From the NCBI RefSeq assembly GCF_004000235.1, contig NZ_RCIO01000001.1, positions 744,001 to 808,000 on the forward strand: DNA of 64,000 nucleotides, written 5' to 3'. Shown one piece after another: positions 1-64,000 of the stretch (its first letter is position 1; every line of letters starts with the position of its first letter). Under the pieces are notes generated by a model. That model saw nothing but the letters and a program-made list of their open reading frames with translations. It made no database searches and had not been told where the DNA came from. The translations under genes and the position numbers were made by a program. Source of the stretch: Mesorhizobium sp. Z1-4. Its GTDB lineage: Bacteria > Pseudomonadota > Alphaproteobacteria > Rhizobiales > Rhizobiaceae.

Positions 1-537
1 AAGGACAAGGACGGCCGCAAGGTCGTGCTGATCTACGTCGCAGGTTCGGGCGACCCGATGGGTGCGCTGGCCTCGGCCGAGCCGGAGCGTTTCGGCATCG
101 AGATTTCAACCGGCGGACACATCCTGCCCGTGCTTCCGACCTACAAGCGGGTGCCCGGCATGGAAGGCGCGATCTACTACTATTACGAAGCGCCGAAGAA
201 CGAGATCAACGACTGGCTGGTGGCCGAGCACCAGAAGCGCTTCGGCAGCCCGCCCGACTTCTTCACCGCAGGCGGCATGGCGGCGGCACTCGCGATCGCC
301 AAGGCGCTGGAAACGGCGGACGACTGGGAAACCGAAACGCTGATCTCGACCATGGAAGGCATGAGCTGGGAAACGCCGAAGGGCACCATGACTTTCCGGC
401 CTGAAGACCACCAGGCGCTGCAGTCGATGTTCCACTTCAAGATCCGCGTGGACGACAATGTCGACTGGGCGATCCCGGACCTCGTGCGCGAGATCAAGCC
501 CGAGGAAATGGATATCCCGATCGGGCGGAACAACTGA
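1..537 (+). CDS. Branched-chain amino acid ABC transporter, periplasmic binding protein (C-terminal part)
   Basis: The frame is open at the window edge, so the N-terminus with its signal peptide lies outside. The visible 178 residues match the C-terminal lobe of LivK/periplasmic-binding-protein-type-1 receptors: a segment around KRFGSPPDFFTAGGMAAALAIAKALE, then the TMEGMSWETPKG and MTFRPEDHQALQSMF segments near the end, which are typical of the branched-chain/amide receptor family. It is followed after a hairpin-containing gap by livG, livF, livH and livM on the same strand, so it is very likely the receptor of that importer. The exact ligand (branched-chain amino acid, amide or urea-type compound) is not decided by what can be seen. 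Confidence 0.88.
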   Translation, partial: KDKDGRKVVLIYVAGSGDPMGALASAEPERFGIEISTGGHILPVLPTYKRVPGMEGAIYYYYEAPKNEINDWLVAEHQKRFGSPPDFFTAGGMAAALAIAKALETADDWETETLISTMEGMSWETPKGTMTFRPEDHQALQSMFHFKIRVDDNVDWAIPDLVREIKPEEMDIPIGRNN

Positions 538-551
538 GCAGGGCAACAGGT

Positions 552-619
552 GAGTAGGGCAGTAAGGCAATAGGAATTTTCCACCTGGCCACGCTGCCCT
601 ACTGCCCTACTGCCTTATT
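552..619 (+). repeat. Intercistronic hairpin repeat, copy 1
   Basis: The left arm (553-574) and right arm (598-619) pair at 20 of 22 positions if two G-U wobbles are allowed, with a loop of 23 bases. Both arms are built from a degenerate GGGCAGTA-type heptamer or octamer. The first 18 bases of the element, GAGTAGGGCAGTAAGGCA, recur exactly at 24251-24268 in a second hairpin between coxL and coxS. It lies between the binding-protein gene and livG and has no U tract, so it looks like a dispersed palindromic repeat that may also stabilise or process mRNA, rather than a factor-independent terminator. Confidence 0.6.
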
Positions 620-654
620 GCCCTCGCGACCCTGCTGACAGGCGCTCAACTTCG

Positions 655-1419
655 ATGACCCCTTCTCTTCGCACCGAAAACCTGACAATACGCTTCGGCG
701 GGCATGCCGCGGTGAACGATGTCACCTGCGCGTTTCAGCCAGGCGAGCTGACGGTCATCGTGGGGCCGAACGGCGCCGGCAAGACGACGTGGTTCAACCT
801 CGTGTCGGGTCAGCTCACGCCAAGCGCGGGGCGCATTTTCAAGGGCGACGAGGAAATCACCCGGCTTTCGCCGTCGGCTCGCGCCGGCATGGGGATTGGC
901 CGCGCCTTCCAGCTCACCAGCCTGTTTCCGAAACTCTCCGTGGAAGAAAATGTGCGGCTTGCCGTGCAGGCGAACCACAAGGCCGGTTTCCAGATTTTCC
1001 GCCGCGCCGCAGCGCTGACCGAGCTGCGTGACGCAGCGCATGAGTTTCTCGCCCGCGCCAGACTTCAGAACGTGGCGCACCTGCCCGCGGCGACGCTGCC
1101 GCATGGCGACCAGCGCAAGCTTGAAGTGGCGATGCTGATGGCGATGCAGCCCGACATCTACATGTTCGACGAACCGACCGCCGGCATGTCGGTGGACGAG
1201 GCGCCTGTCATTCTCGACCTGATCGCCGAGATCAAGAAGGACAGCTCGAAGACGATCCTGCTTGTCGAGCACAAGATGGATGTGGTGCGCGCACTCGCCG
1301 ACCGTATTGTGGTGCTGCACAATGGCGAGCTGATTGCCGACGGCAAACCCGACGAGGTGATGGCGCTGCCGATCGTGCGCGAAATCTATCTCGGCATTTC
1401 GCAGGAGAAAGCGGCATGA
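655..1419 (+). CDS. livG: Branched-chain amino acid ABC transporter ATP-binding protein LivG
   Basis: A 254-residue cytoplasmic ATPase subunit. Walker A is GPNGAGKTTWFN near residue 40. The region that normally carries the signature motif reads ATLPHGDQRKLEVAMLM, the LivG-type variant, and is followed by Walker B (PDIYMFDEPTAGMS) and the switch histidine in LLVEHKMDVV. The IGRAFQLTSLFPKLSVEENV stretch is typical of LivG. It shares a 4-base ATGA overlap with livF, implying translational coupling. With LivF it should energise the LivH/LivM channel. Confidence 0.93.
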   Translation: MTPSLRTENLTIRFGGHAAVNDVTCAFQPGELTVIVGPNGAGKTTWFNLVSGQLTPSAGRIFKGDEEITRLSPSARAGMGIGRAFQLTSLFPKLSVEENVRLAVQANHKAGFQIFRRAAALTELRDAAHEFLARARLQNVAHLPAATLPHGDQRKLEVAMLMAMQPDIYMFDEPTAGMSVDEAPVILDLIAEIKKDSSKTILLVEHKMDVVRALADRIVVLHNGELIADGKPDEVMALPIVREIYLGISQEKAA

Positions 1420-2138
1420 GCGACGCGATCCTGCGGCTCGACGATGTGCACACCGACATCGCGCAATACCGTATTCTGCACGGGGTGAGCTTCGATGTGC
1501 CGGAAGGCGGCGTGCACGTGCTTCTTGGCCGTAACGGCGCCGGCAAGACAACGACGCTGCGCACGATCATGGGGCTCTGGCGGGCACGCTCCGGCGCCAT
1601 CGTCTTTCGCCATCACGACATCACGGCGGTTCGCACGCCCGACATTTCGCGGCTGGGCATTGCTTATGTTCCGGAGAATATGGGCATTTTCGGCGGACTG
1701 ACGGTCGAGGAAAACATGCGGCTGGCCTCGGCCACCGGCGCGTTCGACGCAGCAAGGCTCAAGCGGATCTACCAGCTGTTTCCGGCCATGGAAAAGTTCT
1801 GGGACAAGCAGGCCTTCGCGCTTTCGGGCGGCCAGAAACAGATGCTGGCGATTTCGCGGGCGATCATCGAGCCGCGCGATCTCATCCTGATCGACGAGCC
1901 GACCAAGGGGCTGGCGCCGTCGATCATCAACGCGATGATCGAGGCATTCCAGGAAATCGGCAGGGATACGACCATCCTGCTGGTGGAACAGAATTTCCAT
2001 TTCGCCCGCTCGCTGGGGCGTGGCGCGACGGTGATCGACGACGGGCGGATAGCCTGGAACGGCTCGATGGAAGAACTCGCGCACGACGAAGCGCTGCAAA
2101 CGCGGCTGCTCAGCCTTTCAATGGCGGAGGCGCATTGA
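1416..2138 (+). CDS. livF: Branched-chain amino acid ABC transporter ATP-binding protein LivF
   Basis: 240 residues, the usual LivF length. Walker A GRNGAGKTTTLRTIMGL, signature LSGGQKQMLAISRA, Walker B LILIDEPTKGLAP and the H-loop LLVEQNFHFA are all present. The phrase IAYVPENMGIFGGLTVEENM is the LivF/UrtE-type block between Walker A and the signature. The start codon overlaps the livG stop (ATGA) and the stop overlaps the livH start (TGATG), so the cassette is tightly coupled. Its role is ATP hydrolysis for the adjacent permeases. Confidence 0.93.
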   Translation: MSDAILRLDDVHTDIAQYRILHGVSFDVPEGGVHVLLGRNGAGKTTTLRTIMGLWRARSGAIVFRHHDITAVRTPDISRLGIAYVPENMGIFGGLTVEENMRLASATGAFDAARLKRIYQLFPAMEKFWDKQAFALSGGQKQMLAISRAIIEPRDLILIDEPTKGLAPSIINAMIEAFQEIGRDTTILLVEQNFHFARSLGRGATVIDDGRIAWNGSMEELAHDEALQTRLLSLSMAEAH

Positions 2139-3133
2139 TGGACACGCTGAACGCAACCTTTTCGCGGCTGGGCGGCGTCTATCTCCTCCCCGTCATCATG
2201 GGCGTGCTGGCTTTCGTGCTGATCGGCAGCCCCTCGACCTGGGTAACGCTGACGGTTGCCGGGCTCGCAATGGGCATGATGATCTTCCTCATGGCGTCCG
2301 GCCTGTCGCTCGTGTTCGGGCTAATGGACGTTCTGAATTTCGGCCATTCTGCCTTCGTATCCTTCGGCGCCTTCATCGCCGCTTCGGTGCTGGCCGCGCT
2401 TGGCTCCTGGCTGACGGGATCAAGCGTAGCGCTCAACATGATTGCGCTGATCATGGCGATCTGCGCTGCAACCGCCTTCGGTGCGGCGGCGGGCTGGTTT
2501 TTCGAGCGCGTGATCGTGCGGCCGGTCTATCGCGACCATCTGAGACAGATCCTGATCACGATGGGCGCGCTGATCGTGGCCGAGCAGCTTCTGCTCGCCA
2601 TCTGGGGCGGTGCGCCGGTATCGGTGGCACGACCGGCGGTGCTGGAAGGTTCCTTCGTCTTCGGCACGATAGCCATCGAGATCTACCGCGTGTTCGCCTT
2701 CCTGCTCGGGCTCCTCGTCTATGTCGCGCTTTATCTCGTGCTCAACCGCACGCGCATCGGGCTCCTGATCCGGGCCGGCGTGGAAAACCGCGAGATGGTG
2801 GAAGCGCTCGGCTTCCGCATCGACCGGCTCTTCATCGGCGTCTTCATGGCGGGCTCCGCGCTGGCCGCGATGGGCGGGGCGATGTGGGCCGGCTATCAGG
2901 GGCTGATCACGCCGGCACTCGGCGGCGAGATGCTGATCATCGTCTTCATCGTCGTCATCATCGGCGGGCTGGGTTCGATCGAAGGGTCGCTGCTCGGCGC
3001 GATCATGGTGGGGCTCACTGCAAACTATGTGGCGTTTCTGATGCCGAAGCTGGCGCTGGCTTCCAACATGCTTCTCATGATGGCGGTGCTGCTGTGGCGG
3101 CCCTATGGCCTGAAACCGGCGATCAAGGGGTGA
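2138..3133 (+). CDS. livH: Branched-chain amino acid ABC transporter permease LivH
   Basis: A 331-residue polytopic inner-membrane protein. The ATG at 2138, overlapping the livF stop by one base, is preferred over the TTG just before it. LivH-family hallmarks are the LMDVLNFGHSAFVSFGAF segment near residue 60, the ERVIVRPVYRDHLRQILITMG region, and the ABC-contacting loop AMGGAMWAGYQGLITPALGGE with IGGLGSIEGSLLGAI near the C-terminus. About eight hydrophobic segments are visible. It forms the translocation channel with LivM, encoded four bases downstream. Confidence 0.92.
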   Translation: MDTLNATFSRLGGVYLLPVIMGVLAFVLIGSPSTWVTLTVAGLAMGMMIFLMASGLSLVFGLMDVLNFGHSAFVSFGAFIAASVLAALGSWLTGSSVALNMIALIMAICAATAFGAAAGWFFERVIVRPVYRDHLRQILITMGALIVAEQLLLAIWGGAPVSVARPAVLEGSFVFGTIAIEIYRVFAFLLGLLVYVALYLVLNRTRIGLLIRAGVENREMVEALGFRIDRLFIGVFMAGSALAAMGGAMWAGYQGLITPALGGEMLIIVFIVVIIGGLGSIEGSLLGAIMVGLTANYVAFLMPKLALASNMLLMMAVLLWRPYGLKPAIKG

Positions 3134-3137
3134 GAGA

Positions 3138-4253
3138 ATGATCAGCCAGCCCCTTGCGAATGATACCATTTCAGCGCCCGGGATGAGCAAGGCCCGCACC
3201 GGGCGCATGATCGTCTATGCGATCGTCGGGCTGATCGGGCTGGCGCTTTTGTTCGCGCCGTTCCTTTTCCCCGAAGTTCGCAGCCAGGAAGTGGCAGCGC
3301 GTATCTGCGTCTTCATCGTGCTCGTTGCGAGCTACGACCTGCTGCTCGGCTACACCGGCATCGTCTCCTTCGCACACACGATGTTCTTCGGCCTCGGAGC
3401 TTATGGCGCGGCGATAGCATTGAAGACGATGGGGCGCGGCTTCGACGCGATCCTGCTCGGCGGTGCGGCCGGCGTTGCGGCAGCACTTGTGCTCGCGATC
3501 CTGATCGGGCTTCTGTCGCTGCGCGTGAAGGCGATCTTCTTTGCCATGATCACACTTGCCGCGGCCTCGGTGATGCTAGTGCTGGCCAGCCAGCTCTCGG
3601 ACTTCACCGGCGGCGAAGACGGAATGACCTACCAGATCCCGCGCTTCTTCTCGCCTGCCACCAAGCTGCTGACCGACGCCGACGGCAAGGTGTTGCGTAT
3701 CTTCGACGTGGCGCTCGATGGCAAGATCGCGCTCTACTATTTCGTCTTCCTGACTTCGCTGGCACTGTTTCTCGTCATGGCGCGCATCGTCGCCTCGCCG
3801 CTCGGCACCGTGCTCGAGGCGATCCGCGAAAACGAGCTGCGAGCAGAAGCAATAGGCTACCGCGTCGTGCTTTACCGCACCGCGATCTTCTGCATCGCCG
3901 CCGTCATCGCGGCACTCGCCGGCATCGTGCGGGCGGTGTGGCTCAAATATACCGGGCCGGAGGTGGCGCTTTCCTTCGCCATCATGATCGACATTCTGCT
4001 CATGGTCGTGATCGGCGGCATGGGAACACTGATCGGCGCGATTATCGGCGTCGTGATCATGAGCCTCGCGCAGTTCTATCTGAAAGACCTGATGCAGGTG
4101 GCGGCGGACGCGACGAGCGGCGTTCCGCTGTTGCCCGAACTGCTGAACCCCGACCGCTGGCTACTTTGGCTCGGCGTGCTTTTCATCCTTCTCGTCTATT
4201 TCTTCCCGGCGGGCATCGCCGGCACACTGCTCGGCAAAGGCGGCACGAAATGA
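3138..4253 (+). CDS. livM: Branched-chain amino acid ABC transporter permease LivM
   Basis: A 371-residue polytopic membrane protein with LivM features: the YDLLLGYTGIVSFAHTMFFG block near residue 65, FFAMITLAAASVMLVLAS, and the ATPase-contact loop EAIRENELRAEAIGY followed by IGGMGTLIGAIIG. A purine-rich stretch (GGGTGAGAGA) just before the ATG serves as ribosome-binding site. A periplasmic loop (EDGMTYQIPRF...) breaks the hydrophobic pattern as in other LivM proteins. The stop codon overlaps the start of the alpha/beta hydrolase gene, which places that enzyme in the transporter operon. Confidence 0.92.
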   Translation: MISQPLANDTISAPGMSKARTGRMIVYAIVGLIGLALLFAPFLFPEVRSQEVAARICVFIVLVASYDLLLGYTGIVSFAHTMFFGLGAYGAAIALKTMGRGFDAILLGGAAGVAAALVLAILIGLLSLRVKAIFFAMITLAAASVMLVLASQLSDFTGGEDGMTYQIPRFFSPATKLLTDADGKVLRIFDVALDGKIALYYFVFLTSLALFLVMARIVASPLGTVLEAIRENELRAEAIGYRVVLYRTAIFCIAAVIAALAGIVRAVWLKYTGPEVALSFAIMIDILLMVVIGGMGTLIGAIIGVVIMSLAQFYLKDLMQVAADATSGVPLLPELLNPDRWLLWLGVLFILLVYFFPAGIAGTLLGKGGTK

Positions 4254-5089
4254 CCCAGCCGAAATCGACCTATATCCCGGCGGCAGGTTTCGAAATCCAT
4301 GTGACTGAGTGGGGCAAGCCGTCGAATCCCGCACTGGTGATGTGGCACGGACTGGCGCGCACAGGCCGCGACTTCGACGAGGCGGCACAAGCGCTCAGCG
4401 ACAGCTATTTCGTGATCTGCCCAGACACCCCCGGGCGCGGCCTCTCGAGCTGGGCCAAGGACGCCTCGACCGACTATTCGTATGCGCGGTTTGGCGACGC
4501 TGCCATCGAACTGTTCGATCATTACGGCATCGACAAGATGCGCTGGGTGGGAACCTCGATGGGCGGGCTGATCGGCGTGACCCTTGCCGGCGGGCGGCTG
4601 AAGGATCGCATCACCCATCTCGTGATCAACGATATCGGTCCCGACATTCCCGAGGCCGCCACCGGGCGCATCGCCGACTATGTCGGCAATCCGCCGGCCT
4701 ATGACACAATGATCGAGATGGAGACCTGGCTGCGCTCAAACTATGCGCCGTTCGGTCCCAATTCCGATGCCTTCTGGCGGCGGATGGCTGACACGTCGGC
4801 ACGGCGGATGAGCGACGGCCGCATCACGGTGCATTACGACCCGCAAATCGTGACCCAGTTCACCTACCACAAGGCCGATCTCGACGTGTGGGACGCTTAC
4901 GACGCGATTGCCGCCAGGACGATGCTGTTCCGCGGCATGATATCGGATGTGCTGCCGGCGAGTGTGGCAGCGCAGATGCAAGCGCGCGGGCCTAAGCCCG
5001 AACTTCACGAATTTGCCGGCGTCGGCCACGCGCCAACGCTGGCAACCGACAAAGAGATCAGGCTGCTGCGGGACTTTCTCGCCAGCTAG
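4250..5089 (+). CDS. Alpha/beta hydrolase coupled to the liv operon
   Basis: A 279-residue alpha/beta-hydrolase fold protein. The start is taken at the ATG overlapping the livM stop (ATGA), since the frame extending further upstream lies inside livM. Visible motifs are the oxyanion-hole stretch MWHGLARTGRDF, the nucleophile elbow VGTSMGGLIG (Ser) and the terminal histidine in FAGVGHAPTL; an acid residue is expected near FRGMISDVLP. There is no signal peptide, so it is cytoplasmic. Co-transcription with the importer suggests it hydrolyses an ester, lactone or amide brought in by LivGFHM, which would argue for a non-standard transport substrate. The exact reaction is not recognisable. Confidence 0.85.
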   Translation: MTQPKSTYIPAAGFEIHVTEWGKPSNPALVMWHGLARTGRDFDEAAQALSDSYFVICPDTPGRGLSSWAKDASTDYSYARFGDAAIELFDHYGIDKMRWVGTSMGGLIGVTLAGGRLKDRITHLVINDIGPDIPEAATGRIADYVGNPPAYDTMIEMETWLRSNYAPFGPNSDAFWRRMADTSARRMSDGRITVHYDPQIVTQFTYHKADLDVWDAYDAIAARTMLFRGMISDVLPASVAAQMQARGPKPELHEFAGVGHAPTLATDKEIRLLRDFLAS

Positions 5090-5096
5090 GCGCAGC

Positions 5097-7223
5097 TCAA
5101 TTGCCGAGCAGAATGTCGAGGATCGATGTCACCCGGCTGCGCGGCGGGGCGGTTTCGTTTTCGCCCACGGCCTCGGGTGGGATGGATGCCGTGCGATCAC
5201 TTGAAATGAGCGTGCCGATATCGTCGCGGCGCGCGAAGTTCGGCTGGACAGCCGCGCCGGACCAGCCCGGCAGGGACGCGACGGGAATGCCGCTATGGGC
5301 AGCGGCCATGTAGTCGTGCCATGCCTGTGCGGGAAGCGAGCCGCCGGTGACCTTCTTCGTCGGCGAATTGTCGTCGTTGCCGAACCAGACGCCGGTCGTC
5401 AGATTGGCGGTGAAGCCGACGAACCAGACATCGCGCGAGCTTTGCGTGGTGCCGGTCTTGCCGGCGGCGGGCCAGCCGAAATAGGCCTTGCGGCCGGTGC
5501 CTTCTTCCAGCGTGCGCGACATCATCGTGTTCATCATGCCAACGACGCGGGCATTGACGACGCGCGGAATGCCGCCCGAGCGGCGCTGCCACAGCACCTT
5601 GCCTTCAGGCGTCGAGACCTTCTCGATGAAATGCACGAATGGCCGGTAGCCGCCATTGGCAAACGGCACGTAGGCGGCGGTGAGTTCCAGCGGCGTTACT
5701 TCCGATGTGCCGAGCGCAATCGAGGCGTTGTTGTTGAGATCGGATTCAATGCCCATGCGATAGGCAGCTTCGATGACGCTCTTAGCGCCGACCTGGCTGA
5801 CAAGGCGCGCAGCAACGGAGTTCAGCGACCGCGACAGCGCGAAGGAGAGCGAGACATCGCCATAATATTTGTCGTTGAAGTTTGACGGCGACCATTTGCC
5901 GATGCGCACCGGCGCGTCGCGCACCATGGTGTCAGGCGTCATGCCGTTTTCGACAGCGGCCATATAGACGAACGGCTTGAAGGCGGAGCCCGGCTGGCGG
6001 CGCGCCTCGGTCGCGCGGTCAAACTGGCTGTTGGCATAGTCGTAGCCGCCGACCATGGCGCGCACCGCGCCGGTATTGTCGAGCGAGACCAGCACGCCCT
6101 GACTGACATGCAGCTTCTTGCCGTTTTCATCGATCAGCCGGCGAATGGTATTCTCGGCGACTTTCTGCAGGCCGAAGTCGAGCGTCGTTTCGACCACCAC
6201 ATCGCTGGTGATTTCACCAATCAGGCCCGGAAGCTCCTCCATTACCTTGTCGGCGACGTAGTGCTCCGCGCCTGTCCAGAACGCAGTTGCCCGCGTGGCC
6301 GGCGCGCTCATCGCCGTAGTCATCTGGCTGTCGTCGATCATGCCGGAATCGCGCATGGCCTGCAGCACGACCTGCGCCCGCTTTTCCGCAGCCTTGGGGT
6401 CGCGGGCGGGCGAAAGTCGCGACGGTGCTTTGAGAAGTCCGGCCAGAAGGGCCGCCTCCGACAACGAAACGTCGCTGGCAGGCTTATCGAAGTAGCGGCG
6501 CGAGGCCGCCTCCACGCCATAGGAGCCCGAGCCGAAATAGACCCGGTTCAGATACATTTCGAGGATTTGCTGCTTACTGTGCTTGTGCTCCAGCCAGATC
6601 GCGAGCAGGACTTCCTGAACCTTGCGCTCGACCGTACGGTCGGGCTTCAGAAACAGGTTCTTGGCCAGCTGCTGGGTGATAGTGGAGCCGCCCTGCGAGA
6701 TGCGCCCCGTAGTCAGGTTTTCGAATACCGCGCGGGCAAGGCCGATCGGATCGATGCCGAAATGGGAATGGAAACGGCGGTCTTCGATCGCGATGACGGC
6801 TTCCGGAATGTAGGGCGACATTTCGTGCAGGCCGACGGCTTCGCCGCCGGTCATGCCGCGATTGGCGACCAGCGTGCCGTCGACGGAGACGATGCGCACA
6901 TTGGGCGGGCGGTCAGGGATTTCCCAGGTCGTCATGGACGGCATCTGGGCGCCATACCAAAGCACAACCCCGGCAGCAGCGATGCCTGCCCAGATTCCGA
7001 GCACAACGCACCAGTAGGTGACCGTCTTCAAAAATCCGAACAAGCCGCCGCCACGTCTTGTGCGGCGGCGCGAGCGGGCGGACGAACCCGACTTCTTGCG
7101 CGGCCGGCGCGCCGGGGCCGCGCGCCCGCGCGCACCAGCGGAGGCCGACGATGGCCTGGTGCCGCGTCCAGGCACATCCAGCCGCGGCTCGATCCTCGTG
7201 CGGGGCTTCTTTCTACGTGTCAT
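5097..7223 (-). CDS. Class A penicillin-binding protein 1A family (bifunctional transglycosylase/transpeptidase)
   Basis: 708 residues from the ATG at 7223, which has AAGGGA about 7 bases upstream. An upstream GTG extension lacks such a site. The N-terminus is very basic (Arg/Lys/Ser/Ala-rich, residues 1-60) and cytoplasmic, then one membrane anchor (about 66-90). The glycosyltransferase-51 domain carries EDRRFHSHFG with the catalytic Glu near 147, GGSTITQQLAKN and the MYLNRVYFG block. The transpeptidase has SXXK in PGSAFKP, SXN in SRSLNS and KTGT in GKTGTTQSSRD. It polymerises and crosslinks peptidoglycan in the periplasm. It is convergent with the hydrolase gene, with seven bases between the stops. 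Confidence 0.94.
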   Translation of the reverse strand: MTRRKKPRTRIEPRLDVPGRGTRPSSASAGARGRAAPARRPRKKSGSSARSRRRTRRGGGLFGFLKTVTYWCVVLGIWAGIAAAGVVLWYGAQMPSMTTWEIPDRPPNVRIVSVDGTLVANRGMTGGEAVGLHEMSPYIPEAVIAIEDRRFHSHFGIDPIGLARAVFENLTTGRISQGGSTITQQLAKNLFLKPDRTVERKVQEVLLAIWLEHKHSKQQILEMYLNRVYFGSGSYGVEAASRRYFDKPASDVSLSEAALLAGLLKAPSRLSPARDPKAAEKRAQVVLQAMRDSGMIDDSQMTTAMSAPATRATAFWTGAEHYVADKVMEELPGLIGEITSDVVVETTLDFGLQKVAENTIRRLIDENGKKLHVSQGVLVSLDNTGAVRAMVGGYDYANSQFDRATEARRQPGSAFKPFVYMAAVENGMTPDTMVRDAPVRIGKWSPSNFNDKYYGDVSLSFALSRSLNSVAARLVSQVGAKSVIEAAYRMGIESDLNNNASIALGTSEVTPLELTAAYVPFANGGYRPFVHFIEKVSTPEGKVLWQRRSGGIPRVVNARVVGMMNTMMSRTLEEGTGRKAYFGWPAAGKTGTTQSSRDVWFVGFTANLTTGVWFGNDDNSPTKKVTGGSLPAQAWHDYMAAAHSGIPVASLPGWSGAAVQPNFARRDDIGTLISSDRTASIPPEAVGENETAPPRSRVTSILDILLGN

Positions 7224-7400
7224 GACATCCCTTGCAGCATCGCGCGCGATACGCACGAAACGCCGTCCCTCGGCGAAATTAGGGCGACCTGTTTAAGGGG
7301 GCGTTAAGCTTAGCGGGTGCGGCCTGACCCGGCGTTAACGGAAACGGCACGCGCCACGGCTAGAATCGCGCGACAGAAATGCCCGCAGGAAGTCATCGAA

Positions 7401-8501
7401 ATGTCAGCGTCCGAAAGCTCCCGCATACCCTGGGTCGATACGGCAAAAGGTATCTGCATCATCATGGTCGTCATGGTGCACGCGACGCTTGGCGTGGAGG
7501 TCTATGCCGGCGCCGAAGGCTGGATGGGCAAGGTCGTTTCCTTTGCCCGGCCCTTCCGCATGCCGGACTTTTTCCTGATTTCGGGGCTTTTCCTCGGTCT
7601 GGTGATCGACCGGCCCTGGCTGCGCTACATCGACCGTAAGGTCGTGCATTTCGCCTATTTCTACGTGCTGTGGCTGACCATCCAGTTTGCATTCAAGGCA
7701 CCCGGCATGGCGATGGAGCAAGGGCCCCTCTACGCGCTGTCAGCCTATGCCGAAGCTTATATCCAGCCCTTCGGCACGCTATGGTTCATCTATATCCTGC
7801 CGCTGTTTTTCCTGGTGGTGAGACTGACCAAGACCCTTCCCGCCTGGCTCGTGCTTGCATGGGCTGCGGCGCTTGAAATACTGCCCGTCGAAAGCGGATG
7901 GATCACCTTCGACGAGTTCTGCGGGCGCTTCTTCTACTTTTATGCCGGCTACCTGTTTGCCACGAACATCTTCGCAATCGCCGACTGGGCACGCGAAAAC
8001 GCCGGCAAAGTTCTCGCCTTCATCGCCGTGTGGGCGCCGTTAAACGGCATTCTTGTCTTCACGCCGGCGCCGGAAGCACTTGCCCTATTCGTTCAGCCGG
8101 ATATCGGCCATTCCGGCGCGACGGGCGGCATCGCCGAACTTCCATTCGTATCCATCATGCTGGCCAGCGCGGGCATTTTCGTCGTGATCAGCGTTGCGGC
8201 GCTGATATCAGGGCATCGCTGGAGCGCCTGGCTAACCTGGCTCGGCGCGCATTCCATCGTCGTCTATCTGGCGTTCTTCCTGCCCATGGCGGTGACGCGC
8301 ACGGTGCTGCTGAAGACGGGCATCATCGCCGACATCGGCACGATCTCGCTGCTGACAACAATCGCTGCGGTGGCCGGTCCGGTCATTCTCTACGCGATGG
8401 TGAAATGGAGCGGCTACGGTTCGTTCCTGTTCGAGCGGCCGGACTGGGCCAAGATCGACCGTCCCAGCAATCGATCCGACAAGTTGCAGCCAGCGGAATA
8501 G
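7401..8501 (+). CDS. Membrane acyltransferase family 3 protein
   Basis: 366 residues from the ATG at 7401, chosen because AGGAAG lies 8 bases upstream (7387-7392) and because the conserved family start (IPWVDTAKGICIIMVVMVH) follows directly. It has the acyltransferase-3 (OpgC/OafA/NodX-like) signature: a conserved His in VMVHATLG, an Arg-containing segment in FARPFRMPDFFLISGLFLG, and about ten hydrophobic spans. Such proteins transfer acetyl, succinyl or other acyl groups to periplasmic glucans, polysaccharides or lipids across the inner membrane. The acceptor here is unknown. The short purine-poor gap to the cytochrome b561 gene suggests possible co-transcription. Confidence 0.82.
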   Translation: MSASESSRIPWVDTAKGICIIMVVMVHATLGVEVYAGAEGWMGKVVSFARPFRMPDFFLISGLFLGLVIDRPWLRYIDRKVVHFAYFYVLWLTIQFAFKAPGMAMEQGPLYALSAYAEAYIQPFGTLWFIYILPLFFLVVRLTKTLPAWLVLAWAAALEILPVESGWITFDEFCGRFFYFYAGYLFATNIFAIADWARENAGKVLAFIAVWAPLNGILVFTPAPEALALFVQPDIGHSGATGGIAELPFVSIMLASAGIFVVISVAALISGHRWSAWLTWLGAHSIVVYLAFFLPMAVTRTVLLKTGIIADIGTISLLTTIAAVAGPVILYAMVKWSGYGSFLFERPDWAKIDRPSNRSDKLQPAE

Positions 8502-8529
8502 CTGGCGCGCCAAAGCAGAGGATGCAACC

Positions 8530-9057
8530 TTGACCACAGCGTCCGCGACCGCGTTCCGCTATCCGGCCTACCGCATCGCCCTGCATTGGGGCGTTGTCGT
8601 ACTGATCCTAACGCAATGGCTGACATCGGGTGCGATTCACAGGACGCACGGAACACTGCTGCCACCCTCTGCCACCGACCTTTTGCTCCACGCCATTCAC
8701 AACTACTCCGGAATGACGATCGGACTGCTCGTCGGTGTCCGCGTTCTGCTGCGCATTTTCCGGCCCGTGCCGGCGCCGTCCGGGCAGCCACAGATGCTAC
8801 AGCGCTTGTCCGGAGCTGTTCATTGGGGATTGTATCTTTCCCTGATGGCGCAAGCCGCAACAGGTTTTGTGACGGCCTATCTGTGGGGTGGTGCAGGCCA
8901 GGTCCATGTCCTGTTGTGGAATGTCACCTTGGCACTGGTCGCCATTCACGCCGGGGCGGCACTTCTGCACGCCGTGCGGCTGGACGGTGTGCTTTCGCGC
9001 ATGCTGCCGGCGTTTGCAGGGTTGCGCATGCGAGCCAGCGAGGCAGATCCCGGCTGA
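8530..9057 (+). CDS. Cytochrome b561 family protein
   Basis: 175 residues with a TTG start supported by a GCAGAGG ribosome-binding site 8 bases upstream. Four membrane spans carry the di-haem histidines typical of prokaryotic b561: YRIALHWG near residue 15, LLHAIHNYSGM near 55, SGAVHWGLY near 98 and AIHAGAALLH near 143. The family moves electrons across the inner membrane, for example from quinol or superoxide. No partner gene is adjacent, so its electron donor and acceptor are unknown. Confidence 0.85.
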   Translation: MTTASATAFRYPAYRIALHWGVVVLILTQWLTSGAIHRTHGTLLPPSATDLLLHAIHNYSGMTIGLLVGVRVLLRIFRPVPAPSGQPQMLQRLSGAVHWGLYLSLMAQAATGFVTAYLWGGAGQVHVLLWNVTLALVAIHAGAALLHAVRLDGVLSRMLPAFAGLRMRASEADPG

Positions 9058-9078
9058 GCCACGCGGCTACCGGGCTCT

Positions 9079-9696
9079 CTAGCTGTGGGCGAAGATGTCT
9101 TCTTCGTCCCAGCCCATCAGATCGAGTTTCGCCCTCGTGGGCAAAAAGCGGAAGCAGGCGTCGGCCTCCTTCGCCCTGCCCTCGCGCTCCAGCCGCTCCA
9201 CCAGCACATCGCGCAGCCGGTGCAGATAAAGCACGTCGGACGCGGCATATTCCAGCTGTTCGGGGCTCAGCGTTTCTGCCGCCCAGTCAGACGATTGCTG
9301 TACCTTGGACAGGCTGATGCCGAGTAATTCCGAGCAGATGTCCTTGAGGCCGTGGCGGTCGGTGTAGGTGCGGGTCAGCCGCGAGGCGATCTTCGTGCAG
9401 AACACCGGCTGCGGCATGACGCCAAAGGTGTGAAAAAGCACTGCCAGATCGAAGCGGCCGAAATGGAACAGCTTGGTCACCTTCCGGTCGCGCAGCAGGC
9501 TGACGAGGTTCGGAGCCTTCTTCTGCCCCCTGGATATCTGGATCACGTCGGCGGTACCGTCGCCCGGCGAAATCTGGACGACACAGAGCCGGTCGCGCAG
9601 CGGGTTAAGCCCCAATGTCTCGGTGTCGATCGCAACCGCATCGACATCATAGTTTGCGAGGTCGGGCAGGTCGTGGCGATGAAAACGAATCGTCAT
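9079..9696 (-). CDS. Ribonuclease D family 3'-5' exonuclease (exonuclease domain only)
   Basis: 205 residues, comprising the DEDDy exonuclease domain without the HRDC domains of long RNase D. Visible catalytic blocks are VAIDTETLGLNP (first Asp/Glu), LFHFGRFDLAVL (second Asp) and YAASDVLYLHRL (Tyr and third Asp). This short form is common in alphaproteobacteria and is expected to trim structured RNA 3' ends. It is convergent with the cytochrome b561 gene, with a 21-base gap that holds no obvious terminator. Confidence 0.9.
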   Translation of the reverse strand: MTIRFHRHDLPDLANYDVDAVAIDTETLGLNPLRDRLCVVQISPGDGTADVIQISRGQKKAPNLVSLLRDRKVTKLFHFGRFDLAVLFHTFGVMPQPVFCTKIASRLTRTYTDRHGLKDICSELLGISLSKVQQSSDWAAETLSPEQLEYAASDVLYLHRLRDVLVERLEREGRAKEADACFRFLPTRAKLDLMGWDEEDIFAHS

Positions 9697-9766
9697 TGGG
9701 CAGCTCCGGCTTGGTTGTCGGCCTGATTAGCCGGATGCCGGGCACGGAGCAATGCGCACAGACCTT

Positions 9767-10204
9767 TCAATCCTTTTCGTTCAGGTTCGAAATCAGCCGC
9801 TGGAGTACGGAGAGGGTCGTCGCCATCTCTTCACGCGAAATTCCGCGCCCGGCGCGGCCGATCATGGCTTCGACATGGCCAAGCATGCGCGGGAAGAGGT
9901 GCTCGGCTTGCGCCGACAAACCAATCAGGGTGCGGCGGCGATCCTTTTCATCCGCCGCGCGTGTCACCAGCCCCTTGCCGGAAAGCGTGTCGAGAAAGCG
10001 TGTCACCGTCGTGCGATCGCGCATTGTGAGCTCGGCCAGAGCCCCTACCGTCAGCGGCCTACGCTCCCGCAGCACCATCAGCAGGGCCCATTCCTCCGGC
10101 GTGATGTCGATCCCGTCCGCCGCGAAGGCGCGCTGAAGCTCGGCGCGGAAGAGGAAGGCGGCGCGGTTGATCCAGTATGGCGGCTTGTCGACAAATGAGT
10201 TCAT
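9767..10204 (-). CDS. MarR family transcriptional regulator
   Basis: 145 residues from the ATG at 10204, which gives the normal MarR length. The winged-helix core is recognisable: ITPEEWALLMVLRE, LTVGALAELTMRDRTTVTRFLDTL (recognition helix), GLVTRAADEKDRRRTLIGLS (wing), then the C-terminal dimerisation helices. It is divergent from an uncharacterised gene at 10272. The 67-base gap contains a perfect palindrome at 10214-10226, about 10 bases upstream of this start codon. MarR proteins are usually ligand-released repressors of the adjacent gene and themselves, so I infer autoregulation and control of the neighbour. Confidence 0.88.
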   Translation of the reverse strand: MNSFVDKPPYWINRAAFLFRAELQRAFAADGIDITPEEWALLMVLRERRPLTVGALAELTMRDRTTVTRFLDTLSGKGLVTRAADEKDRRRTLIGLSAQAEHLFPRMLGHVEAMIGRAGRGISREEMATTLSVLQRLISNLNEKD

Positions 10205-10213
10205 AGCTATTAT

Positions 10214-10226
10214 GTGTATATTACAC
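10214..10226. promoter_or_regulatory. Candidate MarR operator between divergent genes
   Basis: GTGTATATTACAC is a perfect inverted repeat with 5-base arms (GTGTA/TACAC) around TAT, in an AT-rich island of an otherwise GC-rich region. It is about 45 bases upstream of the gene at 10272 and 10 bases upstream of the MarR gene, so a bound repressor could block both promoters. The match to MarR-type sites is by position and symmetry only. Confidence 0.5.
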
Positions 10227-10271
10227 CTATTTGGCGGACTGATACCGCCAAACTGCTGAAAGCGGGAAAAA

Positions 10272-11030
10272 ATGACAAACCACGACCTCGTCAGACTGAA
10301 AGATGCCGGCACTTTTCCAAAGGTTTCGCTCACGGAACCCAACGGCCGGGGTTATGTGCTGCTTGCGGGCGAAGTCGATCGCCGTCCGCCGATCGGCTAT
10401 TTCATCGAAAGCGCCGCCAAGAAGCGCCTGATCGCCGACATCAAGGCGCTGCTTCCGACGCTGAAAACGCATGCCGCTGTCGAGGAAGCGACCCTATTCA
10501 AGGCGCTGCTCATTCCGCCAGGACGCGGAGCTTTTCTCGAGAAGCGGCCAGATGTGCATATTGCACGGTATGACGTTGCGCTTCTGGTAAGGGTCACGAC
10601 GCCGGAAGAAGCGGCCACAGTGGCTGCGCTGCCTGAATTCGCCGCCATTGAAGCCCGCATGAACGAGGCGGCAAAACACTGCTACCGCATGGTGGGCGCC
10701 AATCTAAGGCGCATCGGCGAGGTGGATCACAGCCGAGACGGAGTGTTCCTTCTCAACTATTTCTTTGCTGCCGACGAAACCCAGAATCTGGCCGTGTGGG
10801 ATTACACGGCCGGCTGGTTCCAGGACCAGACCGGCCTCGACAATTCGGTGCTGACGCGGCCACTCGACCAGCAGGGTGCACGGTATACGATCATCAATCA
10901 CTGCCGGTGGGACAGCCTAAGCGACATCGTGCCCTCGCTGCTCTTCAAGCGCAGCTTCGGCCGCTATGTGCTGGCGCATTTCGAGGCGAACGATACCGCC
11001 GCAATTCCCATCCTCTACCGGCTGGCCTGA
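10272..11030 (+). CDS. Uncharacterised protein divergent from a MarR regulator
   Basis: 252 residues with no signal peptide or membrane span. I do not recognise the family with certainty. The sequence falls into two similar-sized halves, each with a hydrophobic beta strand followed by an acidic helix (ARYDVALLVRVTTPEEAATV; VFLLNYFFAADETQNLAVWD), which resembles tandem dimeric alpha/beta-barrel (ferredoxin-like) domains. Aromatic-rich stretches (AVWDYTAGWFQDQTGL) could form a ligand pocket. GCGGGAAAAA precedes the ATG. The divergent MarR gene suggests induction by a small molecule, possibly an oxidative or aromatic stress agent. No function is assigned. Confidence 0.75.
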   Translation: MTNHDLVRLKDAGTFPKVSLTEPNGRGYVLLAGEVDRRPPIGYFIESAAKKRLIADIKALLPTLKTHAAVEEATLFKALLIPPGRGAFLEKRPDVHIARYDVALLVRVTTPEEAATVAALPEFAAIEARMNEAAKHCYRMVGANLRRIGEVDHSRDGVFLLNYFFAADETQNLAVWDYTAGWFQDQTGLDNSVLTRPLDQQGARYTIINHCRWDSLSDIVPSLLFKRSFGRYVLAHFEANDTAAIPILYRLA

Positions 11031-11036
11031 CCCGGC

Positions 11037-12422
11037 CTACGACGCGATCGCATCCAGAATGCGCGCCCAAGAGCGCTGCCCCTTGTGGAAGGACGTGACG
11101 TTGTACTTCTCATTGGGCGAATGGATGCGGTCGTCATGGAGACCGAAGCCGACCAGCAGCGAATCCATGCCGAGCATCGACTGGAAGTCGCCGACAATGG
11201 GAATAGAGCCGCCCATCGCAATGGTGAGCGCGGGTTTGCCCCATTCGTCGGAGAGAGCGGATTTCGCGCTTGTTACCATCGGCGAATCGAATGCCAGCTG
11301 AATGGCAGGCCCGGAGCCGTGCTTTTGAAACTCGACCCGGCAATCGGCCGGCAGGCGCTGCTCGACGAAGGCGCGGAACGCGGCCCTTATCTTCTCCGGG
11401 TCCTGCTGGTGAACCAGCCGGAACGACACCTTGGCCGACGCCTTTGCGGCAATGACGGTCTTGAAGCCGTCGCCCTCGTAGCCACCGGAGATGCCGTTGA
11501 ACTCGGCCGTCGGCCGCGCCCATACGAGTTCCAGAACGGACCGGCCCTTTTCGCCGGAAGGGACCGAAAGTCCAATCTCGCCGAGAAACTTCTCGGCTGT
11601 CATGCCGAGCTTGTCCCAAGACTGCTTGACCTGGACAGGCGTTTCCTCGACGCCATCGTAAAAGCCGGGGATCGTGACCCGTCCCGTCTCGTCATGCATG
11701 TCGGCCAGGATTTTCGCCAGGATGCGGATCGGGTTGGCCGCGGCGCCGCCATATTCGCCGGAATGCAGGTCCCGGTCGGCGGCATGGATCGTGATCTCCT
11801 CGCCCACGAGGCCGCGCAGCCCGGTGGTGATGGCCGGCGTCTGTGCGTCCCACATGCCGGTGTCGCAGACCATGGCAAAGTCGGCCTTCAGCTCATCCGC
11901 ATTGGCCTTGAGAAACGGGTGCAGCGACGGCGAACCGGACTCCTCCTCGCCCTCGAAGAGAAGCGTCACCCGGCAGGGGAGAGAGCCGTGGACCGCCTTG
12001 TAGGCGCGGCATGCTTCGACAAACGTCATAAGCTGCCCCTTGTCGTCGGACGAACCGCGCCCGGTGATGACACGCACGCCATCGACCTCCTTCACCGCCG
12101 GAACAAAGGGATCGTCGTTCCAAAGCGACAGCGGATCGACCGGTTGTACATCGTAATGTCCATAGAAAAGAACGTGCGGCGCATCAGGCCGCGGGCCGTC
12201 ATGGTGACCGACGACCATGGGGTGGCCTTCGGTATTGCGCACGCTTGCTTCGAAACCGATCGACTTCAGGTCTTCCGCGAGCCATTCGGCTGCGGCGCGG
12301 CATTCGGACTTGAAGGCCGGATCGGTCGAAATCGAAGGGATGCGAAGCAGTGCAAAAAGACGTTCGAGACTGGCGTCCAGATCGGTGTCGATCCGGGCGA
12401 GGACGGAAGCGAGTTCGGACAT
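11037..12422 (-). CDS. M20 family dipeptidase/metallopeptidase
   Basis: 461 residues, the length of the CNDP/DapE-like M20 dipeptidases. Zinc-site blocks are visible: FYGHYDVQPVDP (first His and the catalytic-base-associated Asp), GRGSSDDKGQLM (bridging Asp) and LLFEGEEESGSPS (Glu-Glu); further downstream are ITIHAADRDLHSGEYGG and the C-terminal His-containing GFGLHDDRIHSPNE. There is no signal peptide, so it is cytoplasmic and probably cleaves dipeptides or N-acyl amino acids. It is convergent with the gene ending at 11030, six bases away. Confidence 0.9.
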   Translation of the reverse strand: MSELASVLARIDTDLDASLERLFALLRIPSISTDPAFKSECRAAAEWLAEDLKSIGFEASVRNTEGHPMVVGHHDGPRPDAPHVLFYGHYDVQPVDPLSLWNDDPFVPAVKEVDGVRVITGRGSSDDKGQLMTFVEACRAYKAVHGSLPCRVTLLFEGEEESGSPSLHPFLKANADELKADFAMVCDTGMWDAQTPAITTGLRGLVGEEITIHAADRDLHSGEYGGAAANPIRILAKILADMHDETGRVTIPGFYDGVEETPVQVKQSWDKLGMTAEKFLGEIGLSVPSGEKGRSVLELVWARPTAEFNGISGGYEGDGFKTVIAAKASAKVSFRLVHQQDPEKIRAAFRAFVEQRLPADCRVEFQKHGSGPAIQLAFDSPMVTSAKSALSDEWGKPALTIAMGGSIPIVGDFQSMLGMDSLLVGFGLHDDRIHSPNEKYNVTSFHKGQRSWARILDAIAS

Positions 12423-12515
12423 GAAATTTCCTCGGAATGCAGGAGCGTAGAATTGCTGGCGATCCTATCTCCGGCTGACGGGAAAAGGAAAGGCGGTAGC
12501 AGCTCGGCCGGAAAA

Positions 12516-13139
12516 TCAGGCGTCGGCGAATTCGAGATCGACGATGGCAACCAGTGCAGCGAAGACGACCGGCTCAAGATGCTCCTCGCGTGCGCCGAGT
12601 TCGCCTGCTCCCTCAGACACGAACACCCAGTCGTGGGTCGCAAGAAGCCCCTTCAGCCGACCGACCATACCGGCGGACCTTTGTCCGCCGCGCGGCAGCC
12701 GCACGAGTTGGCCAAGCGGTTTGTCGCCCGCAAGGCAAAGATAGGTGCAATTGCTGCCGTTGAGGACCGAACGCAATATTTGCCGGGAGACCGATGCAGG
12801 GTCCACGAACTCGGCGAGCACGTCATTCTGCGCGGAGGTCAGCCGGATACCGGATTTCAACCCGCCGCGCCGCGAAGCAACAGCGACAACCGCGCCGCCG
12901 GCGTCGATGAGACGCCACGTCCCCGGCTCGCGCGCCGACCAATCGACCGTCAGGGCCTGCCCGTCGGCGCCGCGGCATTGCGCACCGCCCCCCAGATGCG
13001 GCTTTTCGAGGTCGAAAACGATGCGCGGCTCCGCAATCTGGCCGTTCACATCGGAACAGACAGCGTACCGGACCGCAATGCCGGCGGGCAGATCCGCCGC
13101 GCCGGACCGCTGTTTCAGAAAACGGAGATGTGTTGCCAT
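12516..13139 (-). CDS. Uncharacterised protein
   Basis: 207 residues from the ATG at 13139, chosen because GGAG lies 9 bases upstream and because an earlier start would run into the hairpin element at 13233-13263. It has no signal peptide, no membrane span and no motif I recognise. Beta-rich stretches alternate with Gly/Arg-rich turns (GGAVVAVASRRGGLKSG), and the C-terminus is acidic and hydrophobic (LEPVVFAALVAIVDLEF). Codon usage resembles the surrounding genes. It is transcribed in the same direction as the dipeptidase, after a 93-base gap, and downstream of the candidate small RNA at 13226. Confidence 0.7.
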   Translation of the reverse strand: MATHLRFLKQRSGAADLPAGIAVRYAVCSDVNGQIAEPRIVFDLEKPHLGGGAQCRGADGQALTVDWSAREPGTWRLIDAGGAVVAVASRRGGLKSGIRLTSAQNDVLAEFVDPASVSRQILRSVLNGSNCTYLCLAGDKPLGQLVRLPRGGQRSAGMVGRLKGLLATHDWVFVSEGAGELGAREEHLEPVVFAALVAIVDLEFADA

Positions 13140-13224
13140 CAATTTATGCTCCGCCGGACAATTTTCGCGCCGAATATGCCGGGAAATGGCAAGATTTCCG
13201 TTAAGCAGCACAAGCGTATCGAAC

Positions 13225-13263
13225 AAAAAAGTGCCGCCGTGGTGGAGGGGGAACCACGGCGGC
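13225..13263 (-). terminator. Factor-independent terminator on the minus strand
   Basis: An 11-bp perfect GC-rich stem (13233-13243 with 13253-13263) and a 9-base loop, then AC and TTTTTT on the minus strand. It faces away from polA and ends about 85 bases before the hypothetical gene start at 13139. It therefore terminates a transcript that begins within the polA upstream region, which supports a small RNA there. Confidence 0.75.
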
Positions 13264-13366
13264 GTTACTTCAAACTGGACGGCAGCCCGGAGAGGGGGAT
13301 GAGGCTGCCGTCTTAGATGTCCGGGTAGGCGGGGGACGGGCCTATGTCCGGACCCGGCGAAAATTG
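13226..13366 (-). ncRNA. Candidate small RNA with three C-rich-loop hairpins (anti-Shine-Dalgarno type)
   Basis: Read on the minus strand, three hairpins follow each other: 13353-13319 (outer stem 6 bp, inner stem 5 bp, loop CCGTCCCCC), 13312-13278 (perfect 10-bp stem, loop containing CCCCCTCT) and 13263-13233 (perfect 11-bp stem GCCGCCGTGGT, loop TTCCCCCTC). The last is followed after AC by six T residues (13230-13225), a factor-independent terminator. No coding gene on this strand lies upstream that would need it, since polA runs the other way. All three loops could pair with purine-rich GGAGGG sites. This layout matches the alpha-r14/NfeR1 anti-SD sRNAs of rhizobia in style. The 5' end is a guess, and family membership is inference. 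Confidence 0.6.
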
Positions 13367-13526
13367 CCGATGACTAGGATTTGTGACTGCGATGATGGCG
13401 ATTCAAGGGCGTCAACATTACAGTTGTGTAACGAAGGCGTGAGCATGCTGCACTGCGTCAGGAGCGTTGTCAGGAACGGCTCTTAGCAATGGACACAGCG
13501 GCGAGCGCAGGCTACCCCTTCGCCCC

Positions 13527-16454
13527 ATGGCAAAAGGCGATCATCTCTTCCTCATTGACGGTTCCGGCTACATTTTCCGCGCATACCACGCGCTGCCGCC
13601 GCTGACCCGCAAATCCGACGGCCTGCCGGTGGGCGCGGTGTCCGGCTTCTGCAACATGCTGTGGAAGCTGATGCTCGATGCGCGCAACACCGATGTCGGC
13701 GTCGTGCCGACCCATCTGGCGGTGATTTTCGACTATTCGTCGAAGACGTTCCGTCATGAAATCTATTCCGACTACAAGGCGAACCGCTCCGAGCCGCCGG
13801 AAGACCTCATTCCGCAGTTCGGGCTGATCCGCGAGGCGACCAAAGCCTTCAACCTGCCCTGCATCGAGCTGGAAGGATTCGAGGCCGACGACCTGATCGC
13901 CACCTATGCCCGGCAGATGAGCGAAGCGGGCGGCGACACCACGATCATCTCTTCAGACAAGGATCTGATGCAGCTCGTGACCGACCATGTCGGCATGTAC
14001 GATCCGATGAAAGACCGTGAGATCGGCATTTCCGAAGTGATGGAGAAATGGGGCGTCGGGCCCGACAAAATGATCGACCTGCAGGCGCTCACCGGCGACT
14101 CGGTCGACAATGTACCGGGCGTACCCGGCATCGGCCCGAAGACAGCGGCGCAGCTGCTGGATGAATATGGCGATCTCGACACGCTGCTTGAGCGCGCCGG
14201 TGAAATCAAACAGCAGAAACGCCGCGAAAACCTGATCGAACACGCCGAAAAGGCGCGCATTTCGCGCGAGCTGGTGCGGCTGAAAATGGACGTTCCGGTC
14301 AAGGAGACGATCGACCAATTCGCGCTGCAGCCGCCTGACGGACCCAAGCTGATCGGCTTTTTGAAGACGATGGAATTTTCCTCGCTGACCCGGCGCGTTG
14401 CCGAGGAAACGGGCGCGGAAGCCGGCGAGATCGACCCGGTGCAGGTGAAAGTGGAGTGGGGCAGCGACGCGCACGGCCCAGATGTCGGCTCCGGCAATAC
14501 CGAAAACACAGCCGACGGCGATGGCGCCAACACGTCCGGCGAAAAGGAATATGCGCCGGCGGCCCTTGCTGCGAAGCGGGCTGAGCAGATCGTTGCGCAG
14601 GACGTGGATAACGCTGGATACGAGACCGTGCGCGACGTCGACACGCTGCAGAAATGGGCGGAGGAAGCGCGGGAGCTCGGGCATTTTGCGTTCGATGTCG
14701 AGACCACGTCGCCCGATCCCATGCAGGCCGAGCTGGTCGGTTTCGCGCTGGCGATCACACCCGGCCGCGTGGCCTATGTGCCGCTGGCGCACAAGGACCG
14801 CGACAGCGATTTGCTCGGCGGCGGGCTGGTGGACGGCCAGATAGCGGTGCGCGATGCGCTTGCCGTGCTCAAGTCGGTGCTTGAGGACCGCTCGATCCTG
14901 AAGATCGGCCAGAACCTCAAGCAGTATCTCGTCGTGATGAACAGGCATGGCATCGACATCGTCAACTATGACGACACGATGCTGCTGTCCTATGTGACCG
15001 ACGCCGGCTCGGGCGGGCAGAACATGGAAGCGCTCGCCGAGCGCTGGCTCGGCCACACGCCAACCGCGCTCAAGGAACTCACAGGCAGCGGGCGCAGCGC
15101 GGTCACTTTCGACCTGGTGGCGGTAGACAAAGCCGCCGCATACGCAGGCGAAATCGCCGACGTTACGCTGCGGCTGTGGCTGGCGCTCAAACCGAGGCTG
15201 ATCTCGAAGGGGCTGGCGAGCGTATATGAGCGCCTGGAACGCCCCCTCGTCAGCGTGCTTGGCCGCATGGAACAGCGCGGCATCTCGGTCGACCGGCAGA
15301 TCCTGTCGCGGCTTTCGGGCGAATTCGCACAGAGCGCGGCGGCGCTGGAAGACGAAATCTACGAGCTTGCAGACGAGCGCTTCACCATTGGCTCGCCGAA
15401 GCAGCTCGGCGATATTCTGTTCGGCAAGATGGGGCTTCCCGGCGGCAGCAAGACCAAGACCGGGCAGTGGTCGACCTCCGCGCAGATACTTGAAGAGCTG
15501 GCGGCAGAAGGGCACGAGCTGCCGCGCAAGATCGTCGACTGGCGCCAGGTCACCAAGCTGAAATCGACTTATACGGACGCCCTGCCCGACTATATCAACC
15601 CGCAGTCGAAGCGCGTTCACACATCCTATGCACTGGCCTCGACCACGACCGGACGGCTTTCATCGTCGGAGCCGAACCTGCAGAATATTCCGATCCGGAC
15701 AGTGGAAGGCCGCAAGATCCGCGCCGCCTTCATCGCAGAACCCGGCAACAAGCTGATCTCGGCCGACTACAGCCAGATCGAACTGCGCGTGCTCGCCCAT
15801 GTGGCCGACATTCCGCAGCTCAGGAAAGCGTTCGAAGACGGTGTCGACATTCACGCGATGACGGCATCCGAGATGTTCTCCGTACCTGTGGAAGGCATGC
15901 CGCCGGAAGTGCGCCGCCGCGCCAAGGCGATCAATTTCGGCATCATCTACGGCATTTCGGCTTTCGGCCTTGCAAATCAGCTCGGCATCGAACGCTCGGA
16001 AGCGAGCGACTACATCAACAAATATTTCGAACGCTTTCCCGGCATTCGCGACTACATGGAAAACACCAAAGCGTTCTGCCGCGAGCACGGCTATGTGGAA
16101 ACGATATTCGGGCGACGGGCGCATTATCCCGAAATCCGCGCGTCCAACCCGCAGCATCGCGCATTTTCCGAACGCGCTGCGATCAACGCGCCGATCCAGG
16201 GCTCGGCCGCCGACATCATCCGCCGTGCGATGGTGCGTATGGACGCCGCTCTCGACAACGCCAAGCTGACGAACGTGCAGATGCTGCTGCAAGTGCATGA
16301 CGAACTGATATTCGAAGCGCCCGAAGCGGATGTGGAACCGGCCATGCCCGTGATCCGCGACATCATGGAGAATGCCGCAATGCCGGCAATTTCCATGGCG
16401 GTGCCGCTGCATGTCGACGCCCGCGCCGCCGACAACTGGGACGAGGCGCACTAG
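13527..16454 (+). CDS. polA: DNA polymerase I
   Basis: 975 residues from the ATG at 13527, where the conserved start (AKGDHLFLIDGSGYIFRAYH) begins. An upstream TTG frame extension adds 20 non-conserved residues and has its AGGAG only 2 bases away. Domains in order: 5'-3' exonuclease (about 1-290, with FEADDLIATYAR and DSVDNVPGVPGIGPKTAA), 3'-5' exonuclease (about 370-560; FDVETTSPDP and ILKIGQNLKQYL) and polymerase (about 590-975; STTGRLSSSEPNLQNIP, SADYSQIELRVLAH, RRRAKAINFGIIYG, LLQVHDELIFE). The exonuclease DEDD residues appear intact. It replaces RNA primers and fills repair gaps. A linker of about 50 residues (EWGSDAHGPDVGS...) between the two exonuclease domains is acidic and likely flexible. 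Confidence 0.97.
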   Translation: MAKGDHLFLIDGSGYIFRAYHALPPLTRKSDGLPVGAVSGFCNMLWKLMLDARNTDVGVVPTHLAVIFDYSSKTFRHEIYSDYKANRSEPPEDLIPQFGLIREATKAFNLPCIELEGFEADDLIATYARQMSEAGGDTTIISSDKDLMQLVTDHVGMYDPMKDREIGISEVMEKWGVGPDKMIDLQALTGDSVDNVPGVPGIGPKTAAQLLDEYGDLDTLLERAGEIKQQKRRENLIEHAEKARISRELVRLKMDVPVKETIDQFALQPPDGPKLIGFLKTMEFSSLTRRVAEETGAEAGEIDPVQVKVEWGSDAHGPDVGSGNTENTADGDGANTSGEKEYAPAALAAKRAEQIVAQDVDNAGYETVRDVDTLQKWAEEARELGHFAFDVETTSPDPMQAELVGFALAITPGRVAYVPLAHKDRDSDLLGGGLVDGQIAVRDALAVLKSVLEDRSILKIGQNLKQYLVVMNRHGIDIVNYDDTMLLSYVTDAGSGGQNMEALAERWLGHTPTALKELTGSGRSAVTFDLVAVDKAAAYAGEIADVTLRLWLALKPRLISKGLASVYERLERPLVSVLGRMEQRGISVDRQILSRLSGEFAQSAAALEDEIYELADERFTIGSPKQLGDILFGKMGLPGGSKTKTGQWSTSAQILEELAAEGHELPRKIVDWRQVTKLKSTYTDALPDYINPQSKRVHTSYALASTTTGRLSSSEPNLQNIPIRTVEGRKIRAAFIAEPGNKLISADYSQIELRVLAHVADIPQLRKAFEDGVDIHAMTASEMFSVPVEGMPPEVRRRAKAINFGIIYGISAFGLANQLGIERSEASDYINKYFERFPGIRDYMENTKAFCREHGYVETIFGRRAHYPEIRASNPQHRAFSERAAINAPIQGSAADIIRRAMVRMDAALDNAKLTNVQMLLQVHDELIFEAPEADVEPAMPVIRDIMENAAMPAISMAVPLHVDARAADNWDEAH

Positions 16455-16462
16455 ACGGCCAG

Positions 16463-17092
16463 ATGTTCGCATTCGACCCCGCCTATCTGCCGGTCATCGC
16501 GTCCTTTGCGCTCACCTCGTTTCTGATCGAGCTGACGCCTGGGCCGAACATGGCCTATCTGGCGCTGGTTGCCTCCTCGGAGGGCCGGCGGCCGGGCTTT
16601 GCGACGGTAGCCGGGGTGGCGCTCGGGCTTGCAGTCATCGGCGCGCTGGCCGCGTTCGGCGTGGCGGAGCTGATACAGGCATCGGACGTTGCCTATGACG
16701 CGCTGCGCTGGGCAGGAATTGTGTTTCTGCTCTACCTCGCATGGGACGGCTGGCGGCAAGGCACCGACGTTGTATCGCCAACCGGCCAGTCAGACCGGCG
16801 CTATTTCATGCGCGGGCTGGTGACCAACATTCTGAACCCGAAAGCCGCTGTGTTTTATGTCGCCGTGCTGCCGACCTTCATTGAGCCGGCTCTCCCAATC
16901 ATGCAGCAGACGATGCTGCTGACAGCGGTCTATGTGCTTGTGGCAACTTTAATTCACGCAGGCATCGTAGCTGCCGCAGGTGCACTGGAGCCCCTGCTCA
17001 ACGATCCCCGGCGTGAAATGATGGCGCGACGCACACTTTCCCTGCTGCTTGCCGCAGTCGCCATCTGGTTCGGCTGGTCCACGGCGCGGTAG
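16463..17092 (+). CDS. LysE/RhtB family amino acid exporter
   Basis: 209 residues with about six membrane spans. The family block ELTPGPNMAYLALVASSEGRR sits in the first span, and the conserved NPKAAVFYVAVLP stretch in the middle. The gene begins 8 bases after polA and may be read through from it. Substrates in this family include lysine, threonine and homoserine lactones; this one is not assigned. Confidence 0.88.
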   Translation: MFAFDPAYLPVIASFALTSFLIELTPGPNMAYLALVASSEGRRPGFATVAGVALGLAVIGALAAFGVAELIQASDVAYDALRWAGIVFLLYLAWDGWRQGTDVVSPTGQSDRRYFMRGLVTNILNPKAAVFYVAVLPTFIEPALPIMQQTMLLTAVYVLVATLIHAGIVAAAGALEPLLNDPRREMMARRTLSLLLAAVAIWFGWSTAR

Positions 17093-17173
17093 CGGCGGCG
17101 GCGCCTCCCCAATCCCGCCCCATTCCTGTAGAAGCTGAGCACGGCTTGGGTTTCTTTGGGTTGGGAGATTTGA

Positions 17174-19426
17174 ATGAGAATCGGGATTTGTGCGCGCACG
17201 CTCGCGGCCACCGTGACGCTGCTTGCCGGCGGGGCGGTGCTGACTGACGCGGAAGCGCGCACCAACCGCGCCGTTCTGGTTGCGGTGACCAAATATCCGA
17301 ACGTACAGGGCGCCGACCTCGTCGGCCCCAACAACGATGCCCAGCTCGTGCGTGAATATCTTACCACCAGCGCGCCGGTGCCGTTCGCGCCCGAAAACGT
17401 GACCGTGCTTGCCGACGGGCTCGAAGGTGCGACGATCTCGCCGACACGGCAGGCCATTCTCGACGCGCTGGCCGAAGCCGCCGCGAAATCCGAGCGCGGC
17501 GACTTCGTTTATCTGCATTTTTCCGGCCACGGCATCCAGCAGCCCGCTGCGGATGTGACCTCAGAGCCAGACGGGCTGGACGAGGTGTTCCTGCCCGCCG
17601 ACATCGCACCCTGGGTCGACCGTTCCAAGGGCATTCCTTCGGCCTTTCCCGATGACGAAATAGGTGCGGCGGTGCAGGCGATCCGCGACAAGGGCGCGTT
17701 CGTGTGGATCGTCATCGACGCCTGCCATTCGGGCACGGCGACACGCGCGCTCGACGGCGACGTGACCAACCGCAAGATCGATCCCGATCAGCTCGGCATT
17801 CCCGAACAGGCCTTTACGGATGCGCTGAAAGAAGCCGCCGGTGCATCCACCCGCAGCCTGGAGCGCGAGGAAACCCGCGCGCTGGCACTTTATGCCAAAC
17901 AGACGGCCGGCGATGGCGATGCCTCGCCAACCGGCGCGGAGGCTATCGCGCCCGGCGGCATGGTGGCGTTCTTCGCCGCCCAGACCGTGGAGACCACGCC
18001 CGAAATGCCGCTGCCGCGCGGCAGCGAGGATGCAAAAAAACTCGGCCTCTTCACCTACACGCTTTTTTCCAAGCTCGCACAGAACCCTGCCATGAGCTAC
18101 CGCCAGCTCGGCCAGAGCGTGATGCAGGAATACGCCGCGCAAAACCGAACACGCCCGACGCCGCTGTTCGAAGGCAATCTCGACACGCCGGTGTTCGGCA
18201 CGTCGAGTGGCGAATTCGTGCAGCAATGGCGCGTAAAGATCGAGCCCAGCGGCATGACCATTCCCGCCGGCACCCTGCACCGGCTGGCGCCAGGCACGCG
18301 GCTTGCGCTGCTCAATTCGCCGGCCGACGCCATAGAAGACGCGATCGGTTATGCCGAGGTGCGCTCCGCGCAGTCGCTCACGGCAAAGCTCGGCACGGTG
18401 GAATTTGCAGGCAATGCAAGGATCAACCCCCGCGACGTTCCAGACGGTGCCTATGCGCGCCTGACAGAAGTAGCGTTCGACACCGAACTGGTGGTTGCGC
18501 GCCCGGCGGCGAGTTCGACGTTTGCCGGAGAAGTAGCGGCCAGCAACCGATTGCTCGATGAAATTGCCGCCAACGAGGACACACCGGTCAAAATCCGCCT
18601 TGTCGACCCCGAGGACGATGCCGACCTGAAGATGGCGGTTCTCAGCGAGCAGGACGTTGCGCTGCTGGTGGCCGACGCCGGACCGGGTGCCATGTCGGCG
18701 ACAATCGACACCGGCACACGCAACGCGATCAGCGACGCGCCGCGGCTGTGGTTCCTGCCGCCGACGGCAGAGATTTCGCTCATGGAAGGCCGCCGCCCAC
18801 CCTCGATCGGGCTGCAGGGCAGCACGCAGGAGGGTCTCAAGACCGAGGTTGCCGACAATCTGACCCGGATATTCCGCGCCACCAACCTCGCGCGTCTCGC
18901 AGCCGCCAACAATTTCGACGACAGCGAGTTCGAGGTCGCGTTCAAAGTGAAGCCAGCGGAAAGCAACGAACTGGCCCCCCTGGAAGCAGCGACCACACCG
19001 GTGGTGCATCCGGGCGACCAGGTGCATCTGGAAGCACATAACCGCTCCGGGCGTCCCGTCGATATCAACGTACTCTATATCGGTTCCGACTATTCGATCA
19101 GCCATATGTATGCCGAGCGGCTGCATGACGGCGCAGACGTCGAGCTGCCGCTGCTTCAGTTCAACGACGAGAGCTTCGGCGTAGAGCGCATGGTGGTGGT
19201 GCTGACGGAAGGAACCGCAATCACCACCACGGAAGACCTGAGCTTTCTCGCTCAGGAAGGCGTGCGCGTGATGACGCGCTCGGCGGCGCATCCGGAAGGC
19301 TTTGCAGGCCTGCTGCGCGACATTGGCGATGCGCCCTCGACACGCGGAGCGATGAAGCTTGGCCAGGCGCCCGCTTCGAAGGGTGCGGTGCTGATCTACC
19401 CGCTCGAGAATAAGCCAACCGAATAA
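17174..19426 (+). CDS. Secreted caspase-like (peptidase C14) protein
   Basis: 750 residues. A signal peptide (1 to about 28, cleaved near TDAEA) directs it to the periplasm. The p20-like caspase domain follows immediately, with catalytic His119 in YLHFSGHG and Cys184 in VIDACHSGTATR, the metacaspase-type dyad. A pocket segment (VAFFAAQTVETTPE) and LGLFTYTLFSKL, common in bacterial C14 proteins, come next. The remaining 450 residues have no named domain I can assign; the last 140 (VHPGDQVHLEAHNRSGRPVDINVLYIG...) resemble the beta-rich DUF4384-like modules often attached to C14 domains. GGGAG precedes the ATG by 6 bases. Two small envelope genes follow on the same strand. Confidence 0.87.
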   Translation: MRIGICARTLAATVTLLAGGAVLTDAEARTNRAVLVAVTKYPNVQGADLVGPNNDAQLVREYLTTSAPVPFAPENVTVLADGLEGATISPTRQAILDALAEAAAKSERGDFVYLHFSGHGIQQPAADVTSEPDGLDEVFLPADIAPWVDRSKGIPSAFPDDEIGAAVQAIRDKGAFVWIVIDACHSGTATRALDGDVTNRKIDPDQLGIPEQAFTDALKEAAGASTRSLEREETRALALYAKQTAGDGDASPTGAEAIAPGGMVAFFAAQTVETTPEMPLPRGSEDAKKLGLFTYTLFSKLAQNPAMSYRQLGQSVMQEYAAQNRTRPTPLFEGNLDTPVFGTSSGEFVQQWRVKIEPSGMTIPAGTLHRLAPGTRLALLNSPADAIEDAIGYAEVRSAQSLTAKLGTVEFAGNARINPRDVPDGAYARLTEVAFDTELVVARPAASSTFAGEVAASNRLLDEIAANEDTPVKIRLVDPEDDADLKMAVLSEQDVALLVADAGPGAMSATIDTGTRNAISDAPRLWFLPPTAEISLMEGRRPPSIGLQGSTQEGLKTEVADNLTRIFRATNLARLAAANNFDDSEFEVAFKVKPAESNELAPLEAATTPVVHPGDQVHLEAHNRSGRPVDINVLYIGSDYSISHMYAERLHDGADVELPLLQFNDESFGVERMVVVLTEGTAITTTEDLSFLAQEGVRVMTRSAAHPEGFAGLLRDIGDAPSTRGAMKLGQAPASKGAVLIYPLENKPTE

Positions 19427-19436
19427 TGAGCAGCCT

Positions 19437-19464
19437 GCCGCCGCTATCCAAAAGTCGCGGCGGC
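19437..19464 (+). terminator. Hairpin between the caspase gene and the next small gene
   Basis: GCCGCCGC (19437-19444) pairs perfectly with GCGGCGGC (19457-19464) around a 12-base loop, followed by GGCTATTTT. The T run is short and displaced, so it probably attenuates rather than stops transcription into the downstream small gene. Confidence 0.4.
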
Positions 19465-19504
19465 GGCTATTTTCACCGCAGCAGCCGCAACCGGACGAAA
19501 TCGA

Positions 19505-19876
19505 ATGCTGAGACGAACGATTGCCGCATCGCTTTCGCTGATGCTCGCCGGCGCCCACGCAAGTGCGGCGGCAGAGCAGGCATGCGGGCTTTGCGCGAAA
19601 TCGGTCGTCATTAATTCCGCGCTGGCCAGCTGTTTCCTGGAGCAATACCCGCTGCTTGAAAGCCGTTCGGCTGCGACAGTGGCAATCAATCTCGAAGACT
19701 GCGAAGAGGAACGCGGCGTGGTGGCTGCACTCAAGGGCCCCAGCGCGGCCGGCTCCGCGCAGCCAAGCCGGAAGTTCTTCCTGTCCCTTTCGCAGCTTGT
19801 GTGTCTGAAGCGAAAGCTGGAAGACCCGGAAACGGAGCTCGACCCCTCCGCGCAGATCGATCTCGGGGATTGCTGA
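19505..19876 (+). CDS. Small secreted six-cysteine protein
   Basis: 123 residues. A clear signal peptide (MLRRTIAASLSLMLAGAHASAAA by composition, cleaved near residue 23) precedes a mature protein with six cysteines at 27, 30, 43, 66, 100 and 123. The first two form CGLC and the last is the C-terminal residue. The even number and the export signal suggest three disulfides in the periplasm. I do not recognise a family. It lies 78 bases downstream of the caspase-like gene and overlaps the next gene by one base (TGATG), so the three are likely an operon. It could be an inhibitor, substrate or chaperone of the caspase-like protein; this is inference. Confidence 0.72.
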   Translation: MLRRTIAASLSLMLAGAHASAAAEQACGLCAKSVVINSALASCFLEQYPLLESRSAATVAINLEDCEEERGVVAALKGPSAAGSAQPSRKFFLSLSQLVCLKRKLEDPETELDPSAQIDLGDC

Positions 19877-20523
19877 TGACGAGCCTCGGGCCCGCCACCG
19901 CGCAACAAATGAGCCGGCGCGCATCGCAGACCGAACCGGATTCCGATCTGGAAAACGGCGACGACAACCCCTTCAAATCCCGTGACTGGCGCGTCTGGTC
20001 CTATGCCTGGTCCGGCTTCGCGGTGCGCGTGCTGATCATCGTCGGCGGCATTTTCTCGGTGCTGCAATATCTCGACACGCGGGAGGAAAACCGCGTCGAG
20101 CGCACGCTGCAACTCATCGAGCTATGGGAGAAGCCGGAGTTTCAGGCCGCGCAGCAGGCGATCGGCGAACGGCTCGATGCGCTCAACGCCCAGTTCGGCG
20201 AATTGCTCGACAAGAATGCGACCGCTGCGGAACGCGCCGTCTATTTCGACCGCCTCGGCGTGGCGGCGATGCAGTCCGATGGCGGCACGATGCCAGCCGA
20301 TACGTTCCAGGCGCATTTCGACCGCATGCTCTATTTCCTCAACCGCATGGCCTTCTGTGTCGATGGCGGCTTGTGCTCGAAGGAGGTCGTGGACGGATAT
20401 TTCGGCGATTTCGCTTCGTCGTTCTGGGCATATTTCGGCGGCTATATCACCGAGCAGCGCGGCGGCGTGGCGCCGAACTACGGCGCGCCGCTGGAAAAAT
20501 ATGTCGCGAGCCTGAAGGGCTAG
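19876..20523 (+). CDS. Single-span membrane protein of the caspase operon
   Basis: 215 residues from the ATG that overlaps the previous stop. A charged cytoplasmic N-terminus (1-40) is followed by one membrane span (about 50-67, GFAVRVLIIVGGIFSVLQYL), then a helical region starting with DTREENRVERTLQLIELWEKPEFQ. This pattern of a span plus a helix that counts residues around a 'W-x-x-P-E' segment recalls DUF4760-type proteins, but I am not sure of the assignment. Two Cys (FCVDGGLCSKE) sit in the soluble part. It is probably anchored in the inner membrane next to the caspase-like protein. Confidence 0.68.
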   Translation: MTSLGPATAQQMSRRASQTEPDSDLENGDDNPFKSRDWRVWSYAWSGFAVRVLIIVGGIFSVLQYLDTREENRVERTLQLIELWEKPEFQAAQQAIGERLDALNAQFGELLDKNATAAERAVYFDRLGVAAMQSDGGTMPADTFQAHFDRMLYFLNRMAFCVDGGLCSKEVVDGYFGDFASSFWAYFGGYITEQRGGVAPNYGAPLEKYVASLKG

Positions 20524-20559
20524 GAGCCAGCTCCGATTCAGACATGGGTCATGGCTGAC

Positions 20560-20835
20560 CTACTGTGCTGGTTCGGCTGACCCCGCCTTCTCCAAATGAG
20601 CTAAGATTCGGAACGCCAATCCGAATATGAACGCCCACCAAAACGCGCTGGCCAAGATATCCAGAGCGCCGATTGCATATGTGGCAATCAGCGTTTGATT
20701 GAAGGTCCATGAATTCTCGACCGCGATGCTCGCAATATATTCGAATCCGAATTTCGACAGGAAGCGCCAGCCGACGTCACATATGGCGGAGGCAATCCCA
20801 AGCGGGATGAACTTCTCGGCCAGCCAATCCTTCAT
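20560..20835 (-). CDS. Small two-span membrane protein
   Basis: 91 residues from the ATG at 20835, which has a strong GGAGGAGG ribosome-binding site 5 bases upstream. A GTG six bases earlier would overlap that site. Hydrophobic segments around FIPLGIASAICDVGWRF and ATYAIGALDILASAFWWAF suggest two or three spans. No family is recognised. It is convergent with the caspase operon, 36 bases from its last stop. Confidence 0.6.
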   Translation of the reverse strand: MKDWLAEKFIPLGIASAICDVGWRFLSKFGFEYIASIAVENSWTFNQTLIATYAIGALDILASAFWWAFIFGLAFRILAHLEKAGSAEPAQ

Positions 20836-20956
20836 CCGCACCTCCTCCGTGTTCTCACGAAGGAAATTCTAGCATGTGGTGCGCGTCATTCCCATTTTTA
20901 CTTTGGAGATATCAATCTTTCGTGCTGCTCGAAATATTGACAATACAACGGAATAA

Positions 20957-20984
20957 AAAAGGCCCGCCGAAGCGGGCCTCTTTT
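20957..20984 (-). terminator. Factor-independent terminator of the cox-type operon
   Basis: On the minus strand GGCCCGC-TTCG-GCGGGCC forms a 7-bp stem with a stable UUCG tetraloop, followed by TTTTTT. It sits 17 bases after the end of the FAD-subunit gene (stop at 21002) and ends the coxSLM-type transcript. On the plus strand it also has a short T run (TCTTTT), so it may act in both directions. Confidence 0.85.
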
Positions 20985-21001
20985 CAACTCTGTATTTCCA
21001 T

Positions 21002-21802
21002 TCAGCCGTTGGCGGCTGCGACCGCGCGTTTCGCCATCACCACGACGAGATTGGCGCGGTAGTCGGCCGAGGCGTGGATGTCGCTCATCAGTGAGCCGGC
21101 AGAAACCGACACGCCATCGAGCGCCGCGGCATCGAAGGATTTCGAAAGTGCCGACTCGACTTCAGACGACCGGAACACGCCGTCATCGCCAGCGCCGGTG
21201 ACCGCAGCCTTTACGCCGCCACCCGAGCTTGCCACGAACACGCCGGTCATGGCGTAGCGCGAGGCCGGGTTCGGGAACTTGGCGTAGCCGCATTTGTCGG
21301 GCGCGTTAAAGGAAATGGCGGTGACGATCTCGTCTTCATTCAATGCCGTTTCGAACAGGCCGGTGAAGAAATCCGCCGCAGCGATTTCGCGCTGGTTGGT
21401 AACGACCGTTGCGTCGAGCGCCAGAAGAGCTGCCGGATAATCCGCCGCCGGGTCGTTGTTGGCAACGGAGCCGCCAATCGTGCCCATGTGGCGGACATGC
21501 GGATCGCCGATATGCGCCGCCAGATGGCACATGGCCGGGCACACTTTGGCGAGGTCGGCATTGCTGGCGACTTCGGCGTGGGTGGTGGCGGCGCCGATGG
21601 TGACCGACTTGCCCGAAACCTTGACGCCTTTCAGGTCCTTGATGTGACGCAGGTCGATCAGGTCGGAAGGAGCGGCAAGCCGCTGCTTCATCGCCGGAAT
21701 GAGCGTCATGCCGCCGGAAACGAATTTGCCGTCATCGGCCTTCTTCAACAGACCGGCCGCCTCATCGACGGAGGAAGCGCGGTGATAATTGGTCTGATAC
21801 AT
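21002..21802 (-). CDS. Molybdenum hydroxylase medium subunit (FAD-binding, CoxM/CutM-like)
   Basis: 266 residues matching the FAD-binding medium subunit of the xanthine-oxidase family: N-terminal NYHRASSVDEAAGLL, the first FAD block KFVSGGMTLIPAMKQRLA, and the second ATIGGSVANNDPAADYPAAL with ALDATVV following. AGAGGAC lies 8 bases before the ATG. It passes electrons from the Fe-S subunit to an acceptor. It is the third gene of an S-L-M operon, 65 bases after the large subunit. Confidence 0.92.
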   Translation of the reverse strand: MYQTNYHRASSVDEAAGLLKKADDGKFVSGGMTLIPAMKQRLAAPSDLIDLRHIKDLKGVKVSGKSVTIGAATTHAEVASNADLAKVCPAMCHLAAHIGDPHVRHMGTIGGSVANNDPAADYPAALLALDATVVTNQREIAAADFFTGLFETALNEDEIVTAISFNAPDKCGYAKFPNPASRYAMTGVFVASSGGGVKAAVTGAGDDGVFRSSEVESALSKSFDAAALDGVSVSAGSLMSDIHASADYRANLVVVMAKRAVAAANG

Positions 21803-21867
21803 CTATTTGTCCTCTTGGCTCGCGGGCCGCGCCTTCTGGCGCAGGCCCTGCGGTTGCTTCCTCAATC

Positions 21868-24210
21868 TCAGGCGTTCAATGCTGCCCACACCTTCTGCGG
21901 CGTGGCCGGCATTGTCAGATCGTTGTTGCCGATCGCGTCGGTGATGGCGTTGATGACCGCCGGCGGTGAACCGATCGCGCCTGCCTCGCCGCAGCCCTTG
22001 ATGCCGAGCGGGTTGGACGGGCACGGCGTGTTCGAGGTCGAAACCTTGAACGAGGGCAGATCGTCGGCTCGCGGCATGGTGTAATCCATGTAACTTGCCG
22101 TCACGAGCTGGCCGGAGCCGGCGTCATACTGGCAGCCCTCAAGCAGCGCCTGGCCAACGCCCTGGGCGATGCCGCCATGAACCTGCCCTTCCACGATCAT
22201 CGGATTGATGATGTTGCCGAAGTCGTCGGCGGCCACGAACTGCACGATCTCGGTGCGGCCCGTTTCAGGGTCGACCTCAACCTCGCAGATGTAGCAGCCG
22301 GCGGGGAAGGTGAAGTTGGACGGGTCATAAAACGCGCCTTCTTTCAGGCCCGGCTCCATGCCTTCGGGCAGGTTGTGCGCGGTATAGGCAGCCAGCGCCA
22401 TCTGGAACCAGGGCACTGTCTTGTCGGTGCCTGCAACCTTGAGTTCGCCGTTTTCGATGACGATGTCGCCCTCGTCCGCCTCAAGCAGATGCGCGGCGAT
22501 CTTCTTGGCCTTGGCCTCCACCTTGTCGAGCGCCTTGGCAATGGCCGACATGCCGACCGCGCCGGAGCGCGAGCCGTAGGTGCCCATGCCCATCTGCACC
22601 TTGTCGGTGTCGCCATGGACGATGGAAACCGAATCCAGCGGCACGCCGAAACGGTCGGCGACAAGCTGGGCGAATGTGGTCTCGTGGCCCTGGCCGTGGC
22701 TGTGCGAGCCGGTCAGCACCTCGATAGTGCCGACGCCATTGACGCGCACTTCCGCACTTTCCCAAAGGCCGACGCCGGCGCCGAGCGACCCAACCGCGGC
22801 AGACGGCGCGATGCCGCATGCCTCGATGTAGCAACTCATGCCGATGCCGCGCAGCTTACCGTTCTTCTTCGCGGCGTCGCGGCGGGCGGCGAAGCCGTCA
22901 TAGTCGGCGGCTTTCATCGCGGCGTTCAATGAGGTTTCGTAGTCGCCCGCGTCATAATTCATGATCACCGGCGTCTGATACGGAAACTCGCGGATGAAGT
23001 TCCTGCTTCTGAAATCGGCGGGCGACATGCCGACCTCGCGCGCTGCGGTCTCCATAATGCGCTCCAGAAGATATGTCGCCTCCGGCCGCCCTGCCCCGCG
23101 ATAGGCATCGACGGGCGCGGTGTTGGTGTAGACCGCCCGCACGTTGCAGTGGATTGCCGGGATCACATACTGGCCAGACAGCAGCGTCGCATAGAGATAA
23201 GTCGGCACCGCGCTGGAAAAGAGCGACATGTAGGCGCCGAAATTGGCGATCGTGTCGACCTTGAGGCCAGTGATCTTGTTGTCAGCGTCGAGCGCCAGTT
23301 GAACCTCCGTGACATGGTCACGGCCATGCGCATCGGTGAGGAAGCTTTCTGTGCGGTCGGCCACCCATTTGACCGGCACGCCGGACTTCTTGGAGGCCCA
23401 CAGGCAGACGATCTCTTCGGGGTAGATGTAGATCTTGGAGCCGAAGCCGCCGCCGACATCTGGCGCGATCACACGCAGCTTGTTTTCGGGCGCCACATTG
23501 TAGAACGCGCTCATGACGAGGCGCGCCACATGCGGGTTCTGCGAGGTTGTCCAGCAGGTGTAGTGGTCCTCGGCTTTGTCGTAGTGGCCGAGCGCCGCGC
23601 GCGGCTCCATCGCATTTGGCACCAGCCGGTTGTTGACGATATGCATCGTCGTCACATGCGCAGCCGATGCAATCGCCTTGTCGGCAGCTGCGGCGTCGCC
23701 GATCTCCCAATCGTAGATCAGATTGTTGGCGGCCTCGGGATGAAGCTGCGGAGCGCCATTCTTCAGCGCCGAAACAGCGTCCGTGACCGCGCCTTTCTCC
23801 TCATATGTGACATCGACGGCCTCGGCCGCATCGCGCGCCTGGCCCTTGGTGTCCGCCACTACGATGACCACAGCGTCGCCGACATAGCGTACACGATCCA
23901 CCGCCAGCGGCGACCAGGCGCCCATGTTCATGGGCGAGCCGTCCTTGGAGTGGATCATCCAGCCGCAGATGATGTTGCCGATACCGTCTGTCTTGAGTTC
24001 CTTGCCGGTCAGCACGGCAATGACGCCAGGCATCTTTTGCGCCGCGCTTACGTCGATGCCCTTGATCTCGGCGTGCGCGTGTGGGCTGCGCACAAACGCG
24101 GCGTGTTTCATGCCCGGCACGACCATGTCGTCGACATAGCGGCCGGCGCCGGTCACAAACCTCTTGTCTTCCTTGCGCGCCACCCGGGCGCCAATGCCTT
24201 CCATACCCAT
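21868..24210 (-). CDS. Molybdenum hydroxylase large subunit (form II CoxL-like)
   Basis: 780 residues, the usual CoxL size. Mo-cofactor blocks are visible: [14 protein letters not shown], the active-site loop [44 protein letters not shown] and the catalytic-glutamate region [15 protein letters not shown]. The AYRGAGR loop marks form II (often called putative CODH); true aerobic CO dehydrogenase has AYxCSFR. The substrate may therefore be an aldehyde, purine or N-heterocycle rather than CO. GGAGGAG precedes the ATG. No maturation genes (coxDEF, xdhC) are adjacent. The gap to coxS contains a hairpin repeat. Confidence 0.9.
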
Positions 24211-24250
24211 CAGAGTTCTCCTCCAGAACCAGTGCAGGAAGGGAGTAAGG

Positions 24251-24305
24251 GAGTAGGGCAGTAAGGCAGCAGGGAGGTCGGCTATGGTTTCCCTGCTGCC
24301 TTACT
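24251..24305 (-). repeat. Intercistronic hairpin repeat, copy 2
   Basis: A perfect 16-bp inverted repeat (AGTAAGGCAGCAGGGA at 24260-24275 with its complement at 24290-24305) around a 14-base loop. The flanks carry further GGGAGTA/GGGCAGTA-type units. Its first 18 bases are identical to 552-569 in copy 1. It sits between the small- and large-subunit genes of the cox-type operon, so the polycistronic RNA must carry it. That position suits a stability or expression-ratio element, like REP palindromes. Confidence 0.65.
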
Positions 24306-24328
24306 CCCCTACAACCCTGTTCCCCTCA

Positions 24329-24814
24329 CTAGGCGGCCTTCTTGCTCTTCGCCATCGCTTCGGAAGCAGCAAGAATGGCCTTGACGATGTTGTGGTAGCC
24401 TGTGCAGCGGCAGATATTGCCCTCAAGCTCGGCGCGCACGGTTTTTTCGTCGAGACCGCCTGGATGCCGGTTGATCATGTCGACAGCCGCCATGATCATG
24501 CCCGGCGTGCAGAAGCCGCATTGCAGGCCGTGATTTTCCTTAAAGGCAGCCTGCACAGGGTGCAGGTCGGCGCCCGGCGCCAGCCCCTCGATGGTGACGA
24601 CCTCGGAGCCCGCAGCCTGCGCGGCAAGCACCGAGCAGGATTTCACGGCCTTGCCGTCCAGATGCACCACACAGGCGCCGCACTGGGACGTGTCGCAACC
24701 GACATGGGTGCCGGTCAGGCCCAAAGTCTCGCGCAGAAAATGCACGAGCAGGGTCCGGTCCTCAACGGCTCCGGAAACCTCCCTGCCGTTCACGACCATT
24801 GAAACCTCAGACAT
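24329..24814 (-). CDS. Molybdenum hydroxylase small subunit (2x[2Fe-2S], CoxS-like)
   Basis: 161 residues from the ATG at 24814, preceded by GGAGGAGGATTC. The plant-type [2Fe-2S] cluster motif [17 protein letters not shown]...SC lies near 40-65, and the second cluster domain with CGFCTPGM and GNICRCTGY near 100-140. This is the electron-relay subunit between the molybdenum and FAD subunits. It is first in the S-L-M order, which is the usual order of form II loci, whereas form I CODH is M-S-L. Confidence 0.92.
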
Positions 24815-24956
24815 GAATCCTCCTCCAAATGCCTCGCTCGCACGCCTGACTGTGCGACTGGGTACTGGAAGATTAGCGCAGCGGGGGCAGGAGTCCATGG
24901 CAGTTAAACCAATTGCCAATGCGCGGATCGGGCTGGCCCAAAACTGCCCGATATTT

Positions 24957-24972
24957 ATGCGCGATCGCGCAT
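24957..24972. promoter_or_regulatory. 16-bp perfect palindrome upstream of coxS and tRNA-Thr
   Basis: ATGCGCGATCGCGCAT is a perfect 16-base palindrome in the non-coding stretch 24815-25065, 143 bases upstream of the coxS-like start and 94 bases before the tRNA. It contains overlapping CGCGATCG-type steps and could be a regulator site for either gene. No other feature is evident in this stretch. Confidence 0.35.
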
Positions 24973-25065
24973 AGGTGCGAATTGAAGCAGGTTAAGGTGG
25001 CGCTTGATCTCGCACAGCGGAGCGGCTATCACGCGCGCAATCCGGCGGCGCTTTGCCGCTCCGGA

Positions 25066-25141
25066 GCCGCTTTAGCTCAGTTGGTAGAGCACATCATTCG
25101 TAATGATGGGGTCACGTGTTCGAGTCACGTAAGCGGCACCA
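25066..25141 (+). tRNA. tRNA-Thr (anticodon CGU)
   Basis: A complete cloverleaf: acceptor GCCGCTT with AAGCGGC, D arm GCTC-AGTTGGTA-GAGC, anticodon stem CATCA/TGATG around TTCGTAA (anticodon CGT), T arm ACGTG-TTCGAGT-CACGT, discriminator A and an encoded CCA at 25139-25141. It stands at the junction between core-type genes on the left and the accessory catabolic region on the right. tRNA 3' ends are common integration sites, but no duplicate of its 3' end was seen in the window. Confidence 0.96.
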
Positions 25142-25272
25142 GCCTGTCCTCCAGTTTTGACAGCCTCCGGCGTCGCTTTAGATAGCGTCGCATTTTCAAT
25201 GGGTTATCCGCTAGAGACCGGGAATTCGGGGGCATCCGAGGTCAGGTAGACGCCGCAGTCCCGTTTTCTCTC

Positions 25273-25424
25273 CGTGGCATCGGGAGGATGTCGCTGACAT
25301 CGTCCGTGCTGCCCGGCGTGCAGGCGCAATGACTATCACGGCACCGCGGGTTACGTTCTATGGCGGTACGCTGGCTATTTACTGATATCCTGACGGACAC
25401 CTGTGGGAAGTGGCCCGGAACCGC
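25273..25424 (+). pseudogene. Decayed VOC/glyoxalase-family gene remnant
   Basis: The gene-free stretch 25142-25613 holds a broken C-terminal half of a VOC (glyoxalase/bleomycin-resistance) protein. One frame gives HREDVADIVRAARRAGAMTI and ends with a strand like TAPRVTFYGGT. A frame change near 25366 gives YAGY, and a further shift at about 25385 gives YPDGHLWEVARN, which corresponds to the family's GGYSGYFADPDGHLWEVAWNP end. At least two indels and a stop separate the pieces, so it cannot be functional. No other gene or RNA is evident in the rest of this stretch. The family call rests on motif recognition only. Confidence 0.5.
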
Positions 25425-25613
25425 AGATGCCGCGGGGCTGATGTCGCGGAAGGGTGCGCCCTGACTTCAAACAGGGGATCCCGGTCCCTGCCTCGCCAGA
25501 GACCGGCCATCCTCCGCTGAGATATCTCAAAAGGGCCGGCAGCGTGGGCGGCCGCCCAGGCCTTCATGCGATACTTCGACTTGGCGGCAACTCATGCCCA
25601 ATCCCGAAACCTG

Positions 25614-26804
25614 CTAAGTCAGGCTCGGGTCCTTGTATCCGCTGGATGTCGCGATAAGTGCGACACGCGAATTTTGGGAGAGCTCGTCCCGCGCCAGCAG
25701 CTTCCGGAGCCCAGCGACGGTCGCTGCTGCCGATCTTTCCAGATAAAAGCCGCGCCGTCCCATTTCCTGTCGCGCGGCGTCAGTCTCGGCGTCATTGACC
25801 GCAACGGCTCCGCCATCGCTGCCCCGTACAGCGTCGACCGCCTGATAGGTGACCGTGCTGCCTCCGATCGACGACATGCTTGTCGTACCAGGAAAATCGC
25901 CGGCCAGCGGCTCCCCCGCCAGCACCCTCGAGAGTCTCGGATACGGTTCAACGGCAAACAGGCGGGGCATCCTGGCGGCAAGGCCGGCATCGATCAGGTC
26001 GCGATATCCCTTGTAGATGCCCCACATAAGGTCTGCGCGCGCTACCGACACCACAACCGCATCGAGCCCATCGGGCCTTTCCTCATGCATTTCATAGGCG
26101 ACTGTCTTGTAGCCCTCGACACCAAACGGGTTGCTGCCGACCGGCGGCACAAGAAAATTGGTGGCTGAAAGATATCCCTCGTTGCGAACAAGGTCTGCCA
26201 CGATAAGCCAGCGCGCTTTCGCGTCGTTTGCATAGAGCACATTTGCGCCGGTGATTTCGATGGCTTCGCGCCAGGTGGGCGCGACATGCTGCGTGGTGAC
26301 AATCGTGCACGGCAGACCGGCCGCGGCGGCATATGCGGCGACGGAGGCACCAGCGTTTCCGCTTGAGGCCGCTACAACAGGACGTCCGCCGAGATCCAGT
26401 GCCCGCGCGCACACCAGAGCACTCATGCGATCTTTGTGCGAACCGGTCGGATTCTGAAATTCGTTCTTCAGATAAAGTTCCCCAACGCCAAGCTGGGCCG
26501 CCAGATACCGGTCCTCGACCAGAGGTGTGTCGCCCTCGCCCAGCGTGAGGAAATCACGATAGGGAAGCAAAGCTCCGAAGCGAGCCATCCCCCGCCCCGC
26601 GCCCGCTGTCTGCCACTCCGCCGGCGAGAACTTCTTGCCATAGGTTGCAGCCAAGCTCGAAGGCTCGCTGCTGCCGGCACACTGCGGACACCCTTCCTGA
26701 TAGTCATCAACCGGAAGGTTGTGGCCGCATCGGATGCACTTGAATCCCTGGAGCTCCCCGTTCAGGCGAGCCGGATAGTTGGACGACTTGGTTTGCATGT
26801 ACAT
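25614..26804 (-). CDS. Threonine-synthase-like PLP-dependent enzyme with N-terminal zinc ribbon
   Basis: 396 residues of the fold-type II PLP family. An N-terminal zinc-ribbon-like motif has Cys23, Cys26, Cys39 and Cys42. The PLP lysine is Lys124 in NPTGSHKDR, and the phosphate-binding loop is ASSGNAGASVAAYAAAAG. This arrangement is found in ThrC-like enzymes and in some ammonia-lyases. The cell surely has another threonine synthase, and the neighbours are catabolic (IclR, isomerase, TRAP transporter), so a lyase or deaminase role on the imported compound is plausible. The ribosome-binding site is weak. It lies 190 bases downstream of the IclR gene in the same direction and may be read with it. 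Confidence 0.8.
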   Translation of the reverse strand: MYMQTKSSNYPARLNGELQGFKCIRCGHNLPVDDYQEGCPQCAGSSEPSSLAATYGKKFSPAEWQTAGAGRGMARFGALLPYRDFLTLGEGDTPLVEDRYLAAQLGVGELYLKNEFQNPTGSHKDRMSALVCARALDLGGRPVVAASSGNAGASVAAYAAAAGLPCTIVTTQHVAPTWREAIEITGANVLYANDAKARWLIVADLVRNEGYLSATNFLVPPVGSNPFGVEGYKTVAYEMHEERPDGLDAVVVSVARADLMWGIYKGYRDLIDAGLAARMPRLFAVEPYPRLSRVLAGEPLAGDFPGTTSMSSIGGSTVTYQAVDAVRGSDGGAVAVNDAETDAARQEMGRRGFYLERSAAATVAGLRKLLARDELSQNSRVALIATSSGYKDPSLT

Positions 26805-26993
26805 TCTGATCAGCTTTCAGCGGTTGGAGAGCGCCTTGCCAACAGCAGGGCATTGAGAAAAGCGACAACGGCAAGCACCCGCAAGCAGCCCGCGCCATCA
26901 GGTCCGATCCGGCTTCGGTCCGACATCGACGCATCTTCCGTCGTCCTTGCTTCCGCCTGATCCAGGGATCGATAGCGCTGGCCGGACCGGCCA

Positions 26994-27815
26994 TCAGACC
27001 GCATTGATCAATCTGTCGAGCGGACACCCCAAGCGACGTGAAACGTTGTCGGCGGCCTCGGTAACAAGCCGCGCAGCCGCTTCGATCGTCTGCTGCGGTG
27101 AAATCTGCGGAGAATAGGCAACGCTCAGGCCAGCCACGGCCTTGCCGCTGGCATCACGCACGACCGCGCCGACACCGTGAATGCCTGGAAGGTTCTCTTC
27201 AATCGACGTAGCGAAACCGGTGCGGCGTACAGTTCCCAGATCGTCCAGAACAGCGTCGATTTCCGTCATGGTTCTTGATGTGAGAACAGCGAGAGGTTCG
27301 CTCCCAAGCAAAGCCCTCGCAGTCTCCTCATCGGTCGCGGCAAGCAGCGCCTTGCCCATCGCAGTGGAATGAAAATGCGATACCGTGCCAGGTGCACTGC
27401 GAATGGCAACCGGGCCACTGCTCTGTACTGCCAGTACGTAAACCAGACTGTTCCGCTGTACGACGCCGAGATAGCAATTGAGATTGCGAAGATCGGCCAG
27501 CCGACGCAGTTCCGGCATGGCACTCGAAACGAGCGCATCGTCGCTCAGCATGTTAGATCCCAGCGAGAGAGCCCTGTAGCCGAGTTTGTATTTCCTGCTG
27601 TCGGGGTCCTGAGTCACATAGTTGTACTCAGATAAGGTCGAAACCATCCTCTGCGTTACCGCTGGGGCCATCGACAAACGGCGCGCGATCTCCCTGATGC
27701 CCAATGGTTGTTCTGTGCCATCAAGCAGATTGAGAACGAGCAACCCTTTTTCCAACGAAGCGCTTTTTGTCACCTTTGCTCCAATGTCACGAATGTGCCG
27801 TTCAGTTTTCCTCAT
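26994..27815 (-). CDS. IclR family transcriptional regulator
   Basis: 273 residues from the ATG at 27815, giving the normal family length. A longer in-frame start exists at 27881, and neither has a good ribosome-binding site. The N-terminal winged helix (SASLEKGLLVLNLLDG...LGIREIARRLSMAPAVTQRMVSTL) is followed by the ligand domain with HFHSTAMGKALLAA, GFATSIEENLPGIHGVGAVVRD and AGLSVAYSP, all IclR hallmarks. The start overlaps the end of the isomerase gene by 14 bases, placing it in the TRAP operon. It is the obvious candidate to bind the twin palindromes at 31608 and 31867. Confidence 0.9.
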   Translation of the reverse strand: MRKTERHIRDIGAKVTKSASLEKGLLVLNLLDGTEQPLGIREIARRLSMAPAVTQRMVSTLSEYNYVTQDPDSRKYKLGYRALSLGSNMLSDDALVSSAMPELRRLADLRNLNCYLGVVQRNSLVYVLAVQSSGPVAIRSAPGTVSHFHSTAMGKALLAATDEETARALLGSEPLAVLTSRTMTEIDAVLDDLGTVRRTGFATSIEENLPGIHGVGAVVRDASGKAVAGLSVAYSPQISPQQTIEAAARLVTEAADNVSRRLGCPLDRLINAV

Positions 27816-28581
27816 GGGGCAATCGAAACAACCGGCCGCATTGCACGTCTTCGAAATTGCACCCCGCCGCTGCCATGGCACGCCAGAGCGTTGCCGAATT
27901 GGATGATATCACCGGTCTGTCAAATACCTCTTCGAGCTCGGTCAGCACATCCATTGTCTGCATATTCGTGCAGCTTAGGAACACGGCGTCCGCCTGCTCG
28001 ACCGCGGCGCGGTCTTCAAGCAAGGCTCTGCGTACCCTATCGGCGCCCAGCTCGCGGACTTGCCTGCTTTCTGCGCACTCGAACGAATAGGATGCGCTCA
28101 CCCTGAAACCGTAATGGTCGAGGAAGCGGATCTCCTGATCGGCGATATCGAGTGGATAGGGGGTCAGCATATAGACCGAGCGCGCCTTCACAGCAGCCAG
28201 CGCGTCAACAACCGCGCACGAGGTCGTGAAGCTTGGAATACCAGTGCGGTCCGCGACGCGGTGCGCCAATTCGTCAACCTGCGGCGTGTCGCCGAAGAAT
28301 GTGCCGCTGGTGCAGGCGCACATAATGACGCGGACATCGATACGTTTCAGGAGTTCGGCATGGTCGGGGGCGTTCAACATCATGCCGACCAGATCGTCGC
28401 CCTGCATCTGGGACCCACGTCTAGGCAAGCGGGTGAAATGACAGCTCACCCCTTCCGGCACCCGCCGAGGAAACTCGCTTTCGCACATGACATTCAGCTG
28501 CGGAATGAGAAAGCCAAGCCGAGTCGGCGCTGAGCCGGTGCCTGCCTGCGTGTCCGAAGTCATCTGAACGCCCTCACTCAT
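27802..28581 (-). CDS. Aspartate/glutamate racemase superfamily protein (maleate isomerase/arylmalonate decarboxylase-like)
   Basis: 259 residues from the ATG at 28581 that overlaps the dctM stop (ATGA). Family features are an N-terminal GFLIPQLNVMCESEF, the first catalytic cysteine in MCACTSGTFFG, and the second in VFLSCTNMQTMDV, with PVISSNSATLWR near the C-terminus. The two cysteines place it with maleate cis-trans isomerase, arylmalonate decarboxylase and EutA-type proteins, which isomerise or decarboxylate small dicarboxylates. Embedded between the TRAP permease and the IclR gene, it likely acts on the transported acid or a product of it. Confidence 0.85.
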   Translation of the reverse strand: MSEGVQMTSDTQAGTGSAPTRLGFLIPQLNVMCESEFPRRVPEGVSCHFTRLPRRGSQMQGDDLVGMMLNAPDHAELLKRIDVRVIMCACTSGTFFGDTPQVDELAHRVADRTGIPSFTTSCAVVDALAAVKARSVYMLTPYPLDIADQEIRFLDHYGFRVSASYSFECAESRQVRELGADRVRRALLEDRAAVEQADAVFLSCTNMQTMDVLTELEEVFDRPVISSNSATLWRAMAAAGCNFEDVQCGRLFRLPHEEN

Positions 28582-29864
28582 CGGTAAAGCAGTTCTGGAA
28601 GGAACAGGGCGATCGAAGGAAATGCCAGCAGCAGAGCCATCATCAGGAACAGGACGCTGAGGAACGGTGTGATGCCGATGAAGACATCGCTCAGCGACCC
28701 GCTTTTGCGCACGCCCTGCACCACGAAACAAACCATGCCGATCGGCGGAGTGATCAGCGCAGTTTCGCACAGGATCATCATCAGAATGCCGAACCAGACC
28801 GGATCGTAGCCCAGCGACACGACGATTGGCGTGACTAAGGGAATGGTCAGAACCATGACCGCAAACGTGTCCATGAACATGCCCATGAGGACATACATGA
28901 CAATAAGCGCCAGCATGATGAGCAGCGGCGGCCAGGCGAGTGCCGCGATTGCCTGGTTAACGACACTTACAAAGCCAATCGAGGCCAGAACGAAATTCAG
29001 GTAGTAGGCCACGAAGATGATGATCAATGTCATCCCCGTGGTACGCAGGGTCCCCTCAATGCAGCGTGCGAGCATCGGCATATTGAGCTGCCGGTTGGCT
29101 GCGGCCAGGATGAACGCGGCTACGACGCCGAGTGCGGCCGCCTCGGTGGGAGTGGCGAAACCGGCGTAGATGCTGCCGACGATAATAATAAAGAGCACCA
29201 GCGGGATCAGCAGATCCGGAAGCGCTGAAAACCGACGCTGCCAGTCGGTCTTGACGGGATTGCCCTGCAGCCTGGGGTTCCATTTGCAGGCAACGATGAT
29301 CGCCATCGAGAACAGGCCAGCCATGATGATGCCTGGAATGATGCCTGCGGCATAAAGCTGAGGTACCGACGTATCGGTTAGCGCGCCGTAGAGGATCATA
29401 TTGATCGAAGGCGGAATGAGGATACCGAGCGTGCCGCCGGCAGCCAGACTGCCGAGGAACAGTCTCTCGTTGTAACCGTGGCGCTCGATCTCGGGCAGCG
29501 CGACGGTACCAATCGTCGCCGCAGTGGCAACGCTTGAACCCGACGTCGCGGCGAACAGCGCGCTCGTGCCGACATTGGTGTGCATCAATCCTCCCGGCAA
29601 CCAGGAGATCCACTGACCGACAGCGGCATACATTCTGGCGGCGATGCCGGCCCGCAGCATGATCTCGCCCAGAAGAATGAACAGCGGAATCGCGAGCAGA
29701 AGATATTCGTTGGAATGCTGCCAGATCACTTCCCCCATCACGCGCGTCAGCGGCATGGGCGAATAGAGGTAATCGAGGGACATGCCGATCAGAGCCAGAA
29801 CGGCCATCACAGGCAGCCCCAAGGCCATCAAAATCAGCAGAAGAATGAAAGCGGTAAGCAACAT
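28578..29864 (-). CDS. dctM: TRAP transporter large permease (DctM/SiaM type)
   Basis: 428 residues with about twelve membrane spans. Blocks typical of DctM include GTSALFAATSGSSVATAATIG, GGTLGILIPPSINMILYGALT, ATPTEAAALGVVAAF and ITPPIGMVCFVVQG. It is the Na+-coupled translocation subunit. Its start overlaps the dctQ stop by one base (TGATG), and its stop overlaps the isomerase start, so the operon is tightly coupled. Confidence 0.94.
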   Translation of the reverse strand: MLLTAFILLLILMALGLPVMAVLALIGMSLDYLYSPMPLTRVMGEVIWQHSNEYLLLAIPLFILLGEIMLRAGIAARMYAAVGQWISWLPGGLMHTNVGTSALFAATSGSSVATAATIGTVALPEIERHGYNERLFLGSLAAGGTLGILIPPSINMILYGALTDTSVPQLYAAGIIPGIIMAGLFSMAIIVACKWNPRLQGNPVKTDWQRRFSALPDLLIPLVLFIIIVGSIYAGFATPTEAAALGVVAAFILAAANRQLNMPMLARCIEGTLRTTGMTLIIIFVAYYLNFVLASIGFVSVVNQAIAALAWPPLLIMLALIVMYVLMGMFMDTFAVMVLTIPLVTPIVVSLGYDPVWFGILMMILCETALITPPIGMVCFVVQGVRKSGSLSDVFIGITPFLSVLFLMMALLLAFPSIALFLPELLYR

Positions 29865-30496
29865 CAGCGGTCACCAGAGATATTGGATGCCTGGTTCCGT
29901 TCCCGCTCGGCGGCGAGCTCGAACTCAACCTCCTGCTCGGTATTGTGCGCGCCTATCTCTCTTTCGAGACCAGCGAAATCGCCACGGAGGATGAGCTGGG
30001 CGGCACGCGCCAGCAACATGAAAACGCAAAGGCAGAAGAAACCGAGACCGGCCAGCCACAAGCTCTGCGGGATCCACAAAGGCGTCGCCAATGGCGTGCT
30101 TGCCTTGGCGCCGAGCCGCAGCGATTCGTGCAACACGCCCGAGGCGTGCCAAACCAGCGTGCCGAACACCAGCGCCAGCGCCAGAAGCGCTGCAACGTCG
30201 AGGATGCGGCGAAGCGGTGCTGGCAGATGAACATAAAGCGCGTCGATCCGGATATGGCCCTTCTGCAGCAGCGTATAGGAAATCCCCCAGGCAACGCTTA
30301 TCGCCAGCGCGTATCCGGACAGCTCCTCAACGGCCAGGAGAGAGTGATTGAAAAGCTTGCGGCCGACCACCTCGAAGGTGATCAGACCGACACAGCCTAA
30401 CAGGAGCGCGCCGCAGAAATAGACGGACCAGCGCGATATTCGCTCAACGGTGCTTTGCAGATAATCCACGAACTGCGCTCCTGTTTCGACAGTCAA
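29864..30496 (-). CDS. dctQ: TRAP transporter small permease (DctQ type)
   Basis: 210 residues with four membrane spans and the DctQ pattern LITFEVVGRKLFNHSLLAVEELSGYALAI, then GISYTLLQKGHIRIDALY. The C-terminus carries a charged cytoplasmic tail (LEREIGAHNTEQEVEFELAAERERN), longer than in many DctQ proteins. The start is a TTG directly after the dctP stop (TAA-TTG), and no in-frame ATG is available near it. It stabilises and couples DctM to the binding protein. Confidence 0.88.
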   Translation of the reverse strand: MTVETGAQFVDYLQSTVERISRWSVYFCGALLLGCVGLITFEVVGRKLFNHSLLAVEELSGYALAISVAWGISYTLLQKGHIRIDALYVHLPAPLRRILDVAALLALALVFGTLVWHASGVLHESLRLGAKASTPLATPLWIPQSLWLAGLGFFCLCVFMLLARAAQLILRGDFAGLEREIGAHNTEQEVEFELAAERERNQASNISGDR

Positions 30497-31567
30497 TTAT
30501 TCGGCAGACGCCTGGATGCCGAGCACTTCACCAACCGTAGCGTTCCATTCCTGGACGCACTCCGTACCGCAACGCTCAGCGAATTTCGGCAGCTGAACGG
30601 TACGAACCAGTTCGCGAATCTGCGCCTTGTCCTCGTCGGTGACCGGCACGAGCTCGAGGTCGTAAGGGGTAACGAATTCGGCTTCGCCGTAGGTGCAGCG
30701 ACTGTCGCCAGTCGAGCACCAGATTCCCTGCTGGTCGCCATCCCGCGCCAGCTGCCATGCATCAGCGATCATCTCCGAGTGGAGCTTGTCGAGAATGAAG
30801 TTCCGGTTTTCCTCAGAAAGCGCATTCCAGTTGGTTGTGTTGGCTACGACCAGATAGAGGCTCCAACCCATGTTGATCGGATAGAGATGGGTGGTGACTT
30901 CGGGCCACTTCGAAATGTTGCCTGACAAGGTTCCGGTAACGGCGCATTCGATTACCTTGCGCTGAAGCGCGGGCACAACCTCGGCAAATGCCAGCGTTAC
31001 CGGCGTGCCGCCGATCGCCGTGATGAGGTCGGCCTGGGTTGCGGAGAATACCCGCACCTTTTTGCCCTTGATGTCTTCAAGGCCGGATATCGGCGCCGCA
31101 CACCACAGACCTTGCGGAACAGAGGGATAGAGACCAAGGACGGTCACACCGACGCGCTCATCCATGATCTTGGTAATTGCGGGCGTGTAGGCGTCGACAA
31201 CGTTCTGCAGCGTATCGATATCCTGGACCGCACCAGTGAGATCGTAGCCGTCGAGCTCGGCCACCTCGCCGGAGGTATAGCCGGCGACCGTGGTCGCGAT
31301 GTCGGTTACACCGAGACGCACGAGGCGAAACACCTCCGGCCCCTTGATGCCCATGTCGGTTAGGCTGGTCAGCTCGACATTGATTTTACCCTCCGACATT
31401 GCGGGCAGGGTTTCCTCAAAAAACGGCCGATAGAACATCTTCCAGCTTGTGCCGTTGTTGGCCGGGCCAATGACCCGCAGGGTGACGGGTTCCGCAGCCG
31501 CGGCCAGGCCCCCAGCCCAGGTCAGAGCGGCTATCGCTCCAATTCTAACCAGCATCTTCAATGCCAT
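30497..31567 (-). CDS. dctP: TRAP transporter substrate-binding protein (DctP type)
   Basis: 356 residues. A signal peptide (1-26, ending near GGLAAAAEP) exports it to the periplasm. DctP features are TLRVIGPANNGTSWKMFYRPFFE, the arginine-bearing DIKGKKVRVFSATQADLITAIGGTPVTLAFAEVVPALQRKVIECAV block, and NWNALSEENRNFI. The conserved arginine that binds the ligand carboxylate is present, so a carboxylic acid is the expected substrate. Two Cys pairs (GIWCSTGDSRCTYGE, FAERCGTECVQEW) in the C-terminal part suggest disulfides. It is the first gene of the operon, 41 bases downstream of a perfect palindrome. Confidence 0.92.
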   Translation of the reverse strand: MALKMLVRIGAIAALTWAGGLAAAAEPVTLRVIGPANNGTSWKMFYRPFFEETLPAMSEGKINVELTSLTDMGIKGPEVFRLVRLGVTDIATTVAGYTSGEVAELDGYDLTGAVQDIDTLQNVVDAYTPAITKIMDERVGVTVLGLYPSVPQGLWCAAPISGLEDIKGKKVRVFSATQADLITAIGGTPVTLAFAEVVPALQRKVIECAVTGTLSGNISKWPEVTTHLYPINMGWSLYLVVANTTNWNALSEENRNFILDKLHSEMIADAWQLARDGDQQGIWCSTGDSRCTYGEAEFVTPYDLELVPVTDEDKAQIRELVRTVQLPKFAERCGTECVQEWNATVGEVLGIQASAE

Positions 31568-31607
31568 GACGTTTCTCCCTCAAAGCGCGTTTGCAAAACA
31601 TACAAAT

Positions 31608-31630
31608 TTTGTTCCTATTATCGGAACAAA
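31608..31630. promoter_or_regulatory. Operator-like palindrome upstream of dctP
   Basis: TTTGTTCC-N7-GGAACAAA has 8-base perfect arms. It lies 41 bases upstream of the dctP start in the 347-base divergent region. A second site of the same design (GTTCC-N7-GGAAC) sits upstream of the divergent M24 gene. The length and symmetry suit an IclR-type operator, and the operon encodes an IclR protein. The rest of 31568-31914 is AT-richer than its surroundings and holds no gene. Confidence 0.65.
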
Positions 31631-31866
31631 GTTATCATTTATTACGATTATCATCAGGAATTGCCACGGTCAACCGGCAGGTTGGCCGGGAATCGCAGCC
31701 TCCCCACAGGGACGGCCAGGATTCACCGGCACCCAGCATTTTCCTAATATTTTTAGGCTTTTTCGAGAAATGTCGCCTTGCCGTCGCGCAAAAACCGGCC
31801 TCTTTCCACTCGAGCGCACTTCCTGGCGATTGACCGGAATTCACCGGTGATGCACAATAAAACGAC

Positions 31867-31883
31867 GTTCCAATTATAGGAAC
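31867..31883. promoter_or_regulatory. Operator-like palindrome upstream of the M24 peptidase gene
   Basis: GTTCC-AATTATA-GGAAC, 31 bases upstream of the ATG at 31915. The arms and the 7-base spacer match the core of the palindrome at 31608-31630, so the same protein probably binds both and controls the two divergent promoters. Confidence 0.6.
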
Positions 31884-31914
31884 AATTATGACTCTTCTAC
31901 CGGAACCCAGCTGA

Positions 31915-33120
31915 ATGAACACTGCCTTGAATCACAAGACGCTCCAGTCCGGAGCGATCAATGTGGACCTTCGCTCGTTGGCTCGCCAGCGGCTCGCCCG
32001 GCTTCGCGACAGGATGCAAAAGTCGGCAATTGACGCGCTTTTGGTCTCGAGCCCGGAGAACGTTCTGTACGCGAGCGGCTATGAAAGCATGCCAGCAACC
32101 ATCAACCGCCGATACGGCTATTGCGCTATCGTCACCGCAGACGAGTTGATCATGGTTGCCCCCACTGCGGACTGCGCCGCCGCCGAAGAGGCCGGCTTCA
32201 AGGCCGATGAATTCTATCCATTCGGCGAGTTCTACTTCTCCGGAGATCGTTCAGGCATGCATGGACGACAGTGGCATAACGATTTCGCCGATGCGCTGGC
32301 GGCGGCAATGACCCGGATCAAGCCGAAGCAGATCGGCATTGAGTTCGATCACCTGCCTGCGTCGATTGCGGAGTCACTCAAGAATTCAGACTTCGACACG
32401 ACGGATGCCACAAGTTTCATGTTGCAGACGCGTGCACAGAAGTTCGGCGACGAAATTGCGCTTCTGCGTCATGCGGCGAGTATCACCGAGCAGGCGATCG
32501 ATGCCGGAATCCGGGCCGCCGAAGTGGGTGTCAGCGAAAAGGAAATTGCCAGTATCGTGGCCGCAACCATGTCGATGGGCGGTGGCTTTACACGTAACGT
32601 CACCGTTGTCGGCGGGCCTCGCAGCGCCTATTGCGACTGTTTCCCGGCGAACCGCGCTCTGAAGCCGGGGGATTTGCTTCGCTTTGACGTTGGCTGCAGT
32701 TACTTCGGCTACAAGTCCGATCTTGCACGCACAGCGGTCGTCGGTGAGCCCACGAAATTACAGGCCAGCCGGTATCGCGCCCTCCTCAAAGGGCTGGAGG
32801 CGGAAATCGAAGTCGCGCGCGCGGGCACAGCTGCAAGCAAGGTATTCGAAGCCGGCATGCGAACTGTCGAACGGGAAGGTTTCGCCAATTTTCGCCGACA
32901 CCACCTCGGCCACTCCATCGGCCTTGCAGTTTACGAAGCACCGGTCATCAACGCGCACAGCGAAGCAAGGCTGCAGGAAAACGCAACGTTCTGCCTAGAG
33001 ACCCCCTATTACGAACCTGGCTGGGGCGGAATGATGTGCGAGGATACCGGCATTGTTACCTCATCAGGTTTCGAACTCATCAGCAGCCTCGACCGCTCCT
33101 TGAGGGTTATCCCCTGCTAG
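31915..33120 (+). CDS. M24 family metallopeptidase (Xaa-Pro/creatinase-like)
   Basis: 401 residues in two domains: a creatinase-type N-terminal domain (ARLRDRMQKSAIDALLVSSPENVLYASGYES, about 20-150) and a pita-bread catalytic domain. All five metal ligands are visible: Asp in LLRFDVGCSYFGYKSDLART (two), His in HHLGHSIGLAVYE, Glu in CLETPYYEPGWGG and Glu in CEDTGIV. The family includes prolidases, creatinase and ectoine hydrolase (DoeA/EutD). It is cytoplasmic and divergent from the TRAP operon, with a matching operator in front, so it likely opens an amide or amidine bond in the imported compound. Confidence 0.87.
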   Translation: MNTALNHKTLQSGAINVDLRSLARQRLARLRDRMQKSAIDALLVSSPENVLYASGYESMPATINRRYGYCAIVTADELIMVAPTADCAAAEEAGFKADEFYPFGEFYFSGDRSGMHGRQWHNDFADALAAAMTRIKPKQIGIEFDHLPASIAESLKNSDFDTTDATSFMLQTRAQKFGDEIALLRHAASITEQAIDAGIRAAEVGVSEKEIASIVAATMSMGGGFTRNVTVVGGPRSAYCDCFPANRALKPGDLLRFDVGCSYFGYKSDLARTAVVGEPTKLQASRYRALLKGLEAEIEVARAGTAASKVFEAGMRTVEREGFANFRRHHLGHSIGLAVYEAPVINAHSEARLQENATFCLETPYYEPGWGGMMCEDTGIVTSSGFELISSLDRSLRVIPC

Positions 33121-33401
33121 GCAGGCATACTGCACAGCTCAACTTGGCGCATGAACGCACGCACCACACCTTTGGGGTTGGGTGAACGGCGGCGAGGCGC
33201 GATCGAACGGACTTTCTCCGAGGGTATGCTGACGGCCGCTACCCGGTTATGCGGCCAACGCAAACGCGATGGCCATGCGGAAGCCGTCGTCCGGCACCTT
33301 CACCTAACAGAAGCCGAGACCGGTTCGCTGGCGACCACACCACCCCTTTACAGGTCGTCACCGCGCGAAATGCTTGGATTTCGCGCGGCGCCGGCACGAT
33401 C

Positions 33402-34250
33402 CTATTCAGGATCGGCGATGACGTCCTGTCGCTGGGAACCGAGGCCCTCGATGCCAAGTTCGACCACATCGCCCGGCCTGAGATAGCGCGGCGGCTTCTG
33501 GCCCATGCCAACACCGGGCGGCGTTCCGGTGGAGATCACATCGCCCGGATGCAGGCTCATGAAACGGCTCAGGTAGGAAACGAGGTGCCTGACCCCGTAG
33601 ACCATGGTGCGGGTCGAGCCGTCCTGCTTGGTCTCGCCATTCACCTTCAGCCACATTGAGAGGTTCTGCGGGTCTTCAACCTCGTCGCGGGTGACCAGCC
33701 ATGGTCCGATCTGGCCGAAATTGTCGCTCGACTTGCCCTTGGTCCACTGACCGGCACGCTCGATCTGGAAAGCGCGCTCGGAGACGTCATTGGTCACGGC
33801 GTAACCGGCCACGTAATCGAGAGCGTCCTCCTCCGACACGTATTTCGCGCGTTTGCCGATAATGACCGCAAGCTCGACTTCCCAGTCGGTCTTTTCGCTG
33901 CCGCGCGGAATGAGGATCGGGTCGTTCGGGCCGCAGATGGCGCTCGTCGCCTTCATGAAGATGACCGGTTCGGGCGGCACGTCCATGCCGCTCTCGGCGG
34001 CGTGGTCGGCATAGTTCAGGCCGATGCAGATGAATTTGCCGGTACCGGCCACGCAGGGGCCGAGCCGCGCAGCGGCCGGCGCCAGAGGCAGCGATGCGGG
34101 GTCGACCGCCGCCAGCCTCGCCAGGCCCGCTTGCGAGATCGCATCGCCGCCGATATCGGGCACCAGCCCGGAGAGGTCGCGGATCGCCCCATCTGAATCC
34201 ACAATGCCAGGCTTCTCGGCGCCGGGCTCACCAAAACGTACAAGTTTCAC
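33402..34250 (-). CDS. Fumarylacetoacetate hydrolase family protein (2,4-diketo-3-deoxy sugar acid hydrolase-like)
   Basis: 282 residues from a GTG start with AAGGAG six bases upstream. FAH-family blocks are KFICIGLNYADHAAE, PVIFMKATSAICGPNDPI, the metal-binding EVELAVIIGK with YAVTNDVSERAFQ, and DVISTGTPPGVGMGQKPP. Members with this N-terminal extension cleave 2,4-diketo-3-deoxy-L-fuconate or -rhamnonate into pyruvate and lactate. It is the last gene of an operon with an enolase-family dehydratase and two SDRs, exactly the enzyme set of that route, so that role is favoured; the stereochemistry cannot be read. The 281-base gap beyond it towards the M24 gene shows no convincing gene. Confidence 0.87.
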   Translation of the reverse strand: MKLVRFGEPGAEKPGIVDSDGAIRDLSGLVPDIGGDAISQAGLARLAAVDPASLPLAPAAARLGPCVAGTGKFICIGLNYADHAAESGMDVPPEPVIFMKATSAICGPNDPILIPRGSEKTDWEVELAVIIGKRAKYVSEEDALDYVAGYAVTNDVSERAFQIERAGQWTKGKSSDNFGQIGPWLVTRDEVEDPQNLSMWLKVNGETKQDGSTRTMVYGVRHLVSYLSRFMSLHPGDVISTGTPPGVGMGQKPPRYLRPGDVVELGIEGLGSQRQDVIADPE

Positions 34251-34261
34251 ATTCCGCTCCT

Positions 34262-35056
<795 letters not shown>

Positions 35057-35189
35057 TCAACAGAAAACACGCCAAGCGTTTTCGGCTTTGTCTCCCGGCC
35101 CAACGCTTGCGGCAAGGTACGAAACCCGCTGTTGTGTCGCCTCGCCGAAAAATACTCCTGGCGACCGGCGACGTATTCGCGCCGCCCAG

Positions 35190-35936
35190 CTAGTAGGTGG
35201 CGCGCCCGCCCGACAGGTCGAAGACAGCGGCGGTCGTGAAGGAATTCTCTTCCGTCGACAACCAGGCGATCATCGATGCTGCCTCGTCGACTTCCAGAAA
35301 ACGGGCGCGCGGGATTTTGGAAAGCATGTAGTCGATGTGGCTTTGCTGCATCTGGTCGAAAATGCGCGTGCGTGCTGCGGCCGGAGTTACGCAATTGACG
35401 GCGATGTCGTACCCCGCCGTTTCCTTGCCCAAAGATTTTGTGAGCGCGATGACGCCGGCTTTCGATGCGGAATAGGCTGCTGCGTTGGGGTTGCCTTCCT
35501 TGCCAGCGATGGAGGCCACGTTGACGACGCGGCCGTAGTTGCGCGCAATCATGTGCGGAATTACCGCGCGGCAGCAGTTGAATACCCCGTTGAGGTTGAT
35601 ATCGACGACGCTCTTCCATTCATCGACAGGATAGTCCGCCACCGTGGCATTGGGACCCGCGATCCCCGCATTGGCGACAAGGACATCGATCCTGCCGAAC
35701 CGCTCGGCAACTTCGTCGGCGGCGGCCTTGACCCCGGCGGTATCCGTCTGGTCGAGCACGACCGCATGCGCCTGCTCGCCGAGGTCAGCGGCTGTCGCTT
35801 CCACAAGAGAGCGGTCGCGGTCCCACAGGCTGACCTGGGCACCCGAGGCGACCAGCCTTTTTGCCACGGCAAGCCCGATGCCCTGCGCGCCGCCCGTTAC
35901 AATCGCTACCCGGTCCTGGAGGTCATACTGGTTCAT
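35190..35936 (-). CDS. SDR family oxidoreductase (sugar dehydrogenase-like)
   Basis: 248 residues of classical SDR type: TGGAQGIGLAVAKRLVASGA (cofactor), NAGIAGPN, VNVASIAGKEGNPNAAAYSASKAGVIALTKS (Ser, Tyr, Lys). The SLWDRD motif after the second strand favours NAD. In the deoxysugar route this would be the first dehydrogenase, oxidising the aldose to a lactone, but that is inferred from operon position alone. A gap of 190 bases before the next SDR shows no gene. Confidence 0.87.
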   Translation of the reverse strand: MNQYDLQDRVAIVTGGAQGIGLAVAKRLVASGAQVSLWDRDRSLVEATAADLGEQAHAVVLDQTDTAGVKAAADEVAERFGRIDVLVANAGIAGPNATVADYPVDEWKSVVDINLNGVFNCCRAVIPHMIARNYGRVVNVASIAGKEGNPNAAAYSASKAGVIALTKSLGKETAGYDIAVNCVTPAAARTRIFDQMQQSHIDYMLSKIPRARFLEVDEAASMIAWLSTEENSFTTAAVFDLSGGRATY

Positions 35937-35961
35937 TCGAAACTGCCCGCGTGCATGGTGA

Positions 35962-37134
35962 TTATGTGAAAAGGCCGGCTGCGTCCGGCGCGTATTTTGC
36001 TACCCGTTCGGGATCGAGCGAAACGCCAAGACCGGGCAGATCGGGAATGCCCAGCATTCCCTCTGCGTCGAGAGCGAACGGTTTGGCCATAATGTCGTCC
36101 ACATAAGCGCTGCCGCCGATATATTCGACGAGATCGACATTCGGCAGCGCCGCCGCCAGCTGCAGGTCGGCCGCGAGACCAAGCGCGGTGTTCCACCCAT
36201 GGCCGACATACCGCACGCCGAAATCGTCTGCCATGCGGGCGATCCTGCGCTGTTCGCTCAAGCCGCCGACTTTCGTGACGTCCGGCTGGACGATATCAAA
36301 AGCGCCGCGCATCAGAAACGGAAGGTAGGCCTGCCTCCTCGTCAGTACCTCGCCGCCCGCGATGGGTACCCGGCTTTCGCGCCGCAGGGTGACGAAGTCA
36401 TCGATATCGTCCGGCCTGAGCGGTTCCTCGAACCAGCACACGTCGTGATCTGCGAGCATATCCGCCGTACGGAGCGCCCATTTGAGACCGTTCGGCCAAT
36501 AAGCATCGCTGGCGCCCGCATCGACCATCAATTTTCCGCCTTCAGGCAAGGCACGCCTTGCCGCCTCGACAATCGCCTCGTCGAGCTTGTAGTCGTCGCG
36601 GCGGCCAAACGGACCCCAGCCGATCTTGAAGGCGCGGAACCCGCTTTCGCTGTAGCCGGCGATCTCGTCCGCCATGATGGAGGGCTCGTCCATAAGCAGT
36701 GAGCAATAGGGTGTGACACGGTCCCTGTACCGCCCGCCGGCAAGGCGGCCGATCGAGAGCCCAGTGAACTTGCCGAGAATGTCCCACAGCGCGATGTCGA
36801 GCCCGCTGATGCAGTGAGTCAGGGTGCCGCCGCGGCCCATCCAGAACGTGTTCTGGTGCAGCTTTTCGCTTACGCGTTCCGGCTCCAGCGCGTTTTCGCC
36901 GACAATAAGCGGTTCGAGCACCTTCATGCCCGCAGCCACCAGGCGGCCTTCGGCAAATGCACTGCCATATCCTGTAATGCCCGCGTCGGTGTGAACCGCA
37001 ATCAACGCGTGGATCGAGTCGTCGGCCTTGATTTCCTCAGACCAGCCACCGGGCGGACTTTCGCCTACAAGCGGCGCCACCGCGACCCGCGTGATGCGAA
37101 CGGCCGAGGTGCTTTTTCCAGCGGGCCCATGCAT
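35962..37134 (-). CDS. Enolase superfamily (mandelate racemase/muconate lactonizing) sugar-acid dehydratase, copy 1
   Basis: 390 residues from the ATG at 37134, with GGAGAGGA upstream. N-terminal capping domain (about 10-130), then the barrel: FKIGWGPFG (catalytic Lys region), LMVDAGASDAYW (first metal Asp), CWFEEPLRPDD (Glu), PIAGGEVL (Glu), DIVQPDVTKVGG and YVGHGWNTALG (His). The second lysine of the mandelate racemase KxK pair is replaced by Gly (K-x-G-W-G). The family dehydrates acid sugars after proton abstraction next to the carboxylate. It is the first gene of the SDR/FAH operon, with a GntR-type palindrome in the divergent promoter region. Confidence 0.88.
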   Translation of the reverse strand: MHGPAGKSTSAVRITRVAVAPLVGESPPGGWSEEIKADDSIHALIAVHTDAGITGYGSAFAEGRLVAAGMKVLEPLIVGENALEPERVSEKLHQNTFWMGRGGTLTHCISGLDIALWDILGKFTGLSIGRLAGGRYRDRVTPYCSLLMDEPSIMADEIAGYSESGFRAFKIGWGPFGRRDDYKLDEAIVEAARRALPEGGKLMVDAGASDAYWPNGLKWALRTADMLADHDVCWFEEPLRPDDIDDFVTLRRESRVPIAGGEVLTRRQAYLPFLMRGAFDIVQPDVTKVGGLSEQRRIARMADDFGVRYVGHGWNTALGLAADLQLAAALPNVDLVEYIGGSAYVDDIMAKPFALDAEGMLGIPDLPGLGVSLDPERVAKYAPDAAGLFT

Positions 37135-37183
37135 GTCGTCCTCTCCTGTTCGCGGTTTCCGAACCGTGTTGACAGCAATGGAT

Positions 37184-37203
37184 ATAGTATACAATTATAC
37201 AAT
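37184..37203. promoter_or_regulatory. GntR-type operator A (divergent promoters)
   Basis: The complement of this 20-base site reads ATTGTATAATTGTATACTAT, matching sites B (45910-45929) and C (48282-48301) at most positions, with the shared core ATTGTATA-N4-TATAC-type symmetry. It lies 49 bases before the copy 1 dehydratase gene and 25 bases before the deacylase gene at 37229. A TTGACA at 37169-37174 is a possible -35, but no well-spaced -10 was found. The FCD-type GntR protein at 47506 is the likely ligand. Confidence 0.7.
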
Positions 37204-37228
37204 TCAAGAGTCATACGAGGGTTCGTTG

Positions 37229-38260
37229 ATGAGCATGACGACAGAGAAGAGCCGCATTGCCTGCGAAATAGATTTTGACAGGAACGGCAGGCAGGCAGGG
37301 TATCTGCGGGCTCCACTATCGCGCAATACTTCGGGTTGGGGAATTGTCGAAATCCCGATCATTGTCGTGAAAAACGGGACCGGGCCGACAGTTCTTCTGA
37401 CCGGCGCCGTTCACGGCGACGAATATGAGGGACCAATTGCCATCTCGCGCCTGTCGCAGACCCTGGACCCCGGTGCGGTGCAAGGGCGCGTGATCATGAT
37501 GCCGGCCGTAAATGTGCCGGCGGTGCACAGCGATACGCGCCTGTCGCCGGTCGACAACAGGGACATGAATCGCTGCTTTCCAGGCAATCCCAAGGGCACG
37601 TTCAGCGAAATGCTCGCTCACTTCATGGACAGTGTGATCCTGCCCATGGCCGATATTTCAGTCGATATGCATACGGCCGGGCACTCCGGCGATTCCGCCC
37701 TGTCAACCAATATGCACGATGTCGGCGACCCGGAGCGCATGAAGCGCACGCTTGAGGCCGCGGCGGCATTCGGAGCACCCTACAACGTCGTGTTCAGCGG
37801 AGTCGACGAAGGCGCGACCTTCACATCCTGCGTTGAGCGCCGCGGCATCATCTCGCTTGGCACCGAACTCGGCGGCTGGGGCCGGGTCAGTGTCGAGGGT
37901 GTCCGCATCGGGCGGCGCGGTGTCGACAATATTCTCAAATACTTCAACGTCATTGATGGCGACCCCGAAACCGCTCAGGCCGACGGCAGTCCCGCCACGC
38001 GCCACATGATGGTGGCCGAACCGGACCTTTATTCGTTTGCGCCGGCGGTCGGTACATTCGAGCCGTGCAACGTCGTCGGCGAACAGGTCTTCGCCGGCCA
38101 GGCGGCGGGATATCTGCATTTTGTCGAAGACGTGGACCGTGCCCCCATCGAGATCAAATACAAGCGCGACGGCATTTTGTGGATGTCAGCCGGGCCGGGC
38201 CGGGTCGGGCGCGGCGACACCGTTGCCGTGGTCATGACCGACTACGCACCCTCAAACTAG
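37229..38260 (+). CDS. AstE/AspA family deacylase (M14-like zinc amidase)
   Basis: 343 residues from the ATG at 37229, with GAGGG seven bases upstream; upstream in-frame codons lie within the divergent gene. Zinc ligands are visible in LLTGAVHGDEYEGP (His62, Glu65) and in VDMHTAGHSGD (His). NRCFPGNPKG and a C-terminal beta domain (SAGPGRVGRGDTVAVV) complete the succinylglutamate desuccinylase/aspartoacylase pattern. The closest named relatives by style are N-acetyl-diaminobutyrate deacetylase DoeB/EutE and similar N-deacylases. It should remove an acyl group from an amine in the cytoplasm. It leads an operon with mlrC-like, enolase and sulfatase genes. Confidence 0.87.
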   Translation: MSMTTEKSRIACEIDFDRNGRQAGYLRAPLSRNTSGWGIVEIPIIVVKNGTGPTVLLTGAVHGDEYEGPIAISRLSQTLDPGAVQGRVIMMPAVNVPAVHSDTRLSPVDNRDMNRCFPGNPKGTFSEMLAHFMDSVILPMADISVDMHTAGHSGDSALSTNMHDVGDPERMKRTLEAAAAFGAPYNVVFSGVDEGATFTSCVERRGIISLGTELGGWGRVSVEGVRIGRRGVDNILKYFNVIDGDPETAQADGSPATRHMMVAEPDLYSFAPAVGTFEPCNVVGEQVFAGQAAGYLHFVEDVDRAPIEIKYKRDGILWMSAGPGRVGRGDTVAVVMTDYAPSN

Positions 38261-38310
38261 CCCAACATCCAGCCGTTGCGGTTCGCGCCGCACCGGCTAC
38301 GGAGAACCCC

Positions 38311-39810
38311 ATGGCGCGAATACTTGTCCTCGACTGCAAGCAGGAAATCTCCTCGTTCAATCCGCTGCCGTCGGAATACGCAAATTTTCACATCTCGCAT
38401 GGCGACGAACTGTTCAACCATCGCGGGCTGAACACCGAACTCGGCGGTGCGTTCGAGGTTTTCGAGGCCCGGCCCGATGTGACGGTGGTGCCCACCGTCG
38501 CCGCACGCGCCGGCAGCGCCGGGCTCCTGTCAGCCGACGGGTGGAAGCGGCTTTCGACCGAAATACTCGACCAGGTTCGCGCCAGTATCGACGGCGTCGA
38601 TGCGGTCTATGCATCGCTGCATGGCGCAATGGGCGCCGACGGCGAGCTCGATCCGGAAGGCTATCTGCTTGCCGAAATCCGCAAGATGGCCGGCCCCGAC
38701 ATTCCCATCGTGATCTCGCTGGACCTACACGGCATTCTGACTGACAGGATGCTGCGGCAGATCAACGGGCTGGCGCTCTACCACACCTACCCTCATGTCG
38801 ATTTCGCCGACACCGGAGCGCGTGCCGCAAGGCTGCTGCTGAAAATCCTCGACGGAACGGCAAGGCCCGTCATCGCGCGCGTTGTTGTCCCCGCACTCGT
38901 GCGCGGCGACGAGTTGATCACCGCGACAGGCTGCTATGGCGATCTCATCCGCGAATGCCAGCGCATCGAGCGTGACGGCACAGCGCTCGCCGCCGGCATC
39001 ATGATCGGCAATCCGTTTACCGACGTGCCGGAACTTTGCACGCAGGTGATCGTCGAGGCCGATGACGACCCGACAGTCGCCGAAGCCGAGGCGATCCGGC
39101 TCGCAAACGAGTTCTGGCCGCAGCGTTTCCGCATGCAGGGGAAGCTGATTTCGCTCGACCGTGCGATCGCACAGGCCCGCACGATGAACGGAACGGTGGT
39201 TTTCACCGACGCGGCGGACGCGACCTCGTCAGGTGCAACGGGCGACTCCAACGCGATCATCGCGGCGCTGCGGGATGCCGGATACGGCAAGCGCGTGCTG
39301 GCGCAGATCGTCGATCCTGCTGCCGCCGCGGCGGCGCACAAGGCGGGCGTTGGCGGCACGGTTTCGGTTACGCTTGGCGGCGCGATCGATCCCGGCCGCT
39401 ACAGGCCGATGCCGGTGACCGCGCGGGTCAAGCTCCTGTCCGACGGGCATTCGCGGCTGGAGACCATGCAGACGGAACTCGACGCAGGTCCGACCGCGGT
39501 CCTGACCTTCGACAATTTCACAGTGGTGGTATTTTCTCAGACAATCAGCCTGTTCGACCGCGCGATGTATTATGCCAATGGCTGCAATCCCACGGATTTC
39601 GATCTGGTGATTGTCAAATCGCCGCATACCGAATTCCACATGTACGACGCGTGGGTGGAGAAGAATTTCAACATCGACGCGCCGGGCGCGACCTCAGCCG
39701 ACATTCCAAGCCTCGGCCACACCATCTGCGCGCGTCCGATGTATCCGCTCGACCCCGATGTCGAGTTCAAACCCGAAGCGACGATCTATCCCGGCCACCA
39801 GGGCCGCTGA
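38311..39810 (+). CDS. MlrC/M81 family metallopeptidase-like protein
   Basis: 499 residues from the ATG at 38311, with GGAGAA upstream. MlrC-family blocks are LVLDCKQEISSFNPLPSEY (conserved Glu/Asn start), AVYASLHGAMGADGELDPEG, IVISLDLHGILTD and LALYHTYPHVDFADTGARAA (zinc-type His/Asp), then FTDAADATSSGATGDSNAII. The family was named for microcystin breakdown, but most members sit in rhizobial catabolic operons with Dpp transporters and unknown substrates. It is 50 bases after the deacylase and 21 before the enolase, so co-transcribed. The two amidase-type enzymes together suggest an amide-containing substrate. Confidence 0.87.
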   Translation: MARILVLDCKQEISSFNPLPSEYANFHISHGDELFNHRGLNTELGGAFEVFEARPDVTVVPTVAARAGSAGLLSADGWKRLSTEILDQVRASIDGVDAVYASLHGAMGADGELDPEGYLLAEIRKMAGPDIPIVISLDLHGILTDRMLRQINGLALYHTYPHVDFADTGARAARLLLKILDGTARPVIARVVVPALVRGDELITATGCYGDLIRECQRIERDGTALAAGIMIGNPFTDVPELCTQVIVEADDDPTVAEAEAIRLANEFWPQRFRMQGKLISLDRAIAQARTMNGTVVFTDAADATSSGATGDSNAIIAALRDAGYGKRVLAQIVDPAAAAAAHKAGVGGTVSVTLGGAIDPGRYRPMPVTARVKLLSDGHSRLETMQTELDAGPTAVLTFDNFTVVVFSQTISLFDRAMYYANGCNPTDFDLVIVKSPHTEFHMYDAWVEKNFNIDAPGATSADIPSLGHTICARPMYPLDPDVEFKPEATIYPGHQGR

Positions 39811-39831
39811 TCCAACGAGGCGGTCCAGTCC

Positions 39832-41010
39832 ATGAAAATTGAAACGGTCGATTTCTTCTATTTCGCCATGCCGGAGGTGACGACGGATGCCGACGGCAGC
39901 CAGGATGCGCTTATCGTGCGCGTATCGGCCGGAGGCCACATCGGGTGGGGCGAATGCGAAGCGGCGCCGCTGCCCTCGATAGCGGCATTCATATGCCCCA
40001 TGTCGCATGGCGCGTGCCGGCCCGTCGCAGCGTCGGTTCTGGGACAAAAGCTGGAAGGCCCCGACGACATCGCCCGCATCAGCGCGCTGGTTGCGCGCGA
40101 CAGTATGGACCTGCTTCAGGCGCCTCACACGCTTTCCGGTATCGAGATGGCGCTTTGGGACCTGCTTGGCCGGCGGCGCGACGAGCCCGTGTGGAAGATG
40201 CTGGGCTACAAGCGCTCCGAACCGAAGATTCCCTACGCATCGCTTCTATTCGGCAATACGCCGGAGGAGACACTGGAGCGCGGCAGGAAAGCCCGCGCCG
40301 ACGGCTTCGGCGCCGCCAAATTCGGCTGGGGGCCCATCGGAACGGGCAGTGTCAAAGCCGACGCCGACCAGTTTGCGGCCGCGCGCGAGGGTATCGGGCC
40401 GGACGCACATCTCATGGTCGATGTCGGGCAGATCTTCGGCGAGGACATCGATGCCGCTTCCCAGCGTCTGGCCGGCCTCGACGCCGCCCGGGTGCTCTGG
40501 TTCGAGGAACCGTTTTTCGGCAGCGCCTATGAAGCCTATGCTGCGCTGGCCGGCATGAAATCCAAGGTCCGGCTTGCCGGCGGCGAGGCGGCCCACAATG
40601 TGGCCATGGCCCGGCATCTGATGGACTATGGCAAAGTCGGTCATATCCAGATCGACTGCGGGCGTATCGGCGGCATCGGGCCTTCGAAGATCGTCGCCGA
40701 CCTCGCCGTGGAACGCGGCATCACCTACGTGAACCACACCTTCACAACCCATCTGGCGCTGAGCGCTTCGCTGCAGGCCTATGCCGGTATCGCCGATGAC
40801 CGCATCTGCGAATACCCGGCAGCTCCCCGCCCGCTTGCCCTTGCGGTGGCGGAGAACCCTATTTTGCGCGACGGCAATGGTGAAATATGTGCGCCGGAGC
40901 GGCCTGGTCTGGGCGTCGATGTCGATCTCCCGGCTCTCAAGCCATATCTGGTCGATGCGGAAATCAAGGTCGGCAACCAGACTCTCTACAGGACACCTCG
41001 GATCGACTGA
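39832..41010 (+). CDS. Enolase superfamily (mandelate racemase-like) dehydratase, copy 2
   Basis: 392 residues. Visible landmarks are TLSGIEMALWDLLGRR, the lysine region AAKFGWGPIGTGS, metal ligands in LMVDVGQIFGED (Asp), LWFEEPFFGSAYE (Glu) and LAGGEAAHN (Glu), and the His region VNHTFTTHLALSAS. Like copy 1 it has K-x-G-W-G in place of KxK. The two copies differ clearly over their whole length, so this is not a recent duplication. It may act on a different acid or epimer than copy 1. It is 20 bases before the sulfatase gene. Confidence 0.87.
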   Translation: MKIETVDFFYFAMPEVTTDADGSQDALIVRVSAGGHIGWGECEAAPLPSIAAFICPMSHGACRPVAASVLGQKLEGPDDIARISALVARDSMDLLQAPHTLSGIEMALWDLLGRRRDEPVWKMLGYKRSEPKIPYASLLFGNTPEETLERGRKARADGFGAAKFGWGPIGTGSVKADADQFAAAREGIGPDAHLMVDVGQIFGEDIDAASQRLAGLDAARVLWFEEPFFGSAYEAYAALAGMKSKVRLAGGEAAHNVAMARHLMDYGKVGHIQIDCGRIGGIGPSKIVADLAVERGITYVNHTFTTHLALSASLQAYAGIADDRICEYPAAPRPLALAVAENPILRDGNGEICAPERPGLGVDVDLPALKPYLVDAEIKVGNQTLYRTPRID

Positions 41011-41029
41011 CGGGACACCGGCGAACGGC

Positions 41030-42547
41030 ATGGCGAAGCGACCGAACATTCTCTTCCTGCTATCCGACCAGCATTCCTACAAAGTTGCGGGCTGTTACGG
41101 CGACGCACTTGGCGCGACACCCAACATCGATCGGATCGCCCGCCGCGGCGTGACGTTCGACAACGCGTATTGCGCTTCCCCGATCTGCACGCCAAGCCGC
41201 ATGTCGCTGCTTACCGGTCAGTGGCCGCACAAACAAAGCTGCTGGACGCTGGAAGATCAGCTCGCTTCCGATCTGCCGACATATGCCCACGCGCTGGGCG
41301 CCGCCGGCTACAGGACGATCCTGGCTGGCCGGATGCATTCGATCGGCCCCGACCAGTTGCATGGTTTTTCAGAGCGCCATATCGGCGACTGCTCACCGAA
41401 CTGGCTGGGCGGGGGCCGGCAGGACCTCGGCGTTCTTGCAGGCGCACAGGGACCCTCGGCGCCGGCTGCCAGCGGTGAGGCTGTGCCGGCGGTCAGCATC
41501 AGCAGATCGGGCCGCGGTCAATCCGGCTACGAGGTGGTGGACGACGCGACCACCGACGCCGCCTGCGCGCGCCTTGCGGAGCTGGGCGCCGAGCGAACTG
41601 CCGGTTCCGACCAGCCGTTCCTGCTCGCTGTCGGCTTTATTCTTCCGCACTGTCCGTTTGTCGCACGAGCAGAGGATTACGACCTGTTCGAGGGCAAGGT
41701 GGGCCTGCCGGAGCTGCCGTGCCCCGACCCTTCGGCGGAACACCCCTGGCTGGTGAACTGGCGTCGGTTCAGCGGCTGCGAGGACGCCGCTCCGGACGAC
41801 AGCATCCGAGCCCGCACGGCCTATTACGGTCTGGTGCACGCCCTCGACCGGAAGATCGGCAGGATTCTTGACGCGCTTGAAGAGGCCGGGTTCGGCGATG
41901 ATACGCTGGTGGTCTACGCGTCCGATCATGGCGAGCAGATCGGCGAACGTGGCCTGTGGTGGAAGAACACGTTCTACGAGGAATCCGTGCGCGTGCCCCT
42001 TGTAATGTCCTGGCCGGGTGTTCTCCCGCAGAGCGAACGCCGCGCGCACATTGTCAATCTCAGCGACCTCAACGCGACAATGCTCCAGGCCGCCGGCGCA
42101 GCCGCACTGCCGAGGTCGAACGCAAGGAGCCTTCTGCCGGTTGCCGCGGATGCCGACGCCGTGTGGGACGATGAGACCTTCAGCGAATACGTCACCGATC
42201 TGTCGTCAGTGTGGACCGGGCCGGAAGCGACCACCCAGCGCATGATCCGCTCGGGCAGATACAAATACGTCCATGTCGAAGGCCACAGGCCGCAACTGTT
42301 CGACCTAGAGACCGATCCGTCGGAACTGCACGATCTGGGGGACGACCCGGAATATGCGGAGCTGCGGCAACAGCTGGCGGCGCGGGTCCTGGACGGGTGG
42401 GACCCGAAACGGATCAGGCATGAAGTCGACTTGCGCTGCGCCGAAAAAGCGGTCCTGCGCCAATGGGGCCAACAGACGCAGCCGACGAGCACGTATCAGT
42501 TTGCGATCGCCGCCGGCGACAGCTGGGTGGACCCGCCGTCGAAATAG
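41030..42547 (+). CDS. Sulfatase 1 (choline-sulfatase-like, cytoplasmic)
   Basis: 505 residues of the alkaline-phosphatase-superfamily sulfatases. The formylglycine site is CTPSR with Cys53, the classic Cys type. The N-terminus (RPNILFLLSDQ) enters the fold at once, with metal Asp and no signal peptide, so it is cytoplasmic. AGRMHSIGPDQLHGF, FILPHCPFVARAEDYDLFE, ASDHGEQIGERGLWWKNTFYEES and the C-terminal WDPKRIRHEV stretch resemble choline sulfatase BetC closely in layout. Transport genes and partners differ from bet loci, so the substrate may be another small sulfate ester. It is the last gene of the deacylase operon and convergent with sulfatase 2 (two bases between stops). Confidence 0.9.
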   Translation: MAKRPNILFLLSDQHSYKVAGCYGDALGATPNIDRIARRGVTFDNAYCASPICTPSRMSLLTGQWPHKQSCWTLEDQLASDLPTYAHALGAAGYRTILAGRMHSIGPDQLHGFSERHIGDCSPNWLGGGRQDLGVLAGAQGPSAPAASGEAVPAVSISRSGRGQSGYEVVDDATTDAACARLAELGAERTAGSDQPFLLAVGFILPHCPFVARAEDYDLFEGKVGLPELPCPDPSAEHPWLVNWRRFSGCEDAAPDDSIRARTAYYGLVHALDRKIGRILDALEEAGFGDDTLVVYASDHGEQIGERGLWWKNTFYEESVRVPLVMSWPGVLPQSERRAHIVNLSDLNATMLQAAGAAALPRSNARSLLPVAADADAVWDDETFSEYVTDLSSVWTGPEATTQRMIRSGRYKYVHVEGHRPQLFDLETDPSELHDLGDDPEYAELRQQLAARVLDGWDPKRIRHEVDLRCAEKAVLRQWGQQTQPTSTYQFAIAAGDSWVDPPSK

Positions 42548-42549
42548 GC

Positions 42550-43830
42550 TCACGCCTTCTCCAGAACCTCAAGGCGCGGGGCGATCGACTTCGCAACGTC
42601 ACCGGCGAGCTCAAGCCCACGCTCGTCGCCCATCGCGTCGGCCCAGTTTTTCATTCGCGCCACCAGTTCGCCGATGACGGCCGCATAGTCCGGATAGTGC
42701 TTGAAACGCTGGAAACCGCCATCGTCGCGCGGTGTGAGAAACACATTGAGTTCTTCTTCGGGATCGGCCTGGAGATTGTAGAGTTCATGCTCTCCATTGG
42801 CCGACGCGATCAATTTCCACCCCGCCGTCCGGATCGCGCGCTGCTCGATCTTGCTCACATGGGTGATATTCTGGACGTAATAGTCGTCGCGCCAGCCGCC
42901 GGCATCGCCGTCCAGCAGCAGCGGCTTGAGGCTGCGGCCATGCATGGAAGACGGTATTTGGGCTTCCGCGAAATCGAGCATCGTCGGCGCCAGGTCCTGC
43001 AGGCCGACCGGAGCATCCGAGCGCGTCGCGGGATCGATGCCCGGCCCTTCGACGATGAAGGGAATACGGATCGCATCGTCATGGCAGACGAATTTGTGCT
43101 CGCCTTCCCGGCGATACCAGAACGTATCTCCGTGGTCGGAAAAATAGATAACGTAGGTGTTGTCGGCGAGGCCGTTTTCTTCCAGTGCCGCGCGGACACG
43201 CGCCAGGTTTTCATCCAACGCGCTGACCGCCGCGTAATAGCCGGCGAAGGGCACTCCCTTGCCGCGATAGGGCTCATAAAAGCGCTCCGGCGCCGAATAG
43301 GGATCGTGCGGAGGATAGAAGCTCAGCACCATGGCGAATGGCTGCGTTGCGTCCTTTCGCTCATCCAGAAAGGCAACGGCGGCATCTGTCTGCCGGTCCG
43401 GCCGGTATTCGCCATCGAGTTTTCCGTCCATCCAATGTCCCTTGCGGGAGTTGAACGATTCCACCCACACATCGAAGAAGGGCGGCTGAATCTCACCCAG
43501 GTGCCATTTGCCGAAATGCGCGGTGAGGTAGCCGGCATTCCGCAGATGGTCGAACACCGTCTTCTTAACGGCAGCATGGGAGGCAAATGCGTTGTCGACA
43601 CCATAGAGGTTGTCGATGAGCTGATGCCGATGCGGATAGACCCCGGTCCACATCGTGCCCCGGGCCGGGGTGCAAACCGGCCAGGGCGTAAAGGCAGCGT
43701 CAAAGGACTTGCCGGCCGCAGCCATCGCATCCGTACCCGGCGTGACCGTGAAACGGTTGCCATAGGAAGCGAGCGAGTCGGCGCGCTGCTGGTCGGAAAG
43801 GACGAGGACGATGTTGGGACGGTCGGTCAT
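42550..43830 (-). CDS. Sulfatase 2 (cytoplasmic)
   Basis: 426 residues from the ATG at 43830, overlapping the dppF stop (ATGA). The formylglycine site is CTPAR with Cys53, followed by [13 protein letters not shown]. The metal and His residues lie in [35 protein letters not shown] and [19 protein letters not shown]. There is no signal peptide. The insertion after SDHGD differs from the GxxGxxxK pattern of sulfatases 1 and 3 (here EHKF supplies the Lys), suggesting a different substrate pocket. It is the third gene of the dppD-dppF operon. Confidence 0.88.
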
Positions 43831-44843
43831 ATGAGTTCCTCGGTGTGCACTGGATTGGCCGGCGTTCCCGCCAGGTGACACGCTGCCAGATGTCCCGGCA
43901 TGACTTCGCGCAGCGCCGGGCGTTCGCTTGAGCAGCGTTCGACGGCGATCGGGCAGCGGGTGTGGAAGCGGCAGCCGCTCGGCGGATTGGCGGCGCTCGG
44001 GATGTCGCCCTCGATGGTGAAAAAGGATTTGCGCCCTTTCGCCGCCGACGGCACCGATTGCAGCAGCGCCTGCGCGTATGGGTGCGCCGGACTTCGAAAG
44101 ATCGAGCCTTTCGCACCCATCTCGACTATCTGGCCGAGATACATCACCGCGACATTGTCCGATATGTGCCGGACCACGCCGAGGTCGTGCGAGATGAAAA
44201 GATAGGTCAGGCCAAGATCGCGCTTCAGGTCCTGCAACAGGTTCAACGTCTGCGCCTGTACCGAAACATCGAGAGCCGACACCGCCTCGTCGCAGACGAT
44301 AAAGGCCGGCTCCAGCGCCAGCGCCCGCGCGATACAGATACGCTGACGCTGTCCGCCTGAGAACTCATGCGGGTAGCGTCCGGCATGAAACGCGGCGAGA
44401 CCCACGCGGTCGAGCAGATATCTCAGCTTCCGCTCGCGCGAGACGGCGTCACCCACACCGTGGATAACGAGCGGCTCCACGATCAGCTCGCCGGCCGTCA
44501 TGCGCGGATTGAGCGCGCCAAAAGGATCCTGGAAAATGATCTGCATGTTGCGCCGCACGGCGCGCAGCGCGTCTCTTTCGAGAGACAGGATGTCCTCGCC
44601 CTCAAAGTGAACGCTGCCGGACGTGGCTTCCAGAAGGCGCAGAACAAGCCGCCCGGTGGTCGTCTTGCCGCAGCCGCTCTCGCCGACCAGCCCCAGCGTT
44701 TCGCCCCGGTTGATCGTGAAGCTGACCTCGTCGACCGCCCTTATGGAGCGGCTCTCGCCGAAAAGGCCGCCCTTGCCGACGACGAAGTCCTTGCTCAGGC
44801 GATCGACGACCAGAATGGGTTTGCCGGCGCGCTCGGTCGTCAT
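43827..44843 (-). CDS. Oligopeptide/dipeptide-type ABC transporter ATPase DppF
   Basis: 338 residues: Walker [19 protein letters not shown], the Q-loop in [13 protein letters not shown], signature [15 protein letters not shown], Walker [13 protein letters not shown] and the H-loop FISHDLGVV. The C-terminal oligopeptide extension has a CPI-CSSERP-type cysteine pattern ([16 protein letters not shown]...), which in DppD/F proteins may hold an Fe-S cluster. AGGAAA precedes the ATG, which overlaps the dppD stop. It partners DppD here and the permeases encoded at 50056-51907. Confidence 0.92.
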
Positions 44844-45886
44844 CGCGAAATTTCCTGTAGGAATTCATAGCCTGTATTGCGAATACATGCGGCCCGGTGC
44901 GCCGGCTGGCATTCGACAAGGCTCGGAACAGCCGTTGCACAGGCGGGGCGCGCATAACCGCAGCGCGGTTCGAAACGGCATCCGGGCGGCAGGTCGAAGA
45001 TCGGCGGCACGGTTCCCCTGATTGCCTCCAACCTTTCCTCGTCGCGATCGACCGGCGGAATGCTCGCAAGCAGGCCCTCGGTGTATGGATGCAGCGGCTG
45101 AGAGAAAATCGTTTCGGCCTTGGCGTCCTCGAGCACCTGCCCGAGATACATGATCATGACGCGGTCGGTGAACGCCGACACCACACCGAGATCGTGGCTG
45201 ATCAGGATGATCCCCATCTTGTACTCGTCCTGCAGGTCGAGCATCAGGTCCAGAATCTGGGCCTGCACGGTCACATCGAGCGCCGTTGTCGGTTCGTCCG
45301 CGATCAGCAGCCTGGGCCTGCAGATCAGCGCCATCGCGATCATCACGCGCTGGCGCATCCCGCCCGACAGCCGATGCGGAAAATCGTCCATGCGCTGCTC
45401 GGGCGAAGGAATTCCGACGCGCCGCAAAGCCTCGATGCCGCGCTCGCGCGCTTCGCGCCGCCCGACCTTCAAATGCCTGCGAACCGTTTCCATGATCTGG
45501 TCCCCGACGGTCAGCACCGGGTTGAGCGCAGTCATGGGCTCCTGGAAAATCATGCCCATCGAGGCACCACGCAGCTCTTCCAGCCTGGCATCGCTGGCGC
45601 CGAGCAAATCTTCGCCATTCAGCCGCAGCCGGTCCGCCGCGATCACGCCGTTTTTGGGTAGCAGCCGCATGATGGAGAGCGCGGTCATGCTTTTGCCCGA
45701 GCCGGATTCGCCGACGATTCCAAGGATTTCGCCGGGCGAAAGCGAGAAGGACAGACCGTCGACAATGTTCACGCCGCTGAACGAAACGCGAAGATTTTCG
45801 ACCTCCAGAAGCAGACCGGCTCCAGCCTCGGCCGCCGCGCTCCGCTTTTCGTTTTCATCGACTTCAGCGTTCAATGTTCCACCCAA
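44840..45886 (-). CDS. Oligopeptide/dipeptide-type ABC transporter ATPase DppD
   Basis: About 348 residues: Walker [21 protein letters not shown]-loop [12 protein letters not shown], signature [15 protein letters not shown], Walker [14 protein letters not shown]-loop [12 protein letters not shown] and the C-terminal cysteine motif [15 protein letters not shown]. No in-frame ATG exists before the ATPase core and a stop lies just upstream, so the start must be a TTG, at 45886 or at 45874. The N-terminal 20 residues are therefore uncertain. It is the first gene of the dppD-dppF-sulfatase operon, behind GntR-type site B. Confidence 0.88.
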
Positions 45887-45909
45887 AAACCGTCTTCATC
45901 AGATTCATG

Positions 45910-45929
45910 ATTGTATACTATTATACGAT
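45910..45929. promoter_or_regulatory. GntR-type operator B (divergent promoters)
   Basis: ATTGTATACTATTATACGAT, 20 bases with near-perfect dyad symmetry, 24 bases upstream of the dppD start and 91 bases upstream of sulfatase 3. It matches site C at 17 of 20 positions. Its place near the dppD start codon suggests it overlaps the promoter or the mRNA start. Confidence 0.75.
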
Positions 45930-46020
45930 TTGCAAGGATAGACCCATAGAGAATGTCCGTCTCGGAACGGGTGTTCCGGCCTGAGAATCCCACCGTATTA
46001 CCCAACCAGGGGCGAAAAAG

Positions 46021-47475
46021 ATGAACAAGCCGAACATAATAGTGGTCCTGGTCGATCAGATGCGGCGGGATGCGATGAGCTGCGCAGGCGACCCGAATGT
46101 GCGCACACCCAACCTGGACCGAATGGCCCAGAACGGCGTCCGCTTCACCTCGGCTTGCGCGACGTTTCCGGCCTGCGTGCCATTTCGCTTCTCGATGATC
46201 ACCGGCCAATATGCTCATTCGCGCAACGTTCCGGCACTTGGTTTCAGGCTATCACCAGCCGAACGGACAATCGGGGACGCGCTGAAAGACGAGGGTTACG
46301 CTACCGCCTATATCGGCAAATGGCACCTTTATTCGGCCTATGGAGTGAGCGGCGGACTGACCCTCTCGCAGGCGTGCCGCACTCCGATCCCGGCCAGCCA
46401 TCGGCGTGGCTTCGACTACTGGCGGGGCTTCGAGCTGCGCAATGAATTCTACGATACCTACTATTTCGCAAACGACGATCCGCAGCCCCGCCGGATCGAT
46501 GGCTATCAGACGGACGGGCTGTTCTCGCTTGCTCTGGAGTATCTGGAAAAAGACCGCAGCGGCGACCAACCCTTTGTCCTGATGCTGTCGGTCGAGGCAC
46601 CGCACCCGCCCTTCACTGCTCCGGAGGACAGCCTTCGGCGCGTTCGCGATCGGGGCCCCCTGTTGTTTCGGCCTAATGTCGACCTTGGCGGCATCAGGTT
46701 TTTTCCGCCCGAATGGTTTGAAGAAAGCGGCCCGGCCGGGAAAGTGGACCCGGACGACCCGGCTTCGGTTGAGCGCGTCGCGGAGGCCAACATGCAAGCC
46801 TATTACGCGATGATCGAGAGAATCGACGACAATATGGGCCGGTTGAATGCGGCGCTTGAGAAGGAAGGCCTGGCGGACAATACCGTGGTCGTATTCCTGT
46901 CCGACCACGGCGAGCTCGGGGGCAGCCACGGCATGCTGGGCAAAGCCGAGCCATGGGAAGAATCGGTCGGAATTCCCCTGATCGTTTCAGGCCCGGAAGC
47001 TCTGGTTGCGCGGCGCGGGCAAACCGCCTCGGTCCCGGTCAATACGGAGGATCTCTTCCCGACGTTCCTGGGGCTTGCCGGAGGAAAGGCCGGCGATGGC
47101 CTGCCCGGCATGGATATCTCGCCTTTCATTCGCGGTGAAACAGGGGAACCGGACCGACGAGGCGTACTGCTTGAATTCGTGACGGAGACCCGTGCCAATC
47201 GCAGCTACTATGACGAGACGTGGCGAGGTGTGCGGACCGCGCGCTATAAATATACGGTGATCGGAGACCGGACAGGCGCCCGGCCCTGGCAGCTGTTCGA
47301 CCTGCATACCGACCCCCATGAAATGGACAATCTGGTCGATCGGCCCGAACACGCCGCACTGGCGCGTGACATGCATCGCCGCCTCTGCGAATTGCTGGAC
47401 GCCACGGGCGACGATTTTGCCCTGGCCGGTTCTTTCGGGATCGAAGCGCGCAACACCGTTGCGCCCGTTGCCTAG
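46021..47475 (+). CDS. Sulfatase 3 (cytoplasmic, atypical CVPFR site)
   Basis: 484 residues with GGGGCGAAAAAG directly before the ATG. The N-terminus KPNIIVVLVDQMRRD gives the metal Asp with no signal peptide. The formylglycine site is CVPFR (Cys52): Cys, Pro and Arg are kept, but Phe replaces the usual Ser/Ala. It is followed by FSMITGQYAHSRN. IGKWHLYSAYG, SVEAPHPPFTAPEDS and LSDHGELGGSHGMLGKAEPWEES supply the His, Asp and Lys residues. It stands alone between site B and the convergent GntR gene. FGE recognises C-x-P-x-R, so maturation is still expected, probably by the FGE at 51921. Confidence 0.88.
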   Translation: MNKPNIIVVLVDQMRRDAMSCAGDPNVRTPNLDRMAQNGVRFTSACATFPACVPFRFSMITGQYAHSRNVPALGFRLSPAERTIGDALKDEGYATAYIGKWHLYSAYGVSGGLTLSQACRTPIPASHRRGFDYWRGFELRNEFYDTYYFANDDPQPRRIDGYQTDGLFSLALEYLEKDRSGDQPFVLMLSVEAPHPPFTAPEDSLRRVRDRGPLLFRPNVDLGGIRFFPPEWFEESGPAGKVDPDDPASVERVAEANMQAYYAMIERIDDNMGRLNAALEKEGLADNTVVVFLSDHGELGGSHGMLGKAEPWEESVGIPLIVSGPEALVARRGQTASVPVNTEDLFPTFLGLAGGKAGDGLPGMDISPFIRGETGEPDRRGVLLEFVTETRANRSYYDETWRGVRTARYKYTVIGDRTGARPWQLFDLHTDPHEMDNLVDRPEHAALARDMHRRLCELLDATGDDFALAGSFGIEARNTVAPVA

Positions 47476-47505
47476 TCCGGTTGCGCCGCAAAGCGCACCG
47501 GCGGC

Positions 47506-48264
47506 TCAGCTGGCCTTGCGCCGGCTCTCCAGCTTGCGGAGCTGCTCGACCAGCTTCTCGTAATCGACGGCGCGCGAATAATCGAGGATGTGGACCTCCA
47601 TCAGGCTGTCGAACGCTTCGATATCTCCCCGGCGGATCGCTTCGATGACGTCGTCATGCTCGGCAACAATACTCTTCACGCCTTTTTTCAGGGTCGAAAG
47701 GCCGAATATGATGGTCAGCTGCCTCGAAAGCGGTTCCCAGGCGCGGACGAGAATATCGTTCTGCGACAGCTGGCAGAGGCAGTGATGAAACTCGGTGTCG
47801 AGGCGGGCAACCTGAAAACTGTCGCCGGCGTCCGCCGCGGCGTGCATGCGCTTCAGAACTTCTTCCAGTGGCGCAAGAACCGACGGGTCGACCCGCGCCC
47901 GATTAATCACCTCGCCCCCGGCCAGCTTCTCCAGAGCCAACCTGACCTTCAGCGACTTTTCGAGACGGTCGATATTGACGCTCATCAGGCGCATGCCTCG
48001 ATAACGTTCGCTGACGACAACACCCTGGCTCTCCAACAGACGCAGCGCTTCGCGAACGGGAATTCGGCTGACATTCAGCGAGCGGGCCACCTCCGCCTCC
48101 ACGATGCGGTCGCCGGGAAGGAAGACGCCCATAGCGGTGGCCTCCACAATCGCGTCAACTACTTGATCTACAAGTGTTTTCGCAGACAGCGGCGTGAGCG
48201 TAGCGAGTTTGCTGGACGTCTTTTGCGTGGTGTCGGTCGGCATGTTCGGCGAATTCCTTGACAT
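47506..48264 (-). CDS. GntR family regulator, FCD (FadR-like) subfamily
   Basis: 252 residues; AGGA lies upstream of the ATG at 48264 (a second ATG at 48243 is possible). The winged helix contains GVFLPGDRIVEAEVARSLNVSRIPVREALRLLESQGVV, the GntR signature. The C-terminal all-helical FCD domain carries the metal/ligand residues in VARLDTEFHHCLCQLS and AEHDDVIEAIRRGD. It lies at the centre of the sulfatase/enolase/Dpp block. A palindrome 17 bases before its own start matches two others in the block, so it is the likely local repressor, released by a pathway intermediate such as a carboxylic acid. Confidence 0.92.
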   Translation of the reverse strand: MSRNSPNMPTDTTQKTSSKLATLTPLSAKTLVDQVVDAIVEATAMGVFLPGDRIVEAEVARSLNVSRIPVREALRLLESQGVVVSERYRGMRLMSVNIDRLEKSLKVRLALEKLAGGEVINRARVDPSVLAPLEEVLKRMHAAADAGDSFQVARLDTEFHHCLCQLSQNDILVRAWEPLSRQLTIIFGLSTLKKGVKSIVAEHDDVIEAIRRGDIEAFDSLMEVHILDYSRAVDYEKLVEQLRKLESRRKAS

Positions 48265-48281
48265 TCAGGTCCTATGCGAAC

Positions 48282-48301
48282 ATTGTATACGATAATACGA
48301 T
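48282..48301. promoter_or_regulatory. GntR-type operator C (gntR and dppA promoters)
   Basis: ATTGTATACGATAATACGAT, followed at once by an extra half-site (TATACGA, 48302-48308). It is 17 bases upstream of the GntR gene and 100 bases upstream of dppA. The extra half-site means two overlapping registers can be read, which might let two dimers bind and make autoregulation stronger than at sites A and B. Confidence 0.75.
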
Positions 48302-48401
48302 TATACGAAATCCTTAGAGGCACCGATATAGCGGCAATGGGCCGTAAACCACAAGTCTCTGAGGGCGCCACATACCAATCCAACAGGGAGCTAGAGAGAA
48401 A

Positions 48402-49973
48402 ATGGGAGTGCATCGCCGACTGAAAACGATGGGACGGGTGCTAACCGTGACTGGGGCGCTCGCCCTTTCGGTAGCATTTTTCCCGAGTGACGCCCTGGCC
48501 CAGACGATGGGTGGCGACGTCATTGTCGTACAGGGTTCCAACCCACCAAGCCTCGACGCGATGTCGACGTCTTCTCAGGCTTCGCGCAACATCAACATGA
48601 ACATCTACGAGACGCTGTACGGCTTCAGCGAGGGCATAACACCAATCCCGATTCTCGCCGAAGACTGCATCATCTCCGATGACGGGCTGACCTACCGCTT
48701 CCCGCTTCGCAAGGGCGTCAAGTTCCACAACGGCGATGAGATGACCGCCGCAGACGTCAAAGCCTCGCTCGAGCGCTACCGCAAAGTCGGCGCGACCGGC
48801 AACCTCCTCGACCCGGTCGAAAGCATCGAAATCACCGGCGACTACGAAGTCACGTTCACGATGAAGAAGGCGACACCGACCTTCCTGGAGGCCTTCTCGT
48901 CGCCGCGTGCTCCGGCAGTTATCATTCCGGAGGAAGACGCAGACACCGAAGCCGGCAAGAACAGCTTCGTTGGCACCGGCCCGTACAAATATGTCGAATA
49001 TGTTCCGGACAGCCATGTCAAACTGGAACGCTTCGCCGATTACAGCGCCGACACGCGCTATTCCGGCGTCGACGGCTTTGGCGGCAACAAGACTGCCTAT
49101 TTCGATACGGTCACCTTCCGTATCATCACCGAGCCCGGCGCACAGGTGGCGGCTCTCGAAGCCGGCGAAGTGCATATTCTCGAGCAGATTCCGGTGCCGT
49201 CGGCCCGGCGCCTGGAGAGCAACGCCGACATTGTCACCTACGAGAACATTCCGTGGGCGTTCAACACCTTCATCTTCAACATGAACGTGTCTCCGTCCGA
49301 CAACGTCAAATTCCGTGAAGCAGTGCAGGTGGCGCTGAACATGGAAGAGGTCATGGGCATCACAACGGAAGGGCTGTTCCAGCTCGACCACGGCTGGCAG
49401 TACGAAGGTACGACCTACGATGCAGGTGATATCGGCAAGGACTACTACAACCAGGCCGACGCCGAACGCGCCAAGGCACTGCTTGCCGAAGCGGGCTATG
49501 CCGGCGAGGAATTTTCCATCCTGACCGATGGGAACATCCCCGGTCACTCCAAATCGGCCATCGTGATCGCCGAGCAGCTGAACGCGATCGGCATCAACGC
49601 TGTCGTCAATCAGGTCGACTGGCCGACTGCCCTGAAGATCAGGCTGCAGCCCGAGGGCTGGAACGGCTGGACGCTGCAGATGGGCATCGAGCCCTATCTC
49701 GGCCCGGTTGGCCTGATCGCCACGCTCACCGGCGAGAAGCCGCACTTCATCAAGAACGACCCGCAGCTCGACGCGCTTTATGAAGAGCTGATCTCGGGCA
49801 CCACGGTGGAAGCCCGAAAGGAGACCTTCGCGAAGATCCAGACGCGCCTCTACGAGTTCTTCGGCGTGGTCAAGCTCGGCAATATCGGACTGATGCAGGC
49901 CAGCCGTTCTTCGGTGAAAGGGTTCAAGCCGTTCCGTTTTCCGCGCATGTACAATGTGTGGTTCGAAGGCTGA
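48402..49973 (+). CDS. Dpp-type ABC transporter substrate-binding protein (family 5)
   Basis: 523 residues. A signal peptide (1 to about 34, ending SDALAQ) sends it to the periplasm. Family-5 blocks are PSLDAMSTSSQASRNINMNIYETL, YRFPLRKGVKFHNGDEMTAADVKASLERY, GTGPYKYVEYVPDSHVKLERF and FNMNVSPSDNVKFREAVQVALNMEEVM. These receptors bind di- and oligopeptides but also oligosaccharides and opines, and the ligand pocket cannot be read here. GGAGCTAGAGAG precedes the ATG. The permeases DppB and DppC follow after a strong hairpin, and the ATPases are in the site B operon. Confidence 0.92.
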   Translation: MGVHRRLKTMGRVLTVTGALALSVAFFPSDALAQTMGGDVIVVQGSNPPSLDAMSTSSQASRNINMNIYETLYGFSEGITPIPILAEDCIISDDGLTYRFPLRKGVKFHNGDEMTAADVKASLERYRKVGATGNLLDPVESIEITGDYEVTFTMKKATPTFLEAFSSPRAPAVIIPEEDADTEAGKNSFVGTGPYKYVEYVPDSHVKLERFADYSADTRYSGVDGFGGNKTAYFDTVTFRIITEPGAQVAALEAGEVHILEQIPVPSARRLESNADIVTYENIPWAFNTFIFNMNVSPSDNVKFREAVQVALNMEEVMGITTEGLFQLDHGWQYEGTTYDAGDIGKDYYNQADAERAKALLAEAGYAGEEFSILTDGNIPGHSKSAIVIAEQLNAIGINAVVNQVDWPTALKIRLQPEGWNGWTLQMGIEPYLGPVGLIATLTGEKPHFIKNDPQLDALYEELISGTTVEARKETFAKIQTRLYEFFGVVKLGNIGLMQASRSSVKGFKPFRFPRMYNVWFEG

Positions 49974-49993
49974 ACACACTCTAGTATGACAAC

Positions 49994-50026
49994 GCCGCCG
50001 GGGAGTGCATCGCATTCCCCGGCGGC
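49994..50026 (+). promoter_or_regulatory. Stable intercistronic hairpin between dppA and dppB
   Basis: An 11-bp perfect GC-rich stem (GCCGCCGGGGA at 49994-50004 with its complement at 50016-50026) and an 11-base loop, with no T run. Hairpins in this place commonly protect the binding-protein mRNA and lower expression of the membrane subunits. Confidence 0.7.
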
Positions 50027-50055
50027 CACGCGGACAAACATAGCAGGGGACTCCA

Positions 50056-51003
50056 TTGTTTCGGTTTGTCGTCGGGCGCCTCTTGAGTGCCATTCCCGTT
50101 CTACTTGTTGTTTCCGTCGTGACCTTCCTGATCATCTGGCTCGTGCCGGGTGATGTGACAGCTGAAATCGCGGGCGGCGACGCGACACCTGAAGAAATCG
50201 CCGCTATCCGGCAGAATCTCGGTCTGGACCGCCCTCTGCTCGAGCGGGCGCTGGCCTGGTATGGCCGGCTGCTGCAAGGCGACCTCGGACACTCATACCT
50301 GCTCAACCGTTCCGTGGCAGAGGCTGTATTCGAGCGGCTTCCGGTGACACTATCGCTGGCCGGGCTCGCACTGCTGATCTCGACCGCAATCGGCATGCTG
50401 CTGGGCATACTTGCCGCTGTCAGGCAAAACACCTGGCTCGATCAGGGCGCAATGGTCGTTGCACTGGTCGGACTTTCGGTTCCCGATTTCTGGTTCGGGA
50501 TCGTCATGATCATCCTGTTCGGCGTTTTCCTCGGCTGGTTTCCCACCGGCGGCTACGTTCCGATGACGGAGGATTTCTTCGGATGGGTCCAGTGCATGAC
50601 CCTCCCCGCATTGACGCTGGCGTTCACCCAGATGGGTGTCATTGCCCGCATGACGCGCTCAAGCATGCTGGACGTGCTCAATCAGGACTTCGTTCGTACG
50701 GCAAAGGCGAAGGGCATGCGCGCCCGTACGGTGATATTCAAACATGCGCTCAGAAACGCCCTGGTTCCGATCGTTACGGTGGTCGGGGTGATAACCGGCG
50801 TGCTGCTGAGCGGCGCGGTGGTGATCGAATCGGTCTTCTCATTGCCCGGTGTCGGACGCCTGATCATCGGGTCGATCCAGCGGCGCGACTTCCCGATCAT
50901 CCAGGGCGGGCTTCTGGTAACTGCCTTCATCTTCGTCTTCGTCAACATCATTGTCGACGTTCTCTACGTCTGGTTCGATCCAAGGGTTCGCGATGATCGC
51001 TGA
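50056..51003 (+). CDS. Dpp-type ABC transporter permease DppB
   Basis: 315 residues from a TTG start with AGGGG six bases before it. The DppB family start FRFVVGRLLSAIPVLLVVSVVTF leads into LVPGDVTAEIAGGDATPEEIAAIRQNLGLDRPLLER, GDLGHSYLLNRSVAEAVFERLPVTLSLAG and the EAA-loop region RTAKAKGMRARTVIFKHALRNALVPIVT. Six membrane spans are evident. It overlaps the dppC start by 11 bases. Confidence 0.93.
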   Translation: MFRFVVGRLLSAIPVLLVVSVVTFLIIWLVPGDVTAEIAGGDATPEEIAAIRQNLGLDRPLLERALAWYGRLLQGDLGHSYLLNRSVAEAVFERLPVTLSLAGLALLISTAIGMLLGILAAVRQNTWLDQGAMVVALVGLSVPDFWFGIVMIILFGVFLGWFPTGGYVPMTEDFFGWVQCMTLPALTLAFTQMGVIARMTRSSMLDVLNQDFVRTAKAKGMRARTVIFKHALRNALVPIVTVVGVITGVLLSGAVVIESVFSLPGVGRLIIGSIQRRDFPIIQGGLLVTAFIFVFVNIIVDVLYVWFDPRVRDDR

Positions 51004-51907
51004 CGCCAAAGCTTCCGACGACACGATTTCCCTCGGCGCCGAAATGGCGGCCGCGCGCCGCAGGCGCTGGCGGTTGCTGGCGGGCAGGCTGCTGGGGCAC
51101 CGGTCGTTCCTGTTCGGACTGGTTATCCTCGGCATTTTCTTCGGGCTCGCGATTTTCGCCGACCTGCTGGCGCCCTACCCGCCGGACAAGAGCGACTACC
51201 GCTCGATACTGATGCCGCCGTCCTGGGAACACTGGTTCGGCACGGACGGCTTCGGCCGCGACATCGCAAGCCGGATCATCTACGGCACCCGCGTTTCACT
51301 GCGCATCGGCCTGGTCGTCGTCGTGACCACCGGCATTCTGGGTACGATCCTGGGCACGCTGGCGAGTTACGTGCGCTGGCTCGACGGCCTTATCATGCGC
51401 GGGCTGGACGGGCTGATGGCCTTTCCCGGCGTGCTTCTGGCAATCGCTCTGGCAGCGGCCCTTGGACCGTCGGAGATAAACGCGATCATAGCACTCACGA
51501 TCACCTTCACGCCGCGTACCGCGCGCATCGTGCGCGCCAGCGTACTCGTGGTCCAGGGCATGCAGTTCATCGAGGCCGCCCATGCCGTCGGTGCCAGTCA
51601 CGCGCGCATCATCTTCCGCTACATACTCGCGAACGCGCTGTCGCCGCTGATCGTCCAGCTCACCTTCGTGTTCGCCGTTTCGATCGTCGCTGAAGCCATA
51701 TTGAGCTTCCTCGGCGTCGGACCGCCGCCGCCCGCGCCATCCCTCGGCAACATCATCGCCGACGGGCGCACCTATATTCAGGAAGCATGGTGGATCGCCG
51801 TGTTCCCCGGCGTTGCAATCGCAGTCGCCGTTCTGAGCCTCAATCTGATGGGCGATGGCCTGCGCGACATCATCGATCCCCGGCAGCGCAATATGCGAGA
51901 CGCCTGA
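50993..51907 (+). CDS. Dpp-type ABC transporter permease DppC
   Basis: 304 residues from the ATG at 50993, inside the end of dppB, with AAGGG eight bases upstream. DppC features: an Arg-rich cytoplasmic N-terminus, then LAPYPPDKSDYRSILMPPSWEHWFGTDGFGRDIASRIIYGTRVSL, and the EAA loop FIEAAHAVGASHARIIFRYILANALSPLIV. Ends with the usual GDGLRDIIDPRQRNMRDA tail. It completes the channel with DppB. Confidence 0.93.
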   Translation: MIADAKASDDTISLGAEMAAARRRRWRLLAGRLLGHRSFLFGLVILGIFFGLAIFADLLAPYPPDKSDYRSILMPPSWEHWFGTDGFGRDIASRIIYGTRVSLRIGLVVVVTTGILGTILGTLASYVRWLDGLIMRGLDGLMAFPGVLLAIALAAALGPSEINAIIALTITFTPRTARIVRASVLVVQGMQFIEAAHAVGASHARIIFRYILANALSPLIVQLTFVFAVSIVAEAILSFLGVGPPPPAPSLGNIIADGRTYIQEAWWIAVFPGVAIAVAVLSLNLMGDGLRDIIDPRQRNMRDA

Positions 51908-51920
51908 GAGAGAGGCCGAA

Positions 51921-52916
51921 TTGGCGACGCGGACGCAACCGGTAGATGCTGCCTCGACCAGCCGGGTAGACAAACCCTGTTGCGTTCCGGCCGCAGGCGG
52001 GAGCCGCGCCGCCCAGCCGGAGAATTTCGCGTCAGGCTGCGCCGACCGCAGCGAAATCGTATGGATCGGCGCCAGCGACTCCACCGTGGGGACAGACAGT
52101 CCGCTTCTGGCGATCGACGGCGAAGGGCCGGCCCGCAAAGTCCGGCTTCGCCCATACGGCATCGACCGTTGTGCCGTCAGCAACCAGCGTTTCGCTGCCT
52201 TCGTGGCGGATACCGGCTATGTAACGGAGGCGGAAAAGTTCGGCTGGTCCTTCGTGTTCAAGGGTTTCGTGCAGCCGGCTCTTGTCCATACCCTGCCGGC
52301 CGCACCCGAGGCACCCTGGTGGATACGCATCGAGGGCGCATACTGGAAGCACCCCGAAGGCAAAGGGAGCCACATCGAGGACCGGGAGACCCATCCCGCG
52401 GTCCATGTGTCATGGGCGGATGCACGCGCATTTGCCTCCTGGGCAGGTGGGCGGCTGCCGAACGAAGCGGAGTGGGAAAACGCTGCGCGGGGGCGTTCCG
52501 GCGGTGTCTATCCATGGGGCGATCGCGAACCCGATGACAGTGCGTTTTTCCCCTGCAATATCTGGCAGGGGCGGTTTCCCGACATCAACGATGCCGCCGA
52601 CGGATATGCCGGTACGGCGCCAGTCGACAGCTTCGCGCCCAACGATTTCGGCCTCTACAATATGGTCGGCAACACCTGGGAGTGGTGTGAGGATCCGTTT
52701 CGCGTCAGGTCGCTCACGCGCGCCGCGAAAATTCGCAATCAGGTGGCGCGGTCGCAACAGCAGCGTTTGATGAAGGGCGGCTCCCACCTCTGTCACACAA
52801 GCTACTGCCACCGCTACCGCATCGCCGCACGTCTCGGCTGCCCGCCCGACAGCGCAACCGGCCATCTGGGCTTCCGCCTGGCATATGACGCGCGGCCAGA
52901 TTCCGCTCAGCCATGA
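51921..52916 (+). CDS. Formylglycine-generating enzyme (FGE/SUMF1 family)
   Basis: 331 residues from a TTG at 51921 with AGAGAGG five bases upstream, 13 bases after dppC. The FGE-sulfatase domain fills about 45-325. The C-terminal block LMKGGSHLCHTSYCHRYRIAA carries both copper/active-site cysteines (Cys291 and Cys296), followed by PPDSATGHLGFRLAYD, the pattern of true FGE rather than of the EgtB-like or decayed relatives. VHVSWADARAFASWAGGRLPNEAEWENAARG is the family's central signature. It needs oxygen and converts the sulfatase active-site Cys to formylglycine in the cytoplasm, matching three signal-less Cys-type sulfatases nearby. Confidence 0.93.
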   Translation: MATRTQPVDAASTSRVDKPCCVPAAGGSRAAQPENFASGCADRSEIVWIGASDSTVGTDSPLLAIDGEGPARKVRLRPYGIDRCAVSNQRFAAFVADTGYVTEAEKFGWSFVFKGFVQPALVHTLPAAPEAPWWIRIEGAYWKHPEGKGSHIEDRETHPAVHVSWADARAFASWAGGRLPNEAEWENAARGRSGGVYPWGDREPDDSAFFPCNIWQGRFPDINDAADGYAGTAPVDSFAPNDFGLYNMVGNTWEWCEDPFRVRSLTRAAKIRNQVARSQQQRLMKGGSHLCHTSYCHRYRIAARLGCPPDSATGHLGFRLAYDARPDSAQP

Positions 52917-53977
52917 GCGGCAAACCACGAACCGCGCTTCTTCGCTTGCTCAAGGTGGGTGCCGTTTTCGCGGTTGCATATGTTGCAGGCGCGGCTGCGA
53001 ATACGGTGGGCGTGCCGCTCGCATGGATGATCGGCCCAATGTTCGCAAGCGCCTTCATAACGCTGGCGATGAACGCATCTGCACCCCCCGTTTCCCTGCG
53101 CGTACTCGGCCAGTTGATCATCGGCGGCGCGCTCGGACTGCACCTGACGCCGGACGCGTTCGACCGAATATTGTCCAACGTGGTGCCAATTGTTGCCGGC
53201 GCGCTGACGCTGACCTTCATCGCGATCGCCTATGGCCTCGCGCAGGCCCGGTTCTTCGGAACCCATCGCGCAACCGCACTCTACGCCTCCGTGCCCGGCG
53301 GTCCGATTGAAATGGCGGTGCTTGCCGATCAGAATGGCGGGGACGGCGCAAAGACTGCCCTCGCGCAGACCTTGCGTATCGTCTTCGTCGTTCTTCTATT
53401 CCCGCCGATCATGACTCTGGCAGCCATACCGGGTTCGGCACCAGAAGCGATCGCAGGCGGGTGGCTCGATACGATTCTGCTTGTTCTTCTCGCGGCGGCA
53501 GCCGGAATTGCCGCCCATTTCGTGAGGCTGACCAGCCCGTTCTTTCTCGGGCCAATGATCGTGGTCGGCGCAATGGCCGCCTCGGGCGTCCCGCTCGACG
53601 GCCATCACGAAGGCGTCGTCCCCGCCGGGCAGATACTCATCGGCGTCTCGCTGGGCGCGATGTTCAGGCGAGACCTTTTTCGCGGTGCCCGTCAGTTTCT
53701 GGGTGGCCTCCTGTTTTCCACCCTGTTTCTCATATGCGCCTCCGCGCTGGTGTCGGTCGCGCTTTCGGCGGTATTTGACCTGGACCTTTCGACAATGGTC
53801 CTTGCCAATGCTCCGGGGGCTGTAACCGAGATGGTCATCACCGCCGAAGTGCTGCATCTCGACGTTGCCATGGTTGCCAGCTTCCAGTTTGTCAGGGTCA
53901 TGATCGCGCTGCTTATCGTCGACTTTATCAACTACCTGATGCAACGGCCCAGGGGACGCGGGGCGCGATCCCCGTAA
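52913..53977 (+). CDS. AbrB family membrane protein (putative transporter)
   Basis: 354 residues with about ten membrane spans in two similar halves, each with the AbrB-type motif (VPLAWMIGPMFASA in the first; TSPFFLGPMIVVGAMAA in the second) and the ASVPGGPIEMAVLADQNGGD block. The start overlaps the FGE stop by four bases. The family (PF05145-like, once annotated as ammonia monooxygenase regulators) is thought to transport small compounds. In this operon it could export a product such as sulfate or an organic acid, or import an alternative substrate; nothing decides this. Confidence 0.8.
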   Translation: MSGKPRTALLRLLKVGAVFAVAYVAGAAANTVGVPLAWMIGPMFASAFITLAMNASAPPVSLRVLGQLIIGGALGLHLTPDAFDRILSNVVPIVAGALTLTFIAIAYGLAQARFFGTHRATALYASVPGGPIEMAVLADQNGGDGAKTALAQTLRIVFVVLLFPPIMTLAAIPGSAPEAIAGGWLDTILLVLLAAAAGIAAHFVRLTSPFFLGPMIVVGAMAASGVPLDGHHEGVVPAGQILIGVSLGAMFRRDLFRGARQFLGGLLFSTLFLICASALVSVALSAVFDLDLSTMVLANAPGAVTEMVITAEVLHLDVAMVASFQFVRVMIALLIVDFINYLMQRPRGRGARSP

Positions 53978-54103
53978 ATGCCCATCCGCCGGCAGCAGGC
54001 TGTGTAGGCGCATTCGATGCGCAACTCGCCCGCCGCAAAGGCCCGGACTGGAAATTTCGCTCCCGGCGTCGTATCCGGGTTTGTCCCAAATATCGGAGCC
54101 GCC

Positions 54104-55588
54104 GTGACCTACCGCAAGCTAGCAGCCCTGTCCGCCGCACTTCTTCTCACCACGTTGAGCGCCGAGGCCGAGACCTTGCGCTGGGGACGCGCCGGCGACG
54201 CCGCGACGCTCGATCCGCATGCCGCAGCGGACGGTTACACGCAGCAGCTGCTCCACAATATCTACGAGCCGCTGATCCGTTTCGAGCCGGGCGGCGCAGC
54301 GAGCGGTGTACTCGCCGCCTCGTGGCTGGCAAGCGCCGGCGATCCCAACCTTTGGGTGTTCAATCTCAAACGCGCCACCTTCCATGACGGAGCGGAGTTC
54401 GATGCCGAGGATGTGGTGTTCTCAATCAACCGGGCGCGCGCCGAGGGATCGGCCTTCGCCGGCGAAGCGTCGCAGATCATCTCGGTCCGCGAAACCAGCC
54501 CGCGCACGGTCGAAATCCGGATGGCCGAGCCTGCCGCGGCACCGCCCGCGGTGCTGACGCGCATTCTGATCATGGACAGCGGCTGGGCAAACGAAAACGG
54601 TTTGGCAAGCGCAAACAGCACTGCCGCCGACAAGGCAAACGGCACCGGGCCCTACAAACTCGAATCGCGCGATGCGGCGGTGCGCACCAAGCTGACTGCC
54701 AACGACCGTTATGCGGGACCGCCGCCTGCAGCGAAAGAAGTGGTCTACCTGCCGATCGCCGATAGCGAATTGCGCGGCAAGGCACTGGCCTGGGCCGAGC
54801 TCGAAATATTGCAGGACGTTTCGGCAGCCGATCTGAAGCGCCTCGACGGCATCGAAGATGTTGCCGTCGAGACCGCGCCGGCGAATTCCGTGCTCTATCT
54901 TGGTTACAGATTCGGGGCCGGCGGTGCCGACGGCAACCCGTTCGACAATGCTCTGGTGCGCGAAGCTATCGACCGCACGGTCGACCGCGACGAAGTGGCT
55001 TCTTTTGCGAACAGCGACGCGACCGCCATTCTGGCACCGTCATTTGCAGAAGGCTGGTCGAAGGGGTTGGCCGCGCAACTTTCGCCGAACCCCGCCAGGG
55101 CAAAGGAACTTCTGGCGGAGGCCGGCTACCCGGATGGTTTCGGCGTGAAGCTCGATGTCGCACGCGGCGACGAGGCAACCGCCAACCGGATCAAGGCAAT
55201 GCTGACCTCGATCGGCATCTGGGCCGATGTCGTGGCGCGGCCTCAAGCCGATCACGATGCGCATGTGGCCTCCGGCGAGAGCGCGTTTCATCTCAGCAGC
55301 TATTCCGCGCCGGGCTACGGCTCCGCGCCGATACTCAGCTGGCTGGTCGACGGCCAGAAAGGCTACGCCAATGCCGAGCTTTCGTCACAGGTCGCCGCGC
55401 TCGCAAATATCCGCAACAGGAACGAGCGCCGGACGGCGCTGGCCGGGCTCTGGCTCAACGTGCAGAAGGAGCGCATCGTGCTGCCGCTGGCGCAGCGCCG
55501 CGTCGCGCACGCCATGCGTGCCTCCGTGTCGGTTCAACCGGATCCCAACGGTCTGACCAGGTTCGACACGGTGCGTTTCAACGACTGA
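54104..55588 (+). CDS. Second Dpp-type ABC transporter substrate-binding protein (family 5)
   Basis: 494 residues from a GTG at 54104 with CGGAG five bases upstream. This start places the signal peptide (YRKLAALSAALLLTTLSAEAE) at the N-terminus, whereas an ATG at 54017 would add 29 odd residues in front. Family-5 blocks: WGRAGDAATLDPHAAADGYTQQLLHNIYEPL, DAEDVVFSINRARAEGS, KANGTGPYKLES and NPFDNALVREAIDRTVDRDEVA. No permease or ATPase follows, so it may feed the DppBCDF complex as an alternative receptor. It diverges strongly from the receptor at 48402. Confidence 0.86.
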   Translation: MTYRKLAALSAALLLTTLSAEAETLRWGRAGDAATLDPHAAADGYTQQLLHNIYEPLIRFEPGGAASGVLAASWLASAGDPNLWVFNLKRATFHDGAEFDAEDVVFSINRARAEGSAFAGEASQIISVRETSPRTVEIRMAEPAAAPPAVLTRILIMDSGWANENGLASANSTAADKANGTGPYKLESRDAAVRTKLTANDRYAGPPPAAKEVVYLPIADSELRGKALAWAELEILQDVSAADLKRLDGIEDVAVETAPANSVLYLGYRFGAGGADGNPFDNALVREAIDRTVDRDEVASFANSDATAILAPSFAEGWSKGLAAQLSPNPARAKELLAEAGYPDGFGVKLDVARGDEATANRIKAMLTSIGIWADVVARPQADHDAHVASGESAFHLSSYSAPGYGSAPILSWLVDGQKGYANAELSSQVAALANIRNRNERRTALAGLWLNVQKERIVLPLAQRRVAHAMRASVSVQPDPNGLTRFDTVRFND

Positions 55589-55615
55589 GCACCAATCTAC
55601 ACGAGGTTACTCCCC

Positions 55616-56170
55616 ATGGCCGACGGCAACTGGGTTCAGGACGTTCTGAGCTTCTGGTTCGATGAACTGACGCGCGAGGACTGGTATTCCGGCAGCGCCG
55701 AGGTCGACGACAAGATCCGCACGAGGTTCGGCGCGCTTCATGCACGGCTGAACGCAAGCCCGCCCGCCGAAGCGCGTACCGACGCGAACGCCGCGCTGGC
55801 CGCGGTCATCGTGCTCGACCAGTTTTCGCGCAACATGTTCCGCAAGAAGCCGGCAGCGTTTGCAAGCGACGCGGCGGCGCTCGATCTGGCGCGCAACGCG
55901 GTCGAGGCGGGCTTCGATATGCAAGTCGCGGAAGACCGGCGGGCGTTCTTCTACATGCCGTTCATGCATTCCGAGGTCCTTTCCGATCAGGAGCGCTGCG
56001 TGGACCTGTTCAAGCAGCATGGCGGAGAGGAATCGCTCAAATACGCCATCGAACATCGGGATATCGTTGCGCGCTTCGGGCGGTTTCCGCACCGAAACTC
56101 GACACTGGGGCGGGAACTGACCGAGGAAGAGGCGGCATTCCTGCAGGGCCATAGCGGTTACGGGCAGTAG
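55616..56170 (+). CDS. DUF924 family protein
   Basis: 184 residues, typical of DUF924: DVLSFWFDELTREDWYSGSAEVDDKIRTRFG at the start, VIVLDQFSRNMFRKKPAAFASDAAAL in the middle, and FFYMPFMHSEVLSDQERCVDLF later. All helical by pattern, TPR-like, cytoplasmic, function unknown. GAGG lies nine bases before the ATG. It follows the ABC receptor gene by 27 bases but belongs to the conserved genome part, so it marks the end of the accessory block. Confidence 0.88.
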   Translation: MADGNWVQDVLSFWFDELTREDWYSGSAEVDDKIRTRFGALHARLNASPPAEARTDANAALAAVIVLDQFSRNMFRKKPAAFASDAAALDLARNAVEAGFDMQVAEDRRAFFYMPFMHSEVLSDQERCVDLFKQHGGEESLKYAIEHRDIVARFGRFPHRNSTLGRELTEEEAAFLQGHSGYGQ

Positions 56171-56319
56171 CGGCCCGAAAATCGAGAGCCTTGCGTTCGT
56201 CAAATCACTGGCCCTACATACAGTATATAGCATCGCGTGACCGGCGAACCGGCTTTTCACGGCTGATGAGAAGAATGGAGCCGCGCCCCGTGCGCCGGTC
56301 TCTTACGAGGGAGGACAAT

Positions 56320-58323
56320 TTGGCGAAGGCAACTACACCGGCAAAGGGCAAAACAACAAAAGCGGCGACGGCACGCAAGGGTGCCGCCAGCGGCGCCAAA
56401 CCTGCGGGCACCAAAGCTTCCGCGCCCAAAGCCTCCGCAAAGAAAACAACGGCCAGCGCAGCGGCAAGAGCGGCAGCCGCGAAACCCGCCGCCAAGCGCA
56501 CGGCCTCGAAACCCGCGGCTGCAGCGAAAGCTGCTTCGAAGCCTGCCACGGCTCGCAAGCCAGCAGCGAAGGCCGCCGCCACAGCGAAGACCGCGAAGCC
56601 CGCAGCGGCGCGCAAGCCGGCCGCCAAGGCGCCGGCAAAGAAAGCTGCCTCCAAATCCGGCGCGAAGCCCTGGCACAAAAGCTATCCAGCAGGGATTCCG
56701 ACCGAAATCGGCGAGATCACCGACAAATCGATTGCCGAACTCATGGTCAGTGCCTGCAGGCAGTATGGCAGCCGCCCGGCCTTCACCTGCATGGACAAGA
56801 CGATCACCTTCACCGAACTGGAGGAGCTGTCTCGCTATGTGGCGGGGTACCTGCAGTCGACCGGGCTAAAGAAGGGCGCACGCGTTGCGCTGATGATGCC
56901 CAACATCCTGCAATATCCCGTGGCGCTGATGGCGGTGCTGCGCGCAGGGTACACCGTCGTGAACGTGAACCCGCTCTATACGCCGCGCGAACTGGAACAC
57001 CAGCTTAACGATTCCGGCGCCGAGGCGATTTTCATCCTGGAAAATTTTGCGACGACGCTCGAGAAAGTCATTCAGAACACATCGGTCAAACATGTCGTTG
57101 TCGCGGCGATGGGCGATCTTCTCGGCGGCATCAAGGGCGCGATCGTCAACCTGGTCGTCAGGCGGGTCAAGAAGATGGTTCCTGCATGGAACCTGCCCGG
57201 CCATGTGAAGTTCAACGACGCCCTGAACAAGGGCAGAACCGCCACGTTCCGCCCGGCCGATGTCGGACATGACGACGTAGCCTTCCTGCAATATACGGGC
57301 GGCACGACAGGTGTTTCGAAGGGTGCGGTGTTGCTCAACCGGAACGTGCTTGCCAATGTCGCGCAGAACGCGATCTGGGTCGAATGCGCGTTTCTGGACA
57401 AACCCAAGCCGGAGCGGATGATCTATATCTGCGCGCTGCCGCTCTACCATATCTATGCGCTTACGGTGAACGCGATCATGGGCATGCAGCAGGGGGCGCA
57501 GAACATTCTGATCCCCAATCCGCGCGACCTGCCCGCCTTCGTGAAAGAGCTGCGCAAATACAAGTTCAACGTGTTCCCCGGTCTGAACACGCTGTTCAAC
57601 GGACTGCTCAACAATGAAGAGTTCCAGAAGCTCGATTTCTCGAGCCTGTACATCACCTTCGGCGGCGGCATGGCCGTCCAGAGCGGGGTTGCAGAGCGCT
57701 GGAAAAAGCTGACCGGGCTGGTGATCGCGGAAGGATACGGCCTTTCCGAAACCTCGCCGGTGGCAACGGCGAACCGGTTCGATGCCAAGGAATTCACAGG
57801 CACTATCGGCCTGCCGGTTCCCTCGACCGAAGTGGTCATCCGCGATGAGGACGGCAAGAACGTGCCGACCGGCAAGGTGGGCGAAATCCTGATCAAGGGC
57901 CCGCAGGTGATGGCCGGTTACTGGAACCGGCCGGACGAAACCGCCAAGGTCATGACCAAGGACGGCTACTTCAAGTCCGGCGACATGGGATTCATGGACA
58001 AAAACGGTTTCGTGAAGATCGTCGACCGCAAGAAGGACATGATCCTGGTATCGGGTTTCAACGTCTATCCGACCGAAATCGAGGACGTGGTCGCCAAACA
58101 TCCGGGTGTGCTCGAGGCTGCGGTCATCGGCGTGCCGGACGAGCATTCGGGCGAAGTGCCGAAGCTTTTTGTGGTCAAGAAAGATCCCGGGCTCACCGAA
58201 GAGCAGATCCACGCCTACTGCAAGGAAAACCTGACCGGCTACAAGCGGCCGAAGCTCATCGAATTCCGCGACGAGCTGCCCAAGACCAATGTCGGCAAGG
58301 TGCTCCGCCGCGCCCTGCAATAG
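56320..58323 (+). CDS. fadD: Long-chain acyl-CoA synthetase with histone-H1-like N-terminal tail
   Basis: 667 residues from a TTG at 56320, which has a strong GGGAGG five bases upstream; no site of that quality stands before the catalytic domain. Residues 2-117 are almost only Ala, Lys, Pro, Thr, Ser and Arg, with repeated KPAA/AAKP units, as in eukaryotic H1 tails and PhaF-type proteins. The AMP-forming ligase follows: FLQYTGGTTGVSKGAVLL (P-loop), ALPLYHIYALTVN, IAEGYGLSETSPV, YFKSGDMGFMDKNGFVKIVDRKKDMI and the catalytic Lys near the end (PKTNVGKVLRR). It activates fatty acids to acyl-CoA. The tail may bind DNA, RNA, membrane phosphates or PHA granules. Confidence 0.9.
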   Translation: MAKATTPAKGKTTKAATARKGAASGAKPAGTKASAPKASAKKTTASAAARAAAAKPAAKRTASKPAAAAKAASKPATARKPAAKAAATAKTAKPAAARKPAAKAPAKKAASKSGAKPWHKSYPAGIPTEIGEITDKSIAELMVSACRQYGSRPAFTCMDKTITFTELEELSRYVAGYLQSTGLKKGARVALMMPNILQYPVALMAVLRAGYTVVNVNPLYTPRELEHQLNDSGAEAIFILENFATTLEKVIQNTSVKHVVVAAMGDLLGGIKGAIVNLVVRRVKKMVPAWNLPGHVKFNDALNKGRTATFRPADVGHDDVAFLQYTGGTTGVSKGAVLLNRNVLANVAQNAIWVECAFLDKPKPERMIYICALPLYHIYALTVNAIMGMQQGAQNILIPNPRDLPAFVKELRKYKFNVFPGLNTLFNGLLNNEEFQKLDFSSLYITFGGGMAVQSGVAERWKKLTGLVIAEGYGLSETSPVATANRFDAKEFTGTIGLPVPSTEVVIRDEDGKNVPTGKVGEILIKGPQVMAGYWNRPDETAKVMTKDGYFKSGDMGFMDKNGFVKIVDRKKDMILVSGFNVYPTEIEDVVAKHPGVLEAAVIGVPDEHSGEVPKLFVVKKDPGLTEEQIHAYCKENLTGYKRPKLIEFRDELPKTNVGKVLRRALQ

Positions 58324-58334
58324 CAGCCTAACAT

Positions 58335-58355
58335 GCGGGGCGCTCAGCGCCCCGC
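58335..58355. terminator. Convergent hairpin between fadD and the HAD gene
   Basis: A 9-bp perfect GC stem with a TCA loop lies in the 20-base space between two convergent stop codons and reaches into the HAD reading frame. There is no T run on either strand, so it may slow or dephase transcription in both directions rather than be a classical terminator. Confidence 0.4.
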
Positions 58356-59051
58356 CAAGAGGGCCGGCAGTTCTGCTACGGAAGCCAGAACGACGTCGGC
58401 AAGCGACGCGAGCGTCTCACGCGTGCCGGTGCCGGACAGCACACCGACAACAAGACCGCAGCCGGCGGCGCGCCCGGCCGCCATGTCGTGGCCGTTGTCG
58501 CCCACAAAGGCGATCTCCGGCGCTTCAATACCATTCAGCTGCGCAAAGCGATGGATCATGTCCGGCGCGGGTTTGGGGTTGGTCACGCTGTCATAGCCAA
58601 GCGCGGCGCTGAACAATTCGGCTACGCCGAGCGCTTCCAGCGTCCGGGCGGCGCCATCGGCGGAATCATTCGTTGCCACGCCCAGCAAGTAGCCTGCGTT
58701 GTGGAGGTCGCTCAGGGCCGGCAGCACGCCTGCCACCGGCACGGCAGAGGCTGCGCCCGCGACGCTGGTGCGCGCATCGTAGTAGCGGACACGATCGGCG
58801 AGGGGCTGGCCTTCAAGCGCGGGATGCCACAGACGCACAACGTCTTCGTTTGTCCCGGCGGCAAAGACAGAGTCGGCGACAAAGCTGCCCGAACGCTCGT
58901 CGAAGCCGGCGAGCGTCAGAAACTCCCGCGCGCGTGCCGCATCGCCCTCCGCAGCATCAAGCGCCATCGCACGGGCAACCGCGCTCCAGGTCGCCTCGAA
59001 ATCGACAAGCGTTCCGTCCTTGTCGAACAGGAGGCCGCGGATCGCCGGCAT
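58344..59051 (-). CDS. HAD family hydrolase (phosphoglycolate-phosphatase-like)
   Basis: 235 residues from the ATG at 59051, which overlaps the pgi stop by one base (TGATG). HAD motifs: I, LLFDKDGTLVDF (nucleophile Asp and general acid); II, GVATNDSADGA; III, the Lys in TNPKPAPDMIH; IV, AFVGDNGHDMAAG. The helical cap lies between I and II. It dephosphorylates a small phosphate ester in the cytoplasm. The tight coupling to pgi suggests a housekeeping role in carbohydrate phosphate metabolism, but the substrate is not recognisable. Confidence 0.9.
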   Translation of the reverse strand: MPAIRGLLFDKDGTLVDFEATWSAVARAMALDAAEGDAARAREFLTLAGFDERSGSFVADSVFAAGTNEDVVRLWHPALEGQPLADRVRYYDARTSVAGAASAVPVAGVLPALSDLHNAGYLLGVATNDSADGAARTLEALGVAELFSAALGYDSVTNPKPAPDMIHRFAQLNGIEAPEIAFVGDNGHDMAAGRAAGCGLVVGVLSGTGTRETLASLADVVLASVAELPALLAGR

Positions 59052-60697
59052 CAATTACCGGCGCGCAATTCGCCGATGCGGCGCACCAGACCGGCGGTAG
59101 AGGAATCGCTGCCATCGGCCGGCTTCTTTCCCTCAACGACCGGCAACAGAGCCGTCGCCAGTTCCTTGCCGAGCTCGACGCCCCACTGGTCGAATGCGTT
59201 GATGCCGAACAGCGATGCCTCAACGAAGACACGGTGTTCATAGAGTGCGATCAGGCGGCCGAGCGCATACGGGTCGAGCTTGCGGTAGAGAATGGTAAGC
59301 GAGGGCCGGTTGCCGGGGAACGTCTTGTGCGGAGCAAGCCGTTCCGCCTCATCCGCGCCTACGCCCTTTGCCAAAAGCTGCTCACGTGCTTCCTCCGTCG
59401 TGCGGCCTTTCATCAGGGCTTCCGACTGTGCGAGGCAATTGGCGACAAGCAAATCGTGGTGGTGTTTCAGCGCCGGCTCGTGGCTTTCGGCCGCGAGGAT
59501 GAACTCAACCGGAACGATATCGGTGCCCTGATGCAGCAGTTGGAAAAAGGCGTGCTGGCCGTTGGTGCCCGGCTCACCCCATACGACCGGTCCGGTCGGA
59601 CCAGCAACAGGCGAGCCGTCAATCGTGACGCCCTTGCCGTTCGATTCCATATCCAGCTGCTGCAGATATGCCGGCAGGCGAGCGAGCCGCTGATCGTAAG
59701 GGATCACCGCCCGCGTGGGATACCCGCACAGAACACGATGCCAATAGCCGATCAGGCCCACAAGCAGCGGAAGGTTCTCGGCCGCGGGCGCTTCGGCGAA
59801 ATGCCGGTCGAGCGCGTGGGCGCCATCCAGCAGGCGGGCAAAATTCTGCGGGCCGACAGCGATCATGATCGGCAGGCCGATCGCGGCCCAGAGCGAGTAG
59901 CGGCCGCCCACCCAGTCCCAGAAGCCGAAAACACGATCGTCACCGATGCCGAACTCGGCAACCTTGTCGAGCGCCGTCGAGACAGCGGCGAAGTGATGGG
60001 CCACAGCACCGCTGCCCAGCCACTCGGTGAGCCAGGCGCGCGCCGTCTCCGCGTTGGTCATGGTCTCGACCGTGGTGAAGGTCTTGGACGCGACGACAAA
60101 AAGCGTCGTCTCGGCGTTGAGGCTTTTCAGCGTGTCAGAGACATGGGCGCTGTCGACATTGGAAACAAAGTGGGTGCGCGGACCGTCGTGATAGGGCGCG
60201 AGCGCCAGTACCGTCATCGCTGGCCCAAGGTCCGATCCGCCGATGCCGATATTGACGACGTCGGTAAACGGTTTGCCCGTAGCGCCCCTAAGCTCGCCGT
60301 CACGGACGGCGTCGGCGAAACGGCCCATCGATTCCAGGACTGCCAGAACGTCGAACATGACATCCCTGCCATCCACGAACACGGGCGCACCGGAACGGTT
60401 GCGCAGCGCCGTGTGCAACACAGCCCGGCGTTCAGTCGCATTGATCGTTTCGCCGGCAAACATCGCCGCGCGACGTGCCTCGACACCTGCCCCGCGCGCC
60501 AGATCAAACAGCAATTCGAGCGTACGTTCGTTCACCGCGCATTTGGAAAAATCGACAAGCAGATCGTCCAGCCCGGCGGAGAAGCGACCGAATCGCTGCG
60601 GGTCTGAGGCAAAGGCGGCGCGGAGGTCAAAGTCGGCGTTTTCCGACCGGTGACGTTCTAGCGCGGCGCTTGCAGCCTCGAATGCTGCGCTGTCCAT
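59051..60697 (-). CDS. pgi: Glucose-6-phosphate isomerase
   Basis: 548 residues from the ATG at 60697, with GGAG eight bases upstream. Pgi blocks: [53 protein letters not shown], the signature [51 protein letters not shown] with the catalytic Glu, and the His and Lys in [16 protein letters not shown] and the [18 protein letters not shown] end. It interconverts glucose-6-P and fructose-6-P. Slightly shorter than the E. coli enzyme, as usual in alphaproteobacteria. Confidence 0.96.
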
Positions 60698-60809
60698 AGA
60701 ACATCTCCGTTTCTGGGGTGTACGGCGGCAGAAGCCATATTCGTGCGCCGTATTCAATAGCTTTGGCTGAAAAAGAGGCGGGGCCCGGCAGCACAATGGC
60801 ATAACGCCA

Positions 60810-60867
60810 ATTCATCAGTGGTACAAAATCTATTCATCAAAGAAATTCATTGGAGCAATCCATTGGA
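60810..60867 (+). promoter_or_regulatory. Direct-repeat region upstream of the MocR gene
   Basis: In the 226-base gap between pgi and the MocR gene, ATTCAT occurs three times (60810, 60832, 60845) and CATTGGA twice (60848-60854 and 60861-60867, 13 bases apart). MocR/PdxR-type regulators usually bind tandem direct repeats rather than palindromes, so these are reasonable binding-site candidates. Nothing else is evident in the gap. Confidence 0.4.
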
Positions 60868-60923
60868 CCAGACGTAGGTTTGCGTGACGCCAATCAGAAT
60901 GTCCTTCCCCAGGAGCATTACGT

Positions 60924-62417
60924 ATGGTTTCGCGAAACGATGCCGCGATATGGTCTGGCTTGTTCCGGATATCCGCCGATTCAGGCCAGACGCTTCAGGC
61001 GCAGATACGGCAGGCCATTGTCGCGGCGATCCTGGACCGGCAAATTGCCGCTTCCCTGCCGCTTCCCTCATGCCGCATGCTCGCCGAGAAACTGGGTGTT
61101 GCACGCGGCACCGTGGTGCTTGCTTTCCAGCAACTCGTGGATCAGGGCTTTCTGATCGCCCGCGAGCGGCGCGGCCACTTCGTCAATCCGGAATTCGTTT
61201 CGGGTCTGGACGCCGATACGCACCGGCCCGAACCGAAACCCGACCGCATCGACTGGGGCGCGCGCCGGCGTGTGGCTTCCAGCGAGCCGCCGCAGCCGGC
61301 CTATCAGGGCAACTGGATCAAGGCCCCTTACCCGTTCGTCTACGGCCAGTTCGATCCGGCGCTGTTTCCGACCGCCGAATGGCGCGAATGCAATCGCATG
61401 GCACTGGCGGTGCTGGAAATCCGCAATTGGGCCGGTGACGTCGTCGACCGTGACGACCCGCTGCTGATCGAGCAGATTCAGGCGCGGCTGCTTCCGCGCC
61501 GCGGCATCTTCGCAAACCCGGATGAAATCATCGTCACGCTTGGCGCACAGCATGCCCTCTACATGCTTTCGACGCTGCTCATGGGGCGCGGGACGAAGGT
61601 GGCAATGGAAGAACCGGGCTATCCGGATGCGCGGGGCATATTCCGGCTCTCCGGGGCCGAAGTGGCGCCCGTTCCCGTCGACAAGGATGGGATCGATCCG
61701 TCCGCGATACCGGCGGGCACGGACTTTGTGTTCACGACACCCAACCACCATTGCCCGACCATGGTCCCGCTTTCCGAAGAGCGCCGGCGGAGACTGCTTG
61801 AGGACGCGGAAAAGCATGACCGCATCATCATCGAGGACGGTTACGACAGCCAGCTCGTCGACGACTCCCCGCAACAGGCGCTGAAAGGCACCGACGCGTC
61901 TGGCCGCGTGATCTATGTCGGCTCGATGTCGAAGACCCTCGCGCCCGGCCTGCGCATTGGCTACATCGTCGCCGATGCCGGACTGATCGCGGAGTTGCGT
62001 GCGCTGCGGCGATACATGCTGAGGCACCCGCCGGCAAACAATCAGCGTGCGGTGGCGCTTTTCCTTTCGCTCGGCCATCACGAGGCGCTGGTGCGCAGGC
62101 TTTCGACGGCGTTTTCGGAGCGCCGGCTGAAACTGGCGGAAGCGATATCGGAGCACTTGCCGCAGTGGCGGCCTTCGGGCGCGCCGGGCGGTACGTCGCT
62201 CTGGCTGAAGGGACCTCCGGGCACCGACGCCCGCGATCTTGCCGTCGATGCGGCCGAACGCGGCGTGCTGATCGAGCCCGGGGGGCGTTTCTTCAACGAA
62301 CCCGACACGCAAACGCGCTTTCTGCGCCTCGGGATTTCGTCAATCGCGCTTCATCACATCGAGCCCGGAATACGGGAACTCGCCGACGCGGTCGGGCGGC
62401 TGAGGTCGGCCGCCTGA
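60924..62417 (+). CDS. MocR/PdxR-type transcriptional regulator (GntR DNA-binding domain plus aminotransferase-like domain)
   Basis: 497 residues. The N-terminal winged helix (GQTLQAQIRQAIVAAILDRQIAA...LPSCRMLAEKLGVARGTVVLAFQQLVDQGFL, about 20-90) is joined by a linker to a fold-type I aminotransferase domain. PLP residues are visible: Asp/Tyr in IIIEDGYDSQLV and the Schiff-base lysine in YVGSMSKTLAPGLRIGY. These proteins sense PLP, amino acids or amines and usually control one neighbouring gene. Here the neighbours are pgi and a CoxG-like gene, neither an obvious target, so the regulated gene may lie elsewhere, or the ectoine-like catabolic genes may be targets; both are speculative. Confidence 0.9.
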   Translation: MVSRNDAAIWSGLFRISADSGQTLQAQIRQAIVAAILDRQIAASLPLPSCRMLAEKLGVARGTVVLAFQQLVDQGFLIARERRGHFVNPEFVSGLDADTHRPEPKPDRIDWGARRRVASSEPPQPAYQGNWIKAPYPFVYGQFDPALFPTAEWRECNRMALAVLEIRNWAGDVVDRDDPLLIEQIQARLLPRRGIFANPDEIIVTLGAQHALYMLSTLLMGRGTKVAMEEPGYPDARGIFRLSGAEVAPVPVDKDGIDPSAIPAGTDFVFTTPNHHCPTMVPLSEERRRRLLEDAEKHDRIIIEDGYDSQLVDDSPQQALKGTDASGRVIYVGSMSKTLAPGLRIGYIVADAGLIAELRALRRYMLRHPPANNQRAVALFLSLGHHEALVRRLSTAFSERRLKLAEAISEHLPQWRPSGAPGGTSLWLKGPPGTDARDLAVDAAERGVLIEPGGRFFNEPDTQTRFLRLGISSIALHHIEPGIRELADAVGRLRSAA

Positions 62418-62494
62418 ATTAGCTCATCGGCCAATGGACAAGCCGGACGCCAGCACTTAACTCATAGTGCCGGCGAACAGGAAAGGGCTGCGCG

Positions 62495-62947
62495 ATGGCA
62501 ATGGACATGTCCGGAGAAGAGCGGATCGCCGCACCGATCGGCAAAGTGTGGGAAGCACTTAACGACGCTGAAATTCTGAAAGCCTGCATTCCGGGCTGCG
62601 AGAGCCTGGACAAGAAATCCGACACCGCGTTTTCAGCGGTTGTCTCGGTGAAACTCGGGCCGATCAAGGCCAAGTTCAACGGCGAGGTCGAACTCCAGAA
62701 CCTCAACCCGCCGCACTCCTACACGATCGCGGGCGAAGGCAAGGGAGGCATAGCGGGGTTTGCAAAAGGCGGCGCCGATGTCAGCCTGACTGAAGACGGG
62801 CCAGACGCAACGATCCTGACCTACAAGGCGAAAGCCGATGTCGGCGGCAAAATCGCCCAGCTCGGCAGCCGTCTGATCCAGTCGAGCTCGAAGAAGCTGG
62901 CCGGTGAATTCTTCTCCTCGTTCAACGAGACTGTAAGCGCCGGCTAA
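62495..62947 (+). CDS. CoxG/SRPBCC family protein
   Basis: 150 residues with the CoxG start MDMSGEERIAAPIGKVWEALNDAEILKACIPGCESL, then VSVKLGPIKAKFNGEVELQNLNPPHSYTI and GKIAQLGSRLIQSSSKKLAGEFFSSFNE. A helix-grip (SRPBCC) fold, cytoplasmic or membrane-associated. CoxG proteins are found with molybdenum hydroxylases, where they help attach or mature the enzyme. The only such enzyme in view is the coxSLM-type operon 38 kb away, so this is an isolated member, though it may still serve that enzyme. It is convergent with the enoyl-CoA hydratase gene. Confidence 0.87.
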   Translation: MAMDMSGEERIAAPIGKVWEALNDAEILKACIPGCESLDKKSDTAFSAVVSVKLGPIKAKFNGEVELQNLNPPHSYTIAGEGKGGIAGFAKGGADVSLTEDGPDATILTYKAKADVGGKIAQLGSRLIQSSSKKLAGEFFSSFNETVSAG

Positions 62948-62976
62948 TTCCCTCCCCTCAAGAGGGAGGGGTCAGT

Positions 62977-63765
62977 TCATACCTTGCGGAAGTTCGCTTT
63001 GCGCTTCTCGCGGAAGGCGGCAACGCCCTCGCGGTAGTCGTCCGAATAGCCCGCCTCGCGCTGCAGCTCACGCTCCAGATCCAACTGCGCATCGAGCGTG
63101 TTGGAAGACGCCGCCTGAATCGCCTTCTTGGCCAGCGCATAGGCAGCGGTGGGACCATTGGCGAGTTGAATGGCAAGAGCGACAGCCTCGTCCATCAGCA
63201 CCTCGTCGTCGACCACCTTCCAGATCAGGCCCCATTCGGCAGCCTTCTCGGCTGGCAGCGGTTCGGTGGTGAGCGCCAGCGCCTTGGCGCGCGCCTCGCC
63301 CAGACGCTGGGTGAGCCACCAGGTGCCACCGGCATCCGGGATGAGGCCGATGCGGGCGAAAATCTGGATGAAGCTTGCCGAGCGCGCGGCAATCACGATG
63401 TCTCCGGCCAGTGCGATATTGGCACCTGCCCCCGCGGCAACGCCGTTGACAGCGCAGATAACCGGCTTGTCCAGCGCACGCAGGCGGCGGATCAACGGAT
63501 TGTAATATTTCTCAAGACCGGCACCCAGATCGTATTTCTGTGTCGCGTCGGTGAAATCGCGTTCGCCCAAATCCTGCCCGGCGCAGAAGCCGCGCCCGGC
63601 GCCGGTCAGCACAACGACGCGGCAGTCGTCGTTCTTCTCGATCCTGTCGAGCGCCGCAGCCAGCGCCTGATGCTGCCTTTCATTGAACGGGTTGAGCCGA
63701 TCGGGCTGGTTGAGAGTCAGGACGTCGTAACCGTCGTGCTGCTCGTGGATTACCGTATCGTTCAT
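62977..63765 (-). CDS. Enoyl-CoA hydratase/isomerase family protein (PaaG-like)
   Basis: 262 residues of the crotonase fold, with GGCGAGGGACAGAT before the ATG. The oxyanion-hole segments are GRGFCAGQDLGERDF and VNGVAAGAGANIALAGDIVIAA, and the stretch FARIGLIPDAGGTWWLTQRLG follows. FCAGQDLGER and the C-terminal GVAAFREKRKANF resemble 2-(1,2-epoxy-1,2-dihydrophenyl)acetyl-CoA isomerase PaaG of phenylacetate catabolism. No other paa genes are in view, so general beta-oxidation use cannot be excluded. Confidence 0.87.
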   Translation of the reverse strand: MNDTVIHEQHDGYDVLTLNQPDRLNPFNERQHQALAAALDRIEKNDDCRVVVLTGAGRGFCAGQDLGERDFTDATQKYDLGAGLEKYYNPLIRRLRALDKPVICAVNGVAAGAGANIALAGDIVIAARSASFIQIFARIGLIPDAGGTWWLTQRLGEARAKALALTTEPLPAEKAAEWGLIWKVVDDEVLMDEAVALAIQLANGPTAAYALAKKAIQAASSNTLDAQLDLERELQREAGYSDDYREGVAAFREKRKANFRKV

Positions 63766-63789
63766 ATCTGTCCCTCGCCGTCCCGGCGG

Positions 63790-64000
63790 CTATTCGAACA
63801 CGATTGCTGGCGTCGCAGCCTCAGCCGCCGCCGTTTCCTCTTTGAGCCGCTCCAGAACACGGCCGGCGATTTCCCTGTAGATGGCGGCTTGCGGGCCATC
63901 CGGCTCCGACGCCACGACAGGTTCGCCGCTGTCGGAGCGCTCGCGGATGTTCATCGTCAGCGGGACTTCGCCGAGGAACGGGACGCCGAGACGCTCCGCA
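63790..64000 (-). CDS. mrp: Mrp/ApbC family P-loop ATPase (C-terminal end)
   Basis: The frame is open at the window edge; about 70 C-terminal residues are visible, ending in a TAG at 63790-63792. The segment LGVPFLGEVPLTMNIRERSD, followed by SGEPVVASEPDGPQA, is the characteristic C-terminal block of Mrp/NBP35-type iron-sulfur carrier ATPases. The tail is Ala/Glu-rich. The P-loop and the CxxC motif lie outside, so activity cannot be judged. Confidence 0.85.
   Translation of the reverse strand, partial: AERLGVPFLGEVPLTMNIRERSDSGEPVVASEPDGPQAAIYREIAGRVLERLKEETAAAEAATPAIVFE

Follow-up and report, generated by a model that had tools for sequence, protein, structure and literature searches.

What is the row of three C-looped hairpins that lies beside polA on the minus strand in Mesorhizobium sp. 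Z1-4, and what does it do? Within the window (the whole stretch of 64,000 nt that we analyzed), the minus strand from 13372 to 13225 carries a short 5' hairpin, then three strong hairpins whose loops are rich in C, and T6 at its end. Hairpin 1 (13319-13353) exposes the loop core GUCCCCC (13337-13331), hairpin 2 (13278-13312) exposes the loop AUCCCCCUCUCC (13300-13289; mean unpaired probability 0.99), and hairpin 3 (13263-13233), with the loop UUCCCCCUCC, forms together with the T6 (13230-13225) an intrinsic terminator that spans 13225-13263. A simple terminator scan missed hairpin 3 because its loop of 9 exceeds the scan's loop-size limit of 8. The fold of 151 nt reaches -68.7 kcal/mol, against -45.3 +/- 3.7 for shuffles (z = -6.39), and not one of the 200 shuffles is as stable. 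The original prediction, of a minus-strand small RNA gene upstream of polA with a terminator as its third hairpin, placed all three hairpins correctly, along with the C runs in the loops and the terminal T run, and in each of these points it is borne out; we refine its coordinates only in extending the element 5' to about 13372, so as to take in the 5' hairpin (13370-13354).

A search of all Rfam families clearly identifies this element as the ar7 small RNA (RF02342; SmrC7/Sra03/SmelC023 family), whose gene, about 147 nt long, occupies 13225-13372 of the minus strand. At 111.1 bits (E 5e-22) the match clears the curated cut-off of 60; it spans 13372-13228, covers the model completely (1-145), and is the only copy of ar7 in the host genome. 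The original prediction had offered a choice between a member of alpha-r14/NfeR1 and an independent look-alike of it. Membership, with the RNA acting through three CCUCCUCCC anti-Shine-Dalgarno loops, draws on the common plan of three C-loop hairpins, and the alpha-r14 covariance search that was proposed at the time does return a match of the ar14 model (RF02344; 40.2 bits, E 4.5e-05). That score is nevertheless under the curated cut-off of 58.8, whereas the ar7 score is far above its own. Moreover, the CCUCCUCCC motif that defines ar14/NfeR1 by its presence in each of three loops (PMC10746234) has no copy in the element or in the whole window, and two genuine ar14 genes, both above cut-off, lie elsewhere in the host genome (C24:203071-203193 and C1:471778-471897, carrying two and three CCTCCTCCC motifs, respectively). 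Score and motif thus refute ar14 membership, to which we attach next to no probability. CcsR1 (RF02791) was likewise rejected, at 22.6 bits under a cut-off of 65.3. The ar7 match over its cut-off and the failure of ar14 together leave a third option that the original choice did not contain, neither ar14 member nor independent look-alike, and the claim of a new anti-Shine-Dalgarno RNA falls with it: the element is an ordinary, conserved member of a known small RNA family.

Conservation of the element agrees well with this assignment. Of 151 genomes from the family (Rhizobiaceae), 125 have a match to ar7, 100 of them over the cut-off; among 249 genomes drawn from the order, nine have a match, all nine belonging to the same family, and weak homologues outside it may be missed because both genome searches used stricter filters. 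In an alignment of 50 homologues, standard pairs fill 98.0% of pair cells, 23 of the 31 pairs change on both sides, and the covariation score is reached by 0 of 500 shuffles; the test somewhat favours the structure, because the structure was derived from that very alignment. When partners are slid by 1-3 columns as a control, pairing falls to 28-46%. Between two clades the strongly covarying stem 2 is replaced as a whole, its loop remaining CCCCCUCUCCGG in nearly all, and the loop 1 sequence GTCCCCCG is invariant among the 50. The loop cores are unpaired in the fold and nearly fixed in relatives, and the short 5' hairpin (13354-13370) is the variable part of the family. Compensatory stem changes and fixed loops, both of which had been suggested as checks, are therefore present, with one qualification: across relatives the five-C run expected in every loop never varies in loop 1 and hardly does in loop 2, but loop 3 widely conserves CCUCC alone.

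In Sinorhizobium meliloti, ar7 was described in 2007 as SmrC7/Sra03, later SmelC023, at the same location beside polA. Other groups detected the RNA by Northern blot (PMC2245857, PMC2573895), the first of these papers describing three hairpins with a strictly conserved central loop; the same gene is also treated in PMC2873474. Transcription starts at 201679/201681, processing at 201723 yields a shorter form besides the discrete transcript, and levels are about 13-fold higher in nodules (PMC2780559). No co-immunoprecipitation with Hfq was detectable (PMC2848018). A discrete transcript of about 147 nt is known only from other species than the present host.

The position of the gene is as stable on one side as it is variable on the other. 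The divergent neighbour polA (13524-16454, plus strand) encodes DNA polymerase I, as supported by Pfam PF00476, exonuclease domains and synteny; its product shares 94% identity with that of two metagenome-assembled genomes of Rhizobiaceae, and about 70-78% with the other listed records, including Mesorhizobium, Aquamicrobium, Aminobacter, Hoeflea and Rhizobium. A single-sequence search placed ar7 at 94 loci; at more than 80 of these polA lies within the fetched stretch, divergent from ar7 every time, and the remainder have no polA inside the stretch. This microsynteny has been reported before, together with a verified homologue in A. tumefaciens (PMC3927594). Downstream of ar7, at a distance of about 200 nt from loop 1, most Mesorhizobium-like relatives carry a gene for an M20 peptidase; in our window about 720 additional nt, which hold an orphan ORF, intervene. 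Rhizobium-type loci have a different gene cluster there, described in PMC3927594 as a MarR-type regulator. The orphan ORF (12516-13139, minus strand, 207 aa) has no Pfam or NCBIfam match and was not found at 80 polA-linked loci of relatives, two congeners included. On the far side of polA, a 750-aa protein (17174-19426, plus strand) shows a weak caspase-type domain match (NF047832, 43.5 bits, below the cut-off of 140).

Since a same-strand gene follows, whether the orphan ORF here or the M20 peptidase gene in relatives, the RNA could in principle be the 5' leader or attenuator of that gene. The downstream gene differs from case to case, however (orphan ORF, M20 peptidase, or the MarR-type gene reported for Rhizobiaceae in PMC3927594), while the RNA and its polA side stay constant, and the S. 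meliloti transcript is discrete and terminated. We reject a cis leader because the downstream gene is not conserved, and regard it as very improbable.

The sequence upstream of the element is conserved as well. A promoter on the minus strand (13379-13407) consists of CTTGAA (13407-13402), 17 nt, and ACAAAT (13384-13379); CTTGA[AT] is present in 91 of 97 homologues and is followed 17 nt on mostly by CCAAAT or ACAAAT. The -35 box fits RpoH1 and the -10 box does so loosely, since the RpoH1 motif is CTTGAA-N15-16-CCTATAT (PMC4843759). The S. meliloti gene is given RpoD and RpoH1/2 promoters in a review table (PMC7143759), and the promoter sequence here is compatible with RpoD/RpoH. Taken together, ar7 is with high confidence an independent gene that is transcribed in the direction away from polA and has a promoter and a terminator of its own.

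Further upstream lies the inverted repeat GTTAC-N6-GTAAT (13417-13432, minus strand), a likely regulator site whose core, TTAC-N6-GTAA, we find upstream of ar7 in 87 of 97 homologues, a raw count from loci that are related and hence not independent. The distance from this core to the -35 box is 24-25 nt at 66 loci and 34-36 nt at 20, with one outlier at 69; in a second set, of named records, the spacings are 24, 25, 26 and 35. From one class to the other the spacing shifts by roughly one turn of the helix. The exact repeat occurs once more in the genome, and we found no mention of the upstream element in the ar7 papers that we consulted. It is tempting to speculate that TTAC-N6-GTAA is a dedicated activator site of the ar7 promoter, kept in helical register throughout the Rhizobiaceae; the pattern suggests such a role, which we hold tentatively and at slightly less than even weight. 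If so, expression of ar7 would be under the conserved control of a single regulator in addition to a stress sigma factor. The element offers a route to the regulator of ar7 and is the sole part of the locus that we deem worth following.

Most likely ar7 is a trans-acting antisense small RNA, whose C-rich loops would pair over short stretches with G-rich mRNA sites, often near ribosome binding sites, and so lower translation or stability of the mRNA, probably without Hfq. The model for such action is NfeR1 of the ar14 family, which silences ntrBC via C-rich seeds (PMC10746234). The anti-Shine-Dalgarno role first assigned to the loops is plausible, but our target searches gave it no positive support. 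Among 50 ORFs of the window, pairing of the loops does not favour start regions above the interior of the coding sequence (p = 0.66, 0.10, 0.21). A search of 20 genomes for exact 11-nt complements of loop 2 revealed no target gene shared by BLAST among the 60 fetched regions inspected, a subset of the matches, and seeds of 6-8 nt would escape a search of this kind. The near matches fetched from the host's own genome have no ORF start just downstream. The zapA operon, proposed as an ar7 target (PMC2245857), shows no strong site here on inspection by eye, and we found no published target in the literature.

Several loop 2 complement matches have common flanks, such as cgaagccgagac or cgtgaagaacgg. 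At loci L248, L273, L293, L295, L296 and L298, which belong to several relatives, the complement lies at about position 600 (in L273 also at 154, on the minus strand), with gaagcccgagac or cgaagccgagac preceding GGAGAGGGGGA. These common flanks suggest an interspersed repeat that carries an ar7-pairing sequence.

Alternatively, the loops may act on a protein or the ribosome as a decoy rather than by specific mRNA pairing. Such a role would suit loops that are nearly fixed across the whole family and yet have no conserved long-complement target that we could find, and the sequence of loop 1, GUCCCCCGCC, differs from an ordinary anti-Shine-Dalgarno. Nevertheless, pairing via C-rich seeds is how AbcR works, and likewise NfeR1 with its similar layout (PMC10746234), and short seeds of 6-8 nt would evade our complement search. 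We consider a decoy improbable, and antisense pairing in trans the better account.

In summary, what looked like a new anti-Shine-Dalgarno RNA belongs to a named family on which papers have appeared since 2007; it occurs as a single copy, is widely retained across its family and has nearly fixed loops. The locus resembles ar7 of S. meliloti (SmrC7 = Sra03 = SmelC023) in sequence, loop sequences, terminator, its three covarying hairpins with a variable 5' domain, copy number and divergence from polA, and is unlike it in nothing essential; this genome has the extra stretch with the orphan ORF before the M20 peptidase gene. With CcsR1 it shares a terminal hairpin with a C-rich loop, but the score is far from that family's cut-off. 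The likeness to ar14 (RF02344; NfeR1) lies in three hairpins, C-rich loops and presumed pairing with ribosome binding sites, and on plan alone the two families are easily confused; however, the ar7 loops lack CCUCCUCCC, the stems differ, and ar14 is separately present in the same genome.
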